64,000 nt of DNA from Veillonella atypica KON (GCF_002959915.1 NZ_PPDE01000008.1:682001-746000); one strand, 5' to 3'. Counted from the stretch's first letter, positions 1 through 64,000 are shown. Made by a program: numbers and translations. The notes: generated by a model not told the origin, from the letters alone.

Positions 1-665
1 CCAAATGGGTCGATATCAGGATTCATAAATACGAGAATCCGCTGCTTTTGATAGTCTTTCAACACAAACCAAGCCAACGGCATTAGTAAAACGCCTACCG
101 TAGCGATAATACGAACTAAGCGCAATCGTATGCCAGAAACAAAGAGCATGCCCACAAAAATCGCTATATAAACGAGGGATGTTCCCAAGTCTGGTTGCAT
201 AAATACTAGCAAAATAGGTATGCCTACATATAAGATAGGCACAACAAGAGATTTAAAGGTATCTAATTTATTGTAACGAGACTCTAACATCTTTGCCATA
301 CAGATAATCATCAGTAATTTAGAAAACTCTGATGGCTGCAGCGTAATAGGCCCTAACTGGATCCAACGCTGTGCACCTAAGGCAGATGTACCTACAAAGA
401 TTACGGCTAACAACAACATAATCGTTACTATATATATGCCGTTAGCCCAATCTTTTAACTTATGATAATCCATAAATTGAATACCAATCACAAGGGCCAC
501 ATTAATAAGAAAGAAGATGAGTTGCTTCGCCACTAGTGTGGAAAAATGAAGTCCTGTTTGATTAATATGGGTGGCACTTCCGATGGCAACTACCCCCATG
601 GCAACAAGTAATAGTGTACATATGATGATTGTCCAATCACAATCACGCCAAATTCTTTGTAACAT
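1..665 (-). CDS. rodA: RodA/FtsW-family cell-wall glycosyltransferase, partial (3' end outside window)
   Basis: Starts at the ATG at 665 and runs off the left edge, so about 221 codons are visible. The translation begins MLQRIWRDCDWTI and contains several hydrophobic spans and the SEDS-family segments ALGAQRWIQLGPITLQPSEF and MQPDLGTSLV, which are typical of RodA. SEDS proteins polymerise glycan strands from lipid II in the inner membrane and work with a class B penicillin-binding protein; the partner mrdA lies just upstream in the same transcript direction. It follows minD by 7 bp. RodA is preferred over FtsW because of the mreBCD-mrdA context. Confidence 0.9.
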   Translation of the reverse strand, partial: MLQRIWRDCDWTIIICTLLLVAMGVVAIGSATHINQTGLHFSTLVAKQLIFFLINVALVIGIQFMDYHKLKDWANGIYIVTIMLLLAVIFVGTSALGAQRWIQLGPITLQPSEFSKLLMIICMAKMLESRYNKLDTFKSLVVPILYVGIPILLVFMQPDLGTSLVYIAIFVGMLFVSGIRLRLVRIIATVGVLLMPLAWFVLKDYQKQRILVFMNPDIDPF

Positions 666-672
666 ATGGCAC

Positions 673-1587
673 CTACTTTATACGAACCCGACGCCACATA
701 CTTTCTTTACCAGAAAGAAGTCGATTTCGCGTAGACCAAGAATTTGTATATATTACAGGATTAGTAGAATTATCATCATCGGACTCAACAGGCTGAGCTA
801 ATGTGGCCGTCACAGAAGGTTCAGTAACTTTTACAGTCGTCACTTCGTTGAAGCGCTCAATAAGTTCTTGTTCATCCCAAGCATCTCCAGAGGTTATGTA
901 CTCTACTACAGGAGCTAGCATATGGCGATATGCTTTTGGCATATCTTGAATGAGTACACCATCCTGTGTATTATCTAGTATTTGTGTGTCATAAGGTAAT
1001 ATAGAGCCCACATATTCAGCACCGAGTGCATCGAGCATATCATACATATTCGGCATATCCCGATCCGTACGGACTGCATTAAATACAACAGCATAATCGC
1101 GATGGCCATATTCACGACAGAATTGAATGGTACGTGCTGCATTTCGTATGGACACCCACAAAGGTTGAGTAACAATTAGAAACCGCTGTGCTAGCTCTAC
1201 AATAGATTCCAACCCACGACCGATACCTGCAGGACAATCTACAAGTACATAATCATAAGACTTAGCTAAGTGGCTTACAAGTTTTCGATATTTTTTGCGT
1301 CCCATATCTTCCCAGCGCACACTTTGACTAGCTGGCAAAAAATATAGATTATCCTGAACTTTCATGACTACATCATCAGCCATGGATTTATCTTCTAATG
1401 CATTATATGCATCAAAACATACCTCATCTTCTTTTCCCAAGATAATATCTAAGTCGCGCAAACCAAAATCGCCATCACAAAGAAGAACTCGATATCCTTG
1501 TTCGCTAAGCGCAGCCCCTAAGCAGGCTGTTATCGTCGTTTTACCTACGCCACCTTTACCTGAGATAAGACCGATTATATCCCCCAT
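673..1587 (-). CDS. minD: MinD-like septum-site ATPase
   Basis: The 304-residue protein has the deviant Walker A motif GKGGVGKTT near residue 10, the MinD-type segment DGDFGLRDLDIILG around residue 40 and a Walker B segment YVLVDCPAGIG. MinD is a membrane-associated ATPase that positions the division septum. The last ~65 residues (after VEYITSGDAWDEQEL) are longer than usual and end in NRLLSGKESMWRRVRIK, a basic tail that might replace the normal C-terminal amphipathic membrane helix (inference). It lies between mrdA and rodA; the neighbouring gaps are 12 and 7 bp, so minC and minE, which commonly flank minD, are not here. RBS GGAAGGA precedes the ATG. Confidence 0.85.
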   Translation of the reverse strand: MGDIIGLISGKGGVGKTTITACLGAALSEQGYRVLLCDGDFGLRDLDIILGKEDEVCFDAYNALEDKSMADDVVMKVQDNLYFLPASQSVRWEDMGRKKYRKLVSHLAKSYDYVLVDCPAGIGRGLESIVELAQRFLIVTQPLWVSIRNAARTIQFCREYGHRDYAVVFNAVRTDRDMPNMYDMLDALGAEYVGSILPYDTQILDNTQDGVLIQDMPKAYRHMLAPVVEYITSGDAWDEQELIERFNEVTTVKVTEPSVTATLAQPVESDDDNSTNPVIYTNSWSTRNRLLSGKESMWRRVRIK

Positions 1588-1599
1588 TGTATATCCTTC

Positions 1600-3492
1600 C
1601 TATTCCTTTACACTTGGCTTAATTTCCTGTGTTTCTTTTTTATTGGTTGTTGTTTTTGTATCAGTTGTTTTTGTGTCAGTCGTTTTTGAACTACTAGTAG
1701 GCACCTTAAAATAGGCACTCAAAATATCCCGTACAATCGGTCCTGCAGAGCCTGCACCAAAACCACCTTGCTCAACGAGAGCAACGACGACAATTTGAGG
1801 CTTATCATATGGTGCATACGCAACAAACCAGCCATGATCTCGGCCATGTGCGTTTTCCGCAGTCCCTGTTTTACCTGCTACAGCAACAGGGAAGCCTTTA
1901 AACAATTCACCAGCCGTACCACCTTCGCTAGTTACATCGCGAAGACCTTCTCGAATAAGGTCCATAATATTTTTAGGTACTGGAAGTACGCCTAGGTTCT
2001 TAGGTCCAAAAATTTCAGCTGGTGTCCCATCGGGATTATCAACACGACTCACCACATATGGTTGGTAACGAGTACCTCCATTCGCCACTTGACTGAGAAG
2101 TACAGCCATCTGTAATGGCGTTACCAAATGGAATGATTGCCCGATAGCCGCATCAAAGGTTTCGCCCAAATACCAATCTTGATCAAATACTTTCCGTTTA
2201 TACTCTGGACTTGCTACATTACCGGCTGCTTCACCGACCAGATTGATACCCGTTTTTTCACCTAAGCCAAAATAATGAGCATAGGTATCGATATTTTCAA
2301 TGCCTAAGCGATTACCCATTTCATAAAAATACACATTATCAGACTTAGCCAAAGCACGATTAAAATTCAACCACCCCAATGCTTCGCCTTCTGCATTTCT
2401 CTTATCAATGAGCCAGTGTTTCCCACTATCAAAAATCATTTCATCAGGAGTTACCTTTTTCAAGTCTAATGCAGCTGTACCAGTTACAATTTTAAAAGGT
2501 GATCCTGGTGGATATTCACCAGCAATGACCTTATTTTCAAAAGGATGACTCTTGTCATTGTTCAATTGATTCCATTGAGTCGATGTAATGCCCTTGGCAA
2601 ACCAATTAGGATTAAATTCTGGTGCACTTACCATGGCAAGAACCGCGCCAGTATTAGGGTCTAATGCAACCACGGCTGCACCCGTTGCACCTGAACTACG
2701 CAACTGATCCAATTCCTTTTTAACAGCCTCTTCTGCCGCTTTTTGAATATTCACATCAATAGTAAGATGAATATTTGAACCCGGTACAGTATGCTTGCGA
2801 TCGACCTCTGCTACAGGTCGGCCAGACGCATCAACCTCTAATTGCTTGCCACCGTCAACGCCACGAAGCACTGAATCATATAATTTTTCTAAACCAGCAC
2901 GGCCTAGGATAGATCCAGCACCAACTGTTGTATTAGGGTCTTGTTCCTTAATTTCTGCTAGTTCATCTTCACTTACTTCACCAACATACCCAAATAGCTG
3001 AGATGCCATAGTTTCATATGGATAATATCTTAAAGGTTCTACATCGATAGAAACACCAGGCAATTCATGACGATGTTCTTCGATACTAGTCACCACGTCC
3101 ATGGAGATATCGTTAGCTATACGTATCGGTTCATAACCATGTTTGTGGTCTTCTACCTTTTTTTGAATTTCTTCTGGCTTTTTATGTAACAATGTAGCTA
3201 GCTTAGCCAATTCATCATCATCTAAAGGTTTGCCATTAGGCATAATAGAAATGGTATAGGCCGGTCTAGAACCGACTAAAATCTGACCATTTCTATCATA
3301 CATAACCCCACGAGCAGCCGTCATAGGTACAATGCGCAGGCGGTTACCCTCTGCTTTAGCTTGATAATAGCCACCCTCTAATATTTGCATAGCAAATAGA
3401 CGGAGCCCTAGAATAACGAAGATACCCATTACAATATAGAAAAGCACATCAAAACGGCTCGTTTTTTTTCTTTTATATAAACTTTCAAGCAC
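1600..3492 (-). CDS. mrdA: Penicillin-binding protein 2 (elongasome transpeptidase)
   Basis: The 630-residue class B PBP has one N-terminal membrane anchor (about residues 17-36), a dimerisation region, and a transpeptidase domain with the three active-site motifs SPFK (within GEYPPGSPFK), SDN (within AKSDNVYFYEMG) and KTG (VAGKTGTAEN). It cross-links peptidoglycan during side-wall growth and pairs with RodA. The start is GTG, with AAGGGG eight bases upstream. The C-terminal ~30 residues are a low-complexity Thr/Lys tail (repeats of TDTKT), outside the catalytic domain. It lies 38 bp downstream of mreD in the shape operon. Confidence 0.93.
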   Translation of the reverse strand: MLESLYKRKKTSRFDVLFYIVMGIFVILGLRLFAMQILEGGYYQAKAEGNRLRIVPMTAARGVMYDRNGQILVGSRPAYTISIMPNGKPLDDDELAKLATLLHKKPEEIQKKVEDHKHGYEPIRIANDISMDVVTSIEEHRHELPGVSIDVEPLRYYPYETMASQLFGYVGEVSEDELAEIKEQDPNTTVGAGSILGRAGLEKLYDSVLRGVDGGKQLEVDASGRPVAEVDRKHTVPGSNIHLTIDVNIQKAAEEAVKKELDQLRSSGATGAAVVALDPNTGAVLAMVSAPEFNPNWFAKGITSTQWNQLNNDKSHPFENKVIAGEYPPGSPFKIVTGTAALDLKKVTPDEMIFDSGKHWLIDKRNAEGEALGWLNFNRALAKSDNVYFYEMGNRLGIENIDTYAHYFGLGEKTGINLVGEAAGNVASPEYKRKVFDQDWYLGETFDAAIGQSFHLVTPLQMAVLLSQVANGGTRYQPYVVSRVDNPDGTPAEIFGPKNLGVLPVPKNIMDLIREGLRDVTSEGGTAGELFKGFPVAVAGKTGTAENAHGRDHGWFVAYAPYDKPQIVVVALVEQGGFGAGSAGPIVRDILSAYFKVPTSSSKTTDTKTTDTKTTTNKKETQEIKPSVKE

Positions 3493-3530
3493 CTATGATT
3501 CCCCTTATATGCTTTACTAAATCAGCAATA

Positions 3531-4022
3531 CTACCAAATATAATCTTCTTTTTCTTCCATAAGGCCCATGAGTTTATGTCCTATACCACCTAATATGGCA
3601 TTCCAAAATACAGTTGGCATCACCATATGCCCCATGTAAGAAATGAATTGGATATCACCACCACTGGCACCGATCATGATGCAGCGCATAATTCCATCTA
3701 AAATTGTACAAACACCGATAATGCCGCATGACCAGTACCAACGCTCTTCGTATACACTACTTTTTACAAGAGACAATAGATATACTACGACAATATACGG
3801 AAAGAGATGTAATCCAAAAAAGTTAGATATCAAAATATCGTGAATGGATCCACCTACTACAGCAGCGATAAGCCCCATTTTTCGACCTTTAAAAATCGTG
3901 ACTAAAACTACAGCAGTCAGTATACAATTGGGTAGCCAATTCGTATGAAATATGGCCGGTAATAATTGAGCCTGTATAAAATACAAAGCACAACACACGA
4001 GAATTAATGCAATATACCTCAT
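3531..4022 (-). CDS. mreD: Rod shape-determining protein MreD
   Basis: The 163-residue, very hydrophobic protein has about five membrane segments and the MreD-type central sequence GLIAAVVGGSIHDIL followed by FFGLHLFPYIVVVYLL. MreD is an inner-membrane member of the elongasome that links MreC to RodA and PBP2. Its ATG overlaps the stop codon of mreC (ATGA), indicating translational coupling. Family assignment rests on length, topology and synteny, since MreD sequences diverge strongly. Confidence 0.88.
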   Translation of the reverse strand: MRYIALILVCCALYFIQAQLLPAIFHTNWLPNCILTAVVLVTIFKGRKMGLIAAVVGGSIHDILISNFFGLHLFPYIVVVYLLSLVKSSVYEERWYWSCGIIGVCTILDGIMRCIMIGASGGDIQFISYMGHMVMPTVFWNAILGGIGHKLMGLMEEKEDYIW

Positions 4023-4936
4023 TGATTTACCGCTCCTTTAGCCCCTTGCACTTGGTCACGCTGCGTTTGAGGAACTAATTTAGGTTCTAATTTTGCTTTA
4101 TCTGGTGTTTGCACTGTAGAGGCAGTAATAATAAACACCTCTTCTAAGCGATTAAAATCAACGCTTGGTTGGATAGCCGCGTTTTTCACGAAACCTTCTG
4201 TATCATTTGTAATCGTTAATACATTACCCACTAACAAGCCCTTTGGATAAATTCCACCATAACCAGAGGTAATCAATTTATCGCCTACAAGGACATCACC
4301 ATCACGTGCAATATTGACCATCATTGGCTCATTAGGATGATTACCATCCCCTTTTACCACACCGGCCAAACGTGATTCAGGACGCTGTACGATAACACCA
4401 ATTGCGCTACGAGGGTCCAAAATAGTTTGAACACGTGCTGAATTAGGATATACATCGGTAACAAAGCCCACAACGCCACTTGGTACGACAACAGCCATAT
4501 TAGGTTGTATGCCGTCATTCTCGCCCCGGTCAATGGTAAATGTATTTGACCATGTACCGAAATCTTTAGTAATAATGCCCGCCAAGGTCATCGTAAACTC
4601 TGGGTGGGACGATTTATAGTTAAGCATCTGACGTAGGCGAATATTTTCGGCCACAACTTCATCGTGATTTAACACCTTTTGTTGCAAATCTGCAATGGTA
4701 TTATCCTTATCATTGCTTTCAACAAAACCCGATATAGCATTATCAATGATACGTATGCCGGTTTGAATTGTTGAAAGCACACGAGCTGAACCATATGTGA
4801 ATGGGGTAACAATTTTTTCAAATGGTACGGTTACAAAGGGGATACTAGTTCGCTGTTTCCAGGCAAAACCAAGAAGGGCCATGATAATACAGCCGAGGAC
4901 AACAAAGATTAATAATTTACGATCTGACTGTATCAT
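4019..4936 (-). CDS. mreC: Rod shape-determining protein MreC
   Basis: The 305-residue bitopic protein has an N-terminal membrane segment (about residues 7-25, LLIFVVLGCIIMALLGFAW), a coiled-coil region around residues 70-105 and the periplasmic beta-barrel domain with IITKDFGTWSNTFTIDRGEN and NMAVVVPSGVVGFVTDV, as in the MreC family. It is a scaffold that recruits PBP2. It overlaps mreB upstream and mreD downstream by four bases each, so the three are translated as one coupled unit. The C-terminal 35 residues are a polar tail of no known function. Confidence 0.92.
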   Translation of the reverse strand: MIQSDRKLLIFVVLGCIIMALLGFAWKQRTSIPFVTVPFEKIVTPFTYGSARVLSTIQTGIRIIDNAISGFVESNDKDNTIADLQQKVLNHDEVVAENIRLRQMLNYKSSHPEFTMTLAGIITKDFGTWSNTFTIDRGENDGIQPNMAVVVPSGVVGFVTDVYPNSARVQTILDPRSAIGVIVQRPESRLAGVVKGDGNHPNEPMMVNIARDGDVLVGDKLITSGYGGIYPKGLLVGNVLTITNDTEGFVKNAAIQPSVDFNRLEEVFIITASTVQTPDKAKLEPKLVPQTQRDQVQGAKGAVNQ

Positions 4937-5970
4937 ACACGTCCCCTTCTATCCTTTGAATTAATAATAAAACGAGCTAATTCTACAATTTGACCTGAAC
5001 TACGATGCAAACCTTGTACAACCTTTAACTCTGGATCAGAAGCAACCTGAACAGGCACCCCCATTTCGGAGCTAATTCGCTCTGCTAGCCCCTGCAAACG
5101 AGCCATACCACCTGTTAACACAATTCCATGCTGCATAATATCAGCCACTAATTCAGGAGCTGTAACGCGTATCATTTGTTGAATTGCATCTAAAAAGTCT
5201 GCAAGGCGTTTATTAATCACTTCGTAGATTTCAGATTGATGAAGTACAGCGCGTCTAACTATACCACTCGTCATATCGCGACCAGTAAAGGAGAATTCAC
5301 AATCCTCCGCAGGTACAATCGCAGTACCTATAGCATGTTTAATATCCGTTATAGTTTGCTCGGATACCATTAAACCAAAACACTGATTAATATATTGCAT
5401 GATGGCGCGATCTAAATCGCCGCCACCAAACCGTATCGTCTTACTAATAACCGTGCCACCTAATGAGATAATCCCCATGTCGGCAGTACCTTCACCAATA
5501 TCAATAACCATAGATCCACGAGCCTCAAAAATTGGTAAACCGGAACCTATAGCGGCAGCCACAGGGCGTTCAATCAGAAAGACTTCCCGCGCGCCTGCTT
5601 GGATTACGGCATCCATCATGGCCCGTTGTTCTACATCAGTCATGCCACAAGGAACGCCAACGAGTACACGAGATCTACGCAATGTATTGGATACCTTGTG
5701 AAGAAAATATTTTAACATCGTATGCATTACGCGGTAATCGACGATAAACCCATCTTGTAGCGGTGTCAACTCCATCCACATATCAGGCATGCGTCGTACA
5801 ATGCGATCTGCATCATCACCGACAGCAACAATTTTATCTAATTTTGTATCAGTAGCCACAATGGAGGGCTCACTCATCATGGTCTCGCGCGTGCCCCCCA
5901 TGACACGTGTCATAGACGTACCAATATCGATACTCACGTCTTTTCCAAAAGACGGTAAAATGGAATTCAT
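4933..5970 (-). CDS. mreB: Actin-like cell-shape protein MreB
   Basis: The protein has the actin-fold phosphate loops: SIDIGTSMTRV near the N-terminus, VVGVPCGMTDVEQRAMMDA-like connect segment, MVIDIGEGTADMGIISLGG, and GIVLTGGMARLQGL. I chose the ATG at 5970 (345 residues), because AAGGAG lies nine bases upstream; a longer reading frame to 6012 adds 14 residues without a good RBS. MreB forms membrane-bound filaments that orient side-wall synthesis. The adenosine-binding loop reads GGMARLQG rather than the usual GGGALL(R/K)GL. The gene is the first of mreBCD and follows radC by 44 bp. Confidence 0.92.
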   Translation of the reverse strand: MNSILPSFGKDVSIDIGTSMTRVMGGTRETMMSEPSIVATDTKLDKIVAVGDDADRIVRRMPDMWMELTPLQDGFIVDYRVMHTMLKYFLHKVSNTLRRSRVLVGVPCGMTDVEQRAMMDAVIQAGAREVFLIERPVAAAIGSGLPIFEARGSMVIDIGEGTADMGIISLGGTVISKTIRFGGGDLDRAIMQYINQCFGLMVSEQTITDIKHAIGTAIVPAEDCEFSFTGRDMTSGIVRRAVLHQSEIYEVINKRLADFLDAIQQMIRVTAPELVADIMQHGIVLTGGMARLQGLAERISSEMGVPVQVASDPELKVVQGLHRSSGQIVELARFIINSKDRRGRV

Positions 5971-6014
5971 AATGCTAATCTCCTTCATTACATCATCATT
6001 CCATTTTACCACAA

Positions 6015-6713
6015 CTAGCTTAATTTACCAATTTCACTCAAGCTTGTAAACTCGCCATCACCAATGACGATATGGTCTAAGACTGGAATGCCCATAAATT
6101 GTCCAGCACTAACAAATAACTTGGTAACACGTATGTCATCATCACTTGGTCTACTATCGCCGGATGGATGATTGTGAATCAAAATAATAGCGGCCGCATT
6201 ACAAGCAATGGCTTTTCTAAAAACAGCCCGTTGTTCTACAAGACTCGATGTGAGGCCTCCATTAGATATGGTCTCAATGTGAATTAATTTATTCCGAGAC
6301 GTCAACATAGCCGCTAATACATGTTCTTCTGTTTCATGGCGCAAGCGTTCCATTACATATTGAGCGATAACATAAGGCTGAGAAAAATCTTCGTATGTAG
6401 AGGTGATTTTTAACTCACCCAAACGCCGCCCTAACTCTACAGCAGCACAAATAGTAACCGCTTTATCGATACCAACGCCCTTAATTTTTACTAAATCATC
6501 TACGGTCATACGGTTTAGCCCATAAATGCCATCTGTGAAAGAATCGATAATCGTATGTGCTAAATCAATTGATGATTGACCTTTTAAACCGGTACGTAAT
6601 AATATAGCCAATAATTCTTCCATCGCCATTTGTTTAGCCCCTAGGGCAACGAATTTTTCACGTGGCCGTTGAAATGGCAACATATCTTTTACGCTGATAG
6701 TTTTGACTTGCAT
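6015..6713 (-). CDS. radC: RadC/MPN-domain JAMM protein
   Basis: The 232-residue protein has an N-terminal helix-hairpin-helix region (LVKIKGVGIDKAVTICAAVELG, about residues 75-97) and a C-terminal JAMM metalloprotease-like domain with the zinc motif HNHPSGDSRPSDDD. RadC was named for a DNA repair phenotype that has since been questioned; the biochemical function is unsettled. The position directly upstream of mreB is a conserved arrangement in many Firmicutes and proteobacteria. RBS AATGGAGAA precedes the ATG at 6713. Confidence 0.9.
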   Translation of the reverse strand: MQVKTISVKDMLPFQRPREKFVALGAKQMAMEELLAILLRTGLKGQSSIDLAHTIIDSFTDGIYGLNRMTVDDLVKIKGVGIDKAVTICAAVELGRRLGELKITSTYEDFSQPYVIAQYVMERLRHETEEHVLAAMLTSRNKLIHIETISNGGLTSSLVEQRAVFRKAIACNAAAIILIHNHPSGDSRPSDDDIRVTKLFVSAGQFMGIPVLDHIVIGDGEFTSLSEIGKLS

Positions 6714-6815
6714 TGAATTTCTCCATTCTTACAATACATAAACAAATCAGCCTCATATTTCTACCATAACATTAGAATATCTATTTGATGTGTTAACATG
6801 ACCATCAATATTAAT

Positions 6816-7385
6816 CTAAGACTTTACACCTAATGCTTTACATAATTCTTCGTATACATGTTCTACAGGCAACCCTACAACATTTGTATAGGACCCTTCA
6901 ATCTTATCAACCCACAAAGCGCCCTTTCCTTGGATGCCATAGGCTCCAGCCTTATCCATCGGTTCCATGGAGTCGATATATGACTCGATTTCAAAATCCT
7001 GCAGCGTTTTAAAATATACCTTTGTTTCATTGTGAAAGACGATTTCGCGTCCCTTAATGAGTAAGGCTACACCGGTAATAACAGAGTGAACTTGACCAGA
7101 TAATGTACGAAGCATTGTACGTGCCTCATCCTTACTATGCGGTTTCCCTAGCACCTTTCCATCAAATACAACAATTGTATCAGCACCTAGTACGATGCTA
7201 CCATCAGGCACATCATTTGCGCAGCGCGCTTTACCAAGAGCTTGTGCTTTCACCATTTCAATAGGATCTGTAATCACTACATTATCTTCTACATAAGAAC
7301 TAGTAACAACAGTATGGTCTATACCCACTTGATGCAATAATTCCGTTCGTCTTGGTGATTGACTTGCTAAATATAATCCACTCAT
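6816..7385 (-). CDS. maf: Maf-family nucleoside triphosphate pyrophosphatase
   Basis: The 189-residue protein starts with the Maf signature LYLASQSPRRTELL and has VLGADTIVVFDGKVLGKP (catalytic Asp), LSGQVHSVITGVAL, and KAGAYGIQGKGALWVDKIEG. Maf proteins hydrolyse dTTP/UTP or modified nucleotides to monophosphates and are often linked to septum formation genes. It overlaps the upstream membrane-protein gene by four bases, and 102 bp separate it from radC. Confidence 0.92.
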   Translation of the reverse strand: MSGLYLASQSPRRTELLHQVGIDHTVVTSSYVEDNVVITDPIEMVKAQALGKARCANDVPDGSIVLGADTIVVFDGKVLGKPHSKDEARTMLRTLSGQVHSVITGVALLIKGREIVFHNETKVYFKTLQDFEIESYIDSMEPMDKAGAYGIQGKGALWVDKIEGSYTNVVGLPVEHVYEELCKALGVKS

Positions 7386-7999
7386 TCTTGTTCCTGTTCT
7401 TCCGCACTTTTAATTAGACTATCATAATATTCCTTAACATCGATGCCTTGTTTTACTGCATCAGCACGTACCGTGGCATAGAAAATAACATCCGCTTCTG
7501 GCACGCGCACACGATTAGGTACAAACTGTTCTAGTGTTTCATAGAATGCATCCTCTGCTTTCAACATAACACGGCCATATTGAACCTTTTTCCCTTTAGT
7601 AATGGAATATACCATGAACCAAATCGGTCTATCATCGGAGGTAGAACACTTTCTATATTTATAGCGATAACGTAAATTCGTTAGAAAATCGCGATTATAC
7701 GCATAAATGCCATCAATATCATCATATTTTACAGAAAATGTACGTTTTCTAAAAAAGGATTTTTCTTTGATGATAAATTCAGAATCCGTCAATATATATG
7801 TATAGCGGCTCACAGCTTGTTTAACAATGACAATGAGCGCCATGATTTCTATGAAATATTCTGAAAGTAATATATGGCCCTGCGCAATACTTCTATAGGT
7901 GGTAAAAACCATAGCCCCCACCAACAAAATAACAAATACCACTACTAATAATTCTGCACTACGGGTGCGCTGAGATTGTTCACTATATAAAATATTCAT
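7382..7999 (-). CDS. Membrane protein with PH-like domain, unknown function
   Basis: This 205-residue protein has two adjacent membrane segments (about residues 17-36 and 46-62: LLVVVFVILLVGAMVFTTY and YFIEIMALIVIVKQAV), followed by a cytoplasmic domain with SRYTYILTDSEFIIKEKSFFRKRTF, the beta pattern found in bacterial pleckstrin-homology-like domains. I do not recognise a named family with certainty. Its stop overlaps the maf start (ATGA), so the two are co-translated. RBS AAAGGGG lies upstream of the ATG. Confidence 0.75.
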   Translation of the reverse strand: MNILYSEQSQRTRSAELLVVVFVILLVGAMVFTTYRSIAQGHILLSEYFIEIMALIVIVKQAVSRYTYILTDSEFIIKEKSFFRKRTFSVKYDDIDGIYAYNRDFLTNLRYRYKYRKCSTSDDRPIWFMVYSITKGKKVQYGRVMLKAEDAFYETLEQFVPNRVRVPEADVIFYATVRADAVKQGIDVKEYYDSLIKSAEEQEQE

Positions 8000-8066
8000 A
8001 CGTAACCCCTTTCAAAAGACTCTGCATACTATTTATTATATAGGATTCAGCTCTGAAAAACTACAA

Positions 8067-8101
8067 AAACCCCGCCTATATCTAAGATATAAGCGAGGTT
8101 T
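8067..8101 (-). terminator. Rho-independent terminator of ackA
   Basis: A 16-bp stem with two mismatches and a three-base loop lies 37 bp after the ackA stop; on the minus strand it is followed by TTTTTG. It also insulates the membrane-protein/maf transcript that begins just beyond it. Confidence 0.85.
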
Positions 8102-8137
8102 GTATGTAATAGTTTAAACAACTATTAATAGGTTATA

Positions 8138-9343
8138 TTATTTTTTCAAAGCGCTTGTAATACGTTGAGTATCGCGAGCGATCATGATTTCTTCGTTTGT
8201 AGGAATTACGAAGATTTTAACTTTGGAACCTTCAGCACTGATTTCTTGTTCTTTACCACGAACATTGTTGCGTTCAGGGTCGATACGTGTGCCAAGGTAT
8301 TCTAAACCATTGCAGATTGCATCGCGGTTACCGATACCGTTTTCACCGATACCAGCTGTGAAGATGATAGCATCAACACCGCCCATAACAGCAGCGAAAG
8401 CACCGATTACACGACGAACTTTGTAATGGAACATGTTAAGAGCCAATTTAGCTCGTTTGTGGCCATTAGCAGCCGCTTCTTCGATTACGCGGAAGTCATT
8501 GGACACACCGGAAATACCCAATACGCCAGACTCTTTGTTCATTACTTTGTCGACTTCTTCATAGGACATGCCTGTTTTATCCATCAAGAATGGAACGATA
8601 GCAGGGTCGATATCACCAGTACGAGTACCCATGATCAAGCCAGACAATGGAGTGAAGCCCATTGTAGTATCGATGGAACGACCACCTTTGATAGCGGATA
8701 CAGAGGAACCGTTACCCAAGTGACATGTAATGATGCGAAAATCAGACATATGTTTACCCATCAATTCTGCGCAACGTTGTGCTACATATTTATGGGATGT
8801 ACCATGGAAACCATAGCGACGAATGCCATAGTCTTCATAGTAGGAGTAAGGAAGCGCATACATGTAAGCTTCTTTAGGCATTGTTTGATGGAATGCAGTA
8901 TCGAATACAGCAACTTGTGGTACGTTTGGCATGATAGCTTGGCAAGCTTCGATACCTTGAATGTTTGGTGGGTTATGCAATGGAGCAAGAGCCGCACATT
9001 CTTCCAATGCTTGCATAACAGCAGGTGTAATCAATACGGAATCAGCGAATTTTTCACCACCATGTACTACACGGTGACCAACTGCATCGATTTCATCCAT
9101 AGATTCAATAACACCGAACTCTGAATCTACCAAGATGTCGAGCAAGATGCGTAATGCTTCTTTGTGATTCAAAATTGGTTCAACGCGTTCTAATTTGTCT
9201 GCGTTTGGACGTTTATGAGTGAAGATAGCGTCTTGATCACCGATCTTCTCAAATAAACCTTTCGCCAATTCAGTTTCGTTTGTCATATCAAGTAATTGAT
9301 ATTTCAAGGAAGAACTACCGCAGTTAACTACTAATACGTTCAT
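8138..9343 (-). CDS. ackA: Acetate kinase
   Basis: The 401-residue protein begins [19 protein letters not shown] and carries [38 protein letters not shown] and [14 protein letters not shown], all acetate-kinase signatures. It converts acetyl phosphate and ADP to acetate and ATP, the substrate-level phosphorylation step of lactate or pyruvate fermentation. It is full length for the family. It lies three bases after the lipoprotein gene, so the two form an operon. The tRNA acetate ligase gene tmcAL, which uses acetate, is divergent next door. Confidence 0.97.
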
Positions 9344-9346
9344 TGA

Positions 9347-9910
9347 TTAACCCTCTTTCTTTTGCGTAACGTAAATCTTATCTTTAATTTGTTTGCTGAT
9401 ATCAGCGCCTATTTGATCATCCGTAGGATATCTATAGGTTATATTCCACAATACGCCCTTATCCATAAAGACATATTGAGAGAAACTAGTTTTAATTTTG
9501 TTAACGTAAAAATCACCAGTAATGAGCTGTGCTTGCACCCCATTTAAATCGATGGATTCCACATTAACAGTAGCTCCCAATTTTGCATATTCAGATTTCT
9601 TTTGATCCACAAACTGTGCAACCGTTGGCAACGCTTTATTCGGTGCCGGTTGACGGGCCTCTACAGAAATCAACATATGTTGGCTTAGGCTACCATACGC
9701 ATCCATAGGATATCCATCAACACTCGTCGTTTCTGATGTTTTCCCCATTTCATATGGCAAGGCTACAGTCACTTCCGATTGACCGGAACGAATGACTTGA
9801 TTACCAAAGCTATATATATCCATCACATTATCGGAACCACATCCGGCTAAAGCCAATAAGGATGCACCTAACACGATGGTCTGTAACGCTCGTTTCCACT
9901 GTACTTTCAT
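9347..9910 (-). CDS. Predicted lipoprotein, unknown function
   Basis: The 187-residue protein has a lipoprotein signal peptide with lipobox LALAGC (Cys about residue 23). The mature part contains no motif I recognise; the sequence around SEVTVALPYEMGKTSE and the Tyr/Thr-rich C-terminal half suggest a compact beta-rich periplasmic domain (inference). The start is the ATG at 9910, with AGGTG five bases upstream; a TTG one codon earlier is less likely. It is co-transcribed with ackA. Confidence 0.75.
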   Translation of the reverse strand: MKVQWKRALQTIVLGASLLALAGCGSDNVMDIYSFGNQVIRSGQSEVTVALPYEMGKTSETTSVDGYPMDAYGSLSQHMLISVEARQPAPNKALPTVAQFVDQKKSEYAKLGATVNVESIDLNGVQAQLITGDFYVNKIKTSFSQYVFMDKGVLWNITYRYPTDDQIGADISKQIKDKIYVTQKKEG

Positions 9911-9945
9911 CAAATCACCTCACGTCAAATCAGAATTCACAGATA

Positions 9946-9954
9946 ATTATACCA
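9946..9954 (-). promoter_or_regulatory. Extended -10 promoter for lipoprotein-ackA
   Basis: On the minus strand TGGTATAAT lies about 40 bases before the lipoprotein start. It has the TGN extension and a consensus TATAAT; the -35 (TAGAAT at 17-bp spacing) is poor. It faces away from tmcAL. Confidence 0.5.
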
Positions 9955-10106
9955 TTACACCGCCTCCCATTCTAGTACTTTCACAAGAAATTCTATAATT
10001 ACTAACAAGAAGGCCAAAAATTCCATACATTACACATGCCACCCATTATATAAATTCTTTAATTTATTATATAATAATAGAAAATAAACCTATGAAAGGA
10101 ACTACG

Positions 10107-11312
10107 ATGAAATCAATCGGTATTATTTGTGAATACAATCCGTTTCACAACGGCCATGAGCATCAATTACATACATTACGTACTACCTATCCTGATGCAT
10201 TGCGTATCGCCATTATGAGCGGTTCCTTTGTACAGCGGGGCGAGCCTGCGTATTTTAGCAAATTCGACCGTGCTCGATGGGCTATTCATGGTGGTGCCGA
10301 CGTCGTTATCGAATTACCTACTATTTATTCTCTAGGCAGTGCAGAACTATTTTGTACCGGTGCGGTGCGACTTATGAAAGCGCTACACATTCATAGCATT
10401 TCCTTTGGATCTGAGCTTGACGATAATGCCACATTGCACACAGCCGCTGAATTTCTAAATACGCCACAAGGACAAGATGCCATTCAACACCATATAAAAA
10501 CTGGTGTTTCTTATGGTACAGCATTACGCCAAGTGATTGCTAAGTATGTACCAAATGGAGAACTCATTAACAATGCGCCAAACTCACTACTAGGCCTTGA
10601 ATATATTCGCGCTGCCCAACGGTATTTCACTGATCTTATGGTCATTCCCATTACTAGACAATCATCACATCATAGTCCTACCCTCTCTCAAGGCCAAGAT
10701 TTTCCTTCTGGGACCGCATTACGTAAGGCACTCGTAGAAGGCACAACCATCGATGCCTATGTACCACATGCTATCATAGATGATATGCACAAGATCATAG
10801 CACATGATGTCTTTGTGGACTACGAAAGATACAATGATATTCTGCATGGCCTCAATCGCTTACTTTCAGCTGCAGAATTAGAAACATATGGAGATTTTAC
10901 GGAAGGCATTGAACATCGTTGGCACAAGGCTATGCAGCAAGTAAGCTGGACACACGCACTGGAAGAGATAAAGACAAAACGATATACCTATGCAAGACTA
11001 CGTCGCATGGCAGCCTATACGGCGCTACAAATCACTAAGCCCATATTACAAGAAGCTCATATACTAGGTCCTCAATACGCGCGATTATTAGCATTTAATC
11101 AGCGCGGTCGCACGTGGTTAAAGCACAATACACCGAGCATTCCGCTTATTCAAAAATGGGCCAAAGCAGCAACAATGGTTTCCGATTTTGGTCGCCGAAT
11201 GATGGAAATCGATACGAAGGCTACTGATCTACAGGCTTATAGTTTTAAAGCCCCTATGGCGCGCACTGGGCACGAAGATTTCCGCTATTCCCCACAATAT
11301 ATTGAAATATAG
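10107..11312 (+). CDS. tmcAL: tRNA(Met) cytidine acetate ligase (YlbM family)
   Basis: The protein (401 residues from the ATG at 10107) begins with the nucleotidyltransferase-like motif GIICEYNPFHNGHEHQL and contains IAIMSGSFVQRGEPAYFSKF and VIELPTIYSLGSAELF, the HxGH and partner motifs of the TmcAL/YlbM family. The enzyme uses acetate and ATP to make N4-acetylcytidine at the wobble position of elongator tRNA(Met). I chose the second ATG because AAAGGA lies six bases upstream of it. It is one of the few plus-strand genes, divergent from ackA. Confidence 0.93.
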   Translation: MKSIGIICEYNPFHNGHEHQLHTLRTTYPDALRIAIMSGSFVQRGEPAYFSKFDRARWAIHGGADVVIELPTIYSLGSAELFCTGAVRLMKALHIHSISFGSELDDNATLHTAAEFLNTPQGQDAIQHHIKTGVSYGTALRQVIAKYVPNGELINNAPNSLLGLEYIRAAQRYFTDLMVIPITRQSSHHSPTLSQGQDFPSGTALRKALVEGTTIDAYVPHAIIDDMHKIIAHDVFVDYERYNDILHGLNRLLSAAELETYGDFTEGIEHRWHKAMQQVSWTHALEEIKTKRYTYARLRRMAAYTALQITKPILQEAHILGPQYARLLAFNQRGRTWLKHNTPSIPLIQKWAKAATMVSDFGRRMMEIDTKATDLQAYSFKAPMARTGHEDFRYSPQYIEI

Positions 11313-11353
11313 GTTATAACAATATAGCCTTAACATATTATATTTCCCTACCA

Positions 11354-11384
11354 AAAAGACTCGACCATGTACGTCGAGTCTTTT
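11354..11384. terminator. Bidirectional terminator between tmcAL and pyrR
   Basis: A perfect 12-bp stem (AAAAGACTCGAC with its complement) and a seven-base loop has an A run on the left and a T run on the right, so it can end both converging transcripts. Confidence 0.85.
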
Positions 11385-11411
11385 CATATGTCGATTTGTT
11401 ATATCTACCTA

Positions 11412-11933
11412 TTATTGTTCAATAGTTACGCCATCAGAGCCATCTAATTCTTGAACCTGTACGCGTACCTTTTCCAAATGAGACGTAGGGATATTTTTCC
11501 CCACATAATCAGCGCGTATAGGCAATTCTCGATGGCCTCGATCTACCAATACTGCTAGTTGAATAGATTTAGGACGACCAGATGTCATCAATGCATTTAA
11601 AGCAGCACGAATGGTACGACCTGTATACAAAACATCATCTACTAAGATAATGGTTTTTTCTGTAGTATCAATAGAGCAAGGTTCCCCTTCCTTAGGTCGC
11701 GTATCCCGATCATCGCGATACATAGCTACATTTAAAGGTTCACACTCAATATGAAGGCCTTCAATAGCTTCAATTTCACTTTGCAGTCGTTTAGCTAGCA
11801 TAACGCCACGTCGTTCAATACCAACAATAACTGCATTTGAAAGCCCCTTATTACGTTCTAATATTTCATGACTAATACGTCTAATGGCACGTCTAATGGC
11901 GTCTCCATCCATTAAAATACGTTTTGTTTCCAT
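11412..11933 (-). CDS. pyrR: PyrR bifunctional regulator/uracil phosphoribosyltransferase
   Basis: The 173-residue protein has the PRPP-binding motif IILVDDVLYTGRTIRAAL and the PyrR segments GIERRGVMLAKRL and QLAVLVDRGHRELPIRADYVGKNIPTS. In Firmicutes PyrR binds pyr mRNA in response to UMP and promotes attenuation; it also has weak uracil phosphoribosyltransferase activity. Here it is the last gene of lspA-rluD-pyrR and no pyr biosynthesis genes follow, so any target mRNA lies elsewhere. Confidence 0.94.
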   Translation of the reverse strand: METKRILMDGDAIRRAIRRISHEILERNKGLSNAVIVGIERRGVMLAKRLQSEIEAIEGLHIECEPLNVAMYRDDRDTRPKEGEPCSIDTTEKTIILVDDVLYTGRTIRAALNALMTSGRPKSIQLAVLVDRGHRELPIRADYVGKNIPTSHLEKVRVQVQELDGSDGVTIEQ

Positions 11934-11944
11934 AGTCTTATCCC

Positions 11945-12862
11945 TTATCTACGTTCTCTATATTCCTTAGCGAAGGCGATACAATTTTGAAAGTCCTCCG
12001 GTACAGGTGCTTCAAAATGCATAGGTTCACCTGTAATTGGATGCACCACATCCAATGTATGAGAATGAAGTGCTTGTCCATCTATAGGGAAGTCCATGCG
12101 GCGATATCCATAAAAAGGATCGTTAACAACTGGATGTCCAATATGAGCAAAGTGAACGCGAATTTGATGAGTACGCCCCGTCTCTAACACACATTCCACT
12201 AATGTATGATATCCATAACGTTCTAACACTTTAAAATGAGTCACTGCTTCCTTGCTGTTTTCAAACACTACAGCCATTTTCATGCGGTCTTTAGGATGTC
12301 TACCGATAGGAGCCTTAATAATCCCCTTTTCCTCCACGATATTGCCTTGAACGAGAGCTAAATATGTTCGTTTAGCGCTGTGTGCTTTTACCTGTTCCGC
12401 TAAACCAATATGAGCTGCATCATTTTTAGCAGCCATCATGACACCAGATGTATCCTTATCTAAACGATGTACGATGCCAGGGCGAATTTCACCATTAATA
12501 CCAGATAAGTCCTTACAATGGTAAAGCAAAGCATTCACTAGCGTTCCTGAGTAATTACCAATTGCTGGATGTACAACCATGCCACGAGGCTTGTTGACGA
12601 TAATAATATCATGATCTTCATAAAGATATTCAACAGGAATATCCTCTGGTAAAATTTCTACCGATTCTGGTTCTGGAATATCTACAGAAATAGTGCTATC
12701 TGCATTAAGGCGTAAGTTAGCCTTACCAACCTTGCCGTTTACCAAAACATGACCAGATTTGATAAGGCTCTGGATATAACTACGAGAACCTTCCATCACA
12801 TCCGTCAGAAATACATCAAGACGTTTTCCCTCTTGTTCCAATGATACTTTATATTCGTTCAT
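11945..12862 (-). CDS. rluD: Large-subunit rRNA pseudouridine synthase, RluD family
   Basis: The 305-residue protein has an N-terminal S4 RNA-binding domain (RLDVFLTDVMEGSRSYIQSLI) and the catalytic segment IVHRLDKDTSGVMMAAK, with the essential Asp in RLDKD, followed by GRTHQIRVHFAHIGHPVVND. The family isomerises uridines in helix 69 of 23S rRNA; RluD rather than RluC specificity is inferred. It abuts lspA with no gap, a common Firmicutes pairing. Confidence 0.92.
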   Translation of the reverse strand: MNEYKVSLEQEGKRLDVFLTDVMEGSRSYIQSLIKSGHVLVNGKVGKANLRLNADSTISVDIPEPESVEILPEDIPVEYLYEDHDIIIVNKPRGMVVHPAIGNYSGTLVNALLYHCKDLSGINGEIRPGIVHRLDKDTSGVMMAAKNDAAHIGLAEQVKAHSAKRTYLALVQGNIVEEKGIIKAPIGRHPKDRMKMAVVFENSKEAVTHFKVLERYGYHTLVECVLETGRTHQIRVHFAHIGHPVVNDPFYGYRRMDFPIDGQALHSHTLDVVHPITGEPMHFEAPVPEDFQNCIAFAKEYRERR

Positions 12863-13303
12863 CTATTTCTCCTCATGTTCAGATGTTAGTAAATAATATA
12901 TGACACATACAACGCCTACACATATACCGATATCTGCAATATTAAAAATAGGCCAAATTCTAAAATCAAAAAAGTCTACTACCCCATGTAGTACATATCG
13001 ATCTATGCCATTACCTATGGCTCCCGCAATCAACAATGCCGTTCCTACTCGTAATGAAAGTGGACCATTATTAACACGTTTACAATAGAAGCCATATACG
13101 ATAATTAATACAAAAGCAACGGCTAGAAAGAACCACCGCTGATTCGTCAACATGCCAAAGGCTGCACCGCGATTAATAATATACGTAAGATGGAATACAT
13201 TGTGAATAACAGGTAGTGATTCACCAAGAGCAAAATGGTTCATCACATAATATTTAGAAGCTTGATCCAATACAAGCCAAATGATTGCAATTAAATAAAA
13301 CAA
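12863..13303 (-). CDS. lspA: Lipoprotein signal peptidase II
   Basis: The 146-residue inner-membrane aspartic protease has four membrane segments and the conserved boxes DQASKYYV, NRGAAFGML, GNGIDRYVLHGVVDFFDF and FNIADIGI; the two catalytic Asp residues lie in GNGIDR and FNIAD. It removes lipoprotein signal peptides, such as those of the two lipoproteins seen in this window. The start is TTG at 13303, with GGGAG six bases upstream. Confidence 0.95.
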   Translation of the reverse strand: MFYLIAIIWLVLDQASKYYVMNHFALGESLPVIHNVFHLTYIINRGAAFGMLTNQRWFFLAVAFVLIIVYGFYCKRVNNGPLSLRVGTALLIAGAIGNGIDRYVLHGVVDFFDFRIWPIFNIADIGICVGVVCVIYYLLTSEHEEK

Positions 13304-13342
13304 GTGATACTCCCTTTTAATAATATATATCTTAATAGTCCT

Positions 13343-13371
13343 ATTATACTAAGTTACATGATTTTAGGCAA
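13343..13371 (-). promoter_or_regulatory. Sigma-70-type promoter for lspA-rluD-pyrR
   Basis: TTGCCT and TATAAT are separated by 17 bp on the minus strand, about 40 bases before lspA and immediately after the ferredoxin terminator. Confidence 0.6.
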
Positions 13372-13379
13372 AATAAAAA

Positions 13380-13396
13380 GCCCCTCAATGAGGGGC
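13380..13396 (-). terminator. Terminator of the ferredoxin gene
   Basis: GCCCCT and AGGGGC pair over a five-base loop; on the minus strand the stem is followed by TTTTTATTTT. Confidence 0.85.
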
Positions 13397-13411
13397 GTAT
13401 TTTATTTGTGA

Positions 13412-13576
13412 TTACTCAGCGGAAATTACAGATACTGGGCAAACGGATTCGCAAGAACCGCAGTCGATGCAAGTATCGTTGATTTCGTATTTAGTTTCGC
13501 CTTCAGAAATAGCAGCAACTGGGCAAACAGATGCGCAAGAACCACATTTAATGCAACCATCAGCAATAACTCTCAT
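13412..13576 (-). CDS. 2[4Fe-4S] ferredoxin
   Basis: The 54-residue protein has two classic CxxCxxCxxxCP motifs (CIKCGSCASVCP and CIDCGSCESVCP), each binding a 4Fe-4S cluster. It is a clostridial-type low-potential electron carrier, for example for pyruvate:ferredoxin oxidoreductase. The start at 13576 is set by GGAGGT seven bases upstream; longer frames are not supported. It is monocistronic between its own promoter and terminator. Confidence 0.96.
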   Translation of the reverse strand: MRVIADGCIKCGSCASVCPVAAISEGETKYEINDTCIDCGSCESVCPVSVISAE

Positions 13577-13655
13577 GATAAACCTCCATAGGAACATTAT
13601 AAAAGAAAACTTATTATTATCATTTAAAAAGGCACTTGCCTTAACTTCTGTTCTC

Positions 13656-13684
13656 ATTATCACACAATAATAATTGAAAGTCAA
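13656..13684 (-). promoter_or_regulatory. Ferredoxin promoter with Fur-like sequences
   Basis: On the minus strand TTGACT and GATAAT are spaced by 17 bp. The -10 lies in GTGATAATGAGAA, and a second similar element, AAATGATAATAATAAG, lies at about 13610-13625. Both resemble GATAAT-type Fur box units, so iron control is possible; this is inference from pattern only. Confidence 0.5.
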
Positions 13685-13960
13685 ACGAAAATGATAAAAT
13701 TTTGTATATTATTTTGCATAACAATTGTTCCTTTTTATCATATAAAGTCTATGTTTATCATGATTTTGATATTTCTTTTCATTTATATATTCAAATATAT
13801 CTTTCAATAATTGAGAATGCACCAATTATCATTTTTATCAAAATACGTAGTAATATACTAGGAATTCAATTATCAATATTTATTATCATAAAAACTATTT
13901 TTTTATTACAACAGATTTAACGCTTATCTATATTTCAATCTAACATATAAACTTCACTCT
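13685..13960. other. AT-rich intergenic stretch with no recognised gene
   Basis: This part of the gap between the ferredoxin promoter and the SemiSWEET terminator is very AT-rich. A 72-codon open frame occurs at 13702-13920 but it lacks an RBS and has a random composition. I see no RNA gene or repeat in it. Confidence 0.5.
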
Positions 13961-13965
13961 AAAAA

Positions 13966-13989
13966 AGGCCGAATCATACGATTCGACCT
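13966..13989 (-). terminator. Terminator of the SemiSWEET gene
   Basis: A 10-bp stem with one mismatch and loop ATAC is followed on the minus strand by TTTTTT. It is almost the same sequence as the terminator at 14511. Confidence 0.8.
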
Positions 13990-14068
13990 CATTTATATTT
14001 ATAAAGTAAAGTAATATCTTTACTATTATTCACTATATAACAATAATACTATTTTTTTCTTATAGCAC

Positions 14069-14332
14069 TTAGAAAGATGTTAAGAATGTTAGTGTACCTA
14101 AAATAACGCCTGCAAGGTTTGGTACGATTAAAATATAATCACGTTTAGGTGATTTTGTCCAACCATATAATACCCAGATCAAACAGGATACTGCTGCAAA
14201 TAATGGTTGCCATGGTTGACTAGGTTGACCATGAAGATTAGCAATTATTTGTGGGATATAGGCTAAAAATACAAATACACCAATAAATGCACCAATAGAA
14301 CCAACTAACATGTTAAATCTTTCTTTTGTCAT
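14069..14332 (-). CDS. SemiSWEET-type sugar transporter (MtN3/saliva family)
   Basis: The 87-residue protein has three membrane segments and the PQ-loop motif FLAYIPQIIANLHG in the first, plus the conserved WQPLFAAVSCLIWVLYGW and VPNLAGVILG segments. SemiSWEETs are three-helix half-transporters that dimerise to carry small sugars across the inner membrane. The substrate cannot be told. It has its own promoter and terminator and sits downstream of, but separate from, the SLC13 carrier. Confidence 0.85.
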   Translation of the reverse strand: MTKERFNMLVGSIGAFIGVFVFLAYIPQIIANLHGQPSQPWQPLFAAVSCLIWVLYGWTKSPKRDYILIVPNLAGVILGTLTFLTSF

Positions 14333-14379
14333 AGATGACCTCCATATTCAACATTACATTATTATATCTTACACAATAT

Positions 14380-14409
14380 ACTATATCATATTTTTTTCGA
14401 TGTAGTCAA
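14380..14409 (-). promoter_or_regulatory. Promoter of the SemiSWEET gene
   Basis: TTGACT and TATAGT are separated by 18 bp on the minus strand, about 50 bases before the ATG. Confidence 0.6.
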
Positions 14410-14510
14410 TTGTGTAAAATTAATCATGCAAATTAGTTTAATTCATATTGCTTTTGATTACACTTATATGTAATCTATATTAAAATCATATAGGCTAAAA
14501 TCATAAAAAA

Positions 14511-14538
14511 CGAGGCCGAATCTTACGATTCGACCTCG
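14511..14538 (-). terminator. Terminator of the SLC13-type carrier gene
   Basis: A 12-bp stem with one mismatch and loop TTAC is followed on the minus strand by TTTTTTATG. Its core repeats that of the terminator at 13966. Confidence 0.8.
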
Positions 14539-14572
14539 TGTGTGCTTGTATAGTAGAGTAACCTATTCCCTA

Positions 14573-15871
14573 TTATTTACCAGGGAAGAATGGCCATACC
14601 ATTGGAATGATAATTAAGCTTACTACGAAGCAAACTAAACTCAATGGAACGCCGGCTTTTACATAATCAGTAAATTTGTATTGACCAGGGCCAAGTACTA
14701 ATGTATTTGGAGGTGTACCTACAGGTGTACCGAATGCACAAGATGCAGCAACGCCGATAGCCATCAATACGGCATGAGGGTCAGCATGCATACCTTGAGC
14801 AATGGAGATACCGATAGGAGCCAACAATGCACAAGATGCTGTGTTAGACATAAATTGAGTCATAACACAAGACAAAATAAACAATACTGCTGTTGCAAAG
14901 TAAGGGCTAGGGTCAGAACCCATAATACCGATAACTGCATTAGCAATCATTTTACCTGCACCAGATTGATCTAGTGCAGTAGCAACTGGCATCATACCTG
15001 CAAATAAGAAGATTGTAACCCAGTCAATGGATGTATAAGCTTGTTTTTCGTTCAAGCAACCAGTCAATACGCAAAGCATTGCGCCAATAACGGCAACCAT
15101 GCTCAATGGTAAGTTAATACCATAGCCTTTTAGGAAGTCACCTAAAATCATAGCGATGATTACGCCTAAAAGAATAAGACCAGAATATAATTGTTTCTTA
15201 GGATCGTTAGAAATATCTTCAGCAGCTACTTCTTGTTCAACGTCGCCAGCATCTTGAATTTCATGTTTAGGAAGCAAATGCTTACCAATTAACATCATAA
15301 AAATAATAGTAGCGATAGTCAAAGGAATACCGATCCAAGCAAATTCGAAGAACCCAAATGGTTGTTCACCAAATTTAGTCAATGTACCACTTACAATGAT
15401 GTTTGGTGGTGTACCAACCATTGTAATGATACCACCAATACCAGCAGCAAATGCTAATGGCATCAATTGACGAGAAGCAGGAATCTTCGCAACAGCACAG
15501 ATACCTACAACTACTGGAAGTAATGCAGCTGTTGTACCAGTGTTAGATAAAAATGCAGACATAGTTGCAGTAACAACCATGATGGCAAGCATCAAACCGT
15601 TTTCACTAGTGCCTGCATGGGAAACTACGGTTTCACCAATCTTTTGAGCTAAACCTGTGTAAAATAACGCAGCACCAACAACGAACATGCCGGCGAACAA
15701 CACAACTGTACTATCAGATAAACCAGAGAATACAACCTTAGGAGTAATAATCCCCATAAGGCCAAGGGCAATTGCACCGCCTAAAGAAGTGATAGCTAAA
15801 GGAATAATTTCCGTAACGAATAAAACAGCCATGACTGCAAGGACGATTAAGGTTTGTTCTGCAGCACCCAT
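14573..15871 (-). CDS. SLC13/DASS-family anion (dicarboxylate) transporter
   Basis: The 432-residue polytopic protein has roughly 11-12 membrane segments and two repeated signature regions, FLSNTGTTAALLPVVVGI and FMSNTASCALLAPIGI, each followed by GTPPNIIVSGTL or GTPVGTPPNTLVLG, the SNT/GTPP motifs of divalent-anion:Na+ symporters. The substrate may be a C4-dicarboxylate, given the adjacent succinate decarboxylation operon (inference); sulfate or citrate are alternatives. It follows the 88-residue membrane-protein gene by 39 bp. Confidence 0.88.
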   Translation of the reverse strand: MGAAEQTLIVLAVMAVLFVTEIIPLAITSLGGAIALGLMGIITPKVVFSGLSDSTVVLFAGMFVVGAALFYTGLAQKIGETVVSHAGTSENGLMLAIMVVTATMSAFLSNTGTTAALLPVVVGICAVAKIPASRQLMPLAFAAGIGGIITMVGTPPNIIVSGTLTKFGEQPFGFFEFAWIGIPLTIATIIFMMLIGKHLLPKHEIQDAGDVEQEVAAEDISNDPKKQLYSGLILLGVIIAMILGDFLKGYGINLPLSMVAVIGAMLCVLTGCLNEKQAYTSIDWVTIFLFAGMMPVATALDQSGAGKMIANAVIGIMGSDPSPYFATAVLFILSCVMTQFMSNTASCALLAPIGISIAQGMHADPHAVLMAIGVAASCAFGTPVGTPPNTLVLGPGQYKFTDYVKAGVPLSLVCFVVSLIIIPMVWPFFPGK

Positions 15872-15910
15872 ACATCATCATCTCCCTTCAGAGAAATGCA
15901 CTGATTGTAG

Positions 15911-16177
15911 TTATATGAGGTATAAAACATAGCCTACGATACTAATAGCACAAGCCATTAAAAATGTAACCCCATATCCCTCTATAGTTTTGGGATAACC
16001 AAAAAGTAATGCTTCTCCTAGAAATCCTCGGCGATTAAACCAAGAATATTTAGTTCTTCTTTGGAACCATTGTGATTTGCGTTCAACACCAATAATCAGT
16101 GCAGTAACTAAAAAAACAATAAATGCCCATACGAAACAAATCAGTATTTTTAATTCAATTGATAACAAGATGACCAC
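15911..16177 (-). CDS. Small two-helix membrane protein, unknown function
   Basis: The 88-residue protein has membrane segments at about residues 8-28 (LKILICFVWAFIVFLVTALII) and 66-87 (GYGVTFLMACAISIVGYVLYLI), with a basic, aromatic stretch between them (SQWFQRRTKYSWFNRRG). I recognise no family. It precedes the SLC13-type gene and may be its accessory subunit (inference). The RBS GAGGTGG lies before the start at 16177. Confidence 0.65.
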   Translation of the reverse strand: MVILLSIELKILICFVWAFIVFLVTALIIGVERKSQWFQRRTKYSWFNRRGFLGEALLFGYPKTIEGYGVTFLMACAISIVGYVLYLI

Positions 16178-16270
16178 CTCTACTATTTTGAAAGCACTAG
16201 AAGGTTATTTAGTGAAATTCTTGCTCATCACATAATGACCGATCTGACAAAGCATTTATTGCTAATATAC

Positions 16271-16303
16271 CCCTTTTCTGTATGTTTACATACAATATAA
16301 GGG
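16271..16303 (+). other. Stem-loop followed by T run (plus-strand terminator shape)
   Basis: CCCTT/AAGGG enclose a perfect GTATGT-TT-ACATAC stem, followed on the plus strand by ATTTTTT. It would end a plus-strand transcript, but no plus-strand gene is upstream; on the minus strand it lies in the leader of the 88-residue gene. Confidence 0.45.
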
Positions 16304-16310
16304 ATTTTTT

Positions 16311-16352
16311 ATTCACCAATAGGTGTACCTATATAGGCACACCTTGGTGAAT
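16311..16352. other. Strong two-part hairpin after mmdB
   Basis: ATTCACCA/TGGTGAAT enclose AGGTGTACC/GGCACACCT around a TATATA loop. It lies 14 bp after the mmdB stop. There is no U tract on either side, so it is more likely a 3'-end stabilising or processing structure than a classical terminator. Confidence 0.55.
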
Positions 16353-16365
16353 AATTATTAAACTA

Positions 16366-17487
16366 TTAGTGGCTGGACAACATAGCAAGCATTGTACCTG
16401 CTGCTACTGCTGTACCGATTACACCAGCTACGTTAGGACCCATGGCATGCATGAGCAAGAAGTTTGCTGGGTTAGCTTTAGCACCTACTACTTGGGATAC
16501 ACGAGCTGCCATAGGAACTGCGGATACACCAGCAGAACCAATAAGTGGATTTGTTTTACCACCATCAACTAAGCTCATTAATTTACCAAATAATACGCCA
16601 CCAGCTGTACCACCGATGAATGCAATCAAACCTAAGCAGATGATAAGGAGAGTTTGCAAACTTAAGAAGTGTTCCGCACTCATTGTTAAACCAGTACCAG
16701 TTGCTAAGAAGATAGTAACAGTATTGATCAACGCATTTTGAGATGTATCGGACAAACGTTCAGTTACACCAGATTCACGGAACAAGTTACCTAACATCAA
16801 CATACCTAAAAGGGATGTAATGGAAGGAAGCAATAAAGAAATGAAGATTGTTGCAACGATTGGGAATACGATTTTTTCAAAACGTGTAACTTCACGCAAT
16901 TGTTCCATTACAATTTCACGTTCTTTTTGCGTAGTGAATAATTTCATTACAGGTGGTTGAATCAACGGTACCAAGGACATATAAGAATATGCGGCAACCG
17001 CGATAGCACCTAATAAATGAGGAGCTAGTTTAGTAGCTAAGTAGATAGATGTAGGACCGTCTGCACCACCGATGATGCCGATAGCTGCAGCTTCTTGAGC
17101 TGTAAAGCCGAGCATCATAGCGCCACCTAACGCAACGAATACGCCGATTTGTGCAGCAGCACCTAACAACAATGTTTTAGGGTTAGCAATAAGCGGACCA
17201 AAGTCAGTCATTGCACCTACACCAAGGAAAATTAGAGGTGGGAAGATTTCTTGAGAGATACCAGCACTAATAAGCGCCATAACGCCTTCTTCGAAGCCGT
17301 TACGAGGGATATTAGCAAGTACACAACCAAACGCAATCGGACCCAACAATAATGGTTCAAACTCTCTAGCAAATGCTAAATACAATAGGATCAAACCTAC
17401 AAGAATCATAATAGCATTGTATGTTGTAAATGCGAGGAACCCGCTATCATTTATAACAGATTGAATCGCAACAGCAAAAGCCTCCAT
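16366..17487 (-). CDS. mmdB: Methylmalonyl-CoA decarboxylase beta subunit (Na+ pump)
   Basis: The 373-residue integral membrane protein belongs to the OadB/MmdB/GcdB family. The sodium-site region reads [20 protein letters not shown] and the C-terminal half contains [18 protein letters not shown]. It decarboxylates carboxybiotin on the gamma subunit and couples this to export of Na+ ions. It is the last gene of mmdA-D-E-C-B, the order known for Veillonella parvula. The length is normal for the family. A GC-rich hairpin lies in the 73-bp gap before it. Confidence 0.96.
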
Positions 17488-17525
17488 ATGCGTTCCCCTT
17501 TCACAAATATTAAATTGTTATATGA

Positions 17526-17540
17526 CGCGGCGCAGCCGCG
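17526..17540. other. GC-rich hairpin between mmdC and mmdB
   Basis: CGCGGC-GCA-GCCGCG is a perfect 6-bp stem in an otherwise AT-rich gap. It may adjust message stability or translation of mmdB relative to mmdC (inference). Confidence 0.5.
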
Positions 17541-17560
17541 CCATAAGACAACACTTGGTA

Positions 17561-17944
17561 TTAGCCAAGAACAACCATATCATCGCCAGTGGATACAGTT
17601 TGGTTAGCAGCTACGCGAACTTCTGCAACTACAGCATCATGAGGAGCTGCGATTTCGTTTTGCATTTTCATAGCTTCAAGAATCAACAAAGTTTCGCCTT
17701 TTTTAACTGCTTGACCAGCGGATACTGCTACAGATAGGATTTTACCAGGCATTGGAGCTTTTACAGTTTCAGCACCTGCTGGAACTGGAGCTACTGCTGC
17801 AGCTGGAGCTGGTGCTGGTGCAGGAGCTGCTTTAGGAGCTGCTGCTGGAGCTGCTTTAGGAGCTGCTGCAGGAGCTGCAGCTTTTACTTCATTAACTTCT
17901 ACATCATATGCTGTGCCATTTACTGTAACGTTGAATTTTTTCAT
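17561..17944 (-). CDS. mmdC: Methylmalonyl-CoA decarboxylase gamma subunit (biotin carrier)
   Basis: The 127-residue protein has an N-terminal KKFNVTVNGTAYDVEV segment, a long Ala/Pro linker (about residues 20-60) and a C-terminal biotinyl domain with the biotin-accepting lysine in EAMKMQNE. It carries carboxybiotin from the carboxyltransferase MmdA to MmdB. The start at 17944 has GGAGG eight bases upstream; an extension to 17992 is not supported. The linker DNA is made of repeated GCAGCTCC-like units, so slippage length variation is likely. Confidence 0.96.
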   Translation of the reverse strand: MKKFNVTVNGTAYDVEVNEVKAAAPAAAPKAAPAAAPKAAPAPAPAPAAAVAPVPAGAETVKAPMPGKILSVAVSAGQAVKKGETLLILEAMKMQNEIAAPHDAVVAEVRVAANQTVSTGDDMVVLG

Positions 17945-18010
17945 CTTAAATTCCTCCAAAATGTGTATATCTACACAATACTTAAATTTCATTTACACAT
18001 ATAGTTCTGA

Positions 18011-18053
18011 TAATCCTATCGATTACCTAAAAACGTTAATCTTATCGATTACC
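18011..18053. repeat. 17-bp direct repeat at the end of mmdE
   Basis: TAATCCTATCGATTACC at 18011-18027 and TAATCTTATCGATTACC at 18037-18053 differ at one base. The second copy contains the mmdE stop codon, so the first looks like a short duplication of the gene's 3' end. Confidence 0.6.
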
Positions 18054-18209
18054 GCGTAAGCGACCTTCCATTTTCCAATTGTAGCTTACGATTGGACGGA
18101 TATGCGCGATTTGATCAGCGGAATAACCCATTGCCGCTAATGCGCCAACGATAACTGCAACAACATCTTGAGATGGTGCCTTACCGTTAGCTTTTGTAGC
18201 ATTGCTCAT
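18042..18209 (-). CDS. mmdE: Methylmalonyl-CoA decarboxylase epsilon subunit
   Basis: This 55-residue gene begins MSNATKANGKAPSQDVV and ends WKMEGRLRGNR. Fifty-five residues is the length reported for MmdE of V. parvula. The region VVAVIVGALAAMGYSADQIA is closely similar to the C-terminal part of MmdD (VVAAIVGAIVAMGYSSEQIA), consistent with descent from a duplicated delta C-terminus. The family role is to stabilise the decarboxylase complex. RBS GGAGG lies eight bases upstream of the ATG. It sits between mmdD and mmdC. Confidence 0.95.
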   Translation of the reverse strand: MSNATKANGKAPSQDVVAVIVGALAAMGYSADQIAHIRPIVSYNWKMEGRLRGNR

Positions 18210-18232
18210 GACAAATGCCTCCTAAAAAAATA

Positions 18233-18577
18233 TTAATTTCTACCGCTTAAACGACCTTCCAAGCGCCATTTAGCACTAGTTGCTGTAGGTCGAATAGATG
18301 CAATTTGTTCAGATGAGTACCCCATCGCCACAATGGCACCCACGATAGCTGCTACTACTTCATCCTCATTTTGAGCAGATGCACTTGGTGTAGCCACTGG
18401 AGTAGCTGCAGGAGCTACAACAGGAGCACTTGCCGGTGCCTCTTTTTTCTTTTTCGTAGGGTCAATCAAATGAACGATTGTCATCAAAACGCCTAAAAGA
18501 ATCAACACAACAAATACAACTGTCATATTAATGGCCATGATTAACCAGGGATTGGTAGTAACTGCTTGTCCTTCCAT
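18233..18577 (-). CDS. mmdD: Methylmalonyl-CoA decarboxylase delta subunit
   Basis: The protein (114 residues from the ATG at 18577, two more if the ATG at 18583 is used) has one N-terminal membrane helix (WLIMAINMTVVFVVLILLGV), an Ala/Pro/Thr-rich linker and a C-terminal domain ending WRLEGRLSGRN. It anchors MmdA to the membrane subunit MmdB. AAAGGGG is best spaced for the ATG at 18577. It lies 74 bp after mmdA and 24 bp before mmdE. Confidence 0.94.
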   Translation of the reverse strand: MEGQAVTTNPWLIMAINMTVVFVVLILLGVLMTIVHLIDPTKKKKEAPASAPVVAPAATPVATPSASAQNEDEVVAAIVGAIVAMGYSSEQIASIRPTATSAKWRLEGRLSGRN

Positions 18578-18650
18578 AATCATTCCCCTTTCTAAAAAAT
18601 AAATAAAGAAAGGTATCTCCCAAATTCGATGATATGATTACCGAATCGAA

Positions 18651-20180
18651 TTATAATGGAATATTACCATGTTTCTTTGGAGCACGGTTTTCACGTTTAC
18701 TTGCAAGCATAGCCAACGCATTGATAACAGCTGGACGAGTTTGTTTTGGTTCGATTACAACATCAACGAAGCCACGTTCTGCAGCTTTGTAAGGAGTTGC
18801 GAATTCTTCTACGTACTTAGCTGTTTTAGCGTCTTTATCTTCATCTTTTTTGAAGATGATGTTAGCTGCACCAGCAGGACCCATTACAGCGATTTCGGAT
18901 GTAGGCCAAGCGTATACTTGATCAGCGCCCAAATCTTGGGAACACATAGCGAGGTAAGAACCACCGTATGCTTTACGAGTGATAACAGTAATTTTTGGTA
19001 CTGTTGCTTCAGAGTAAGCATACAACATTTTAGCACCATGACGAATGATACCGCCCCATTCTTGATTTGTGCCAGGCAAGAAACCAGGAACGTCAACGAA
19101 GTTAACGATTGGAATATTGAAAGCATCACAGAAACGGATAAAACGGGAAGATTTATCAGATGCGTTGATGTCCAAGCAACCAGCCATTACTTTAGGTTGG
19201 TTAGCAATGATACCAACAGATTGACCATCAAAACGTGCGAAGCATGTAATGATGTTTGTAGCATAGAATGGTTGTACTTCATAGTATTCGCCATTATCTA
19301 CAGTAGCTGCGATAACATCTTTCATGTCGTAAGGCATGTTGCTGTTATCAGGTAACAAGCTGTTTAAGCCTTCATCTTCACGAGTTGGGTCATCACCTGT
19401 ATCTACCAATGGAGCATCTTCCATGTTGTTAGAAGGTAAGAAACCTAACAAGTAGCGGATTTGAGCGATGCAATCATCTTCATTTTCAGCTGCGAAGTGA
19501 GCAACACCAGACACAGAGTTGTGAGCCATTGCGCCACCAAGATCTTCAGCTGTTACTTCTTCACCAGTTACAGATTTAATAACTGCAGGACCAGTGATGA
19601 ACATTTGAGATGTGTTTTTAACCATGTAGATGAAGTCAGTCAATGCTGGAGAATATACAGCACCGCCTGCACATGGTCCCATGATTACGGAAATTTGTGG
19701 AATAACGCCAGATGCATTTGTATTTTCAAAGAAAATTTTACCGTAACCAGCAAGAGCATCTACAGCTTCTTGAATACGAGCCCCGCCGGAATCATTGATA
19801 CCAACGATAGGAGCACCCATTTTCATTGCTAAACGTTGTACTTTAACGATTTTAGCAGCGTGCATTTCACCAAGAGAACCACCTTCTACAGTGAAGTCTT
19901 GTGCGAATGCATATACCAAACGACCATCGATAGTACCATAACCAGTTACTACACCTTCGCCTGGTAATTCTTTTTTGTCTTGACCGAAGTTAACACAACG
20001 ATGTTTAACGAATTGATCAAGTTCAACAAAAGAGTTGTCATCGAATAATTTAGCCAAACGTTCACGAGCAGTCATTTTACCTTGAGAATGTTGTTTCTCA
20101 ACGCGTTTTTCACCGCCACCAGCTTTAACTTTTGCTAGTTTTTCGTGCAACAACTCAATTTTTTCTTGCACTGTTTGCAT
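18651..20180 (-). CDS. mmdA: Methylmalonyl-CoA decarboxylase alpha subunit (carboxyltransferase)
   Basis: The 509-residue biotin-dependent carboxyltransferase contains MTARERLAKLFDDNSFVELD, the first oxyanion-hole region INDSGGARIQEAVDALAGYG, MGPCAGGAVYSPALTDF and the second GGIIRHGAKMLYAYSEATVPKITVITRKAYGGSY. It moves the carboxyl of (S)-methylmalonyl-CoA to biotin on MmdC, releasing propionyl-CoA in the cytoplasm. It is full length for the family. It lies 37 bp after the epimerase gene, so the substrate-producing and consuming enzymes are encoded next to each other. Confidence 0.97.
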   Translation of the reverse strand: MQTVQEKIELLHEKLAKVKAGGGEKRVEKQHSQGKMTARERLAKLFDDNSFVELDQFVKHRCVNFGQDKKELPGEGVVTGYGTIDGRLVYAFAQDFTVEGGSLGEMHAAKIVKVQRLAMKMGAPIVGINDSGGARIQEAVDALAGYGKIFFENTNASGVIPQISVIMGPCAGGAVYSPALTDFIYMVKNTSQMFITGPAVIKSVTGEEVTAEDLGGAMAHNSVSGVAHFAAENEDDCIAQIRYLLGFLPSNNMEDAPLVDTGDDPTREDEGLNSLLPDNSNMPYDMKDVIAATVDNGEYYEVQPFYATNIITCFARFDGQSVGIIANQPKVMAGCLDINASDKSSRFIRFCDAFNIPIVNFVDVPGFLPGTNQEWGGIIRHGAKMLYAYSEATVPKITVITRKAYGGSYLAMCSQDLGADQVYAWPTSEIAVMGPAGAANIIFKKDEDKDAKTAKYVEEFATPYKAAERGFVDVVIEPKQTRPAVINALAMLASKRENRAPKKHGNIPL

Positions 20181-20216
20181 GTCAGCACCTCCATAAAAAC
20201 TTGTTACAATAATATT

Positions 20217-20639
20217 TTATTTCATTCGTTGACAAAGTTCAAGTAATACGCCACCTGTAGCTTTAGGATGAACGAATGCAATAGAGGAACCGCCAGCACC
20301 ATAACGAGGTTTTTCGTCAATCATACGAATACCTTTCGCCATAAGATCAGCAATAGCATTTTCAATATTATCTACACGCAAAGCAACGTGTTGGATACCA
20401 TCACGACCGCCATTTTTTTCGATGAATTTACCGATAGGGCCGTCTGGAGTAGTAGTTTCCAAGAATTCTAATTCAGCATCGCCGCATGGGAAGAAGGATA
20501 CTTTTACTTTTTGTTCTTCTACTACTTCATCTTCAGGAAGATGTTGAATTCCCAAAGCATTTTTGTAAAATTCTTTAGTTGCTGCTAAATCATTAACACC
20601 AATACCGATGTGATCCACTTGTAATACTTTAAAAGCCAT
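20217..20639 (-). CDS. mce: Methylmalonyl-CoA epimerase
   Basis: The 140-residue vicinal-oxygen-chelate protein has VDHIGIGVNDLAATKEFY at the start and GGRDGIQHVALRVDNIENAI and GVLLELCQ later; the His residues in VDHIG and IQHVA and the Glu in LLELC are the expected metal ligands. It interconverts (R)- and (S)-methylmalonyl-CoA between the mutase and the decarboxylase. Its place between meaB and mmdA fits this step exactly. Confidence 0.95.
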   Translation of the reverse strand: MAFKVLQVDHIGIGVNDLAATKEFYKNALGIQHLPEDEVVEEQKVKVSFFPCGDAELEFLETTTPDGPIGKFIEKNGGRDGIQHVALRVDNIENAIADLMAKGIRMIDEKPRYGAGGSSIAFVHPKATGGVLLELCQRMK

Positions 20640-20690
20640 TTCGATTATCTCCTTTATAAGGCTAAATCTCTAATGCTATGTAGTCGCCGT

Positions 20691-21629
20691 CTACTTTAGC
20701 ACGTTTGTCATTACGCCGTTAACAACTGTATATGGATCGTTTGCACGTTCATTGACAGCTGCCACTTGGCTATTAAATTCGTCGCTTGTAATGATTTTAT
20801 CAGCTACATAACGACCAATTTGTTCATTAATCATTGCGATGATTTCATCGCGAGTACGTTCTGCCCGACGAGATTCCAATTCACCGGAATCTTCAAGATA
20901 CTCAAAATGTTCATCTAAGGCTTCGATAAGTTCATCTACGCCTTGGTCTTTACTAGCAATTGTGCGCTTAATTGGTGGGCGCCATTTTACTTCACGAGAA
21001 TCTAGGTCAAGCATCATTTCAATTTCAACATTCAAACGATCGCAACCATCTCGGTCAGCTTTATTGATAGCAAATACATCGCCGATTTCAAGAATACCCG
21101 CTTTAATAGCTTGGATATCATCACCGAGACCAGGAACAAGAACAACCAATGTAGTATCTGCATTTTTTACGATATCTACTTCAGATTGACCTACGCCTAC
21201 TGTTTCAATGATAATCAAGTCCATGCCAAAGGCATCCATTAATTTTACAACGTCTGCAGTCTTTTTGGATAAACCACCTAGACTACCACGCGTCCCCATG
21301 CTTCGAATGAATACATTTTCATTTAATGTCAAATCATTCATTCTAATACGGTCCCCCAATATAGCACCACCAGAGAATGGGCTTGTTGGGTCGATGGCAA
21401 CGATGCCGATTTTTTTACCTTGATCTAGATAATGTTTAACAACCTTATCTGTCAAAGTACTTTTACCAGCACCAGGGGCACCAGTTATACCGAGAATACG
21501 TGCATTACCCGTTTTAGGGTAAATTGCCTTCATAATATCGATGGCATTTTCATACTCGTTTTCTACAGCAGTGATGGACCGTGCTAAGGCTAGTCTTGAG
21601 CCTTCAAAGAGGCCTTTAACTAAATCCAT
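20691..21629 (-). CDS. meaB: Methylmalonyl-CoA mutase-associated GTPase MeaB
   Basis: The protein (312 residues from the ATG at 21629) is a G3E-family P-loop GTPase with Walker A ITGAPGAGKSTLTD, the switch/base-III segment FIRSMGTRGSLGGLSKKT, IIIETVGVGQSEVDI and NKADRDGC. MeaB gates cofactor loading and protects the B12-dependent mutase. AGGTGG precedes the ATG at the normal distance; GTG codons a little upstream would add four residues. It lies between the mutase small subunit and the epimerase. Confidence 0.94.
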   Translation of the reverse strand: MDLVKGLFEGSRLALARSITAVENEYENAIDIMKAIYPKTGNARILGITGAPGAGKSTLTDKVVKHYLDQGKKIGIVAIDPTSPFSGGAILGDRIRMNDLTLNENVFIRSMGTRGSLGGLSKKTADVVKLMDAFGMDLIIIETVGVGQSEVDIVKNADTTLVVLVPGLGDDIQAIKAGILEIGDVFAINKADRDGCDRLNVEIEMMLDLDSREVKWRPPIKRTIASKDQGVDELIEALDEHFEYLEDSGELESRRAERTRDEIIAMINEQIGRYVADKIITSDEFNSQVAAVNERANDPYTVVNGVMTNVLK

Positions 21630-21661
21630 TCGCCTCACCACCTATCTTAGAATATGGGAAT

Positions 21662-21695
21662 AGAGGGGAGCCAACCATTCCAGTTGAGCCCCTCT
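21662..21695. other. Intra-operon hairpin between mutase small subunit and meaB
   Basis: AGAGGGG and CCCCTCT form a 7-bp G+C-rich stem with partial extension inward. No U tract follows on the minus strand, so it is not a classical terminator; it may be an RNA-processing or stability element. Confidence 0.5.
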
Positions 21696-21708
21696 CTTGC
21701 CCAGTTAA

Positions 21709-22104
21709 TTATTTTACGTTTTCCTTGATGAAGTCTACGATATCACCAGTTGGAGTACCAGGTGTGAATACAGCTGCTACGCCAGCTTTTTTCAAGCCAG
21801 GGATATCAGCATCAGGAATAACGCCACCGCCGATTACTAATACATCGCCCATGCCTTTTTCTTTCAAAAGTTCAACAATTTTAGGGAACAATGTGTTGTG
21901 AGCGCCGGAAAGAAGGGATAATGCAACTACATTAACGTCTTCAGAAAGTGCTGCTTCTACGATTTGTTCTGGAGTTTGACGAAGACCTGTGTAGATTACT
22001 TCGAAACCAGCATCGCGAAGTGCGCGTGCTACAACTTTTGCACCACGGTCGTGACCATCAAGACCTGGTTTTGCTACGATTACTCTAATACGTTTTTCTG
22101 CCAT
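21709..22104 (-). CDS. Methylmalonyl-CoA mutase, small B12-binding subunit
   Basis: The 131-residue protein is a cobalamin-binding Rossmann domain with the motif DGHDRG (DxHxxG; the His is the lower axial cobalt ligand) in [19 protein letters not shown], then SLLSGAH and [12 protein letters not shown]. In many bacteria this domain is fused to the mutase C-terminus; here it is a separate gene 27 bp after the large subunit. Together they convert succinyl-CoA to (R)-methylmalonyl-CoA. Confidence 0.95.
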
Positions 22105-22131
22105 GATAATTACCTCCGAAATTAGCCGATA

Positions 22132-23778
22132 TTATAATGTGGAATGAGCTTGGTATTCACCGAATACTTCGCGCAATACATTACAAATTTCACCCAAAGT
22201 AGCATATGTTTTAACTGCTGCAAGAATTAATGGCATCAAGTTAACGTTTTCGTCAGCTGCGCCAGCTTTCAAATCAGCTAAAGCTTTGTCAACTGCTGCT
22301 TGATCGCGGTTAGCGCGAACTGCTTGAGTTTTCTTAGCTTGGTTTACACCTACGGAAGCGTCTACGCGAAGCAAGTCTTTTGGAGCTTCTTCTTCAACTT
22401 GGAATTTGTTTACGCCAACGATTGTGCGCAAGCCAGATTCAACTTCCATTTGCCATTTGTAAGCGGATTCTTGGATTTCTTTTTGGATGTAGCCTTTTTC
22501 GATTGCTACTACAGCGCCGCCCATTTCATCAATTTTCTTGATGTAAGCCATAGCTTCGTCATAGATAGCGTTAGTCATAGCTTCTACATAGTAGGAACCG
22601 CCCAATGGGTCAACTACGTCTGCTAAACCAGATTCGTAAGCCACGATTTGTTGTGTACGAAGAGCTACTTGTACAGATGCTTCTGTAGGAAGAGCCAATG
22701 CTTCGTCACGGGAGTTTGTATGTAAGGATTGAGTACCGCCCATTACAGCAGCTGCAGTTTGAAGAGCAACACGAACGATGTTGTTATCAACTTGTTGTGC
22801 AGTCAACATGGAACCAGCTGTTTGAGTATGTACACGAAGCATCATGGATTTTGGTTTTTTAGCACCAAAACGTTCTTTCATGATAGTTGCCCATAAACGA
22901 CGGGATGCGCGGAATTTAGCAACTTCTTCAAGTACATTGTTATGAGCATTCCAGAAGAAGGAAAGACGACCAGCGAATGTATCAACATCAAGACCAGCTT
23001 TCAAAGCTGCTTCTACGTATGCGATACCATCAGCAATTGTAAATGCGATTTCTTGTGCTGCTGTGGAACCTGCTTCACGGATATGGTAACCGGAAATGGA
23101 AATTGTATTCCATTTTGGAACGTATTGAGAGCAATATTCAAAGATATTAGTGATCAAACGCATGGATGGTTTTGGAGGGAAAATGTAAGTACCACGAGCT
23201 GCGTATTCTTTCAAAATATCATTTTGAATTGTACCTTTCAATTCTGTGGAAGGTACGCCTTGTTTTTCAGCTACTGCGATATACATTGCCAACAAAACGG
23301 ATGCTGGAGCGTTGATTGTCATAGAAGTGGATACTTTGCCAAGGTCGATGCCGTTGAACAAGATTTCCATATCTGCCAAGGAGTCAATCGCTACACCTAC
23401 TTTACCAACTTCGCCTTCAGCCATAACGTCATCAGAGTCATAACCGATTTGTGTAGGTAAGTCGAATGCACAGGAAAGACCAGTTGCACCGGATTCGATA
23501 AGGTAACGGTAACGTTTGTTAGATTCTTCAGCTGTTGCGAAACCAGCATACATACGCATAGTCCAGAAACGACCACGGTACATTGTAGGTTGTACGCCAC
23601 GAGTATATGGATATTCACCAGGCATACCCAAATCACGTTCATAATCAAAGCCTTCAATATCAACTGGTGTATACACGCGGTTGTATTTCAAGTTTTGACG
23701 TTCTGGAGTTTTTACACACTTTTCGTCACAAAGTTTATTGTACTCAGCAATTTGGGCTTTAAGGTTTTCGTAAGCCAT
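22132..23778 (-). CDS. Methylmalonyl-CoA mutase, large catalytic subunit
   Basis: The 548-residue TIM-barrel protein has [48 protein letters not shown] and the mid-domain [20 protein letters not shown], all diagnostic of the acyl-CoA mutase alpha domain; the Tyr in the TMYRG segment is the active-site Tyr of the family. It lacks a B12 domain, which is supplied by the next gene. It starts with AGGAGG upstream and follows the CoA transferase by 28 bp. Confidence 0.95.
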
Positions 23779-23806
23779 GTTTTCATCATCCTCCTAAAAA
23801 AACAGG

Positions 23807-25309
23807 TTATTTTTTCATGCTTCCAGTTTCTGTGAAGCGTTTATGCCAAGAAAGAGCTTCGTCGAGCAACATTGGTGTATGGGCATTTTTAGTTGCAACG
23901 AGTGCTTTTTCGAGGTATTCAGTTAACATTGGTTTGTAGTCTGGGTGAGCACATTTTTCAATGATCAAACGAGCTCTTTCCACTGGGCTCAAACCACGGC
24001 AGTCAGCAACACCTTGTTCTGTACAGAAAATCATAGTGTCATGTTCTGGGTGATCCACATGAGATACATATGGAACGATAGAACTGATGTCGCCACCTTT
24101 TGCAACGGAATTAGTACAGAAAATAGTGAGATATGCACTACGTGCAAAGTCACCAGATCCGCCAATACCGTTCATCATTTTGCTACCCATAATATGAGTA
24201 GAGTTTACATTGCCAAAAATATCAAATTCGATAGCGGTATTCATGGCAATGACACCAATACGGCGAGCAATACCAGGGTTGTTGGAAATTTCTTGTGGAC
24301 GAAGAATAATCTTTTTACGATATTCATCGATGTTATTATAGAAACGTTTCAACCCATCTGGAGAAGGACTTAATGCAGTACCGGAACATACAGTTACTTT
24401 ACCTGCATCGATTAAGTCAAACATACCATCTTGGATTACTTCTGTATAAATGGACAAATCTTTGAATGGGCCTTGAGCCAATCCGCTGATTACTGCATTT
24501 GCTACAGAACCTACGCCAGATTGCAATGGAAGCAAGTTTTCAGGTAAACGACCTTCACCGATTTCTTGTTCAAAGAATTTGATAAGGTGTTGACTCATTG
24601 CTTTTGCATCATCATCGATAGGTGCCAAAGGTCTTGTAGTATCAGGAACATCGCAAGGAACTACTGCAATGATTTTGTCTGGGTCACAAGGAATTGCATC
24701 AGTACCAATACGATCACCAGCATGTTCCAATGGAATTGGTTTGCGATATGGTGGATCAAGTGGTTCGTAGATATCATGCATACCAACCAAAGATAATGGT
24801 TGAGATACGTTTACTTCTACGATAACTTTTTTAGCTTGGCTAACAAATGTTGGAGAGTTACCAACAGATGTTGTAGGTACTAAAGAGCCATCTTCATTGA
24901 TTTGACAAACTTCTACGATAGCTACATCTAAATCACCAAAGAAACCATAGCGTACATTTTGCGCCATTGTACTTAAGTGCATATCAATGTATTTGATGTC
25001 GCCGCTATTTAAAGCTTTGCGTGTATCCCCATTTGTTTGATAAGGGAAACGACGGTTAATACCATGTGCACGTGTTAATGCACCGTCGGCTTCATCACCT
25101 ACGGAAGCACCTGTCCATAAATCAATTTTGAATGGTTCTTTTTCCATTCGTTCAGCCAAAGCCAATGGTACAGCTTTTGCATAACCAGATGGAGTAAAGC
25201 CGGAAATACCAACTTTATCATTGTGGTTAATCATTTGAGCTGCTTCATAAGCTGTGACAATTTTGCCTTGGAGGGCCGCATTCTTAATGCGATCTTTGAT
25301 GTCTATCAT
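23807..25309 (-). CDS. Succinyl-CoA:propionate (acetate) CoA-transferase
   Basis: The 500-residue protein belongs to the acetyl-CoA hydrolase/transferase (Cat1/ScpC) family: GISGFTPSGYAKAVPLALAERM near the N-terminus, GVGSVANAVISGL, and the family's GGIGGSGDFARSAY-type loop (here MNGIGGSGDFARSAYLTIF), with the candidate catalytic Glu in DGMFDLIDAGKV-adjacent YTEVIQDG. It would move CoA from propionyl-CoA to succinate, closing the cycle. It is the first gene of the operon and has a good promoter 80 bp upstream. Acetyl-CoA use cannot be excluded. Confidence 0.88.
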   Translation of the reverse strand: MIDIKDRIKNAALQGKIVTAYEAAQMINHNDKVGISGFTPSGYAKAVPLALAERMEKEPFKIDLWTGASVGDEADGALTRAHGINRRFPYQTNGDTRKALNSGDIKYIDMHLSTMAQNVRYGFFGDLDVAIVEVCQINEDGSLVPTTSVGNSPTFVSQAKKVIVEVNVSQPLSLVGMHDIYEPLDPPYRKPIPLEHAGDRIGTDAIPCDPDKIIAVVPCDVPDTTRPLAPIDDDAKAMSQHLIKFFEQEIGEGRLPENLLPLQSGVGSVANAVISGLAQGPFKDLSIYTEVIQDGMFDLIDAGKVTVCSGTALSPSPDGLKRFYNNIDEYRKKIILRPQEISNNPGIARRIGVIAMNTAIEFDIFGNVNSTHIMGSKMMNGIGGSGDFARSAYLTIFCTNSVAKGGDISSIVPYVSHVDHPEHDTMIFCTEQGVADCRGLSPVERARLIIEKCAHPDYKPMLTEYLEKALVATKNAHTPMLLDEALSWHKRFTETGSMKK

Positions 25310-25388
25310 CGTACCATCTCCTTAAAATCACCTTGTTAAACGACAGTTGATCAATCTCTTGGTCTAAACCGTTCCTTAAACCAACGTC

Positions 25389-25417
25389 ATCGTATGCTTT
25401 TACAATCGCATTGTCAA
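25389..25417 (-). promoter_or_regulatory. Promoter of the succinate-to-propionate operon
   Basis: TTGACA and TACGAT are separated by 17 bp on the minus strand, about 80 bases before the CoA-transferase ATG. It is the best promoter match upstream of the ten-gene run ending at mmdB. Confidence 0.7.
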
Positions 25418-25463
25418 CTTATATGCATAAAATGTATTTTTTGTCACATATTTATGGGTCATT

Positions 25464-25478
25464 ATGACTAAAAGTCAT
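25464..25478. promoter_or_regulatory. Palindrome upstream of the operon promoter
   Basis: ATGACT-AAA-AGTCAT is a perfect 6-bp palindrome about 47 bp upstream of the -35, a position typical for an activator site. No regulator is identified. The rest of the 25310-25571 gap is AT-rich and shows nothing else. Confidence 0.4.
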
Positions 25479-25571
25479 GGATTTTCCATTTTTAGGATAA
25501 ATTAAATTCACATCGTTATAACTCTCAGGAATTATAGATATATTTTTATAATTTCATATATATAGTAAAAA

Positions 25572-25626
25572 AAGAGTGAATCGAAGAATTTCTATACAAT
25601 ATATAGATTCTCTTCAATTCACTCTT
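25572..25626 (-). terminator. Terminator of the O-antigen ligase-family gene
   Basis: A stem of about 16 bp with one mismatch and a long AT-rich loop is followed on the minus strand by TTTTTACTATA. Confidence 0.75.
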
Positions 25627-25679
25627 ATTTTAATTAGTATTATACATAACACAACAATTTCGATTTTTTTCGATGCGTT

Positions 25680-26948
25680 TTAATTATGATTGATTTTAGT
25701 CTGATTTTGTTGAACTTTCACAAAAGCACCTACCCATCCTAGCAATAACCAGAATGTAATCGTTACTTGGTGACTATATAATTCAAAATCGGACAAACCG
25801 CTCACAAGAACACCAACTGCTAAAGCACCGACACCGATGGAGGCAGCCTTACGGAACACATCACCTTTTAGACGTATAGAGGTAACCACATGACCTATTA
25901 ATACAGTTATAAAGGAGATAAGTCCTGGTATGCCTATTTCAGCCAACATATTAAGGTATAAATTATGAGCGTGATACATCAATACATTAGGACCTTGAAT
26001 ATAATAATTATATTCTGGATATACTAAGTAAAATGTATTCCACCCAATCCCCCACACAGGATTTTCACGAACAATGTACATCGTGCTATCCCACAAGGCC
26101 CATCGTAAATCAGCCGATGTATCATGACCTTGGAATATAGACCAAAGACGAGTAGCAATTTCTCCATCATAAAAATATAGAATGATGGGGATGGCTAACA
26201 AGGATAATAATAAACGACGTTCTACAAAAATTCCCCAGTAAATAATCATGGCACCAAAACTGATCCATATGCCACGTGAATATGTTAATAGCATGGTAAC
26301 AAAAAGTATTAATGCTATGGGAATCATCATGTAGATTTGTTTCTTATATTCCTCCGATAAGATTTTATCGGATAAGCCCTTCCAGTAAACCAATAAATAG
26401 CTAATACTAACGCTTAGAATCATCAACAAGTAAGCGCCCAACAGATTGGGATTCATCAATGTTGACGACATGCGTCGCATTAATTTTGGAAATTGGATGG
26501 CATCAACCCATTCCTTTATATGATGATTAGGAATAAAAATATATTCATAAGCACCTATGCAACAAACGAGAATCGCCGTTCCCAATGTACATTGAAGAAA
26601 ATAACGCCACTGTTTTGGCGTACTAATATAGGTACGTACTAAATAATAAATACCGCCACCGGCCACAATCTGATAAAACCAACTTGTCAAAGCCCATTGC
26701 GCATTATCGGAAAGGGCAGCTGATACGCCCGTCCAAAGGACGAAAAACATAACAGTCCACGATAGCCATCCCGTAGGAAAGCTAAGACTACGACTTCGTA
26801 TTAAATCGACAATGGCAAGCCCAACGGCCAACCACAAGAGCACATCCCCTACCATCGGTTGTAGAGGCATGGCAATAGCCACACCATAAATGAGTCGTTC
26901 AATATAAAACTTCAACTTTGTTTCCGTTGGAAATAATGAGTGTTCCAT
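25680..26948 (-). CDS. O-antigen ligase (WaaL)/polymerase-family membrane protein
   Basis: The 422-residue protein has about 11-12 membrane segments and the Wzy_C-type periplasmic region with LTYSRGIWISFGAMI, RWALWDSTMYIVRENPVWGIGWNTF and YHAHNLYLNMLAEIGIPGLISF; the H of AHN and the R of YSRG are positions conserved in O-antigen ligases. It would join O-antigen or another polymer to lipid A-core at the outer leaflet of the inner membrane, in line with a diderm envelope. No glycosyltransferases adjoin it. A polymerase role is the alternative. Confidence 0.8.
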   Translation of the reverse strand: MEHSLFPTETKLKFYIERLIYGVAIAMPLQPMVGDVLLWLAVGLAIVDLIRSRSLSFPTGWLSWTVMFFVLWTGVSAALSDNAQWALTSWFYQIVAGGGIYYLVRTYISTPKQWRYFLQCTLGTAILVCCIGAYEYIFIPNHHIKEWVDAIQFPKLMRRMSSTLMNPNLLGAYLLMILSVSISYLLVYWKGLSDKILSEEYKKQIYMMIPIALILFVTMLLTYSRGIWISFGAMIIYWGIFVERRLLLSLLAIPIILYFYDGEIATRLWSIFQGHDTSADLRWALWDSTMYIVRENPVWGIGWNTFYLVYPEYNYYIQGPNVLMYHAHNLYLNMLAEIGIPGLISFITVLIGHVVTSIRLKGDVFRKAASIGVGALAVGVLVSGLSDFELYSHQVTITFWLLLGWVGAFVKVQQNQTKINHN

Positions 26949-26957
26949 AACGATTAC

Positions 26958-28265
26958 CTAGTGGCTCATACGGTTCTGTAACCAACCGCGAGCTTCGCCA
27001 AGAATATATAACGATCCACACACAACAATGATATCTCCATCTTGTGTCGATTGTAATGCTAAATCAAGAGCACTGCTCACAGAATCTTCTGTCTGTGCCA
27101 CTACCCCTTTCACACATTGCCGAACGGTTTCTACCAATTTCTCTGGCACCTCTGTACGTGGTGTTGGTGCAGCCACTGCAATGACTGTATCTTTTGGTTT
27201 TACAACTTCATGAATAATCCCCATTTCATCCTTATCTGACAAAATAGCCATCACCATTGTTTTTGGCGTATCTCCAAATAATTCATGGTAAGTCATGCCG
27301 AAAGATTCTGCGCCGGCTGCATTGTGGGCACCATCAAATATAAATGTCCGATCCAACGTTTTTTTAATCTCAAAACGACCAGCCCAAGTGGCACGGGCAA
27401 ATCCTTCGCGCATTGTTTCTTCACTAATAGTATCATCATGTTCCATAACTAGGCGTACAGCTTGTAATGCACAAGCCAAATTGACAGATTGATGAATCCC
27501 AGCCATCGTTGTAAATAACATAGCAGGCGGTGCGCCAATAGCACTGACCGTAATCAATTGCCCACCAGGCACTACACTACGGCTATCGATACCAAACTTT
27601 TTGTTAAACACATATAATGGAGCATGTTGTTCTTCAGCTGTCTCTTCAATGACCTTTAATGGTCCTTCTTGAGCGGCCGTTACAACAGGAACACCTTCTT
27701 TTATAATGCCCGCCTTATGCTTGGCAATCTCTTCAACCGTATTGCCACAATACGCTTGATGATCAAGGGTAACATTAGTAATAACGGAAACCACTGGTGT
27801 CACAACATTCGTTGAATCCAGTAATCCACCCAAGCCAGCTTCTACAACAGCATAGTCTACACCTTGTTCTTTAAAGAATAGGAATGCTGCGGCCGTTAGA
27901 ATTTCAAATTGCGTAGGTGGCTCTACCCCATCAGCAATGATCTTATCTACGCCTTGTCGAACACAATCGATCAAGTTGCCAAAAGCGTCTTTGCTAATTT
28001 GAACATCATTAATTTCTATACGCTCCGTATAAGATTCAAGGTGAGGCGATGTAAATCGCCCCACCCGTAATCCACTGGTAAATAGAGCATACGAAATATA
28101 GGTTGTTACAGAACCTTTACCATTTGTACCCGTAACATGAATGATTTTATAATCTCGTTCAGGATTCCCCAACGCTTGCAATAATGCACGAATACGCTCT
28201 AACCCCGGTTTTATGCCAAAGGATGAGGTATCTTCTAAATACGTTAAGGCTTCTTCGTATGTCAT
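26958..28265 (-). CDS. folC: Folylpolyglutamate synthase/dihydrofolate synthase
   Basis: The 435-residue Mur-ligase-family protein has the P-loop HVTGTNGKGSVTTYISYAL, the segment FTSPHLESYTERIEIND, AGLGGLLDSTNVV and FIFDGAHNAAG. It adds glutamate to dihydropteroate and folates in the cytoplasm. It directly follows valS (9-bp gap), the same order as valS-folC in Bacillus. Confidence 0.94.
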   Translation of the reverse strand: MTYEEALTYLEDTSSFGIKPGLERIRALLQALGNPERDYKIIHVTGTNGKGSVTTYISYALFTSGLRVGRFTSPHLESYTERIEINDVQISKDAFGNLIDCVRQGVDKIIADGVEPPTQFEILTAAAFLFFKEQGVDYAVVEAGLGGLLDSTNVVTPVVSVITNVTLDHQAYCGNTVEEIAKHKAGIIKEGVPVVTAAQEGPLKVIEETAEEQHAPLYVFNKKFGIDSRSVVPGGQLITVSAIGAPPAMLFTTMAGIHQSVNLACALQAVRLVMEHDDTISEETMREGFARATWAGRFEIKKTLDRTFIFDGAHNAAGAESFGMTYHELFGDTPKTMVMAILSDKDEMGIIHEVVKPKDTVIAVAAPTPRTEVPEKLVETVRQCVKGVVAQTEDSVSSALDLALQSTQDGDIIVVCGSLYILGEARGWLQNRMSH

Positions 28266-28274
28266 ATAAACCTC

Positions 28275-30932
28275 CTATAAGGTTTTTAAGAATTCTTCAC
28301 GTTCTAACAACGCTTGTTGTTTTTGTTTATATTCTTCTAGTTTTTCTTTTTCTTTTGCTACAACTGCTTCTGGTGCTTTTGCAAGGAAACCTTGATTGCT
28401 CAATTTACCTTCTAATCGTGCAATTTCTTTTTGCATTTGACCTTTTTCTTTTTCGATACGTTCTTTTTCTTTATCTGCATCGATAAGATCCTTCAAGAGA
28501 AGATATACTTCCATACCATTTACAACAGTTACGGTTGCATTTTCAGGTTTTGGATCATCAGCACCTAGAATAGTTACCTTTTCAGCCCATGCAAGTGTTA
28601 CGAAATAATCGCTATGCTCTGCAACGGCCTCAGCAATAGACACATCAGTCGGTGCTACAATAACTTCGGCTTTTTTGCCCAAAGGTACATTCATTTCGGC
28701 GCGCATGTTACGAATACCTTTAATAGCATCCATCATGATTTCCATTTGACGTGCAGCCTCTGTAAGATTTGTGAAAGCTAATGCTTCTGGCCATTTAGCA
28801 ATCACAATGCTTTCACCTTCATGAGGCAAGTGTTGCCAAATATGTTCTGTAACGAATGGCATAAATGGATGCAACAATTCAAGCATATGACGCAAGATTG
28901 TTACAAGCAAATATTGTACAGTGCGACGATCGCGTTCATTAGCATCGCTATACAAACGAGGTTTTGCAAGTTCAATGTACCAGTCGCAATAGGTATTCCA
29001 AATGAAATCATATACGGAGCTAGCCGCTTCACCAAGCTCAAATTTATCAAGATTTGCAGTAATACTTGCTACGGTTTCATTGTATTTTTCGACAATCCAT
29101 TTATCAGCCAATGTTAAATCAGCCTCAGTAGGAACGAAACTTTCATCATAATTCGTCAAATTCATGAGAACGAATTTAGAAGCATTCCAAATTTTATTTG
29201 CAAAGTTGCGGTTTGCTTCCACACGTTCCATGTAGAAACGCATATCATTGCCCGGTGTATTACCTGTTACAAGTGTAAAGCGCAATGCATCAGCACCATA
29301 TTCGCCGATTACATCTAATGGATTAATACCATTGCCTAAGGATTTACTCATCTTGCGGCCTTGGCTATCACGTACAAGACCATGAATAAATACATGTTTG
29401 AATGGAATTTCATGTTCAAACTCAAGAGCCATGAAAATCATACGAGCAACCCAGAAGAAGATAATATCATAACCAGTTACGAGTACACTTGTTGGATACC
29501 ATTGTTTAAGCTCTGCTGTATCTTTAGGCCAACCCATGGTAGCAAATGGCCATAAACCAGAACTAAACCATGTATCAAGCACATCTGGATCTTGTGTTAC
29601 ATGTCCATGACAATGAGGGCATTCTGTAATGTCTTCACGGCTAACAATCGTTTCACCACAGTCATCACAATACCACGCTGGAATACGATGACCCCACCAT
29701 AATTGACGAGAAATCGTCCAGTCGCGGATGTTTTCGAGCCAATTTACATATGTTTTAGTAAAACGTTCAGGAACGAATTGAACTTCACCATCTTTTACAA
29801 CCTTCAATGCTGGCTCTGCAAGAGGTTTCATATCTACGAACCATTGTTTAGAAACCATTGGTTCAATAATTGTTTTACAACGGGAACAATGGCCAACCGC
29901 ATGGTCATGATCTTCGATTTTTTCTAGCAATCCTAATTCATCAAGCTCAGCTACCACTTGTTTACGCGCTTCTTCGCGTGTCATGCCGTTAAATTTACCA
30001 GCACCTTCGTTCATTGTCGCATCATTGTTCATAACAACGATGGATTCTAAGTTGTGACGTTGACCCATTTCAAAGTCGTTAGGGTCATGGGCTGGTGTAA
30101 TTTTTACACAACCTGTACCAAAGCTTGCATCTACATAGTCATCAGCAATAACAGGAATTTCACGATCAACAAATGGCAAAATTAATGTTTTACCAATTAA
30201 ATCTTTATAACGGTCGTCTTCAGGATTTACTGCTACCGCTACGTCGCCGAACATTGTTTCAGGACGTGTTGTCGCAACGATAACAAAGCGACCTTCTTCA
30301 CCTTTTACAGGATATTTAATATGCCATAAATGACCGTGCTCATCTTCGTGTTCTACCTCTACATCAGACAACGCTGTTGCACAACGAGGGCACCAGTTGA
30401 TGATGCGTTCACCACGATAGATCAAACCTTTTTCATAAAGGCTTACAAATACTTCACGTACTGCATGATAGTATCCTTCATCCAATGTAAAACGTTCACG
30501 GCTCCAGTCACAGGATGCACCTAAGCTGCGAATTTGTTTAACAATGGTATCGCCATATTCTTTCTTCCATTTCCAAACGCGTTCTACGAATTTTTCACGA
30601 CCTAAATCATAGCGAGATTTGCCCTCTTCTTTAGCGAGCATTTCTTCTACCTTGATTTGTGTAGCAATACCAGCATGGTCTGTACCAGGCATCCATAATA
30701 CATTGTAACCTTGCATACGTTTAAAACGAATCAAGATATCTTGTAATGTATTATCTAGCGCATGCCCCATATGCAACATACCTGTTACATTTGGAGGCGG
30801 TAATACAATGCTAAATGGTTCCTTGTCAGTGTCTACTTCTTCGTGAAAGTAACCTTGGTTTTCCCAATAGGAATACCATTTACTTTCGATTACACCAGGA
30901 TTGTAGGTGGTTAAATTTTCGTAGGTTTTCAT
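28275..30932 (-). CDS. valS: Valyl-tRNA synthetase
   Basis: The 885-residue class Ia synthetase has the HIGH-type motif GMLHMGHAL in [16 protein letters not shown], the KMSKS motif in [14 protein letters not shown], an editing domain with [16 protein letters not shown], and a C-terminal coiled coil ([20 protein letters not shown]) typical of ValRS. It is complete. No T-box leader is possible in the 22-bp gap to tatC, so it depends on upstream transcription or on a promoter within tatC. Confidence 0.97.
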
Positions 30933-30954
30933 CGTTCCTCCTGAAAGTAAGTAC

Positions 30955-31839
30955 TTATCGTTTCATCACTTTAGCTAACACAAAGAGGCTAGTTTCATAT
31001 AATAATATCATCGGCAATGCAATCATGGTTTGTGAGAACATATCCGGTGTAGGTGAAATTACTGCACCTATAATAAAGGAAAGCAAAATAAATATTTTGC
31101 GTTTCTTCTTTAAGAATTGGGATGTAATTAAATTAAAATATCCCATAATGATAATGACCAATGGCAGTTCGAATATAAAGCCGAACGGTAGTACAAAGGC
31201 CAATACAAAGTCCATATATTGACCAATGGAAAACATCGGTTGCAATTCATCGGTGGCAAAGCCCATAAAGAACTTAACCGCAGCAGGCAACACTAAGATA
31301 TAGGAAAAGAAAATACCTGTTACAAACAACAAAAAGGCTACTGGTAAAATCCAGTTTGATAGATGTTTCTCGCGAACTGTCAATGCTGGTTTCACAAAGA
31401 GCCATATTTGATGCAGTATGATAGGCGATGCCAAAATTATGCCGCCTACGATGGATACCTTCATATATGTAAAGAAGGCTTCTGTAGGACGCATGTAATA
31501 TAACTTGCCTGCAGGGGCTAATAAAATATCTAATAATACGTCTACATAATAATAGGCAATGCCCGTTCCTATGATAATAGCAACAACCATAATTATAATA
31601 CGTCTACGAAGCTCTGATAGATGACCTACCAACGATAAATTGGCAGCTTCATCCATCATCTTTTGTTCCATCTCCGTATATAACGGCTCTGGAGCATCCT
31701 CTTTCTGTTCAGTATTTACCACGGCATATTGCTCTTGTTCTGCTTTTTGTGCTTGTTCCCGACGCTTTTGTCGAACTACGCTATCAAATGAAGGTTTCTT
31801 TATGGGATATTCGAAATCTTTAGGTTCGAAGGCCTCCAT
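30955..31839 (-). CDS. tatC: Sec-independent translocase TatC with N-terminal extension
   Basis: The 294-residue protein has a charged, coiled-coil-like N-terminal part of about 70 residues ([17 protein letters not shown] region) before the canonical TatC start [17 protein letters not shown], then six membrane segments with [20 protein letters not shown] and [17 protein letters not shown]. TatC is the core receptor for twin-arginine proteins. AAAGG is well placed before the ATG at 31839, so the extension appears real. No tatA or tatB gene is adjacent. Confidence 0.9.
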
Positions 31840-31840
31840 A

Positions 31841-32812
31841 TTATACCTTTCTATCTGCTAAGTTTTGAACAGCTAATACTAAAAACTCTTTGCCATCAAA
31901 ATCACGTATAGATTGTAATGCAGATAACGCATCATCACAATATTGTTGTGCGACCCGTAATGTATTATCTATACCACCCTGAGCAATAACATAATCGATA
32001 ATCTCTTGTTCATTACCGCCATGATTAAGGTTCTTAATATCTTGCAACAACTGATTCTGATTGCTTTCATTAACGATACTAAGCAATGGATAGGTTAACA
32101 AGCCCTCTCGAAGGTCATTCCCCACAGGTTTGCCTGTCGTGTCTGAGGTTTCGCGATAATCCATAATATCATCGGTAATCTGGAACGCCATCCCCAACGC
32201 ATGACCATATCGTTTTAGGTACATAATTTCATCACTAGACCAGCCACCTAACAGACCCCCTAGTTCCATGCAGCCCTCCATAAAGTCGGCTGTTTTCTTT
32301 TGCGTCTTTGTCATATATCGATCTATGCCTTGGTCAATGCGATACACATCTTCCATTTGCATAAATTCACCTTCCACAAGACAGGTGATGATATGAGAAA
32401 AGATCTTTAAATATTCCATATGTGGCATTTCGGATACGATACGGAATGCCTTCGCAAATAAATAGTCACCACTTAAAATGGCAACCTTATTGCCTTTGTG
32501 CTTATGAATTGTCTCTTCACCGCGACGTATTTCCGCTTGATCTAAGACATCATCATGAATCAACGTCGCTAGGTGTAACATTTCTACAGCTTCTGCAATC
32601 TTAATACGTTCCGCCTCTACCGATGTACCCGCATTGGCAATAAGCAAGCATAATTGCGCGCGCAAACGTTTACCGCCGGCCTCGGATAAAGGTCTAATCA
32701 GTGTATTAAAATCTTCAGACCCTGTGTTAAAGGATGACGCAAGAGCACGTTCAACACCCTCTAAATCAAGAGCGATGCGTTCCATCATCTCTAACTGGTT
32801 TGAATTACTCAT
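31841..32812 (-). CDS. Polyprenyl (probably heptaprenyl/octaprenyl) diphosphate synthase
   Basis: The 323-residue trans-isoprenyl synthase has the first Asp-rich motif LIHDDVLDQAEIRRG and the second QITDDIMDYRETSD, with GGKRLRAQLCLL before them. It elongates farnesyl diphosphate to a C35-C40 chain for menaquinone or related lipids; chain length cannot be read safely here. Its start overlaps the engB stop by four bases. Confidence 0.88.
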   Translation of the reverse strand: MSNSNQLEMMERIALDLEGVERALASSFNTGSEDFNTLIRPLSEAGGKRLRAQLCLLIANAGTSVEAERIKIAEAVEMLHLATLIHDDVLDQAEIRRGEETIHKHKGNKVAILSGDYLFAKAFRIVSEMPHMEYLKIFSHIITCLVEGEFMQMEDVYRIDQGIDRYMTKTQKKTADFMEGCMELGGLLGGWSSDEIMYLKRYGHALGMAFQITDDIMDYRETSDTTGKPVGNDLREGLLTYPLLSIVNESNQNQLLQDIKNLNHGGNEQEIIDYVIAQGGIDNTLRVAQQYCDDALSALQSIRDFDGKEFLVLAVQNLADRKV

Positions 32813-33507
32813 GCTCCCTCCCCTACTAGTACTTGATTAATTCGTTGCTGCAATAACTCACGGCCCGTATGTTTCAGTGAGCTATACATAATCGGTGGAG
32901 AATCAGTTGGATACATGGCTTTAACTTTTGCTAAATTTATTGATTTCTCTTTAGCATTGAGCTTATCTACCTTTGTCACCACGATTTGAAGAGGCACACC
33001 GGCCTCAACGAGCCAATCAAACGCCACTTTGTCGATAGGCATCTCTGGATGACGCCCATCGATAAGCAAGCATAATAACATTAATCGTTCAGAATGCAAT
33101 ATATAATCAGATATAAATGATGACCACATATTGCGATTATCTTTATTAGTTTTTGCAAAACCATATCCAGGCAAATCAACTAAGAACCAGTGATACCGAC
33201 GTTCTTCAGTTTCACTAATATCCTCTTTTGATTCAATATCAAAATAGTTTATCGTCTTTGTTTTCCCTGGCTGTCCACTCACAAGAGCAAGGCCACGATA
33301 ATTACATAAGGAATTAATCAATGAGGATTTGCCCACATTAGAGCGTCCTAAAAAGGCTACTTCTACCGTATCCCCTTCAGGATATTGATCTGCTTTTACA
33401 CAGGATGTATTATATTTTGCTGCTATAATGCGAGGCCCCTTAATTTCTTTTCTTGTATATTGTGGTTTTGGCCCCATATGTTTTGTGGATTTTTTCTTCT
33501 TTTGCAT
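32809..33507 (-). CDS. engB: Ribosome-biogenesis GTPase EngB/YsxC
   Basis: The 232-residue protein has G1 FLGRSNVGKSSLINSL, G3 LVDLPGYGFAKT, and G4 VVTKVDKLN of the TrmE-Era-EngB class. It assists assembly of the large ribosomal subunit. The N-terminus carries a Lys-rich leader ([14 protein letters not shown]). It shares its first base with the lon stop, and the lon-ysxC pairing is conserved in Firmicutes. Confidence 0.94.
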   Translation of the reverse strand: MQKKKKSTKHMGPKPQYTRKEIKGPRIIAAKYNTSCVKADQYPEGDTVEVAFLGRSNVGKSSLINSLCNYRGLALVSGQPGKTKTINYFDIESKEDISETEERRYHWFLVDLPGYGFAKTNKDNRNMWSSFISDYILHSERLMLLCLLIDGRHPEMPIDKVAFDWLVEAGVPLQIVVTKVDKLNAKEKSINLAKVKAMYPTDSPPIMYSSLKHTGRELLQQRINQVLVGEGA

Positions 33508-35816
33508 TATACAAGTGCCTTTGCTAAAACTTCATCCATTGTCTTAACAGGTGTGATGATAAGACCTTCTTTTACACTATCTGGTAATTCAGGAATATCC
33601 TTTTCATTACCTTTTGGAATTAAAACCTCTTTCACACCGTATAACAATGCTGCCAACAATTTCTCTTTAAGACCGCCAATTGGTAATACGCGGCCACGCA
33701 ATGTGATTTCACCAGTCATAGCGAGATCAGCGCGCACCTTACGTCCCGTCAAGGCAGATACCATTGCTAATGTCATCGTAATCCCTGCTGAAGGACCATC
33801 CTTTGGTGTTGCCCCTTCTGGAAGATGAACGTGAATGTCTAACTTTTTATAGAATTCTTCATCGATTTTCAAGGATTTTGCATTATGACGAATATAGCTC
33901 ATAGCAGCATGACCGGATTCTTGCATTACTTTACCAAGGCTACCGGTTAGTGCTAGTTTGCCAGTCCCTGCCATTGTTGTCGCTTCACAAGGTAATACTA
34001 CACCACCTACAGAGGTCCAAGCAAGTCCGTTAACATAGCCCACTTGAGGTTTCTTTTCACGTTCTTGATCGATAAAGATAGGTGCGCCTAAGTATTCGTG
34101 TAAATTCTTGACGGAAACCTTCGGAGTTTCAATATCTTGTTCTACCACTTGGTAAGCCATTTTTCGGCATACTTTAGCGATAGTTTTTTCCAAGGTACGA
34201 ACGCCAGCTTCACGAGTATATTCGGATACAATTTTCTTTAACACTGCATCAGATAGTTTAATCTTATTATCTTTTAAACCGTTCTTTTCGATTTGTTTAG
34301 GTGCTAAATAGCGCTTAGCGATTTCTAATTTTTCATCTTCCATGTAGCTTGAAAGCTCAATAATTTCCATACGGTCTAATAATGGGCCTGGAATATTAGA
34401 GGCCACATTCGCCGTAGTAATCCAGAATACATCGGAGAAATCAAATGGAATTTCAATAAAATGATCGCTAAATGTACTATTTTGTTCCGGATCCAACACT
34501 TCTAATAATGCAGAAGATGGATCACCTTTATAATCGGATGCCAATTTATCGATTTCATCAAGCAAGAATACAGGATTACGTGTACCTGCATTTTTAATGC
34601 CCTGAATCATACGACCTGGCAATGCGCCAATGTATGTACGACGATGGCCACGAATTTCAGCTTCATCGCGAACACCACCTAAGGATGCGCGTACGAATTT
34701 ACGATTCATCGCTTTAGCAATAGATGAAGCTAACGATGTTTTACCAACACCAGGAGGTCCTACTAAGCAAAGGATGGAACCGCTATTTTTACCTGTCAAT
34801 TTGCGAACTGCCAAGAATTCTAAGATACGTTTCTTAACCTTTTCTAAGCCATAATGATCAGCCTCTAAAATATCTTTTGCTTCATTGATATCTAGACGAT
34901 CATCGGTAACATCGTTCCATGGTAAACTTAGCACCCAGTCAAGATAATTTCTAAGAATGGTCGCTTCTGGCATCATTTGTGGCATGCGGCTATAGCGAGA
35001 AATTTCTTTATCGATACGATTGTGAACCTCTTCGCTCAAATTAAGAGCTTTTAATTGTTCTCTTAATTCATCTGCTTCTTCCTCAGGGTCGCCCTTATCA
35101 CCCAATTCATCATGAATGACGCGAATTTTTTCACGCAAGAAATATTCTTTTTGTGTTTTTTCCATAGCTTGACGAACTTGATTGTTGATGGAATTCTCCA
35201 AATCAGAAATTTGTAATTCCATATTAAGAATGCCTACAATCATGTTCAATCGTCTTGCAACAGATAATTCTTCTAGTAACTCTTGTCGTTTTGCATTATT
35301 AACAGGCAGCATAAATGCTACTTGATCGGCTAGTTCACAAGGGTCACGCAATTCCATAACGCGTGTAACGCCTTCTTCAGTGATTGTTTTAGCTTCATCA
35401 GCCCATTCATTGAATTTAGACTGTACTAAACGACGATACGCCTCAAGTTCTACATCATCTTCGAAAATGGATGCTACACGTTCATAGTCCCCTACATAAT
35501 AAGGATCCATGCTCGTAATGTTCATAACACGAATACGAGTAATACCTTCAACGAGAACACGAACAATACCACCTGGTAAGCGCAACATTTGTTTAATTTT
35601 TACAAGTGTACCCATTTGGGCTAAATCATGAACGGTAGGTGCATCTACAGAATCATCCTTTTGGGATACTACTGCCATAATGCGATCTTCGTTCATTGCG
35701 GCTTCTACCGCTTTGATGGATTTGTCTCGACCGATATCGAGGTGAATCACGATATTCGGATATACAACCATCCCTCTAAGGGGAACGGTAGGAATACCTA
35801 CTTCGAGTAAATTCAT
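33507..35816 (-). CDS. lon: ATP-dependent protease Lon
   Basis: The 769-residue protein has the N-terminal LAN domain ([20 protein letters not shown]), AAA+ module with Walker [18 protein letters not shown] and [10 protein letters not shown], and the protease domain with catalytic Ser in [11 protein letters not shown] and Lys about 43 residues later ([14 protein letters not shown]). It degrades damaged and regulatory proteins. GGAGG lies before the ATG. It is grouped with clpX, clpP and tig, giving one protein-quality-control block, though a terminator-like stem separates lon from clpX. Confidence 0.97.
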
Positions 35817-35843
35817 ATGTCCTCCAAGGATTTATATTATGAA

Positions 35844-35877
35844 AAGAAACTCATTCCTACACAGAAATGAGTTTCTT
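35844..35877 (-). terminator. Stem-loop terminator after clpX
   Basis: AAGAAACTCATT pairs perfectly with AATGAGTTTCTT over a 10-base loop, five bases past the clpX stop; the minus-strand 3' side reads TTCTTTTCATAAT, a weak U tract. Confidence 0.7.
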
Positions 35878-35881
35878 CGAA

Positions 35882-37135
35882 TTACGATTTCAGCTGGATG
35901 TCTTTGTCTGCCTCATTTTTGAGTATAGGTTCACCTGTGCCCTTTACGGCTTCTCTGGTAACTATGCATTTTGCCACATCATCCATAGATGGAACTTCAT
36001 ACATAACATACTTCATTACCTTCTCAATAATGGCACGCAAACCACGAGCACCAGTTTTACGCTGTAATGCTTCATCAGCGATTTCTTCTAATGCATCATC
36101 TTCAAATGTTAATTCTACACCATCAAGGGATAGAATTTTTTCATATTGCTTAGTCAATGCATTTTTCGGTTTTGTAAGAATTTGGACCAATGCATCCCGA
36201 TCTAATAGGTCTAATGTTACCATAACAGGCAAACGACCAATAAATTCAGGAATCAAACCAAATTTCAATAAATCTTCAGGTACAACCTCTTTGAGAATCG
36301 CAGATACATCGCGTTCTTCAGCACGTTGTACATCAGCACCAAAACCTAATGTTTTCTTAGCGGTACGTTTTGTAATAACCTTATCCATGCCATCAAATGC
36401 GCCACCACAAATAAAGAGAATATTAGTAGTATCGATTTGTAACATTTCTTGATTAGGATGCTTACGACCACCTTGAGGTGGCACCGAAGCAACGGTACCT
36501 TCTAAGATTTTTAAAAGTGCTTGTTGCACACCTTCCCCTGACACGTCACGTGTAATGGAAGGATTTTCAGACTTACGGGCAATCTTATCGATTTCATCGA
36601 TGTAAATAATACCGCGTTCAGCCCGTTCAATATCATAATCGGCGGCTTGAATGAGTTTTAATAGAATATTTTCTACATCTTCCCCTACATAGCCAGCCTC
36701 GGTTAAGCTTGTTGCATCTGCAATTGCAAATGGAACCTCTAACATTTTTGCCAATGTTTGAGCCAATAATGTTTTACCACTACCTGTAGGTCCAATAAAT
36801 AGAACATTGGACTTTTGTAGTTCTACATCATCTACCATATTATCTGTTTGTAGACGTTTGTAGTGATTATATACTGCCACCGCAAGGGAAACTTTAGCAT
36901 CATCTTGACCAATGACATATTGATCAAGATGAGCTTTAATTTCTTTTGGCGTTGGCAATTCTTTTAATTTAAAGTCTTCTGTACCGATGTCACCAAGTTC
37001 ATCTTCAATGATGCGTTCACAAACTTCTACGCATTCATCACAGATGTACACATTAGGACCGGCCACTAGTTTTCTTACTTCATCACTTGTGCGTCCGCAA
37101 AAGCTACAACGCATAGTATCTTTATCTTTTGCCAA
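35882..37135 (-). CDS. clpX: ATP-dependent Clp protease ATP-binding subunit ClpX
   Basis: The 417-residue protein has an N-terminal zinc-binding domain ([19 protein letters not shown], then CDECVEVC), Walker [17 protein letters not shown], Walker [14 protein letters not shown] and the ClpP-binding loop IGF-like segment LGFGADVQ nearby. It unfolds substrates for ClpP. It follows clpP by 12 bp. Confidence 0.97.
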
Positions 37136-37147
37136 TGAGCGCCTCCA

Positions 37148-37741
37148 TTACTTGCTTTCTAGAGTATCGCGAGTTAACACCTCGTCAATCAAACCGTATT
37201 CAACGGCATCTTGGGCACTCATGAAGTTATCACGATCAGTATCACGTGCTACCACTTCAATATCTTGGCCACTGCGAGCTGCTAGGATACCATTTAACTC
37301 TTCACGCATACGAAGAATTTCACGGGCATGGATTTCGATTTCAGATGCTTGACCTTGTACACCACCCAATGGTTGGTGAATCATAACGCGCGCATGAGGC
37401 AATGCAAAGCGTTTTCCCTTTGCACCGGCTGTCAATAATACAGCCCCCATACTTGCAGCAGAGCCTACGCAAATGGTAGACACATCTGGTTTAATATATT
37501 GCATCGTGTCATAGATAGCCATACCAGCAGTTACAACACCACCTGGGCTATTAATATATAGATGAATATCTTTATCTGGATCCTCTGCTTCTAGGAAAAG
37601 CATTTGGGCAATCACCGCATTTGCAACATTATCATCAATAGGTCCACCTAAAAAGATAATGCGATCCTTTAATAAGCGAGAGTAAATATCATACGAACGT
37701 TCACCACGTTCGCCTTGTTCAACTACGATTGGTACATACAT
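37148..37741 (-). CDS. clpP: ATP-dependent Clp protease proteolytic subunit
   Basis: The 197-residue serine peptidase has the nucleophile in [15 protein letters not shown], the His in [15 protein letters not shown] and the Asp in RDTDRDNFM. It forms the 14-mer degradation chamber used with ClpX. AAGGGTG precedes the ATG. Confidence 0.97.
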
Positions 37742-37775
37742 ATAATCACCCTTTCATGTACCTAGTGAGCAAGCA

Positions 37776-39080
37776 TTATTCTGCTGCTTCTGCACCTTTT
37801 GCATTATCGATGATGAATCGAGCTGCTTTTTTGCGAGCTACAGAGCCTGCTAACATAGCTACACGACCTTCTTTTGCAATAATATCCCAAACTTCTTTAG
37901 GATCTGCCCCAAAGTTTTGAGCCATAATGAAGATTTCGCGATTCATATCATCTGGAGTTACTTCGATACCTTCAGCAGTTGCAATAGCATCCAATACTAA
38001 ATCAGCGCGTACATTTTCAGCTGCGGAATCTTTGTATTCAGTGCGTAAATCTTCGATAGTTTTATTGGAGAATTTCAAGTAGTCATCAAGTTTCAAGCCA
38101 CGGCCTTCCATGTTCATAGCCAATTCTTGAATCATTTGTTCTACGCGATCATTGATCATCACTTCTGGAATATCTACAGTTGCATTTTTAACAGCTGCTT
38201 GGATCAAATCAGCATTGTAAGTGTCGATGGCACGACGGGATGCTTCTTCTTCCATTTTAGCGCGAAGATCGTTTTTCAATTCTTCAATTGTTTCGTAAGA
38301 GCTTGCTTCTTTTGCGAATTCATCGTTCAATTCAGGCAATTCTTTACGTTTAATATCATGGATATGAGTTTTGAATTCTGCTTCTTTACCAGCTAATTCA
38401 GCTACGAAGTAGTCTTCTGGGAATGTTACTTTTACAGTTACATCATCACCAGCTTTTGCGCCGATCAATTGATCTTCGAAACCTGGGATGAAGCTACCGG
38501 AACCAATTTGTAATGGGTAGGATTTACCTTCGCCACCATCAAATGGTTTACCGTCAACAGAACCAGCGAAATCGATTACTGCGAAGTCGTCTTTTTGAAT
38601 TGTAGCGCCTTCTTCAGCAACAACCATTTTAGCTTGTTGTTCACGGATATTGTTCAATTGTTCTTCGATTTGTTCATCAGTTACAGTAGCGTCTTGTTTT
38701 GTAGCTTCTAAGCCTTTGTAATCGCCAAGTTTAACTTCTGGGCGTTTTGTTACTGTTACTTTGAAGATTAAATCTTTACCTTCTTCGAATTGTACGCGTT
38801 CTGTTTCTGGATCAGATACAGGAACGATATCGTTTTCACGAAGAGCAGCACTATAGTTTTGGCTAGCCAATACGTCAAATGCTTCTTCCAAGATAGCTTC
38901 TTTACCAAAGTTCATTTCCAATACACGACGAGGTGCGTGGCCTTTACGGAAGCCAGGAATGTTCACTTGGTTTGCAATGCGTTTTACCGCTTGTTTGATA
39001 CCTTTGTCTACTTCTGCTGCAGGTACTTCGATAGTTAAAGTTACTACGTGTTGATCAACAGGATTTACAGTTGCTTTCAT
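37776..39080 (-). CDS. tig: Trigger factor (ribosome-associated chaperone)
   Basis: The 434-residue protein has the ribosome-binding signature GFRKGHAPRRVLE, a central FKBP-type prolyl isomerase domain (DDFAVIDFAGSVDGKPFDGGEGKSYPLQIGSG region) and a helical C-terminal domain. It binds nascent chains at the exit tunnel. It heads the tig-clpP-clpX set and has a recognisable promoter. Confidence 0.96.
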   Translation of the reverse strand: MKATVNPVDQHVVTLTIEVPAAEVDKGIKQAVKRIANQVNIPGFRKGHAPRRVLEMNFGKEAILEEAFDVLASQNYSAALRENDIVPVSDPETERVQFEEGKDLIFKVTVTKRPEVKLGDYKGLEATKQDATVTDEQIEEQLNNIREQQAKMVVAEEGATIQKDDFAVIDFAGSVDGKPFDGGEGKSYPLQIGSGSFIPGFEDQLIGAKAGDDVTVKVTFPEDYFVAELAGKEAEFKTHIHDIKRKELPELNDEFAKEASSYETIEELKNDLRAKMEEEASRRAIDTYNADLIQAAVKNATVDIPEVMINDRVEQMIQELAMNMEGRGLKLDDYLKFSNKTIEDLRTEYKDSAAENVRADLVLDAIATAEGIEVTPDDMNREIFIMAQNFGADPKEVWDIIAKEGRVAMLAGSVARKKAARFIIDNAKGAEAAE

Positions 39081-39141
39081 TAAAATATGTCCTCCTTGAA
39101 GGGCAAACGCCCAAATTTCTGTAGTATATTATGCACTCCTT

Positions 39142-39170
39142 ATAATATCATAAATGAAAATTCAATGCAA
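39142..39170 (-). promoter_or_regulatory. Promoter of tig-clpP-clpX
   Basis: TTGCAT and TATTAT are spaced by 17 bp on the minus strand, about 60 bases before the tig ATG, in the gap after the CBS-gene terminator. Confidence 0.55.
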
Positions 39171-39187
39171 TTCTTAGCATTATAAGG

Positions 39188-39216
39188 AAACAGCCACTCA
39201 TAGGGAGTGGCTGTTT
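39188..39216 (-). terminator. Terminator of the CBS-domain gene
   Basis: A perfect 12-bp stem (AAACAGCCACTC and complement) with a five-base loop lies 22 bp past the stop codon; the arm ends in TTT on the minus strand. Confidence 0.75.
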
Positions 39217-39238
39217 AGTATTGCATATATGTAAATAA

Positions 39239-39694
39239 TTAGTTATCTTTTGCAATCAATTTAATGATATCACGACGAGATAAAATGCCAATCAAACGGT
39301 ACTCTTTATCTACAACAGGGACGTTTTTCAAATGTTGATCAAGCATAACGGATACGATTTCTTCTACATCTTTATCTGGTGTTGTAGTAATAACATCGCT
39401 AGTCATCAATTCATATACGTGGGATGCTAACAATTTTTTGAATTGTGCATTATATTCGCCAATACCATTGTAATAGATACTAGCGCCCAAAACATTTACA
39501 TAATGAGGTACATGAGGGCGAACCTTTTTGTATAACAAGTCACCTTCTGAAATAATACCTAACAATTTATTTTCTTCATCCACTACAGAAACAGCTGTTA
39601 AATTATATTTAACTAATAAGTCTGCTACATCAGAAATAGGAGCATCTTTACCAACTGTAACAGGATATTTATTCATTACGTCTTGGATTTTCAT
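39239..39694 (-). CDS. CBS-domain pair protein
   Basis: The protein (151 residues) consists of two CBS motifs: IQDVMNKYPVTVGKDAPISD with VVDEENKLLGIISEGDLLYK, and VYELMTSDVITTTPDKDVEE with VPVVDKEYRLIGILSRRDII. CBS pairs sense adenine nucleotides and similar ligands; the effector target here is unknown because no other domain is attached. The ATG at 39694 has AAGGAGG nine bases upstream. It is monocistronic. Confidence 0.9.
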   Translation of the reverse strand: MKIQDVMNKYPVTVGKDAPISDVADLLVKYNLTAVSVVDEENKLLGIISEGDLLYKKVRPHVPHYVNVLGASIYYNGIGEYNAQFKKLLASHVYELMTSDVITTTPDKDVEEIVSVMLDQHLKNVPVVDKEYRLIGILSRRDIIKLIAKDN

Positions 39695-39801
39695 AGGGAA
39701 TTCCTCCTTCATATAACTTTACTCTTTATTATACTATTCGACCTTAGAGTTGAAAACTCCTTTTTCAAAAATTGTATATAAATAATATTTAGTTAAGTAT
39801 A

Positions 39802-40281
39802 TCACCAATGGTATGGTTCATTGCGATTTATCTTAGCACTGCGGTAAATCTGTTCTACTAATAACAATCGAACCATTTGGTGAGTAAAGGTCATAGGGCT
39901 AAAGGATAACTTAAATTTTACAGAACGGCGCAATTCATCACTAACGCCAAAGGCACCGCCTATGATAAAGGCCATATCGCTGATGCCGTCTACCTCTAAT
40001 TTAGATACCATAGAGGCCAAATTTTCAGAAGACATCGTTTTACCATATACATCTAGCAATACAGTGTATGCCGATTTAGGAACGGCCTTTAACAACCGTT
40101 GCCCCTCTTCTACGACTACTTGTTTACGGTCCGCATCACTAGGCTTATCCCCTATTTTACTTTCATTCAATTCAGTAATTGTAACGCCTCCATAGGGGCG
40201 CATACGTTTTACAAATTCGGCCACACCTTCACGAAGGTAAGCCTCTTTTAATTTACCAATACAGATTACATGAAACTTCAT
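39802..40281 (-). CDS. rlmH: 23S rRNA (pseudouridine1915-N3)-methyltransferase
   Basis: The 159-residue SPOUT methyltransferase has FIIGGAFGVSDELRRSVKFKLSFSPMTFTHQMVRLLLVEQIYRS-type conserved C-terminal half and ends RNEPYHW, the invariant RlmH tail. It methylates helix 69 of 23S rRNA as a dimer. It follows the walJ-type gene by 13 bp, a conserved pairing in Firmicutes. Confidence 0.95.
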   Translation of the reverse strand: MKFHVICIGKLKEAYLREGVAEFVKRMRPYGGVTITELNESKIGDKPSDADRKQVVVEEGQRLLKAVPKSAYTVLLDVYGKTMSSENLASMVSKLEVDGISDMAFIIGGAFGVSDELRRSVKFKLSFSPMTFTHQMVRLLLVEQIYRSAKINRNEPYHW

Positions 40282-40294
40282 ACAAGATGTACCT

Positions 40295-41104
40295 CTAATT
40301 TTTATGAACAGACTGCATGGATACTATTTCGTTAGGTTGGCCATGCTGTAATTTCATTTCCGGTCCAATTTTTACGCCCCCATCGACGAGCATTTGACCA
40401 ATCGTCTGCGTTACGAGGACAGGGTTATTATTATTTTCAGAGCGATGTGCCAAAATGACCTGCATAAAATCAGGTCGTTTCATCATAAGTAAGGCCTGTG
40501 CCGCCATTTCATTGCTCAAATGACCTTCATCACTGGCTACGCGTTGCTTTAAAAATGGTTGATACGGGCCGAAGCGCAACATCTGAGGATCATAGTTAGC
40601 CTCCAAGACTAGCAATGTGCTGTCATCTAATCGATGCAATATAGTATCCGTAATCACTCCCGTATCGGTGACAACCGTAGCCTTGTCCTTGCCAGAATAT
40701 ACATTGATACCTATAGGATCTGCCGCATCATGACTAACACTAAAGGGTTCCACCGTAAGATTTCCAAGCTCCAAACTACCTTTTGTCAATTCCACCAGTT
40801 GGTGTTTTGGAACGATTAACTTATCTTGGATTTCACGCCACGTGCCTTGCTTAGTATATACAGGAATATCAAAACGCTTTAATAGTTGTTGTAGCCCCGC
40901 AATATGGTCGGTATGCTCGTGGCTAATAAATATTCCCTCAATCTGGCTCATATCGATATGTAATTCTTTCAGCCCATTAACGATGCGCCGGCAACTAATA
41001 CCCACATCATGTAATATTACAGAATTTCCTTTTTTTATAACTGTACAATTACCCTTGCTACCACTGGCAAGAACATGGACCTCTAAAGGTGAGGTTTCAC
41101 TCAT
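40295..41104 (-). CDS. Metallo-beta-lactamase-fold hydrolase, WalJ/YycJ type
   Basis: The 269-residue protein begins with VLASGSKGNCTVIKKGNSVILHD and has the metal motif ISHEHTDHIAGL, then VVTDTGVITD and ILAHRSENNNNP. WalJ-type proteins are linked to DNA replication/cell-wall signalling, but no walRK genes are present here. It is probably co-transcribed with rlmH. Confidence 0.88.
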   Translation of the reverse strand: MSETSPLEVHVLASGSKGNCTVIKKGNSVILHDVGISCRRIVNGLKELHIDMSQIEGIFISHEHTDHIAGLQQLLKRFDIPVYTKQGTWREIQDKLIVPKHQLVELTKGSLELGNLTVEPFSVSHDAADPIGINVYSGKDKATVVTDTGVITDTILHRLDDSTLLVLEANYDPQMLRFGPYQPFLKQRVASDEGHLSNEMAAQALLMMKRPDFMQVILAHRSENNNNPVLVTQTIGQMLVDGGVKIGPEMKLQHGQPNEIVSMQSVHKN

Positions 41105-41171
41105 TAAACTACTCCATATAATTAATTATTTCTATTGGTGAAAGTCTTTCAATCACCGTACGATTGCGTTA

Positions 41172-41190
41172 GTGAAAGTCCAACTTTCAC
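41172..41190. other. Hairpin between the RuBisCO-like gene and the WalJ-type gene
   Basis: GTGAAAGT-CCA-ACTTTCAC is a perfect 8-bp stem six bases after the RuBisCO-like stop. A further GGTGAAAG/CTTTC element lies at about 41137-41157. No U tract follows, so termination is uncertain. Confidence 0.45.
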
Positions 41191-41195
41191 AACTA

Positions 41196-42386
41196 TTATT
41201 GTTTCAATTGTGACAGTTCTTCTAATCGATTAACAAAATACGCCATATTCGACTCAAGATCTGGTCCACGACGGAACATATCGCCTCCAACGAGGAACAT
41301 CGTATCATTTCCGTACAACTCGACTAATTCTGTAAGGCGCGCATCAGTCACGCCACCACCAGGAGCCGGACAGCCTGCTTTCACCAATCCTACAGGATGT
41401 TTAATATACGCGGCAATACGCTTACATTGCTCTTGGGTAAAGGTAAAGCGCCCTCCATAAGATACAAAAACCATCATATCAGCGCCAAATAATCGAGGCA
41501 AGAATCCCAACTGTAAATAGTCGGCAATACCGGATACACCAGGGCTCACAAAACCACCAGAATAGGCAGGGTGGTGAATAATCGGCAAGCGCAATTTTTC
41601 ATCGGTAGCTAATTTATGTAACCAACCAGAGCCAACTAAACCTGTGGCTACCATAAGCGCCGTAGCACCCGCCTCTTTAGCGAAATAAGCGCGTTCTAAT
41701 ACATCTGTGCCATCACCAGACACATTAGCTGCATATAATGCGTGTTTTCCATGCGCTTCATTCATCTCACGCACCGCAGCAGCACATCGTCTTACACGAT
41801 CCTTAAACTGCGAAAAGGATTGGTTCGTAATGCCATGATCATCCTTGATAACATCGACGCCACCACGCGTATACGCTGCACACATGCGAGCTAGTTCTTC
41901 ATTAGGCGTTCCCATAGGTTTAATTACAGCCTGAATCATCGGTCTTGTAGGCGTTTCAACCAATCTACGAATACCATGCAATCCAAATCGTGGCCCTTTG
42001 AATACGTCAAATAATGTAGGACATAGTTCTATGTCTACCACCCAAATATGAGGTTGTAACGATGAGTTACCAAATACAACATTTAAAAATTGCGTTGCTT
42101 CTAATGCGGTAGTATCTACATGATATGAAATGCGAGCTAGATAATACCGAGAAGCATCAATCACTACATTCGGCATCACTCCCACAGTTGCATGTGCGGA
42201 ATCTGGCGCCATCGGTTCGAGAGATTCCAATCGACCGGTAATTGTATTTTTAATATATGGATCAGTTACAAATTCATAAGGAAATTCAATCGTTTGTTCT
42301 ACTTGAACAGCCCAAGCAATAGACTTTGCGTCTTCATATGTGTCGGCTTCAATTCGGTAGGTAACTATAAATCGCTCGTCCTTCAT
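41196..42386 (-). CDS. RuBisCO-like protein (form IV type), unknown reaction
   Basis: The 396-residue protein is a RuBisCO large-chain homologue: an N-terminal alpha/beta domain (about residues 1-125) and a TIM barrel with VIKPMG (K156) and GGVDVIKDDHGI, in which K181, D183 match the carbamylated Lys and Mg ligand of RuBisCO while the third ligand Glu is His184. The second Lys of the IKPK loop is Met, the loop-6 Lys region has no VGKLEGE, and the Ser of SGG is replaced (PAPGGG). It therefore cannot fix CO2. Related proteins are enolases in methionine salvage or isomerases/decarboxylases of sugar acids; no such genes are adjacent. The start has AGGAG upstream. Confidence 0.88.
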   Translation of the reverse strand: MKDERFIVTYRIEADTYEDAKSIAWAVQVEQTIEFPYEFVTDPYIKNTITGRLESLEPMAPDSAHATVGVMPNVVIDASRYYLARISYHVDTTALEATQFLNVVFGNSSLQPHIWVVDIELCPTLFDVFKGPRFGLHGIRRLVETPTRPMIQAVIKPMGTPNEELARMCAAYTRGGVDVIKDDHGITNQSFSQFKDRVRRCAAAVREMNEAHGKHALYAANVSGDGTDVLERAYFAKEAGATALMVATGLVGSGWLHKLATDEKLRLPIIHHPAYSGGFVSPGVSGIADYLQLGFLPRLFGADMMVFVSYGGRFTFTQEQCKRIAAYIKHPVGLVKAGCPAPGGGVTDARLTELVELYGNDTMFLVGGDMFRRGPDLESNMAYFVNRLEELSQLKQ

Positions 42387-42459
42387 AATGCGTCTCCTTT
42401 GCAATAACATTATTTAATTATATACCAAAGCAGTACACCTTTCCATAAATAGATACAAA

Positions 42460-42498
42460 AAAGACTATAGCGATGTCACATCCATCGCTATAGTCTTT
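42460..42498 (-). terminator. Terminator of the flavodoxin gene
   Basis: A perfect 16-bp stem (arms beginning AAAGACTATAGCGATG) with a seven-base loop is followed on the minus strand by a TTTTTTGTATC run. Confidence 0.88.
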
Positions 42499-42514
42499 AT
42501 ATAATATGAAGTTG

Positions 42515-42934
42515 TTATGCGTTAGCTAATGTTTTACCCAATTCTTGGCATTGTGCATTGCCGTCATCATCTGGTTCACCCAAGATTGCTACACCGTCAG
42601 CTACTAATTCGCCGCCAGCATCTTTAATGCGAGTGCCCCAGTCTTCTAACCAAGTGCCACCCCAACCATAGGAGCCAAAGATTGCTACTTTTTTACCACT
42701 CAATTTACCTTCTAATTCAGTGTAGAATGGTTCGAATTCGCCTTCTTCTAATTGTTCAGCACCCATGTCAGCGCAACCAAGAGCCAATTTATCGTAAGCT
42801 GCTGCTTCATCAACAGATACTTCAGAAACGGATTTCACTTCTACGTCTTGACCTGCAGCTTTGATACCTTCAGCTACTTCATAAGCCATTCTTTCTGTAT
42901 TGCCTGTACCGGACCAAAAAATTACACCAATCAT
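42515..42934 (-). CDS. Flavodoxin
   Basis: The 139-residue protein has the FMN phosphate loop FWSGTGNTERMAYEVAEGI and the GSYGWGGTWLEDW segment of short-chain flavodoxins; EPDDDGNAQCQELGK ends the fold. It carries electrons in place of ferredoxin, often under iron shortage. It follows the DUF3793-type gene by 10 bp. Confidence 0.94.
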   Translation of the reverse strand: MIGVIFWSGTGNTERMAYEVAEGIKAAGQDVEVKSVSEVSVDEAAAYDKLALGCADMGAEQLEEGEFEPFYTELEGKLSGKKVAIFGSYGWGGTWLEDWGTRIKDAGGELVADGVAILGEPDDDGNAQCQELGKTLANA

Positions 42935-42944
42935 CTTGTACCTC

Positions 42945-43511
42945 CTAGGCCGTTCTTGCGACCAATGAACTAAATGTTTTTCCCAACATCAATTGAGTTT
43001 GACAAAATTCACGACATGCTTTGTAACATAGGAAAGAGCGTTGTGCATCTACTACATCGTGGTAAACCTTCCATTCACCACACATAGAGTATCCATTACC
43101 GCGACGAGAAATAAAATACTTCACATCCATTAATGGATATCCAAGGAATACACCAATTTCATGAGGGAAATCAACGCTTGATTCCATACGATATCGCAAA
43201 TGTTCAAGCATCTCCATAATGCTCATACTATCTTGATAACCGTAGGCTTTCAAAAATGTCATCACCGCAGGTTGCCGTACATAGTCTCGTAATTGTGTTT
43301 CACGGAACACCAATAGTAGTCTACGTGCTTTACAGCGACATAATTCAAAGAAGAATAAACCCTTTTCATTAAACTCTTTATTATATTCAGTCAAAACGAA
43401 TTGGATTTGTTCATTCATGTCCCGTGGAATAGAAACCAAATTCGAGACCTTAATGCCTCGAATTGCCGGTGCACAATGAAATCCAATGATATTGTCAATT
43501 GAATTCATCAT
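42945..43511 (-). CDS. DUF3793-type protein
   Basis: The protein (about 189 residues) has FFFELCRCKARRLLLVFRE, EHLRYRM, HEIGVFLGYPLMDVKYFI and YSMCGEWKVYHD, the Cys- and Trp-containing pattern I associate with DUF3793. Function is unknown; the family is often next to flavodoxin genes, as here, suggesting a role in iron-limited redox metabolism (inference). The start is the ATG at 43511 (or the next, 43508), with GGCAGGT upstream; a longer frame to 43532 lacks an RBS. Confidence 0.75.
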   Translation of the reverse strand: MMNSIDNIIGFHCAPAIRGIKVSNLVSIPRDMNEQIQFVLTEYNKEFNEKGLFFFELCRCKARRLLLVFRETQLRDYVRQPAVMTFLKAYGYQDSMSIMEMLEHLRYRMESSVDFPHEIGVFLGYPLMDVKYFISRRGNGYSMCGEWKVYHDVVDAQRSFLCYKACREFCQTQLMLGKTFSSLVARTA

Positions 43512-43580
43512 AGTCGTACCTGCCTGTTGCATATCTATATAGAATCCGCCTCATTACTTGAGATTGATTACTATATACAC

Positions 43581-43609
43581 ATAGTACTCTCGATGAGAAA
43601 TATTGTCAA
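43581..43609 (-). promoter_or_regulatory. Promoter of DUF3793-flavodoxin operon
   Basis: TTGACA and TACTAT are spaced by exactly 17 bp on the minus strand. The sequence just upstream, AATTATCAATTATC, is built of GATAAT-like units on the opposite strand and could be a Fur-type site overlapping the -35 (inference). Confidence 0.6.
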
Positions 43610-43641
43610 GATAATTGATAATTTATTTCAATAATTATTTA

Positions 43642-44268
43642 TTATTTACTAGTTAGCAAGTTGCTCACGCGAGGAAATACCTTAGCATCACTTTCTTCAT
43701 CTATAGCGATAAATCGCACACTAGGGCCCTCGTATTTACTTTCAGAAACAGCAATATGAAGAATCTCATTATAAGAATTATTATTATCTTTACTTGTATA
43801 TTTTAGTGCACCTACATATGTTTTATTATGCTTAGCCAAAGGTGTCACCACTTGGTATTGGCCTAGCTCAGCAGCTTTACCTCCATTGATAGACGCCACC
43901 AAATTACCGACATCACTGGCATCAGTACTCACATGCTTGGTGTTAACAAGATTATGTTTACCACCTACGACCACATTCGCAAATACAGCGTAATTCATTT
44001 CATTTTCTCGTTTTACGTTAAGCGTATATACCTCGGCACGGCTGGCACCAGCTTGCATAAGAGCCGTTTTTACATCGGTTTTACCTGCGCCGGCGAACAA
44101 AGCCTTTGGCGCATTGGCATAAATCGTAACACCTTCGTTAAGTTTCATACCATTATACGTTCCATATGCAGCGGCATATTTACTAGCATTAATATTAGCC
44201 GCATCAACAAGTACAGGTGTGCTCATCGCTACAACACCAGCGAGAGCTAAAGCTATCATTGATTTCAT
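43642..44268 (-). CDS. Secreted protein of unknown function
   Basis: The 208-residue protein begins with a Sec signal peptide (MIALALAGVVAMSTPVLVDA, cleavage probably after VDA). The mature part shows a pattern of small beta/alpha segments (AEVYTLNVKRENEMNYAVFA, LHIAVSESKYEGPSVRFIAI) but I do not recognise a family. It is probably periplasmic. AGGAG lies before the ATG, and the glnS terminator ends only 19 bp upstream, so its promoter must overlap that region or rely on readthrough. Confidence 0.7.
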   Translation of the reverse strand: MKSMIALALAGVVAMSTPVLVDAANINASKYAAAYGTYNGMKLNEGVTIYANAPKALFAGAGKTDVKTALMQAGASRAEVYTLNVKRENEMNYAVFANVVVGGKHNLVNTKHVSTDASDVGNLVASINGGKAAELGQYQVVTPLAKHNKTYVGALKYTSKDNNNSYNEILHIAVSESKYEGPSVRFIAIDEESDAKVFPRVSNLLTSK

Positions 44269-44286
44269 AGTTTTCTCCTAAACAAA

Positions 44287-44307
44287 ACCGCCCCTTAAAG
44301 GGGCGGT
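44287..44307 (-). terminator. Terminator of glnS
   Basis: ACCGCCCC pairs with GGGGCGGT over a TTAAA loop; TTTTGTTTAGG follows on the minus strand. Confidence 0.88.
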
Positions 44308-44317
44308 ATAATCACAA

Positions 44318-46006
44318 CTATTTCTTTTGTTGTTTTGCCCATGTATCACGTAAACCTACGATGCGGTTTACCACAATATGATCGGCAGTGCTATCCTTAT
44401 CAGTTACGAAATAACCTTGGCGCAAGAATTGGAATCTATCGCCAGGAACAGTATTAGCAAGGCTTGCTTCACCTTTACTGTGCATAACCTGTAACGATTC
44501 ATGATTAAAATCAGCTAAGAAGTCTTTACCATCGGATTCTTCTTTAAGCAAGTAGTCATATAAACGAGTTTCAATATCTACAGCCGTAGAAGCTTCAACC
44601 CAATGCAATGTACCCTTTACCTTACGTGTGCAACCACTACCGCTCTTCGTTTCAGGGTCATAGGTACAATGGATTTCAGTAATGGTACCGTTTTCATCCT
44701 TTACAACAGATTGGCAAGTAATGAAATAAGCGCCTTTTAAGCGTACTTCTTTTCCCGGAGCCAAGCGGAAGAATTTCTTAACCGGTTCTTCCATAAAGTC
44801 GGCGCGCTCAATATAAATTTCGCGACCAAACATAACTTCACGAGTACCGAGTTCTTCATTTTCTGGATTATTTTCAACCACACAAGGTTCTGTTTGACCT
44901 TCTGGATAATTATCGATAATAACCTTAACAGGGTCGATGACAACCATTGGACGTGGAGCTTTTAATTTCAAATCTTCACGAATACAGAATTCAAGCAATG
45001 CAATATCTACAGTGCTATCAGCCTTAGCTACGCCAATGCGGTCGCAGAAATCACGGATGGCTTCTGGTGTATAGCCACGACGGCGCAAGCCAGAAATGGT
45101 AGGCATACGAGGATCATCCCAACCGGATACGAGGCCAGCCTCTACAAGAGCACGTAATTTGCGTTTAGACATAACCATTTTTGTTACATTTAAACGAGCG
45201 AATTCGATTTGGCGAGGTTTTTCAGTGTCTTCCCAATCTTCGAGAACCCAATTATACAATGGACGATGCACTTCAAATTCCAATGTACATACGGAATGGG
45301 TAATGCGTTCAATAGCATCCTCAATAGGATGTGCAAAGTCGTACATTGGATAAATGCTCCATTCAGATCCTGTACGGTGATGCTCTGCATTTACAATACG
45401 ATACAATACAGGATCGCGCATGACGATATTAGGATCCGCCATATCAATTTTAGCGCGTAATACCTTTTCGCCATCCTTGTATTTCCCCTCTTTCATTTCT
45501 TCAAAGAGTTTTAAATTTTCTTCTACAGAGCGATCGCGATATGGGCTATTTGTACCTGGTGTAGAGAAATCGCCACGCGTTTGACGAATTTCTTCTGCTG
45601 TTTGATCATCTACATAAGCCTTACCCAAGGAGATAAGCTTTTTAGCATAATCATACATTTTGCCAAAGTAATCAGATGCATAGCGTACGTCGCCATCCCA
45701 ATGGAATCCAAGCCATTCCACGTCTTCCTTAATGGAATTTACATATTCCACATCTTCCTTTTCTGGATTTGTGTCATCAAATCGCAAATTGGTTAAGCCC
45801 TTGTATTCTTCGCCTAACCCAAAGTTAAGGCAAATGGACTTAGCATGACCGATATGTAAATACCCATTTGGTTCTGGTGGGAATCGCGTATGTACACGGC
45901 CACCATATACGCCCTCTTCATTATCTTTATTTATTTCAGCTTCGATAAAGTTAATGGATACAACTTCTTCAGGAGCTACAGTTTGTTCAGTATCTTTATG
46001 TTCCAA
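44318..46006 (-). CDS. glnS: Glutaminyl-tRNA synthetase
   Basis: The class Ic synthetase has the HIGH motif in [23 protein letters not shown] and the MSKR motif in [16 protein letters not shown], with a C-terminal anticodon-binding beta-barrel ending [21 protein letters not shown] place the start at the TTG at 46006, because GGAGG lies eight bases upstream of it; the ATG at 46021 has no RBS and would add five residues. It follows the dehydrogenase gene by about 45 bp and is probably co-transcribed. Confidence 0.94.
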
Positions 46007-46051
46007 CGTTACAACCTCCATACGATAAATATTCTTTTATTTTACCATATT

Positions 46052-47050
46052 TTATATAGGACCGCACATTTTATAATTCACCTCTTCGTTAACACATGTT
46101 TGTAGAGGTTTTTTATGAACACCAGCAATGATATTATTCGCTGTCAACATGGACATATCATATCGCGTGCGATCTGTATACGAACCAATATGAGGAACAA
46201 TTAAACAGTTATCAATGGACAATAATGGATGATCTGCTGGTAGTGGTTCTGGATCAGTTACATCAAGTGCAGCATAATCGATTTCACCAGTTTTAAGAGC
46301 ATCGATGAGTGCATCTGTATCAACGATGGCACCGCGACCTACATTGACGAACAATGCGGTCTTTTTCATTTTCTTAAAGAACTCGGCATCGCACATATGA
46401 TACGTTTCATCCGTAAGTGGCGCCATGATACATACCACATCACTCGTAGCGAGTAGCTCATCTAATTCCATATATGTTGTTCTATACAATTTATCGTCAT
46501 TACGTTGATGTCGATTATGATATACAACGGTCATACCAAAGGCGCGAGCACGTCGAGAAATGGAAACACCGATGGCGCCCATACCAATGATACCCAATGT
46601 GCGGCGACTCAAATCAAAGCCCTTAATATTAGAAGGACGCTCAGCCCAACGGCCATTTTTTACAAAGGCTGCATTTTCAATAATGCGCCGACTGGCCGTA
46701 GCAATCAATGTGAAAGCGAGTTCTGCTACGGTTTCGTTGAGAACACCTGGCGTATTGCCATAAGGAATGCCCGCCGCCGTAAGTTCATCAATCTTTACAT
46801 TGTCATAGCCTACTGAGGCTTGTGCAATGACCTTTAAATTAGGCGCATCTTTCACAAGGTCCGCATCAACCGATATGGAATTAATAGACCACAAACCATC
46901 AGCATCGCGTAACCATTCTTTTAAAACCTCTCTAGGCATTTTAGTTTTTTCTGTCCACTGACGTACGTCAACATGTTCTTGTAAATAGGCAATAGCATCA
47001 CGTCGCACTAAGCCAGGTACCACTACTAATGGTTTACGTTCCATAATCAT
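46052..47050 (-). CDS. D-isomer-specific 2-hydroxyacid dehydrogenase
   Basis: The protein (332 residues) has the NAD-binding segment LGIIGMGAIGVSISRRARAFGM, the catalytic Arg region LFVNVGRGAIVDTDALIDAL, Glu in ALDVTDPEPLP and His in NCLIVPHIGSYT. It is closest in pattern to glyoxylate/hydroxypyruvate reductases; D-lactate use is possible. The start at 47050 has AAGGG upstream; the longer frame to 47089 is unsupported. Confidence 0.88.
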   Translation of the reverse strand: MIMERKPLVVVPGLVRRDAIAYLQEHVDVRQWTEKTKMPREVLKEWLRDADGLWSINSISVDADLVKDAPNLKVIAQASVGYDNVKIDELTAAGIPYGNTPGVLNETVAELAFTLIATASRRIIENAAFVKNGRWAERPSNIKGFDLSRRTLGIIGMGAIGVSISRRARAFGMTVVYHNRHQRNDDKLYRTTYMELDELLATSDVVCIMAPLTDETYHMCDAEFFKKMKKTALFVNVGRGAIVDTDALIDALKTGEIDYAALDVTDPEPLPADHPLLSIDNCLIVPHIGSYTDRTRYDMSMLTANNIIAGVHKKPLQTCVNEEVNYKMCGPI

Positions 47051-47120
47051 TTCATCCCTTCTATATATTCTAAAATGCTGTAACAACATATCATTTACAA
47101 CGAAAACTATATGTATCTAT

Positions 47121-47149
47121 ATTGTATCCTATAATTGGAAATTTACCAA
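47121..47149 (-). promoter_or_regulatory. Promoter of the dehydrogenase-glnS operon
   Basis: TTGGTA and TACAAT are spaced by 17 bp on the minus strand about 70 bases before the start codon. Confidence 0.5.
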
Positions 47150-47173
47150 AACTCAGGGCTAAGTTACAACAAA

Positions 47174-47210
47174 AAAGAGTTCTAAAAGCATTATGCTTCT
47201 AGAACTCTTT
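47174..47210 (-). terminator. Terminator of mscL
   Basis: AAAGAGTTCTA and TAGAACTCTTT form an 11-bp perfect stem, with a GAAGC/GCATTA-type inner part; TTTTTTGTTGT follows on the minus strand. Confidence 0.85.
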
Positions 47211-47223
47211 CTTAGTGTGTTGA

Positions 47224-47691
47224 TTATTTTAAATCAGATGTACAGTTAGGACATTTAACCGCATCAATATTGATTTCTGTTTTACAGAATGGACATTCTT
47301 TTGTAGTCGCTGGTGCTTCTTCAGCTTCTTTCTTAGCACTTTGCATTAGCTTCGTCAACGCGCGAATCATTAAGAATACAACGAATGCTAAGATTAAGAA
47401 TTGAATAAGGTCAGTAATGAATGTACCGTAAGGCAATACAGCACCAGAAGAGCGAGCTGTTGCAATATCAGCACCATTTACAAATGCCTCTTTAGATGCT
47501 TCACTTAATGGCAAATATAGATTGCTAAAATCAATACCACCAGTGAACACGCTGATTAATGGCATGAACAAATTGCTAACTACAGAATTCACTAATGCTG
47601 TGAAAGCTGCACCAATAATCATACCTACAGCGAGGTCCATCATGTTCCCTTTAAAAGCGAACTCTTTAAACTCTTTGATAAATTCCTTCAT
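47224..47691 (-). CDS. mscL: Large-conductance mechanosensitive channel with C-terminal zinc ribbon
   Basis: The 155-residue protein has the MscL N-terminal and first helix (FKGNMMDLAVGMIIGAAFTALVNSVV), a periplasmic loop and second helix (ITDLIQFLILAFVVFLMIRAL), and then, in place of a plain cytoplasmic bundle, a zinc-ribbon tail with CPFC (133-136) and CPNC (147-150). MscL relieves hypo-osmotic shock as a pentamer in the inner membrane. It is monocistronic with a near-consensus promoter. Confidence 0.93.
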   Translation of the reverse strand: MKEFIKEFKEFAFKGNMMDLAVGMIIGAAFTALVNSVVSNLFMPLISVFTGGIDFSNLYLPLSEASKEAFVNGADIATARSSGAVLPYGTFITDLIQFLILAFVVFLMIRALTKLMQSAKKEAEEAPATTKECPFCKTEINIDAVKCPNCTSDLK

Positions 47692-47741
47692 GTTTAACTC
47701 CTACTCACACTTAAAACCGTTCGGAAGAATTAACCTCATTA

Positions 47742-47770
47742 ATCATAAAAGAAAACTGCATCTATGTCAA
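47742..47770 (-). promoter_or_regulatory. Promoter of mscL
   Basis: TTGACA and TATGAT are spaced by 17 bp on the minus strand, about 50 bases before the ATG. Confidence 0.65.
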
Positions 47771-47811
47771 GATTTTTCGATATAGTTTATTGAAAGTTTT
47801 TAATATACTTA

Positions 47812-49506
47812 TCATTCTATTTTTATAACAGATGATTCTAGAGATAAAACTTTAGCCCGTTCAATAACCGCAATAAAGGCTGGTGGAATCATATGCTCAG
47901 GTATATAGTAGGCAATTCTACGCCCTACAATCACACCTTTATTGCTATAAAACCAAGAGAAATAGTACGCCAATAATGTATCTATATCCTTTGCCTTGAT
48001 ATTTTTCAAACATCGTTGTACCACTTGATGATCATCAAGCCCCAACTTAGCAAAACCGCGGCGGGCCATATCCTTTGTTACCATACCACGCCCTGTGTCG
48101 ATAAGATCTTGAATAATGGCATCCAATATATCCCGATGATGATGTTGAATTAAATGGGACACTACATCCATTTCAAAACAGATTTCATTCGTGTAAAACA
48201 CATTAACATGAGACTTGCTATGCTTATCCATTACATCTCGGTCATAGAGTGCTACCGTTGGAATGGCAAAGCTTTTAAATAATTTATGAAGTTTACTAAT
48301 AGAAGATTCTCCACGTGCATTAATAAGACATATACCAAAATAATCAAAATCTACATTTAATTTTTTGGCAATACCTGCAAAACTACCATACTCAGTTTCC
48401 CCTTCCACCAAGATGATACACCGTGCATAGAGGGCTTCCTTCGCTTCAGGGAAATGCATGATTAAATGCTTTTCTACTTCTCGAGCAAATTTAAATGTCA
48501 CCCCGCATGCTGCGCGAACGAGACCCGTTTCATCACGATACATGCGTATAATATGACGATAATCGTCTACCAATGCATCGGTACTATGAGTTACCACAAA
48601 TAATTGACCCAATAGACCATCAATTTGAAATAACTGTTTAATTAATGCTAAAAATTCAGCATTTTCATTGGTCGCAATTTGACGATAATAGCTGAGCACG
48701 GCTCGTTGCAAATAAGGACTCAAATGCAATTCCGGCTCATCTACGCTGATAAAGACAGGTAAAAATCGACGGCCTTCACTGTCATACACGAGCAATGATT
48801 CTAAATTTGAGGATGCACTGTGCACCTTCATGTAAATTTGAGCCAAAATCTTTAGCGCTACCGCCATGATAAGGCGTACATTATCTATGGAATACTTACG
48901 AATTAAGTTTGCCTCTGTAGAGGATGTTAATAGTTCTACAAGACGCTGAATATTAAGAACACATTCGGGATCAAGCCCCATTCTTACATTGATAAAGCTA
49001 TCTAATGCGATGGCATCATCTGATGTCAATCCAGTCTTAGGCAGATAGGTAACAAGCTGTTTCCCCAGTTCCATATACACCGATGTAGGAATGGAATAAA
49101 GTTCCGCTTCCGATGTATCGCGATGACACATATATATTGTATGGCGCAACATAGACAATGGTACCGGTGTCAATTTCTCTCCATCCATCTTATAGAGTCG
49201 TGGATATACCTCTTGTACCACTTGTTCAAGGCGTAGATACATACCATCTTCTGGACCAATCATATCCTGAAATGATGTAGTAAGCTCAGAAAAGGACATT
49301 TTACACTCAATGCGTATCGGTCTATGTACATCAGCAAAGTCACTTTCTTGAAAACCTCGTGCATTCATCATTTGCTCTAAGAGGTCAAGAAAATTGGATT
49401 TCCCCACTGCATTTTCGCCTACAAAGTAATTGATATCATTGTGAAAGTGTAGTTCAATATCTACGAGATTACGGTAATTCTCAATTTTAATCCACTCCAT
49501 AAACAT
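47812..49506 (-). CDS. OLD-family ATPase/TOPRIM nuclease
   Basis: The protein (564 residues from the ATG at 49506; 49512 is also possible) has an ABC-type ATPase part with Walker A YFVGENAVGKSNFLDLLEQM and signature/Walker B region FISVDEPELHLSPYLQRAVL, then a TOPRIM domain starting CIILVEGETEYGSFAGIAKKL with the DxD-type segment VALYDRD. OLD (overcoming lysogenisation defect) nucleases cut DNA in an ATP-regulated way and include phage-defence enzymes. No UvrD-like gene is adjacent, so it resembles solitary class 1 OLD rather than Gabija. A longer frame to 49575 would overlap the upstream terminator. Confidence 0.88.
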   Translation of the reverse strand: MFMEWIKIENYRNLVDIELHFHNDINYFVGENAVGKSNFLDLLEQMMNARGFQESDFADVHRPIRIECKMSFSELTTSFQDMIGPEDGMYLRLEQVVQEVYPRLYKMDGEKLTPVPLSMLRHTIYMCHRDTSEAELYSIPTSVYMELGKQLVTYLPKTGLTSDDAIALDSFINVRMGLDPECVLNIQRLVELLTSSTEANLIRKYSIDNVRLIMAVALKILAQIYMKVHSASSNLESLLVYDSEGRRFLPVFISVDEPELHLSPYLQRAVLSYYRQIATNENAEFLALIKQLFQIDGLLGQLFVVTHSTDALVDDYRHIIRMYRDETGLVRAACGVTFKFAREVEKHLIMHFPEAKEALYARCIILVEGETEYGSFAGIAKKLNVDFDYFGICLINARGESSISKLHKLFKSFAIPTVALYDRDVMDKHSKSHVNVFYTNEICFEMDVVSHLIQHHHRDILDAIIQDLIDTGRGMVTKDMARRGFAKLGLDDHQVVQRCLKNIKAKDIDTLLAYYFSWFYSNKGVIVGRRIAYYIPEHMIPPAFIAVIERAKVLSLESSVIKIE

Positions 49507-49533
49507 AGCCATCACACTCCTACAATATACAAA

Positions 49534-49578
49534 AAGATGCAACCATACAATGATATCCCTAATTGATGGTCGCATCTT
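49534..49578 (-). terminator. Terminator of the EamA-type transporter gene
   Basis: AAGATGC with ACCAT pairs with ATGGT and GCATCTT (one mismatch between) over a 19-base loop; TTTTTGTATATTG follows on the minus strand. Confidence 0.75.
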
Positions 49579-49615
49579 GATTATGCACCAATACTACTTA
49601 TATAGTATTCGACAT

Positions 49616-50503
49616 TTATTTTGTTTTTTCCTCTATAACCTTGCCTTCACGTATAGGACCATTTTGCTCTTTTAAGCGTGCCAACATAACGGACGCCACA
49701 AACATGGCGATACCAGCGCCTACCGTTTCGATGGATAAGCTTTCACCAAAGAATAAAAAACCATAGAAGGAGCTAATAAAGACGCCTATATATTGCAAGA
49801 ATTGAGCTACAACAGCATTTGTTGTAACAAAAGCACCCGTCAAGAAGAATTGAGCCACTACGGTTATACCGCCAATAGCAGTAATAATGAGCCATTCTTG
49901 ACCTTCTGGCATTACAAATCCATCGGTCGTCACAAGACCGGCAATCATACCTGTAATCAAAAAATACGCCATAATTTCAAAATTACTATGCTTACCATGC
50001 TTACTAATAGAGCGAATCGTCGTATAAGCTGCGGCCGATAAAGCAGCACCCAATACAGCGACTAGTGCATACCAGGTAAATCCACCATAGCTAAACGGAT
50101 TAACCATCACCATCACGGCTATGAAGATTAGAATAAGCCATTTACCAGCACCCTTTGGAACGCGTTCCTTTAAGAAAAAGGCGCTAAAGATAAACACGAA
50201 AATGCCCGATGTTTGAAACAATATGGTAGCATCAGACATCTTCATATGTACCAAGGCTATAAAGTTACACACCATGCCAAAACCGCCATAGAGACCTCGC
50301 ATAACAAGCAAGCCCCGGTCCTCCGTGGAAAAGCGGATGCCCTTTATATACATAACGATAAGAACTGCAACGGTGCCAAATAATCCTCGAAAGAATGCAA
50401 TCTCTCCAGATGGAATATTCGATCCTAGCATCTTAACGAACAAATTCATAGTACTCAGCAAAAGTGCCGAAAGAAGCGCATAGATTAACCCTTTTTTTGC
50501 CAT
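49616..50503 (-). CDS. EamA/DMT-family transporter
   Basis: The protein (295 residues) has ten membrane segments in two EamA repeats: LIYALLSALLLSTMNLFVKM with GEIAFFRGLFG, and WYALVAVLGAALSAAAYTTIRSISK with VAQFFLTGAFVTTNAVVAQF. Members export amino acids, nucleotides or other metabolites; substrate unknown. AGGAGG precedes the ATG at 50503; the frame extending to 50548 is not supported. It follows thrC, but a terminator lies between. Confidence 0.85.
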   Translation of the reverse strand: MAKKGLIYALLSALLLSTMNLFVKMLGSNIPSGEIAFFRGLFGTVAVLIVMYIKGIRFSTEDRGLLVMRGLYGGFGMVCNFIALVHMKMSDATILFQTSGIFVFIFSAFFLKERVPKGAGKWLILIFIAVMVMVNPFSYGGFTWYALVAVLGAALSAAAYTTIRSISKHGKHSNFEIMAYFLITGMIAGLVTTDGFVMPEGQEWLIITAIGGITVVAQFFLTGAFVTTNAVVAQFLQYIGVFISSFYGFLFFGESLSIETVGAGIAMFVASVMLARLKEQNGPIREGKVIEEKTK

Positions 50504-50555
50504 ATATCCTCCTATCTCGTCGATACAATATATCGATAACCAATACAATAAGAAA

Positions 50556-50577
50556 CCGCCCCTACAAGGAGAGGCGG
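50556..50577 (-). terminator. Terminator of thrC
   Basis: CCGCC and GGCGG with an inner CT/AG pair form a compact stem followed on the minus strand by TTTCTTATTG. Confidence 0.7.
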
Positions 50578-50583
50578 CAATTA

Positions 50584-52083
50584 TTATTTAGAGAATGTAT
50601 CAACAAAATCTAGAATTTCTTGTTTCATATTTTCTTTGTCGATGGCTTTTGTAAAGCGCAACGATTTAGCCTTTAACGCAGCCAATTGTTTAGGGAATGC
50701 TACACCAGTTACAGCAGAGATATTATCTAAGCTTTCATAAGGGGTAGAACCAACCTTAATATCAAGAGCCTCACAAATAGGTGTTGGGAATTTAAATGGA
50801 TGTGCAGTAGATGCGATGATCGTATGACGAGCACCATCCTCTGGATGTGCTTCTAATTCTTTCATATATGCGCCCATCGCAACAGCGGTATGAGGATCCA
50901 TTAAATATCCATAGGAATTATACACTTGCTCAATAATGGCCTTTGTTTCTTCATCATTTACATAGGCACCGCTGAAATTAGCTTGAACACGTTTAAATTC
51001 TTCTTCATTGACAGATAATTTGCCTGTAGATTTCAAATCCTTCATCCATTGAGCTGTTCTTTCACTATCCTCACCGGAAATATAGTACAAGAAACGTTCA
51101 AAGTTAGAGGATTCAAGGATATCCATGGATGGAGAAATCGTCGTATAGAACGGACGATTCATATCGTATGTACCAGTTCTAAAGAAATCCGTAAGTACAT
51201 TATTTTGATTGGATGCACAGATCAATTTACCGATAGGAATACCCATCTTTTTAGCATAGTAAGCAGCCAATATGTTACCAAAGTTACCTGTTGGAACCAC
51301 TACATTAAATGCTTCATCTTCATGGATAGCACCTTGTGCAACAAGCTCAGCATAAGCATTCACATAATATACCACTTGCGGTGCCAAACGACCAATGTTA
51401 ATGGAGTTCGCACTGGAGAACATAACGCCTTTTTCGGCTACTTCTTTAGCTGTCTCTGCATCGACGAATAAACGTTTCAAGAATTGTTGAGCATCATCAA
51501 AGTTGCCATGAATAGCCGTTACGTTAACATTAGCGCCTTCTTGCTTTTGCATTTGTTCTGCTTGCATAGGGCTAACGCCATCAGTTGGATAGAATACTTG
51601 AATATGCGTACCAGGTACATCTTTAAACCCTTCAAGGGCAGCCTTGCCTGTATCACCAGATGTAGCTGTTAGGATAAGAACCTCTTTATCTTCCCCTTCC
51701 GCTTCTTTTGCGGCTACCAATAAATATGGGAATAGTGAAAGCGCCATATCTTTAAACGCTTGTGTACTGCCATGGAATAATTCCAATACGGATACTTTTT
51801 CAAGTAAAGAATGTAGAGGTGCAATATCGCGGGTGCTAAAGTTTACATCGCTGTAAGCGGAGTTAATCATTTCCTTAAGGTGTGCTTCGGAGAAGCAAGG
51901 GAATAATTTTGCTAATACAACAGCAGCTACCTCTTGGTACGGTTTATCTTTAATGTCGTTATAGCTTAAGCAATTTGTTGGAAATAAAGCTGGTACGTAT
52001 AAACCACCATCTTCTGCCAAACCATGTAATAATGCATATGTTTCATTTACGGCAACAGTGCCACGTGTACTTGTATAATTCAT
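50584..52083 (-). CDS. thrC: Threonine synthase
   Basis: The protein (499 residues) is of the long, E. coli/yeast-type class: N-terminal NYTSTRG and AEDGGLYVP, the PLP-lysine motif LELFHGSTQAFKDMALSLF, and TATSGDTGKAALEGF and VVPTGNFGNILAAYYAKKMG. It converts O-phosphohomoserine to threonine. AGAGGT precedes the ATG at 52083. Other threonine genes are not adjacent. Confidence 0.95.
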   Translation of the reverse strand: MNYTSTRGTVAVNETYALLHGLAEDGGLYVPALFPTNCLSYNDIKDKPYQEVAAVVLAKLFPCFSEAHLKEMINSAYSDVNFSTRDIAPLHSLLEKVSVLELFHGSTQAFKDMALSLFPYLLVAAKEAEGEDKEVLILTATSGDTGKAALEGFKDVPGTHIQVFYPTDGVSPMQAEQMQKQEGANVNVTAIHGNFDDAQQFLKRLFVDAETAKEVAEKGVMFSSANSINIGRLAPQVVYYVNAYAELVAQGAIHEDEAFNVVVPTGNFGNILAAYYAKKMGIPIGKLICASNQNNVLTDFFRTGTYDMNRPFYTTISPSMDILESSNFERFLYYISGEDSERTAQWMKDLKSTGKLSVNEEEFKRVQANFSGAYVNDEETKAIIEQVYNSYGYLMDPHTAVAMGAYMKELEAHPEDGARHTIIASTAHPFKFPTPICEALDIKVGSTPYESLDNISAVTGVAFPKQLAALKAKSLRFTKAIDKENMKQEILDFVDTFSK

Positions 52084-52131
52084 GGGCAACCTCTACAAAC
52101 TAAAATTCTACAGAATCAATAATATTCTCTA

Positions 52132-52140
52132 ATTATAGCA
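52132..52140 (-). promoter_or_regulatory. Extended -10 element for thrC
   Basis: TGCTATAAT on the minus strand has the TGN extension and a consensus -10; the -35 position falls inside the preceding terminator and is poor. Confidence 0.45.
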
Positions 52141-52144
52141 TAAA

Positions 52145-52164
52145 AGCGCCCCAAAAGGGGCGCT
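52145..52164 (-). terminator. Terminator of the DyP peroxidase gene
   Basis: AGCGCCCC pairs with GGGGCGCT over AAAA, and TTTTATG follows on the minus strand. The loop is TTTT on the transcript. Confidence 0.85.
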
Positions 52165-52222
52165 CTCTATAGATTTTATTATATATTATTTTATCATTGC
52201 ATATATCGGCAAAAGACAACGA

Positions 52223-53164
52223 TTATAATTCACCTTCTGCAATAGCATCCAATGTATCAAGGGATGGAATAAAGAACAACATACCCGTAATAGGTTTAGA
52301 GTAATCGAGCAATTTGTCGTTTTGTGTGAACATATTCGTAAGCATTGTTTTCGTTACATCCCAGTAACGAGCATAGCCGATGAAATATGTGCCACGCACA
52401 CCTTGGCCAGGTTGTGCAAATGGTACATTCATACGAACGATTTTATGTTCTTCGTCATCGCGATTGTCTTGAGCTACTACATTGTGAGCTGCTGGATCTT
52501 TTTCATCATCTTCCAATTCAATATCGCTGAATTTACGACGGCCAATGAATTTTTCTTGCATTTCTGTAGGAAGTGCACGCCAAGCATCAAGGTCGTGTTC
52601 ATATTTTTGTGCAAATGCATAAGAACCATTAGTGAATTCAGGGTCTTCATCACCGATAACGCCCCACTCTACTGCTTCTTGGCCTACAGGATTTTCCGTA
52701 CCATCAACGAAATCGATAATAGCACGACCTTGTTCATAATGGAAACCATGAGTTTCATCAACTACAGATGTAATAGGACGCAAGAATTCCATGATTTGAT
52801 CCACTACAGTATATGTAACAGATTCATTATTGGAACGAACATGTAAGAACAAATCAGCCGCTACAGCTGGCACGTCTTGTTTATCACCTTTAATACCTTG
52901 GAAGTCTTCTAACTCTTTTGGTACAGGTGCATTAGGGAATAAATAATCCCATGCTTTACGGCTAAAGCCAAAAGCGATACCCAAGCCTTCGCCATTAGCA
53001 CGAATACTAACAGAACGTTTAATGGCTTGAATACGATCAGCCATATCTTGGATGACTTCTAATTCTGCATCGCGATCTTTACGATTTAATAATAATGTTG
53101 TGAAATTGACACTTTGACCAGCATCTTTATATACATCTTGTGTTCTAGCTACATCTACTGCCAT
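52223..53164 (-). CDS. DyP-type haem peroxidase
   Basis: The 313-residue protein has the GxxDG motif in RAIIDFVDGTENPVG, the conserved region PGQGVRGTYFIGYARYWDVTKTMLTNMF containing the distal Arg, and DLFLHVRSN in the first half. No Tat or Sec signal peptide is present, so it is cytoplasmic, like the YfeX class. It would reduce peroxides or act on porphyrins, a useful oxidative defence for an anaerobe. It is monocistronic with a promoter and a terminator. Confidence 0.92.
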   Translation of the reverse strand: MAVDVARTQDVYKDAGQSVNFTTLLLNRKDRDAELEVIQDMADRIQAIKRSVSIRANGEGLGIAFGFSRKAWDYLFPNAPVPKELEDFQGIKGDKQDVPAVAADLFLHVRSNNESVTYTVVDQIMEFLRPITSVVDETHGFHYEQGRAIIDFVDGTENPVGQEAVEWGVIGDEDPEFTNGSYAFAQKYEHDLDAWRALPTEMQEKFIGRRKFSDIELEDDEKDPAAHNVVAQDNRDDEEHKIVRMNVPFAQPGQGVRGTYFIGYARYWDVTKTMLTNMFTQNDKLLDYSKPITGMLFFIPSLDTLDAIAEGEL

Positions 53165-53189
53165 TTGGAACCTCCTAATGAGAAATAGT

Positions 53190-53218
53190 ATTATATACCA
53201 ATCATAAGTGATTACTAA
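53190..53218 (-). promoter_or_regulatory. Promoter of the DyP peroxidase gene
   Basis: TTAGTA and TATAAT are spaced by 17 bp on the minus strand about 30 bases before the RBS AGGAGG. Confidence 0.55.
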
Positions 53219-53251
53219 TTTATTGTCTATGCAATATTTATCAGAATAAAT

Positions 53252-53449
53252 TTATAAAGACTTTATTTCTTTACCATATAGACGTTCCATACCTTGTCTA
53301 GTGACAAGCCACATTTTCCCTGATTTTCTAAATTCTCCTTCTAAAAATCCATTCTTTACACGACCCCTACAGTTTTGTTTAAGAGAATCAGCAGTAACAT
53401 TCCAGCGTTCTGCCGCCTCTTGTGTGGTCATTACATCATCTAATTTCAT
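53252..53449 (-). CDS. Small helix-turn-helix protein (module 1)
   Basis: The 65-residue protein contains MTTQEAAERWNVTADSLKQN, a MerR/excisionase-like helix-turn-helix, then a wing-like basic part (GRVKNGFLEGEFRKSGKMWL) and the tail VTRQGMERLYGKE. It is nearly identical to the gene at 55186-55392 (about 85% of aligned residues). Its ATG overlaps the last base of the stop codon of the upstream membrane-peptide gene, and its AGGAG lies inside that gene, so the two are translationally coupled. Possible roles are repressor, excisionase-like factor or antitoxin; none is proven. Confidence 0.7.
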   Translation of the reverse strand: MKLDDVMTTQEAAERWNVTADSLKQNCRGRVKNGFLEGEFRKSGKMWLVTRQGMERLYGKEIKSL

Positions 53450-53535
53450 TATAGAACTCCTAATATTACTAATAGATTATAAACGGATAACACAAAAGCA
53501 ATAATACTAATTATTAAAGTTAATCTTGAAATCAT
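53449..53535 (-). CDS. 28-residue membrane peptide coupled to HTH (module 1)
   Basis: The peptide is MISRLTLIISIIAFVLSVYN followed by LLVILGVL, one hydrophobic helix with a single Arg near the start. The RBS is weak (GGCGAG close to the ATG), but its stop codon TAA overlaps the ATG of the HTH gene and the matching module 2 has the same layout with a strong RBS. It resembles small holin-like or type I toxin peptides in size only. A longer frame to 53676 in the same phase runs through a hairpin and another gene and is rejected. Confidence 0.5.
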   Translation of the reverse strand: MISRLTLIISIIAFVLSVYNLLVILGVL

Positions 53536-53568
53536 ATGCTCGCCATTGTTATAATAGTTAGGAAGATT

Positions 53569-53586
53569 GGGGCTCTTACGAGCCCC
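53569..53586. other. Hairpin between the two membrane peptides of module 1
   Basis: GGGGCTC-TTAC-GAGCCCC is a perfect 7-bp G+C-rich stem directly after the 31-residue peptide gene. No U tract follows, so it may attenuate or process rather than fully terminate. Confidence 0.6.
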
Positions 53587-53591
53587 TGTGG

Positions 53592-53687
53592 TTACTGATT
53601 TAATAACTGTATTATTGCGATTGCAAGCTGGATAAACGCGGTTATTATTGGTAGCCACTTTTTTGTTATCTTCCATAACTTCTTCAA
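53592..53687 (-). CDS. 31-residue basic amphipathic membrane peptide (module 1)
   Basis: From a TTG start at 53687, the peptide reads (M)KKLWKITKKWLPIITAFI then QLAIAIIQLLNQ. AAGGAGG, a perfect Shine-Dalgarno sequence, ends eight bases before the TTG; an in-frame ATG at 53693 is too close to it. The basic N-terminal third followed by a hydrophobic helix resembles small membrane-active peptides. It is the first gene after the promoter at 53724-53751. Function unknown. Confidence 0.55.
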   Translation of the reverse strand: MKKLWKITKKWLPIITAFIQLAIAIIQLLNQ

Positions 53688-53703
53688 TGGCATCACCTCC
53701 TTC

Positions 53704-53751
53704 CTTATGTCTGCCTTAACTATACTATATATTTTGTCTGACATAAGTCAA
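53704..53751 (-). promoter_or_regulatory. Promoter with flanking inverted repeat, module 1
   Basis: TTGACT (53746-53751) and TATAGT (53724-53729) are spaced by 16 bp on the minus strand. The 8-bp arms CTTATGTC (53704-53711) and GACATAAG (53740-53747) bracket the -10, a layout expected for an operator. The HTH protein of the module is the obvious candidate ligand (inference). Confidence 0.55.
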
Positions 53752-53773
53752 ATAAATCTTTTTAACTAAAAGA

Positions 53774-53803
53774 GGACTTCCACATCTCTAAATGTAGAAG
53801 TCC
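53774..53803 (-). terminator. Terminator after the 39-residue gene
   Basis: GGACTTC/GAAGTCC plus ACAT/ATGT form an 11-bp stem with one mismatch; CTCTTTTAG follows on the minus strand. Confidence 0.7.
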
Positions 53804-53867
53804 CCATATCAAGTTAATGAATACATATAGTCAGCATATATACATCACTAACTTAATACCTCTAACA

Positions 53868-53987
53868 TTAATTAGAGGATTTCTTCTTTTTCACGGGCAC
53901 CCAAAAGCGCCAGCATGTATATCCGTATTCGGATGCAATCATTCGTTTGCCCCAACGGTTTGTATACTCTTTACAGAATATCCACAT
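53868..53987 (-). CDS. 39-residue small basic protein, unknown
   Basis: The frame begins MWIFCKEYTNRWGKRMIASE and continues YGYTCWRFWVPVKKKKSSN. GGGAGG is six bases upstream of the ATG. It is rich in Trp, Tyr, Lys and Arg, with a basic tail. I recognise no family with certainty; similar short Tyr-Gly-Tyr proteins occur in phage-like regions. It follows a structured leader and precedes a terminator, so it looks like a real transcription unit. Confidence 0.55.
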   Translation of the reverse strand: MWIFCKEYTNRWGKRMIASEYGYTCWRFWVPVKKKKSSN

Positions 53988-54080
53988 AAAGGCCTCCCTT
54001 CTGGGACTATTGCAAAACCTTCATGTAAATGCTAAAATAACTTTGATAACTAAATTAGTCTGACCATTTACGTTCAGATT

Positions 54081-54110
54081 CAATTTTATAAGTTGCAGCT
54101 TATAAAATTG
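54081..54110. repeat. Perfect 12-bp inverted repeat in the leader of the 39-residue gene
   Basis: CAATTTTATAAG and CTTATAAAATTG are separated by TTGCAG. It would form an AU-rich RNA hairpin or serve as a protein-binding site. Confidence 0.6.
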
Positions 54111-54127
54111 GCTACAGCCCCTTGTAT

Positions 54128-54163
54128 TCAACCACTTGGTGGCTGTTTTTTTATTGCCATCAT
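54128..54163 (-). CDS. Possible 11-residue leader peptide
   Basis: MMAIKKQPPSGG-type frame (MMAIKKQPPSG then G, stop TGA) starts seven bases after AAGGAGG, immediately after the ImmA-type gene. CCACC/GGTGG and ACAGCC/GGCTGT pairings occur over and after its end. It may be a leader for the 39-residue gene or a decayed gene start. Confidence 0.3.
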   Translation of the reverse strand: MMAIKKQPPSG

Positions 54164-54179
54164 ATCAATACCTCCTTAC

Positions 54180-54683
54180 TTACTTTCTTCTTCTTTGTAT
54201 TGATGCTGCTTTTTCTGTGATTCCATAATAACGTGCTATGTCTATTACGCTCATATCTTTAATATATTCATATGGTGCTAGTAATTCACCTGCAAATGCA
54301 TTCGCTTGCCACTCAGGATCTTTATATGGTGGTATATCTCCATCTTCTCTCGCAAACGTAATCGTCTCTGCACGATGTAATAATAGATGTCCTAATTCAT
54401 GTGCCATAGTTAATCTGTCTCGACCATAGCCATTGCAAGCACGTTCATATACATCTTCTCTAATACGAATTCTGTTTTCGCTTGGAATTGTTTCTCCATG
54501 CTTGGTACCCATTTCATGTTTTGGTACAATTTCGAATTCTACGCCAATTTGCGTAAGTATATATTCAAATACTTTCACAATATCAACCGGTGCATTTAAT
54601 GGTATATCGAATATTGTTCTAATCAACTCACATCTTTTACGAATTTGTTTCAAACTCAATGGAGGTACAGATAAACCAGCCAT
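54180..54683 (-). CDS. ImmA/IrrE-family metallopeptidase
   Basis: The 167-residue protein has the zinc motif in RLTMAHELGHLLLHRAETI (HExxH with a third ligand downstream in EWQANAFAGELLAP). ImmA-type proteases cleave an XRE-family repressor to induce mobile elements after DNA damage. The likely partner repressor is encoded 12 bp upstream. The short C-terminus (DIARYYGITEKAASIQRRRK) matches the family helix. Confidence 0.88.
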   Translation of the reverse strand: MAGLSVPPLSLKQIRKRCELIRTIFDIPLNAPVDIVKVFEYILTQIGVEFEIVPKHEMGTKHGETIPSENRIRIREDVYERACNGYGRDRLTMAHELGHLLLHRAETITFAREDGDIPPYKDPEWQANAFAGELLAPYEYIKDMSVIDIARYYGITEKAASIQRRRK

Positions 54684-54695
54684 ATTTCAAACCAC

Positions 54696-55046
54696 CTACT
54701 TTTCTAAAATACAACGAATTTCTTCTAATTGTTCATCTGTTAACTTTTCAAACTGTCTAGCTAACGTCAAAACCATTGTTTTCTGGTTATGATTTACTTG
54801 AGATAAATCAATATCAATATTAGTTCTAACACTGTCCTCTGCAGATTGTAATTCCATTACAATATCTTGACTTAAACCATAGTAACTCTTTATCTTATTA
54901 GTTAAGTCTGTAGGAATTGGCCGTTTTCCATTTTCAATCGATGAAAGATAAGCAGAGGTCATACACAAGTTTTCGGCCATATCTTTTAAAAGTTCGTCTT
55001 TATCAATTCTTATTTTTCTAAGAATCTTGCCGTATGATGTTGCCAT
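54696..55046 (-). CDS. XRE-family repressor (ImmR-like)
   Basis: The 116-residue protein has a Cro/cI-type helix-turn-helix (YGKILRKIRIDKDELLKDMA, then MTSAYLSSIENGKRPIP) and a helical C-terminal part ending LTDEQLEEIRCILEK. It is the expected partner of the ImmA peptidase. The RBS is AGGAGG. A strong promoter and a 12-bp inverted repeat precede it, suggesting autorepression. Confidence 0.87.
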   Translation of the reverse strand: MATSYGKILRKIRIDKDELLKDMAENLCMTSAYLSSIENGKRPIPTDLTNKIKSYYGLSQDIVMELQSAEDSVRTNIDIDLSQVNHNQKTMVLTLARQFEKLTDEQLEEIRCILEK

Positions 55047-55063
55047 TATGCTTCCTCCTAAAC

Positions 55064-55106
55064 ACAGTGTAGTTATCTAATAAAGTAATAGGATTAACTA
55101 CACTGT
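55064..55106. promoter_or_regulatory. Operator-like inverted repeat before the XRE gene
   Basis: ACAGTGTAGTTA (55064-55075) and TAACTACACTGT (55095-55106) are perfect 12-bp arms 19 bp apart, placed between the -10 element and the start codon. This is a typical autoregulatory operator. Confidence 0.65.
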
Positions 55107-55108
55107 TA

Positions 55109-55137
55109 ATTTTATTACTTTTTATGCTAATTGTCAA
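55109..55137 (-). promoter_or_regulatory. Promoter of the XRE-ImmA operon
   Basis: TTGACA and TAAAAT are spaced by exactly 17 bp on the minus strand. Confidence 0.7.
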
Positions 55138-55185
55138 TATGTGGTATTTATCTTTTTGACTTTAATCTATATAGAGTAGTTTTAA

Positions 55186-55392
55186 TTATTTAAGTCTTTC
55201 CTTTCCATATAGCCTTTCCATCCCTTGACGGGTTACAAGCCAGATTTTCTTCGACTTTCTAAACTCACCTTCTAAAAATCCATACTTCACACGCCCTCTA
55301 CAGTTTTGTTTAAGTGACTCGGCAGTAACATTCCACCGTTCTGCAGCCTCTTGTGTAGTCATAATACCATCTAGTCCAAATTTCAATTTCAT
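55186..55392 (-). CDS. Small helix-turn-helix protein (module 2)
   Basis: The 68-residue paralogue of the module 1 protein shares MTTQEAAERWNVTAESLKQN, the GFLEGEFRKS wing and VTRQGMERLYGKE. The N-terminus (MKLKFGLDGI) is three residues longer. The ATG overlaps the stop codon of the membrane-peptide gene as ATGA, giving tight coupling. It sits between the XRE promoter and the DinD-like gene. Function unknown. Confidence 0.7.
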   Translation of the reverse strand: MKLKFGLDGIMTTQEAAERWNVTAESLKQNCRGRVKYGFLEGEFRKSKKIWLVTRQGMERLYGKERLK

Positions 55393-55472
55393 AATCTTCT
55401 AACAAAACATCCGATTACTAATATTAAAACAATAATAGTCGCTATATTAATCAGCCATTCTAAATATTGCAT
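55389..55472 (-). CDS. 27-residue membrane peptide coupled to HTH (module 2)
   Basis: The peptide reads MQYLEWLINIATIIVLILVI then GCFVRRL: one hydrophobic helix with a basic C-terminal end. GAGGTG is well placed before the ATG at 55472, and the stop overlaps the HTH start. It corresponds in position and size, not in sequence, to the 28-residue peptide of module 1. Confidence 0.6.
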   Translation of the reverse strand: MQYLEWLINIATIIVLILVIGCFVRRL

Positions 55473-55509
55473 AATTCACCTCGTTGATTTACAATGATGT
55501 CGAGAAGGT

Positions 55510-55528
55510 GGCTGGGCTTTCACCCGCC
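55510..55528. other. Hairpin between peptide remnants of module 2
   Basis: GGC(T)GGG pairs with CCCGCC over CTTTCA with one bulged base. It occupies the same relative place as the hairpin at 53569 in module 1. Confidence 0.45.
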
Positions 55529-55534
55529 TGCTTT

Positions 55535-55627
55535 TTAGTCTTTGCTAACAAGTTTTAAAATTGCTAGTGCTAGTACCAGTAGCGTTAATGTATTTGCTAA
55601 ACTTGTTAGCTATTTTATTATGTCCAT
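55535..55627 (-). pseudogene. Membrane-peptide gene with in-frame stop (module 2)
   Basis: From the ATG at 55627 the frame reads MDIIK, then TAG, then LTSLANTLTLLVLALAILKL and VSKD before TAA. The distal part is a convincing hydrophobic helix in phase with the ATG, so this looks like a 29-30 residue membrane-peptide gene disrupted by an amber codon. It corresponds to the 31-residue peptide of module 1. It could also be chance. Confidence 0.35.
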
Positions 55628-55765
55628 ACTTACACCGCTTTACAATACCGTTACACGCTCTAACATGTTTAACAGCAAGATTCTTTTAATAAAAAACTAT
55701 CGACTTAGGTAAATAGTATGTATACAGAGAAATGGACACATATCATAATAGGAGGTGAAACTTAT

Positions 55766-56236
55766 ATGTTTTTCTTTTTTCTTGAGGAAGATACTAGTAC
55801 AGGTTCGTATACATCGCCTTTTGATTCGATAAAACAACTTGATGACGAAGGTAATGAGTATTGGTATGCTAGGGATTTACAAGGGATACTTGAATACTCC
55901 GAATGGCGAAATTTTTATAAAATTATTGAAAAGGCAAAAAATGCTTGTGAAGCCAGTGGTCATATGGTTCAATCCGAATTTGTTGACATCAACAAATTGG
56001 TAGATGTTGGGGCTAACTTACAACGTAGTATACAAGATATAGTACTCTCTAGATACGCTTGTTACTTAATCGCTATGAATGGTGATCCGCGTAAAGAGGT
56101 AATCGCATTAGCTCAAACTTATTTTGCGGTAAAAACTCACAAGCAAGAGCAATTAGAATTGCAAAAAGAAGATAGCTTATGCTTACAAATTGATCTGCAC
56201 CCATTTTCTTGGACAGACAATCAGAACCACCCGTAA
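55766..56236 (+). pseudogene. DinD/BRO-N-type protein, 3'-truncated
   Basis: The ATG at 55766 has AGGAGG eight bases upstream. The product starts MFFFFLEEDTSTGSY and has the BRO-N/DinD sequence FDSIKQLDDEGNEYWYARDL, GILEYSEWRNFYKIIEKAKN and LSRYACYLIAMNGDPRKEVI, then IALAQTYFAVKTHKQEQLE. DinD proteins are about 270 residues; this one ends after 156, in sequence that matches insertion-sequence-like DNA at 56191-56215, followed by an IS200-type element. DinD is a DNA-damage-induced modulator of RecA; BRO-N proteins are phage antirepressors. The truncated product probably keeps the N-terminal domain only. Confidence 0.7.
56191..56215. mobile_element. Possible IS3-family terminal inverted repeat remnant
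   Basis: CTGCACCCATTTTCTTGGAC resembles the terminal repeats of IS150-group IS3 elements. It marks the point where DinD-like coding sequence stops. No IS3 transposase is present. Recognition is by memory of the motif only. Confidence 0.35.
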
Positions 56237-56958
56237 AACGGGTGGTTTGCTCACGGGCTATAAGCCCGTAGTACTAGGCCAGCGTCTAAAGGCGCTGGCT
56301 TTCACTACGTTCAAGCCGCATAGCCATTGACTCGTAACGGTCCCCTTAAAGGGGATATGTATTACTTGCTACCCTTAAAAGGGTCCTCATATTCTTTTAC
56401 ACTAAGTTTATCTTTCATTTGGTCATGTAACTCTTGCTCACGTATATATTTTTTTACGGTAGCTTCATTTAATCCTACCGTACTTACATAATATCCCTCG
56501 GACCAAAAGTGTCTATTTCCAAATTTATACTTTAAGTTTGCGTGTTTATCGAACATCATTAGTGCACTTTTACCCTTTAGATATCCCATAAAAGATGAAA
56601 CTGATATTTTAGGTGGAATTAACACTAGCATATGCACATGATCTGCCATAAGCTCCCCCTCTATAATCTTGACGCCCTTATATTCACATAAACGTCTCAG
56701 TATTTCACGTAAACTATTTCTGTATTGATTATATATAACTTTACGTCTATACTTAGGTGTAAATACTATGTGGTATTTGCATAACCATTTTGTGTGCGCA
56801 AGGCTCTGTGTCTTTGTTGCCATATAAAATCACCTTTCTTTTGTATATAATGCGGCTTGAACACCTACATTATACTTAAGCAAGGTGATTTTTTTGTATA
56901 ACTTTCGTTGCCGCACCCGCATAGCGGGTGGTTTTATGATTCGCGACTACGTCGCGAA
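56225..56958 (-). mobile_element. IS200-type insertion sequence (tnpA only), ends approximate
   Basis: A tnpA gene is bracketed by clusters of perfect stem-loops instead of terminal inverted repeats. On the left are AACCACCCG/CGGGTGGTT (56225-56247), ACGGGCT/AGCCCGT (56253-56269) and GCCAGCG/CGCTGGC (56278-56299); on the right are CACCCGC/GCGGGTG (56914-56930) and TTCGCGAC/GTCGCGAA (56940-56958). Such subterminal hairpins are bound by HUH transposases. No tnpB lies within it. Exact ends cannot be fixed from one sequence. Confidence 0.75.
56362..56823 (-). CDS. tnpA: IS200/IS605-family TnpA transposase
   Basis: The 153-residue protein has YHIVFTPKYRRKVIY, the HUH motif in MADHVHMLVLIPPKISVSSF and the catalytic Tyr in GYYVSTVGLNEATVKKYIRE. 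It is a Y1 HUH transposase of full family length, moving single-stranded DNA. The start at 56823 is near the right-hand stem-loops. Its CDS appears intact. Confidence 0.93.
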   Translation of the reverse strand: MATKTQSLAHTKWLCKYHIVFTPKYRRKVIYNQYRNSLREILRRLCEYKGVKIIEGELMADHVHMLVLIPPKISVSSFMGYLKGKSALMMFDKHANLKYKFGNRHFWSEGYYVSTVGLNEATVKKYIREQELHDQMKDKLSVKEYEDPFKGSK

Positions 56959-56983
56959 CCAGTCTAAAGACAAATAATAAAAA

Positions 56984-57007
56984 ATGGGCTGGTCGAGACC
57001 AGCCCAT
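56984..57007 (-). terminator. Terminator of the Abi-family gene
   Basis: ATGGGCTGGTC and GACCAGCCCAT are perfect 11-bp arms around GA, 63 bp after the stop; TTTTTTATTATTTG follows on the minus strand. Confidence 0.85.
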
Positions 57008-57069
57008 CAAGTATGCTCCGAAAAGACATACCGCAATTAACATTATTATAATACAACTTATAAAAACAA

Positions 57070-58074
57070 TCAACTAGATATAACCAATTTCAACTGACTA
57101 AGACGCCCACTTAAATTAGCTGGAACAATTGCATATTCTACTCTAGTATTAACATTTTGTCTTACATCTACTACTAATTTTTCATACTGTTTAATAAAAG
57201 ATAAGATTTCTTTTTTAGGTACACATAATGTTTTCAAAAACCAAGAAATCAAAATAATGTAATCACCTATCGTATCAAAGTTAACAAAAGGTAAATTAAA
57301 ATAATGTACCATATAACTAGACATACTTCGTGTGGCATTAAAAGACTTAAAGCGAGCATCAAAAACTATTCCATTATGTGCTACAGCATTTCTTAAATCC
57401 TTAAGTAAATAGATATAGTTCGATAGCAATTTACGATTTGTATCAAATTGGACTCCTATACCTAAACTATGAGATATTCTATCTCTAGCAGCAATAGTAA
57501 AACTAGCTAATAATTTACCAAACTGACCTAACATCATAACTTCAAACAAAGCCCATATAGGAACCTCTGAAGCATGATTGTCATAAAAATGCGTAATTTT
57601 AGTATTTCTGGATTTATATTGATCTAATAATATGCTTTGGATCATTTTTTGTAGCAATAACTTATTTTGTTGAATTTTTTGCTTTTGCTCTCTACCAAGT
57701 GTTGTAGGAGAATTATGAAACCCTTCAACAGCTAATCTAAACATATCATTAATATGCTCAGATTGTATAAAATTTAAAACCTCTTCAAGTACAATATTTT
57801 TAACGGCAGTTTCTATAAACATTAATTTACTATATAACAATGACTTAAGCTCACTATCATATCGAATAATAGCTTCAACTTCACGATAATCTTGAATCGC
57901 CAGTCGGTTAGTAGGTTGTTTAAAAAATCTATAACCTTTATATCCATGAAAATACCCACTATTTCTTAATAGTCGTTTATCGGTCGTTCCTCTAATATCA
58001 ATACCTTGATTTCGTAAATGTCGCATTAAACCATTTAAAGACTTATAGCTCACAATATACGCCCTCTTCTCCAT
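57070..58074 (-). CDS. Abi-family (Abi_2, AbiD/AbiF-like) HEPN protein
   Basis: The protein (334 residues from MEKRAYIVSYKSLNGLMRHL) has NSGYFHGYKGYRFF, YREVEAIIRYDSELKSLLYS and IETAVKNIVLEEV of the Abi_2 family, then VPIWALFEVMMLGQFGKLL and the HEPN RNase-type motif LRNAVAHNGIVFDARF (Rx4H). Such proteins abort phage infection in lactococci and relatives. The gene is visibly more AT-rich than its neighbours, a sign of transfer. No clear RBS precedes the ATG at 58074. It has its own terminator and lies beside an IS. Confidence 0.82.
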   Translation of the reverse strand: MEKRAYIVSYKSLNGLMRHLRNQGIDIRGTTDKRLLRNSGYFHGYKGYRFFKQPTNRLAIQDYREVEAIIRYDSELKSLLYSKLMFIETAVKNIVLEEVLNFIQSEHINDMFRLAVEGFHNSPTTLGREQKQKIQQNKLLLQKMIQSILLDQYKSRNTKITHFYDNHASEVPIWALFEVMMLGQFGKLLASFTIAARDRISHSLGIGVQFDTNRKLLSNYIYLLKDLRNAVAHNGIVFDARFKSFNATRSMSSYMVHYFNLPFVNFDTIGDYIILISWFLKTLCVPKKEILSFIKQYEKLVVDVRQNVNTRVEYAIVPANLSGRLSQLKLVISS

Positions 58075-58197
58075 TTTATACAAACACGAACTAACTATAC
58101 AATTTAATTATAATCCTCTTAATATAAATTTACTATTTATATATAATGAGATTTATAAATAAAGCACTATGAGTATTCTTCTAAACTCTACCTTTAC
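58075..58197. other. AT-rich leader of the Abi gene
   Basis: This stretch must contain the Abi promoter on the minus strand; I see no strong consensus match and no gene. Confidence 0.4.
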
Positions 58198-58218
58198 GGC
58201 CTGCGTCCCACGCAGGCC
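58198..58218 (+). terminator. Plus-strand terminator-like hairpin without an upstream gene
   Basis: GGCCTGCGT-CCC-ACGCAGGCC is a perfect 9-bp stem followed on the plus strand by TTTCTCTTCT. There is no plus-strand gene before it, so it may end an antisense or small RNA. Confidence 0.5.
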
Positions 58219-58230
58219 TTTCTCTTCTAG

Positions 58231-58459
58231 CACATAAAGTTTTTAGCGGGAGGTGAGGGCTTTCAAAAGACGACTTTGGCCCTGCGTAGCCCTTTCCCTT
58301 TCTCACATAAAGTTTTTAGAGAGGCTGTAGGGGGATTCTAAAAACGACTTTGGCCCTGTTCCGAAGGAACAGACCTGGCCGGTAGAGGCTTTTAGAATCC
58401 CCCTACAGCCGTCCTCAAAAAATTTATAAATTTTCCTAGCTTTCACATAAAAATTAGCG
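58231..58459. repeat. Tandem intergenic repeat units of unknown type
   Basis: CACATAAAGTTTTTAG occurs at 58231 and 58304, each followed after 23-24 bases by ACGACTTTGGCCCTG; a decayed third start, CACATAAAAATTAGCG, lies at 58444. The unit length is 73 bp. Copy 1 can form AGGGCT/AGCCCT around the conserved core; copy 2 carries a much longer inverted repeat (separate entry). I recognise no known family. Confidence 0.65.
58323..58410. repeat. Perfect 21-bp inverted repeat enclosing a nested stem-loop
   Basis: The arms 58323-58343 (starting GGCTGTAGGGGG) and 58390-58410 (ending CCCCCTACAGCC) are perfectly complementary; pairing can extend outward through GAG/CTC to TTTTT/AAAAAA at about 58313-58422. 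The 46-base interior contains CTGTTCC-GAA-GGAACAG and GGCC/GGCC. It is a very stable cruciform or RNA of about 110 nt, like a miniature transposable element or structured RNA. Confidence 0.7.
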
Positions 58460-58582
58460 TATGATAAATGTAAGTAATATTCTCTATACGGAGCAAGACG
58501 CGTATATAATACGACCGCATAATGCAAGACCACGGTCAAAGTAAGGCACTCAACATTTTGGTATTTACCTCAAGGAGGCCAT

Positions 58583-59044
58583 ATGGATCCGCAAAGAATT
58601 CTGAAAGCATTATCCAATCCACATCGGTTAGATATTATATTGTGGCTAAAGCACCCAGAGCAAGAATTCGGTGTTCAAGTACACTTTAAAACTCTCATCG
58701 ATTTTCCAAACAGCGTTAGCGTTAAGAGTATCCAAAAACGCTGTGGTGTATCGCAATCGTCTGTATCTACATTTATGACTATGTTAGAGCGTGCAGGCCT
58801 TGTGGAATCGCGAAAAATTGACCAATACACCTATTATAGGCGCAATGAAACAGTTATCCGCGAGTTTGGCGAATGGTACAACAAAGAAGTATCCATCCAA
58901 ACCGATAATATCGACAAATTATTGGAAACAGTAACCTTAGACGACACATCCTATCCATCAACAGAGGATAGTTCTATGCTAAATCAACAACAAAGCATAG
59001 GCATATCTACTAAGGGACTAGACTATGAAAAAGATAATACCTAA
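58583..59044 (+). CDS. ArsR-family winged-helix regulator
   Basis: The 153-residue protein begins MDPQRILKALSNPHRLDIIL and has the recognition helix region SIQKRCGVSQSSVSTFMTML and wing ERAGLVESRKIDQYTYYRRN. It is an ArsR-type transcription factor; there is no obvious Cys metal site (a single Cys in KRCGVS), so it may not sense metals. AGGAGG lies four bases before the ATG. It is a lone plus-strand gene ended by the hairpin at 59080. Confidence 0.87.
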   Translation: MDPQRILKALSNPHRLDIILWLKHPEQEFGVQVHFKTLIDFPNSVSVKSIQKRCGVSQSSVSTFMTMLERAGLVESRKIDQYTYYRRNETVIREFGEWYNKEVSIQTDNIDKLLETVTLDDTSYPSTEDSSMLNQQQSIGISTKGLDYEKDNT

Positions 59045-59079
59045 ACACAACTCCCTATCATTGCTTTATAGGGAACAAT

Positions 59080-59126
59080 AAAGGAGCTATACTGCTAGAG
59101 GGTATCCTCAGCAATATAGCTCCTTT
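59080..59126. terminator. Bidirectional terminator between arsR-type gene and 49-residue gene
   Basis: A stem of about 17 bp with one mismatch (arms AAAGGAGCTATA and its near complement) has TTTTAAATTTATTTTT on the plus side and a T run on the minus side. Confidence 0.75.
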
Positions 59127-59131
59127 TAAAT

Positions 59132-59281
59132 TTATTTTTCTGCTCCATCGATTCTCTCCCTTACGCGACGAAAAACATCGGTGCCAGAGAATCTAACTTT
59201 ACTTTCTTTTGCTGCAAAATCAGCCTCGTCTAATGCATACTCAATAGAGTCTGTTAATTCAGCATATAATTCCATATCCAT
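59132..59281 (-). CDS. 49-residue acidic protein downstream of the aminotransferase
   Basis: The frame reads MDMELYAELTDSIEYALDEA then DFAAKESKVRFSGTDVFRRV and RERIDGAEK. It starts six bases after the aminotransferase stop. The RBS is poor, so it may depend on translational coupling. The helical, charged composition is protein-like and resembles small antitoxins in general character; I do not assign a family. Confidence 0.45.
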   Translation of the reverse strand: MDMELYAELTDSIEYALDEADFAAKESKVRFSGTDVFRRVRERIDGAEK

Positions 59282-59287
59282 TTTTAT

Positions 59288-60604
59288 TTATCGTTGCGCT
59301 TCGTATGCTCTAAATAGTTTAGATAGCAATACAGGCGCTAGTTTTAAAAGATCTGGGTTTTCGCAGAAGGATACGCGAAGTTGTGTCTTACCAGGATTGT
59401 GTTCCCTATCGACACCACTGTAGAATCCGTTAAGTGGAGCCATGAGCAATGTATAGTCATTGCCATCATCCAAGGTCACACGGCCGTGTTCAGCACACCA
59501 AGCAGCAAATTCAACGCCATCAAAGCCAGGTTTTGCTACATTGCGTACATCGATAACGAAATAGATGGACGCTTCTGGATTAGAAATAATGAAATCTGGT
59601 TCTACCTCTTTAAATCCCTTGTGAAGTTCATAAATCATTTTGCGATAGTAATCACGTTGTTGCTCATACCAGTTATGAAGATCAGCGTGGCTTTCATGAG
59701 CCAAGGCACCAAAAATATATTGACCAAGCGTATTAGCACTGAGATTCGCCGTATATTCAGCAACAGATTTTTCATAGCACAACGCATTGTCTGTAATGAT
59801 GGCGCCAATGCGAAGGCCACAAGCATTCCAAACCTTAGAGGCCGTTTCAAGACTAATACGACGGCCTTCGATACCTGGTACATCCTTATTCGTCAATGTC
59901 CAAATACTAGATGTTTCCTTGCCTTTTTCGTAGGCCAATTCACGATAGGCTTCATCGGAAATAATCCATAAATTATATTTTACGCACAAAGATGCATATT
60001 CAATCAAAGTTTCTTTGCTGAATAGTTGACCAGTTGGATTGTCGTAAGGAATAATCAACAATGCCCCTGGTTTTGTTTCTATAATGCGTTTTTCCACGGT
60101 TTCAATGGATGGCAATTCAAATTCGCCATTCTCGTTCAGGCGTCGTTCTACGGTTACCGTTTTACGACCAATGCGATGACCTACCGCATCGTAGTTCGTG
60201 TAGGACGGATTAAACATCAATAGAGGACGTTCCTCTTCACCTGCACCGCCACAAACGCCAAGCATGATGATTTCCATCGCCATGGACGCACCATCTGTAA
60301 CGAGTACATTAAGGCCTGTTGTATCGAAACCTTGGCTACGCAAAATATGCAAGAATGCTTCACGACATTCATCGGTCCCCGTTGTTGGTACATATGGCAC
60401 GATGCCCGTACTGAAAGGACTATTTGGTCCGCCTAGAGTAAATAGTCGGCGCTGCATGGCGGGATGCATAGGACGCATAACATTACCAATAGAACCATTA
60501 ACCAAAATAGGTGGGTTCTTTCGCTCTAAAAATTTAATTTGCCCCATGCGGATCCCCGACGGCTTGCGAGCCATCATATACGGGGATAAAACCGGTAGTT
60601 CCAT
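59288..60604 (-). CDS. PLP-dependent aminotransferase, class I/II
   Basis: The 438-residue protein has the fold-type I layout: VTDGASMAMEIIMLGV, IPYDNPTGQLFSKETLIEYA with the Asn and Pro of the PLP site, WIISDEAYRELAYE (Asp-Glu-x-Tyr), the Schiff-base Lys in SLETASKVWNACGLRIGAI and the substrate Arg in TQLRVSFCEN. The substrate cannot be named; aspartate- or alanine-type aminotransferases are likely relatives. GAGGAG lies 11 bases before the ATG. Confidence 0.88.
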   Translation of the reverse strand: MELPVLSPYMMARKPSGIRMGQIKFLERKNPPILVNGSIGNVMRPMHPAMQRRLFTLGGPNSPFSTGIVPYVPTTGTDECREAFLHILRSQGFDTTGLNVLVTDGASMAMEIIMLGVCGGAGEEERPLLMFNPSYTNYDAVGHRIGRKTVTVERRLNENGEFELPSIETVEKRIIETKPGALLIIPYDNPTGQLFSKETLIEYASLCVKYNLWIISDEAYRELAYEKGKETSSIWTLTNKDVPGIEGRRISLETASKVWNACGLRIGAIITDNALCYEKSVAEYTANLSANTLGQYIFGALAHESHADLHNWYEQQRDYYRKMIYELHKGFKEVEPDFIISNPEASIYFVIDVRNVAKPGFDGVEFAAWCAEHGRVTLDDGNDYTLLMAPLNGFYSGVDREHNPGKTQLRVSFCENPDLLKLAPVLLSKLFRAYEAQR

Positions 60605-60643
60605 ACAGAATCCAACTCCTCTAAATAAACGCCTTACACAAAA

Positions 60644-60746
60644 ATAAGGCTGTAATACGCATACATTGATATATATAGATACATTCTATTATAGTGCTTT
60701 TACAAGAGAAAATCTATAGTTTTATCATTATAGCTTACAGCCTTAT
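60644..60746 (-). other. Long-loop inverted repeat after the TonB receptor gene
   Basis: ATAAGGCTGTAA (60644-60655) and TTACAGCCTTAT (60735-60746) are perfect 12-bp arms 79 bases apart; TTTTTGTG follows on the minus strand. It may end the receptor transcript. The loop carries TATAAT on the minus strand (about 60696), a possible aminotransferase -10. Confidence 0.5.
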
Positions 60747-60770
60747 CAGTTTTTTTACTTATGCGATGAA

Positions 60771-62630
60771 TTAGATGGTAACTTCAATACCTAAGCGGAA
60801 GTTGCGACCTTGACCTGGCCACCAATCACCAGCGTGGCCCCAACGAACGCTAGATTGTTCTGCATAGTATGTATCAAATAGGTTATTGATGCGACCAAAT
60901 ACAGTCACATTTTCACGCACGCGATAGTTAGCACTTATATCAGTAATCCAATATGTTGTACGAGGGAAGATATTAGCCGCAGGACCTGGACGGTCGATGA
61001 CACCGCGAATATCCAAATGAGCATCCCATTTAGCATCGTTGTAATCGAGACCTGCATTGACTGCATGTTTAGGTACATAACCATCGCGATTTGCTTTGCG
61101 AGTTGGTGTAGCATCAATATGAGTATATGTATAACCGAGGCGGGCAGATAAATGTTTCGTTAATTGTTTGCGTACATCTGCATTGATGCCATATGCTTTT
61201 TCTGTATCAAAATTACGGTATTCACCTGACAATGGTACAGGGTTTGTCATTACCCAACCAATTTTATCTTTTGTACTGCGACTAAAGAAGTTGAGATTGC
61301 TGTTCCAAGTTTTACCGAATTTATGATGAACACCGACGCTCCATTCATGACCTGTTTCAGGTTTCAAATTGCGGTTGCCATTTGTGCCATCAAAGAGTTG
61401 ATATGGTGTAGGAGCCAAGAAATATTCTTTGTACGCTGCATATACATTCGTTTTAGCATTCACATCGTAGCCAACGCTAATGGATGGGGATGTATGCGTG
61501 CCAAATGCGGAGTGATGGTCAACGCGAACACCTGGTAAGACAGTCCATTTTGGAGCAACCTTCCACTCATCTTGTACGAAGTAAGATGTGTTCGTAAGTT
61601 TTACACCACCCATATTAAGCACCTTATCTTGACGCCAATCAATACCGCCAACTACGGTATGATCTTTTGCTTTATACGTCACTTGGTCACCAAACGCACG
61701 AGTCTTAATATCTGTTAAATAACCATCATATTTAGTTTTATAATGATTATCTAATACGTACAATTGATGGCTCCAACGTTTGTTGATGTTATTATTCCAA
61801 ACTGCACGGAATGAATCACTTGCTTCTGTACCATAACGAATGTGATTGAGAGCACCCAAGTGGTCAGAATACATCGCATCACCGCGATAGGTATCATAGA
61901 ATACTTTCACATCATTTTTGTCATTGATTTTGTTGCCTACCATGAAGGAACCAGTATGGCTGTTGCCATGTTGCAGAATGCGTTTGCCATGACCATCTTT
62001 ATAGGAACCGATGATATCTTTTTGGTACCCTACACGCCAGTACCAATCCTTTTTGCTACCTTCGTTCAAGAGAGCGTATTGTTCTAAATCATTGCTGCCG
62101 CCCATCATGCGAAGCTTAGTTTGAACGCCTTCCTCAGGTTTTGCCGTGATTACGTTCACAACACCACCGATAGCGCCAGAACCGTACAATGTAGAACCGG
62201 CACCGCGTTGTACTTCAATACGATCGATGCTAGACATATCTTTCAAAATTGTCATCGGTGGATTCACGCCAGCGGCGCCCATATTGATACCGTCTACCAA
62301 ATATAATACTTGGTCGGAACCATTAATACGGAACGCATTAGAATTCGTGTAACCTACACCACCACCGTACGTATTGATATCTACCCCCGGTACGATACGC
62401 ATCGCTTCATTCATATTAGTCGCGTGACGTTCGCGGATATCGTCGCCTGTAACCACACCCACACTAGCTGGTACTTGTGAAAGTTGTTGTTCACTACGCG
62501 TTGCAGTAACAACAATCGTATGGGAATCCCCTGCATCAGCAGCTAATACGCTAGGTGCACTAATTGTGCTACCAAATACAAGAGCTAATCCCACATATAG
62601 AGATAAACGTTGTTTCTTTGATACTTTCAT
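60771..62630 (-). CDS. TonB-dependent outer-membrane receptor
   Basis: The protein (619 residues from the ATG at 62630) has a signal peptide (LYVGLALVFGSTISAPSVLA), a TonB-box-like SHTIVVTATRSEQQL, a plug domain (VPASVGVVTGDDIRERHATN, MNEAMRIVPGVDINTYGGG, RIEVQRGAGSTLYGSGAIGG) and a beta-barrel ending in a terminal aromatic-rich strand (RNFRLGIEVTI). It imports a metal chelate such as haem, a siderophore or a corrinoid. TGGAGG precedes the ATG. It is downstream of the binding-protein and CobN-like genes in one run. Confidence 0.93.
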   Translation of the reverse strand: MKVSKKQRLSLYVGLALVFGSTISAPSVLAADAGDSHTIVVTATRSEQQLSQVPASVGVVTGDDIRERHATNMNEAMRIVPGVDINTYGGGVGYTNSNAFRINGSDQVLYLVDGINMGAAGVNPPMTILKDMSSIDRIEVQRGAGSTLYGSGAIGGVVNVITAKPEEGVQTKLRMMGGSNDLEQYALLNEGSKKDWYWRVGYQKDIIGSYKDGHGKRILQHGNSHTGSFMVGNKINDKNDVKVFYDTYRGDAMYSDHLGALNHIRYGTEASDSFRAVWNNNINKRWSHQLYVLDNHYKTKYDGYLTDIKTRAFGDQVTYKAKDHTVVGGIDWRQDKVLNMGGVKLTNTSYFVQDEWKVAPKWTVLPGVRVDHHSAFGTHTSPSISVGYDVNAKTNVYAAYKEYFLAPTPYQLFDGTNGNRNLKPETGHEWSVGVHHKFGKTWNSNLNFFSRSTKDKIGWVMTNPVPLSGEYRNFDTEKAYGINADVRKQLTKHLSARLGYTYTHIDATPTRKANRDGYVPKHAVNAGLDYNDAKWDAHLDIRGVIDRPGPAANIFPRTTYWITDISANYRVRENVTVFGRINNLFDTYYAEQSSVRWGHAGDWWPGQGRNFRLGIEVTI

Positions 62631-62659
62631 AAAAACCTCCACACACATCAAACTATAAA

Positions 62660-63571
62660 TTACATACTATAAATATTTTGTGCCATAGATACCATTGCTC
62701 GAGTCATAAATTGAGAATAACTCATGACCTGCGAGGAATCTACAAGGTACACACGACGATTGGCGATGGCCTTAACGCCCTGCAAAGCAGGATCAGAGTA
62801 AAGCTGCTCTGCCGTTGCTGGCGTAGTACCATCTGATGTATAGGCCACAGAAGGAATAAAAATAATATCAGGGTTAGATTTTATTAAATCCTCTCTCGTC
62901 CCATTATCAAAAGGGCCTAACCCTATTTGAGTGGCTGCATTATTTACCTTCAAATAGTTACACATATCATCAAAGGTTGAACCCTTGCCGCCTGTTAAAC
63001 CAAATTGGGAATAAAACGCCACCAAAGGACGTTCTCCACTATGCTTATTGGTCAATTCTTCTACAGTTTTCAAATCTGCATCCATGCTGGCAATCATGGA
63101 TTCATCAGATGCATGTAATAGACCGGCAATCTCATGAATAGTAGCTTTTGCTTCTTGTACCGTAGTAGGCGTTTTATATACATAAACAGGAATCTGCATA
63201 TTGCGCATTTCCCCAATCGCATCTGGAGACATCCAATTGGGTACTAATACTAAATCTGGCTGTACAGAGAGCATGGACTCAGCAGATGCTTTCACATGTT
63301 TCTCTACCTTAGCCGACGCGTCGGGCACATTATTAGGTACCGTACCAACAGCGGCTACGCGACTTGGATCAACCAAGGATAGGACTATATCCTCTGTGCT
63401 AGCAGCAATAGGAACGATGTGCTTAGGTTCAGTCGGCACCGTAACAACAGTGCCTGTGCCATCCGTCACCTGATGTGTAGCGCCCGTAGTTTCCAGCTGT
63501 TTAGGACCACAGCCGAACACCAGAAGTACCATCATGACTATGGTACATATAATAGATATTCTTTGTTTCAT
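62660..63571 (-). CDS. ABC-type periplasmic binding lipoprotein (FecB/BtuF-type)
   Basis: The 303-residue protein has a lipobox LLVFGC (Cys about residue 21) and the TroA-like fold of class III binding proteins: HIVPIAASTEDIVLSLVDPS, VAAVGTVPNNV, VQPDLVLVPNWMSPDAI and DIIFIPSVAYTSD. These bind Fe-siderophores, haem or cobalamin in the periplasm. It lies 29 bp before the TonB receptor gene and 1 bp after the CobN-like stop. Its permease and ATPase are not in the window. Confidence 0.88.
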   Translation of the reverse strand: MKQRISIICTIVMMVLLVFGCGPKQLETTGATHQVTDGTGTVVTVPTEPKHIVPIAASTEDIVLSLVDPSRVAAVGTVPNNVPDASAKVEKHVKASAESMLSVQPDLVLVPNWMSPDAIGEMRNMQIPVYVYKTPTTVQEAKATIHEIAGLLHASDESMIASMDADLKTVEELTNKHSGERPLVAFYSQFGLTGGKGSTFDDMCNYLKVNNAATQIGLGPFDNGTREDLIKSNPDIIFIPSVAYTSDGTTPATAEQLYSDPALQGVKAIANRRVYLVDSSQVMSYSQFMTRAMVSMAQNIYSM

Positions 63572-63572
63572 A

Positions 63573-64000
63573 CTAACGACCTTCTATAACACCTTCTATG
63601 GAAATATATAAGGACTGCAAATTCTCTAGCATCTTTGGAGATGCATCCCAGTAGCCACGTTGAGCAGCTTCTAACAAAATTTCCGCAATGCGCTGCAAGG
63701 CCCACGGATTTACATCACGCATCCAGTCTTGCACCGTTGTATCTAAAGCATACTTGTTAGCATAACCTTCATAGACCCAATCGGGCACTATATCGCTCGT
63801 CGCATCCCAACCAAAGCTATGGGATACTACATTGGACATATCCGATGCACCTTTGTAACCATGATTCATCATGGCTTGAATGAATTTCGGGTTTTGTGTT
63901 TCCCCTTGCACAACGCGGCGCAGCTCATCCGACAATGACCGCATCACAACGCGGCTACGATCTGTGCTATCCCCCACATAGGCGCGAGGCGCACTGCCCT
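63573..64000 (-). CDS. CobN/BchH-like chelatase large subunit, C-terminal part (5' end outside window)
   Basis: The frame stays open to the right edge. Visible sequence includes SAPRAYVGDSTDRSRVVMRS, NPKFIQAMMNHGYKGASDMS, SFGWDATSDIVPDWVYEGYA and DVNPWALQRIAEILLEAAQR, which match the C-terminal end of CobN/magnesium chelatase H proteins. Beside a TonB receptor and a binding protein it recalls HmuS of Bacteroides-type haem operons, where a CobN homologue acts on haem; cobalt insertion is the alternative. It is the first visible gene of the uptake operon. Confidence 0.85.
   Translation of the reverse strand, partial: GSAPRAYVGDSTDRSRVVMRSLSDELRRVVQGETQNPKFIQAMMNHGYKGASDMSNVVSHSFGWDATSDIVPDWVYEGYANKYALDTTVQDWMRDVNPWALQRIAEILLEAAQRGYWDASPKMLENLQSLYISIEGVIEGR

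Follow-up and report, generated by a model that had tools for sequence, protein, structure and literature searches.

Two small gene clusters on the minus strand of a 64,000-nucleotide stretch from Veillonella atypica KON (hereafter, the window) raise the question of what kind of unit would combine two tiny membrane peptides, P1 and P2, with a small helix-turn-helix (HTH) protein. The original prediction saw in them a duplicated module with diverging peptides and conserved regulators, acting as a toxin/antitoxin-like, holin-like or signalling unit. Comparison with related cassettes (designated by L numbers) suggests that each copy is what remains of a type I-like toxin-antitoxin module, carried by a prophage and equipped with its own transcriptional repressor, a reading to which we assign a probability of roughly 0.6.

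The two copies in the window

Both copies lie on the minus strand with the predicted shared layout (Table 1), and the HTH proteins are indeed close paralogues, with 86% identity between copies. The peptides of the two copies are, as had been noticed, unlike each other; on comparison they are unrelated. A duplication, tandem or otherwise, does not survive this comparison, as the copies belong to two different P1/P2 lineages and share only the HTH gene: the closest relatives of copy 1 are L019, L013 and L010, and those of copy 2 are L012 and L036. The impression of diverging peptides beside conserved regulators is an artefact that comes from setting two lineages side by side. Inside a lineage, conservation is higher for P1 and P2 (95% and 88%, respectively, for L052 versus L075) than for the HTH protein (55%).

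Table 1. Features of the two window copies, with coordinates counted from the first nucleotide of the window
Copy	Feature	Coordinates	Strand	Remarks
1	HTH_59 protein, predicted autorepressor, 65 aa	53252..53449	-	PF20038 E 4.6e-31; winged-HTH model pLDDT 86; operator tracks HTH
1	P2 membrane peptide, 28 aa	53449..53535	-	Stop overlaps HTH start by 1 nt; group pN/pS 0.23
1	Predicted antisense promoter, TTGAAA-18-TATAAT with TG extension	53526..53555	+	11/12 matches
1	Predicted antisense RNA, ~103 nt	53562..53664	+	Inferred from estimated start to terminator U-run
1	GC-rich hairpin GGGGCTC-GTAA-GAGCCCC, GNRA loop	53569..53586	-	Within antisense RNA region
1	Antisense intrinsic terminator, inside P1	53588..53664	+	Arms 53588-53599 / 53647-53658; U-run 53659-53664
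1	P1 membrane peptide MKKLWKITKKWLPIITAFIQLAIAIIQLLNQ, 31 aa, TTG start, candidate toxin	53592..53687	-	Group pN/pS 0.25
1	P1 promoter, TTGACT-TATAGT	53719..53751	-	Without the spacer palindrome of intact relatives
2	HTH_59 protein, 68 aa	55186..55392	-	PF20038 E 1.5e-27
2	P2 membrane peptide, 27 aa	55389..55472	-	Stop overlaps HTH start by 4 nt
2	Weak antisense promoter, TTGCAT-17-TACAAT	55467..55495	+	Not above shuffles for copy 2
2	GC-rich hairpin	55510..55528	-	
2	P1, disrupted	55535..55627	-	TAG at 55612-55610, codon 6
2	Antisense intrinsic terminator, inside P1	55544..55619	+	12-bp perfect stem 55544-55555 / 55599-55610, then TATTTTATT

Copy 1 retains P1, P2, the HTH gene and the antisense elements. 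The TTG start of its P1 is correctly spaced from GGAAGGAGG, one G-C pair of its hairpin is replaced by a compensated A-T pair in L013, and its antisense promoter, with the -35 element inside P2, heads the list of promoter-like sites for positions 53100-56000. In copy 2, P2 and the HTH gene are open, P1 is broken, and the promoter and ribosome-binding site are degraded. The in-frame TAG already recognized in this P1 is a nonsense change, the relatives having GAG (L012) or GAA (L036), and at the site matching the -10 element of the weak antisense promoter L012 has TATAAT. No significant palindrome was detected in the promoter spacers of either window copy, and both copies look like partly decayed relics. 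They lie among remnants of mobile elements, in an island next to a Dyp peroxidase gene, and worn copies are found at the same locus, near tRNA-Lys, in the relatives L015-L017 and L037. The island also contains an AbiD-like gene.

Several local candidates were considered and rejected. The 8-bp inverted repeat reported to bracket the copy 1 promoter does exist (53747-53740 / 53711-53704), but it is not conserved among intact cassettes and was discarded as an operator; its right arm belongs to the ribosome-binding-site context of this P1 lineage, and L019 has GACATAAG without the left arm. A -1 frameshift at A-AAA-AAG, fusing P1 and P2 of copy 1 into a 75-aa frame, was dismissed; the slippery sequence is kept, but L010 and L013 do not keep the frame beyond it open. 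Sequestration of the Shine-Dalgarno sequence by the pyrimidine-rich stretch after the hairpin found no support in folding, and a sense-strand terminator at the hairpin lacks a U-run, and the sense strand of the P1 region offers little of the kind.

Cassette layout and distribution

A search of the Veillonellales detected HTH_59 matches in 41 of 61 genomes and, as counted by reading the search results, the full cassette in 17 of the 61, representing four families. Its order is P1 (a membrane peptide, mostly of 27-41 aa), a GC hairpin, P2 (a membrane peptide of 25-48 aa) and an overlapping HTH gene of the Pfam HTH_59 family. P1 has one hydrophobic segment and fits the description of a small (<60 aa) hydrophobic type I toxin; the exception is the P1 of L009, which is amphipathic. 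Veillonella montpellierensis DSM 17217 and V. caviae DSM 20738 are among the strains in which the cassette is intact. A hydrophobic frame abuts or overlaps the start of about 35 of the 43 small stand-alone HTH_59 genes, some of these being remnants, so that the outcome that would have spoken against the original prediction, HTH homologues mostly without such a frame upstream, is not what is observed. Pooled pN/pS values in the copy 1 lineage are 0.25 for P1, 0.23 for P2 and 0.36 for the HTH gene, which shows purifying selection on all three and, from it, their translation. Because of this selection and the frequency of the hydrophobic frames, the layout goes beyond chance. Cassettes of one lineage are non-independent observations.

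The same plan is found in a Lactobacillus crispatus phage/plasmid (L091), where it lies between lysozyme and integrase genes, and in three viral contigs, two of Lactobacillus type (L097 and L098) and one metagenomic and GC-rich (L107). Peptide-free HTH_59-like domains were also encountered, both on plasmids and behind other genes; no peptides were found upstream of the plasmid homologues in L. reuteri, L. intestinalis and L. johnsonii. The HTH protein is therefore a regulator of general use that was recruited into the cassette. A nucleotide-level search of the 61 genomes found no P1-hairpin DNA without an HTH gene, all five full matches adjoining one, and the relatives as a whole were collected via the HTH protein, a route by which HTH-less cassettes would escape.

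Predicted antisense elements

The toxin/antitoxin-like function originally envisaged points in the right direction, but the part of the antitoxin probably falls to a predicted antisense RNA, on a strand that the original prediction did not consider. In most cassettes, a sigma-70-like promoter with an extended -10 element is found on the antisense strand just 5' of P2, with a mean score of 12.1 versus 9.7 in shuffles (27 cassettes). An intrinsic terminator on the same strand lies inside P1, its stem pairing codons from the two ends of the gene, with a U-run behind it (score 15.8 versus 9.9, with 20 of the 27 at P<=0.05), and the sense strand of the P1 region usually has nothing comparable. The two elements occur together in 67% of cassettes, at 1.75% of random window positions and at none of 12 HTH genes without peptides, and would delimit an RNA with a median length of 103 nt that spans P1 and the hairpin.

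Within the L047-type P1 group (six members), the stem of the terminator shows covariation, with double changes at four pairs (covariation 0.257 versus 0.168; 0/500 shuffles reach this value), and the terminator is still present in L009, the P1 of which is unrelated. The elements are partly missing in L044, L048 and L069, a clean TGnTATAAT is absent in L002, L050, L051 and L009, and no antisense terminator was found in L091. A search of Rfam returned no family, the best hits lying far below gathering scores. The cassettes thus feature, at the level of sequence, what is expected of a type I system, namely a predicted cis antisense RNA that overlaps P1 and has a promoter and a terminator of its own. 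That this RNA is made and silences P1 is what we infer from these elements.

Pairing of the peptides and exchange of the regulator

Similarities of P1 and P2 are strongly correlated (r = 0.84), and the correlation of either with the HTH protein is much lower. This comparison indicates that P1 and P2 travel together whereas the HTH gene is exchanged. Both window regulators are clear members of PF20038 (107 and 95.8 bits, with a gathering cut-off of 27), and the predicted fold is a winged HTH with no further domain; its similarity to MerR and excisionase proteins, Tn916 Xis and RdfS among them, comes with weak E-values throughout.

Intact P1 promoters are near consensus, and the middle of their spacer, between the -35 and -10 elements, is occupied by a palindrome. 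Operator similarity is 0.79 for pairs with alike HTH proteins and unlike P1s (P = 5e-5) and 0.48 for pairs with alike P1s and different HTH proteins, against a background of 0.50, with the thresholds of these similarity classes set post hoc, from the data themselves; when all pairs are ranked together, operator and HTH similarity correlate weakly (partial rho 0.11, P 0.13). Individual pairs illustrate the pattern. L052 and L075 have nearly identical peptides, and their HTH proteins and operators differ (TTATACACTAATTAGTGTATAA versus TTATACCGTATATACGGTATAA); L051 and L052 have identical HTH proteins, nearly identical operators and unrelated P1s. The palindrome therefore appears to track the HTH protein and not the peptides, the weak all-pairs correlation notwithstanding, and the HTH protein probably binds it. 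The position of the palindrome between -35 and -10 implies repression. The cassette would then consist of two units, P1-antisense RNA-P2 and, flanking it yet matched to each other, the operator and the HTH gene.

Proposed mechanism

In the favored type I-like reading, an autonomous promoter would transcribe P1, the hairpin, P2 and the HTH gene. From the opposite strand, a strong extended -10 promoter at the beginning of P2 would give rise to an antisense RNA, ~100 nt long, extending across the hairpin and P1 to the terminator within the P1 codons; by pairing with the P1 mRNA it would silence P1, the presumed membrane toxin. P2, translationally coupled to the HTH gene, would be the cognate second membrane peptide and may act either as a partner of P1 or as another, weaker toxin. 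The HTH protein, bound to the palindrome between the P1 -35 and -10 elements, would repress the P1 promoter. Loss of the module or induction of the prophage would unbalance antisense RNA and repressor relative to P1, and this imbalance would serve prophage maintenance or aid host-cell killing or release. The anatomy, the translation of the three genes, the predicted antisense promoter and terminator with its covariation, the two pairings and the prophage position (vide infra) are apparent from comparison of the cassettes; the toxicity of P1, the role of P2 and the benefit of the module are presumed.

More tentatively, the cassettes could constitute a new class of Firmicutes phage module, uniting a cognate pair of membrane peptides, an antisense RNA that has its terminator in the codons of the toxin, and an operator and HTH gene that can be swapped. 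Such a module would have three layers of control, namely antisense silencing, autorepression and a possible action of P2 on P1, and regulator and operator would be swapped jointly, remaining matched, while the peptide-RNA core stays fixed.

Prophage context and alternative explanations

In L018, L019, L025/L039, L029, L036 and L038, the cassette lies behind the lysis genes and before host genes or the prophage end. The preceding lysis genes encode an endolysin or a holin-like protein and, in several cases, two nested spanin-like frames; in L028, other genes separate lysis genes and cassette. Several cassettes have a terminator upstream of the P1 promoter.

A promoter of its own behind a terminator, at a prophage end adjoining lysis genes, would also suit a moron for superinfection exclusion or abortive infection, in which P1 and P2 expressed from the prophage block incoming phages and the antisense RNA and HTH protein only keep expression tolerable. 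The diversity of P1/P2 and operators is large, as in phage-phage conflict, and the AbiD-like gene of the window island could be read in the same way, but immunity is conjectural and we consider this explanation unlikely. A still less probable alternative is an auxiliary lysis unit, with holin-like or pinholin-like P1/P2 tuning the timing of lysis at induction. The location directly behind holin, endolysin and nested spanin-like genes would fit, as would the precedent of hokW-sokW, which aids Sp5 phage release (PMC8621323). However, a transcription terminator separates the cassette from the lysis operon, the cassette has its own repressible promoter, and the prophages already contain a holin-like gene; we find no specific support for holin-like action, or for signalling, by the peptides. 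Finally, it is very improbable that the main role of the HTH protein is that of an excisionase (recombination directionality factor) for a nearby attachment site, with the peptides as incidental leader frames, since, despite a match to PHROG 2655 'excisionase' (E 2.5e-16), the resemblance in fold and the proximity of the HTH gene to attP and integrase in L. crispatus, the palindrome of the P1 promoter tracks the HTH protein, P1 and P2 are under purifying selection, and HTH_59-like genes are also found on plasmids far from any phage integrase.

Comparison with known systems and significance

Returning to the type I-like reading, the peptides of the window have no convincing match among curated families (Pfam, NCBIfam and PHROGs), and a comparison of these and ten other sequences with known type I toxin families gave no match above the cut-off; Hok did not match P1 or P2. 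Hok-like sequestration of the Shine-Dalgarno sequence by the 3' end was not observed, the predicted accessibility being 0.61 versus 0.41 with shuffled tails. Such sequestration is not defining for all type I systems. The regulator is a clear member of HTH_59 (PF20038; PHROG 2655 'excisionase'), and the Pfam entry is silent on P1, P2, antisense RNA and operator.

Among described systems, yonT/SR6/yoyJ of the Bacillus subtilis prophage SPbeta comes closest; it comprises two toxin genes with a 100-nt antisense RNA between them (PMC5848175). Shared features are the location in a prophage, an operon in which the gene for a toxin peptide and another small toxin gene come in succession (presumed toxins in the cassette), and an antisense RNA (predicted in the cassette) of ~100 nt with an extended -10 promoter that overlaps the 3' part of the first gene. 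Unlike P1, YonT has 58 aa, and SR6 extends 30-40 bp into yoyJ whereas only the antisense promoter enters P2. The cassette further differs in its antisense terminator within P1 codons, its GNRA-loop hairpin after P1 and its HTH gene with an operator; the available part of the same source makes no mention of a dedicated repressor for yonT (PMC5848175).

Two other prophage systems resemble the cassette in part, as far as the available parts of the sources describe them. Type I toxins of Clostridioides difficile prophages, such as CD0904.1 and CD0956.3 (34-35 aa), are likewise small hydrophobic peptides with antisense RNAs, likened here by description, and prophage stabilisation has been proposed for them, but no coupled second peptide or dedicated HTH repressor was found (PMC6563280). 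The hokW-sokW system of prophage Sp5 in Escherichia coli O157 is a prophage type I toxin-antitoxin system with a membrane toxin and a link to lysis and phage release, but again no coupled HTH repressor was found (PMC8621323).

Judged from sequence, the anatomy of the cassette is that of a type I toxin-antitoxin system, to which, relative to yonT/SR6/yoyJ, it would add a co-encoded, operator-matched repressor and a terminator in P1 codons. In the literature searched, we found no type I system that encodes a repressor of its own together with a matching operator, and no such unit in Veillonella or other Negativicutes. If confirmed, the cassette would account for small unannotated genes that form a family at the ends of prophages in oral and gut Firmicutes, would offer a natural series for repressor-operator co-evolution during exchange around a constant core, and would be a model of a coding sequence that doubles as the terminator of its own antisense RNA.

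Neighboring genes and related loci

The XRE and ImmA/IrrE genes that lie between the cassettes weakly resemble CapH/CapP, a gene pair associated with CBASS, according to PADLOC. The stretch 3' of the ImmA gene has a weak Rfam match to the Streptococcus sRNA SpR08 (25.7 bits vs a gathering score of 80), and is possibly another small-RNA or peptide unit. Elsewhere in the island, the BRO-N antirepressor-like fragment is a prophage relic.

Features of the window island and of two Veillonella prophages (L037 and L038, in their own coordinates)
Feature	Position	Strand	Location
Tiny frame MMAIKKQPPSGW, hairpins, second frame MWIFCKEYTNRWGKRM...	53880-54170	-	downstream of ImmA gene
XRE regulator + ImmA/IrrE metallopeptidase	54180-55046	-	between both window cassettes
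BRO-N antirepressor-like fragment	55718-56236	+	
IS200-like transposase	56362-56823		adjoins Abi_2 / AbiD-like gene
Abi_2 / AbiD-like abortive-infection gene	57070-58083	-	cassettes' own island
Two membrane/secreted spanin-like frames, L037	3189-3674 and 3193-3666		
Two membrane/secreted spanin-like frames, L038	3163-3597 and 3167-3631		

In both prophages, an endolysin gene directly precedes the spanin-like frames, which are almost fully nested in different reading frames over ~460 bp. The attachment site in L037 probably lies in the 3' end of tRNA-Lys; the IMG/VR prophage call extends beyond it (3850-4000), taking in a worn HTH copy of the host side.

HTH_59-like domains also follow frame pairs located upstream of position 3001 in L102-L106, and these pairs presumably resemble DUF4160 and DUF2442 toxin-antitoxin genes.
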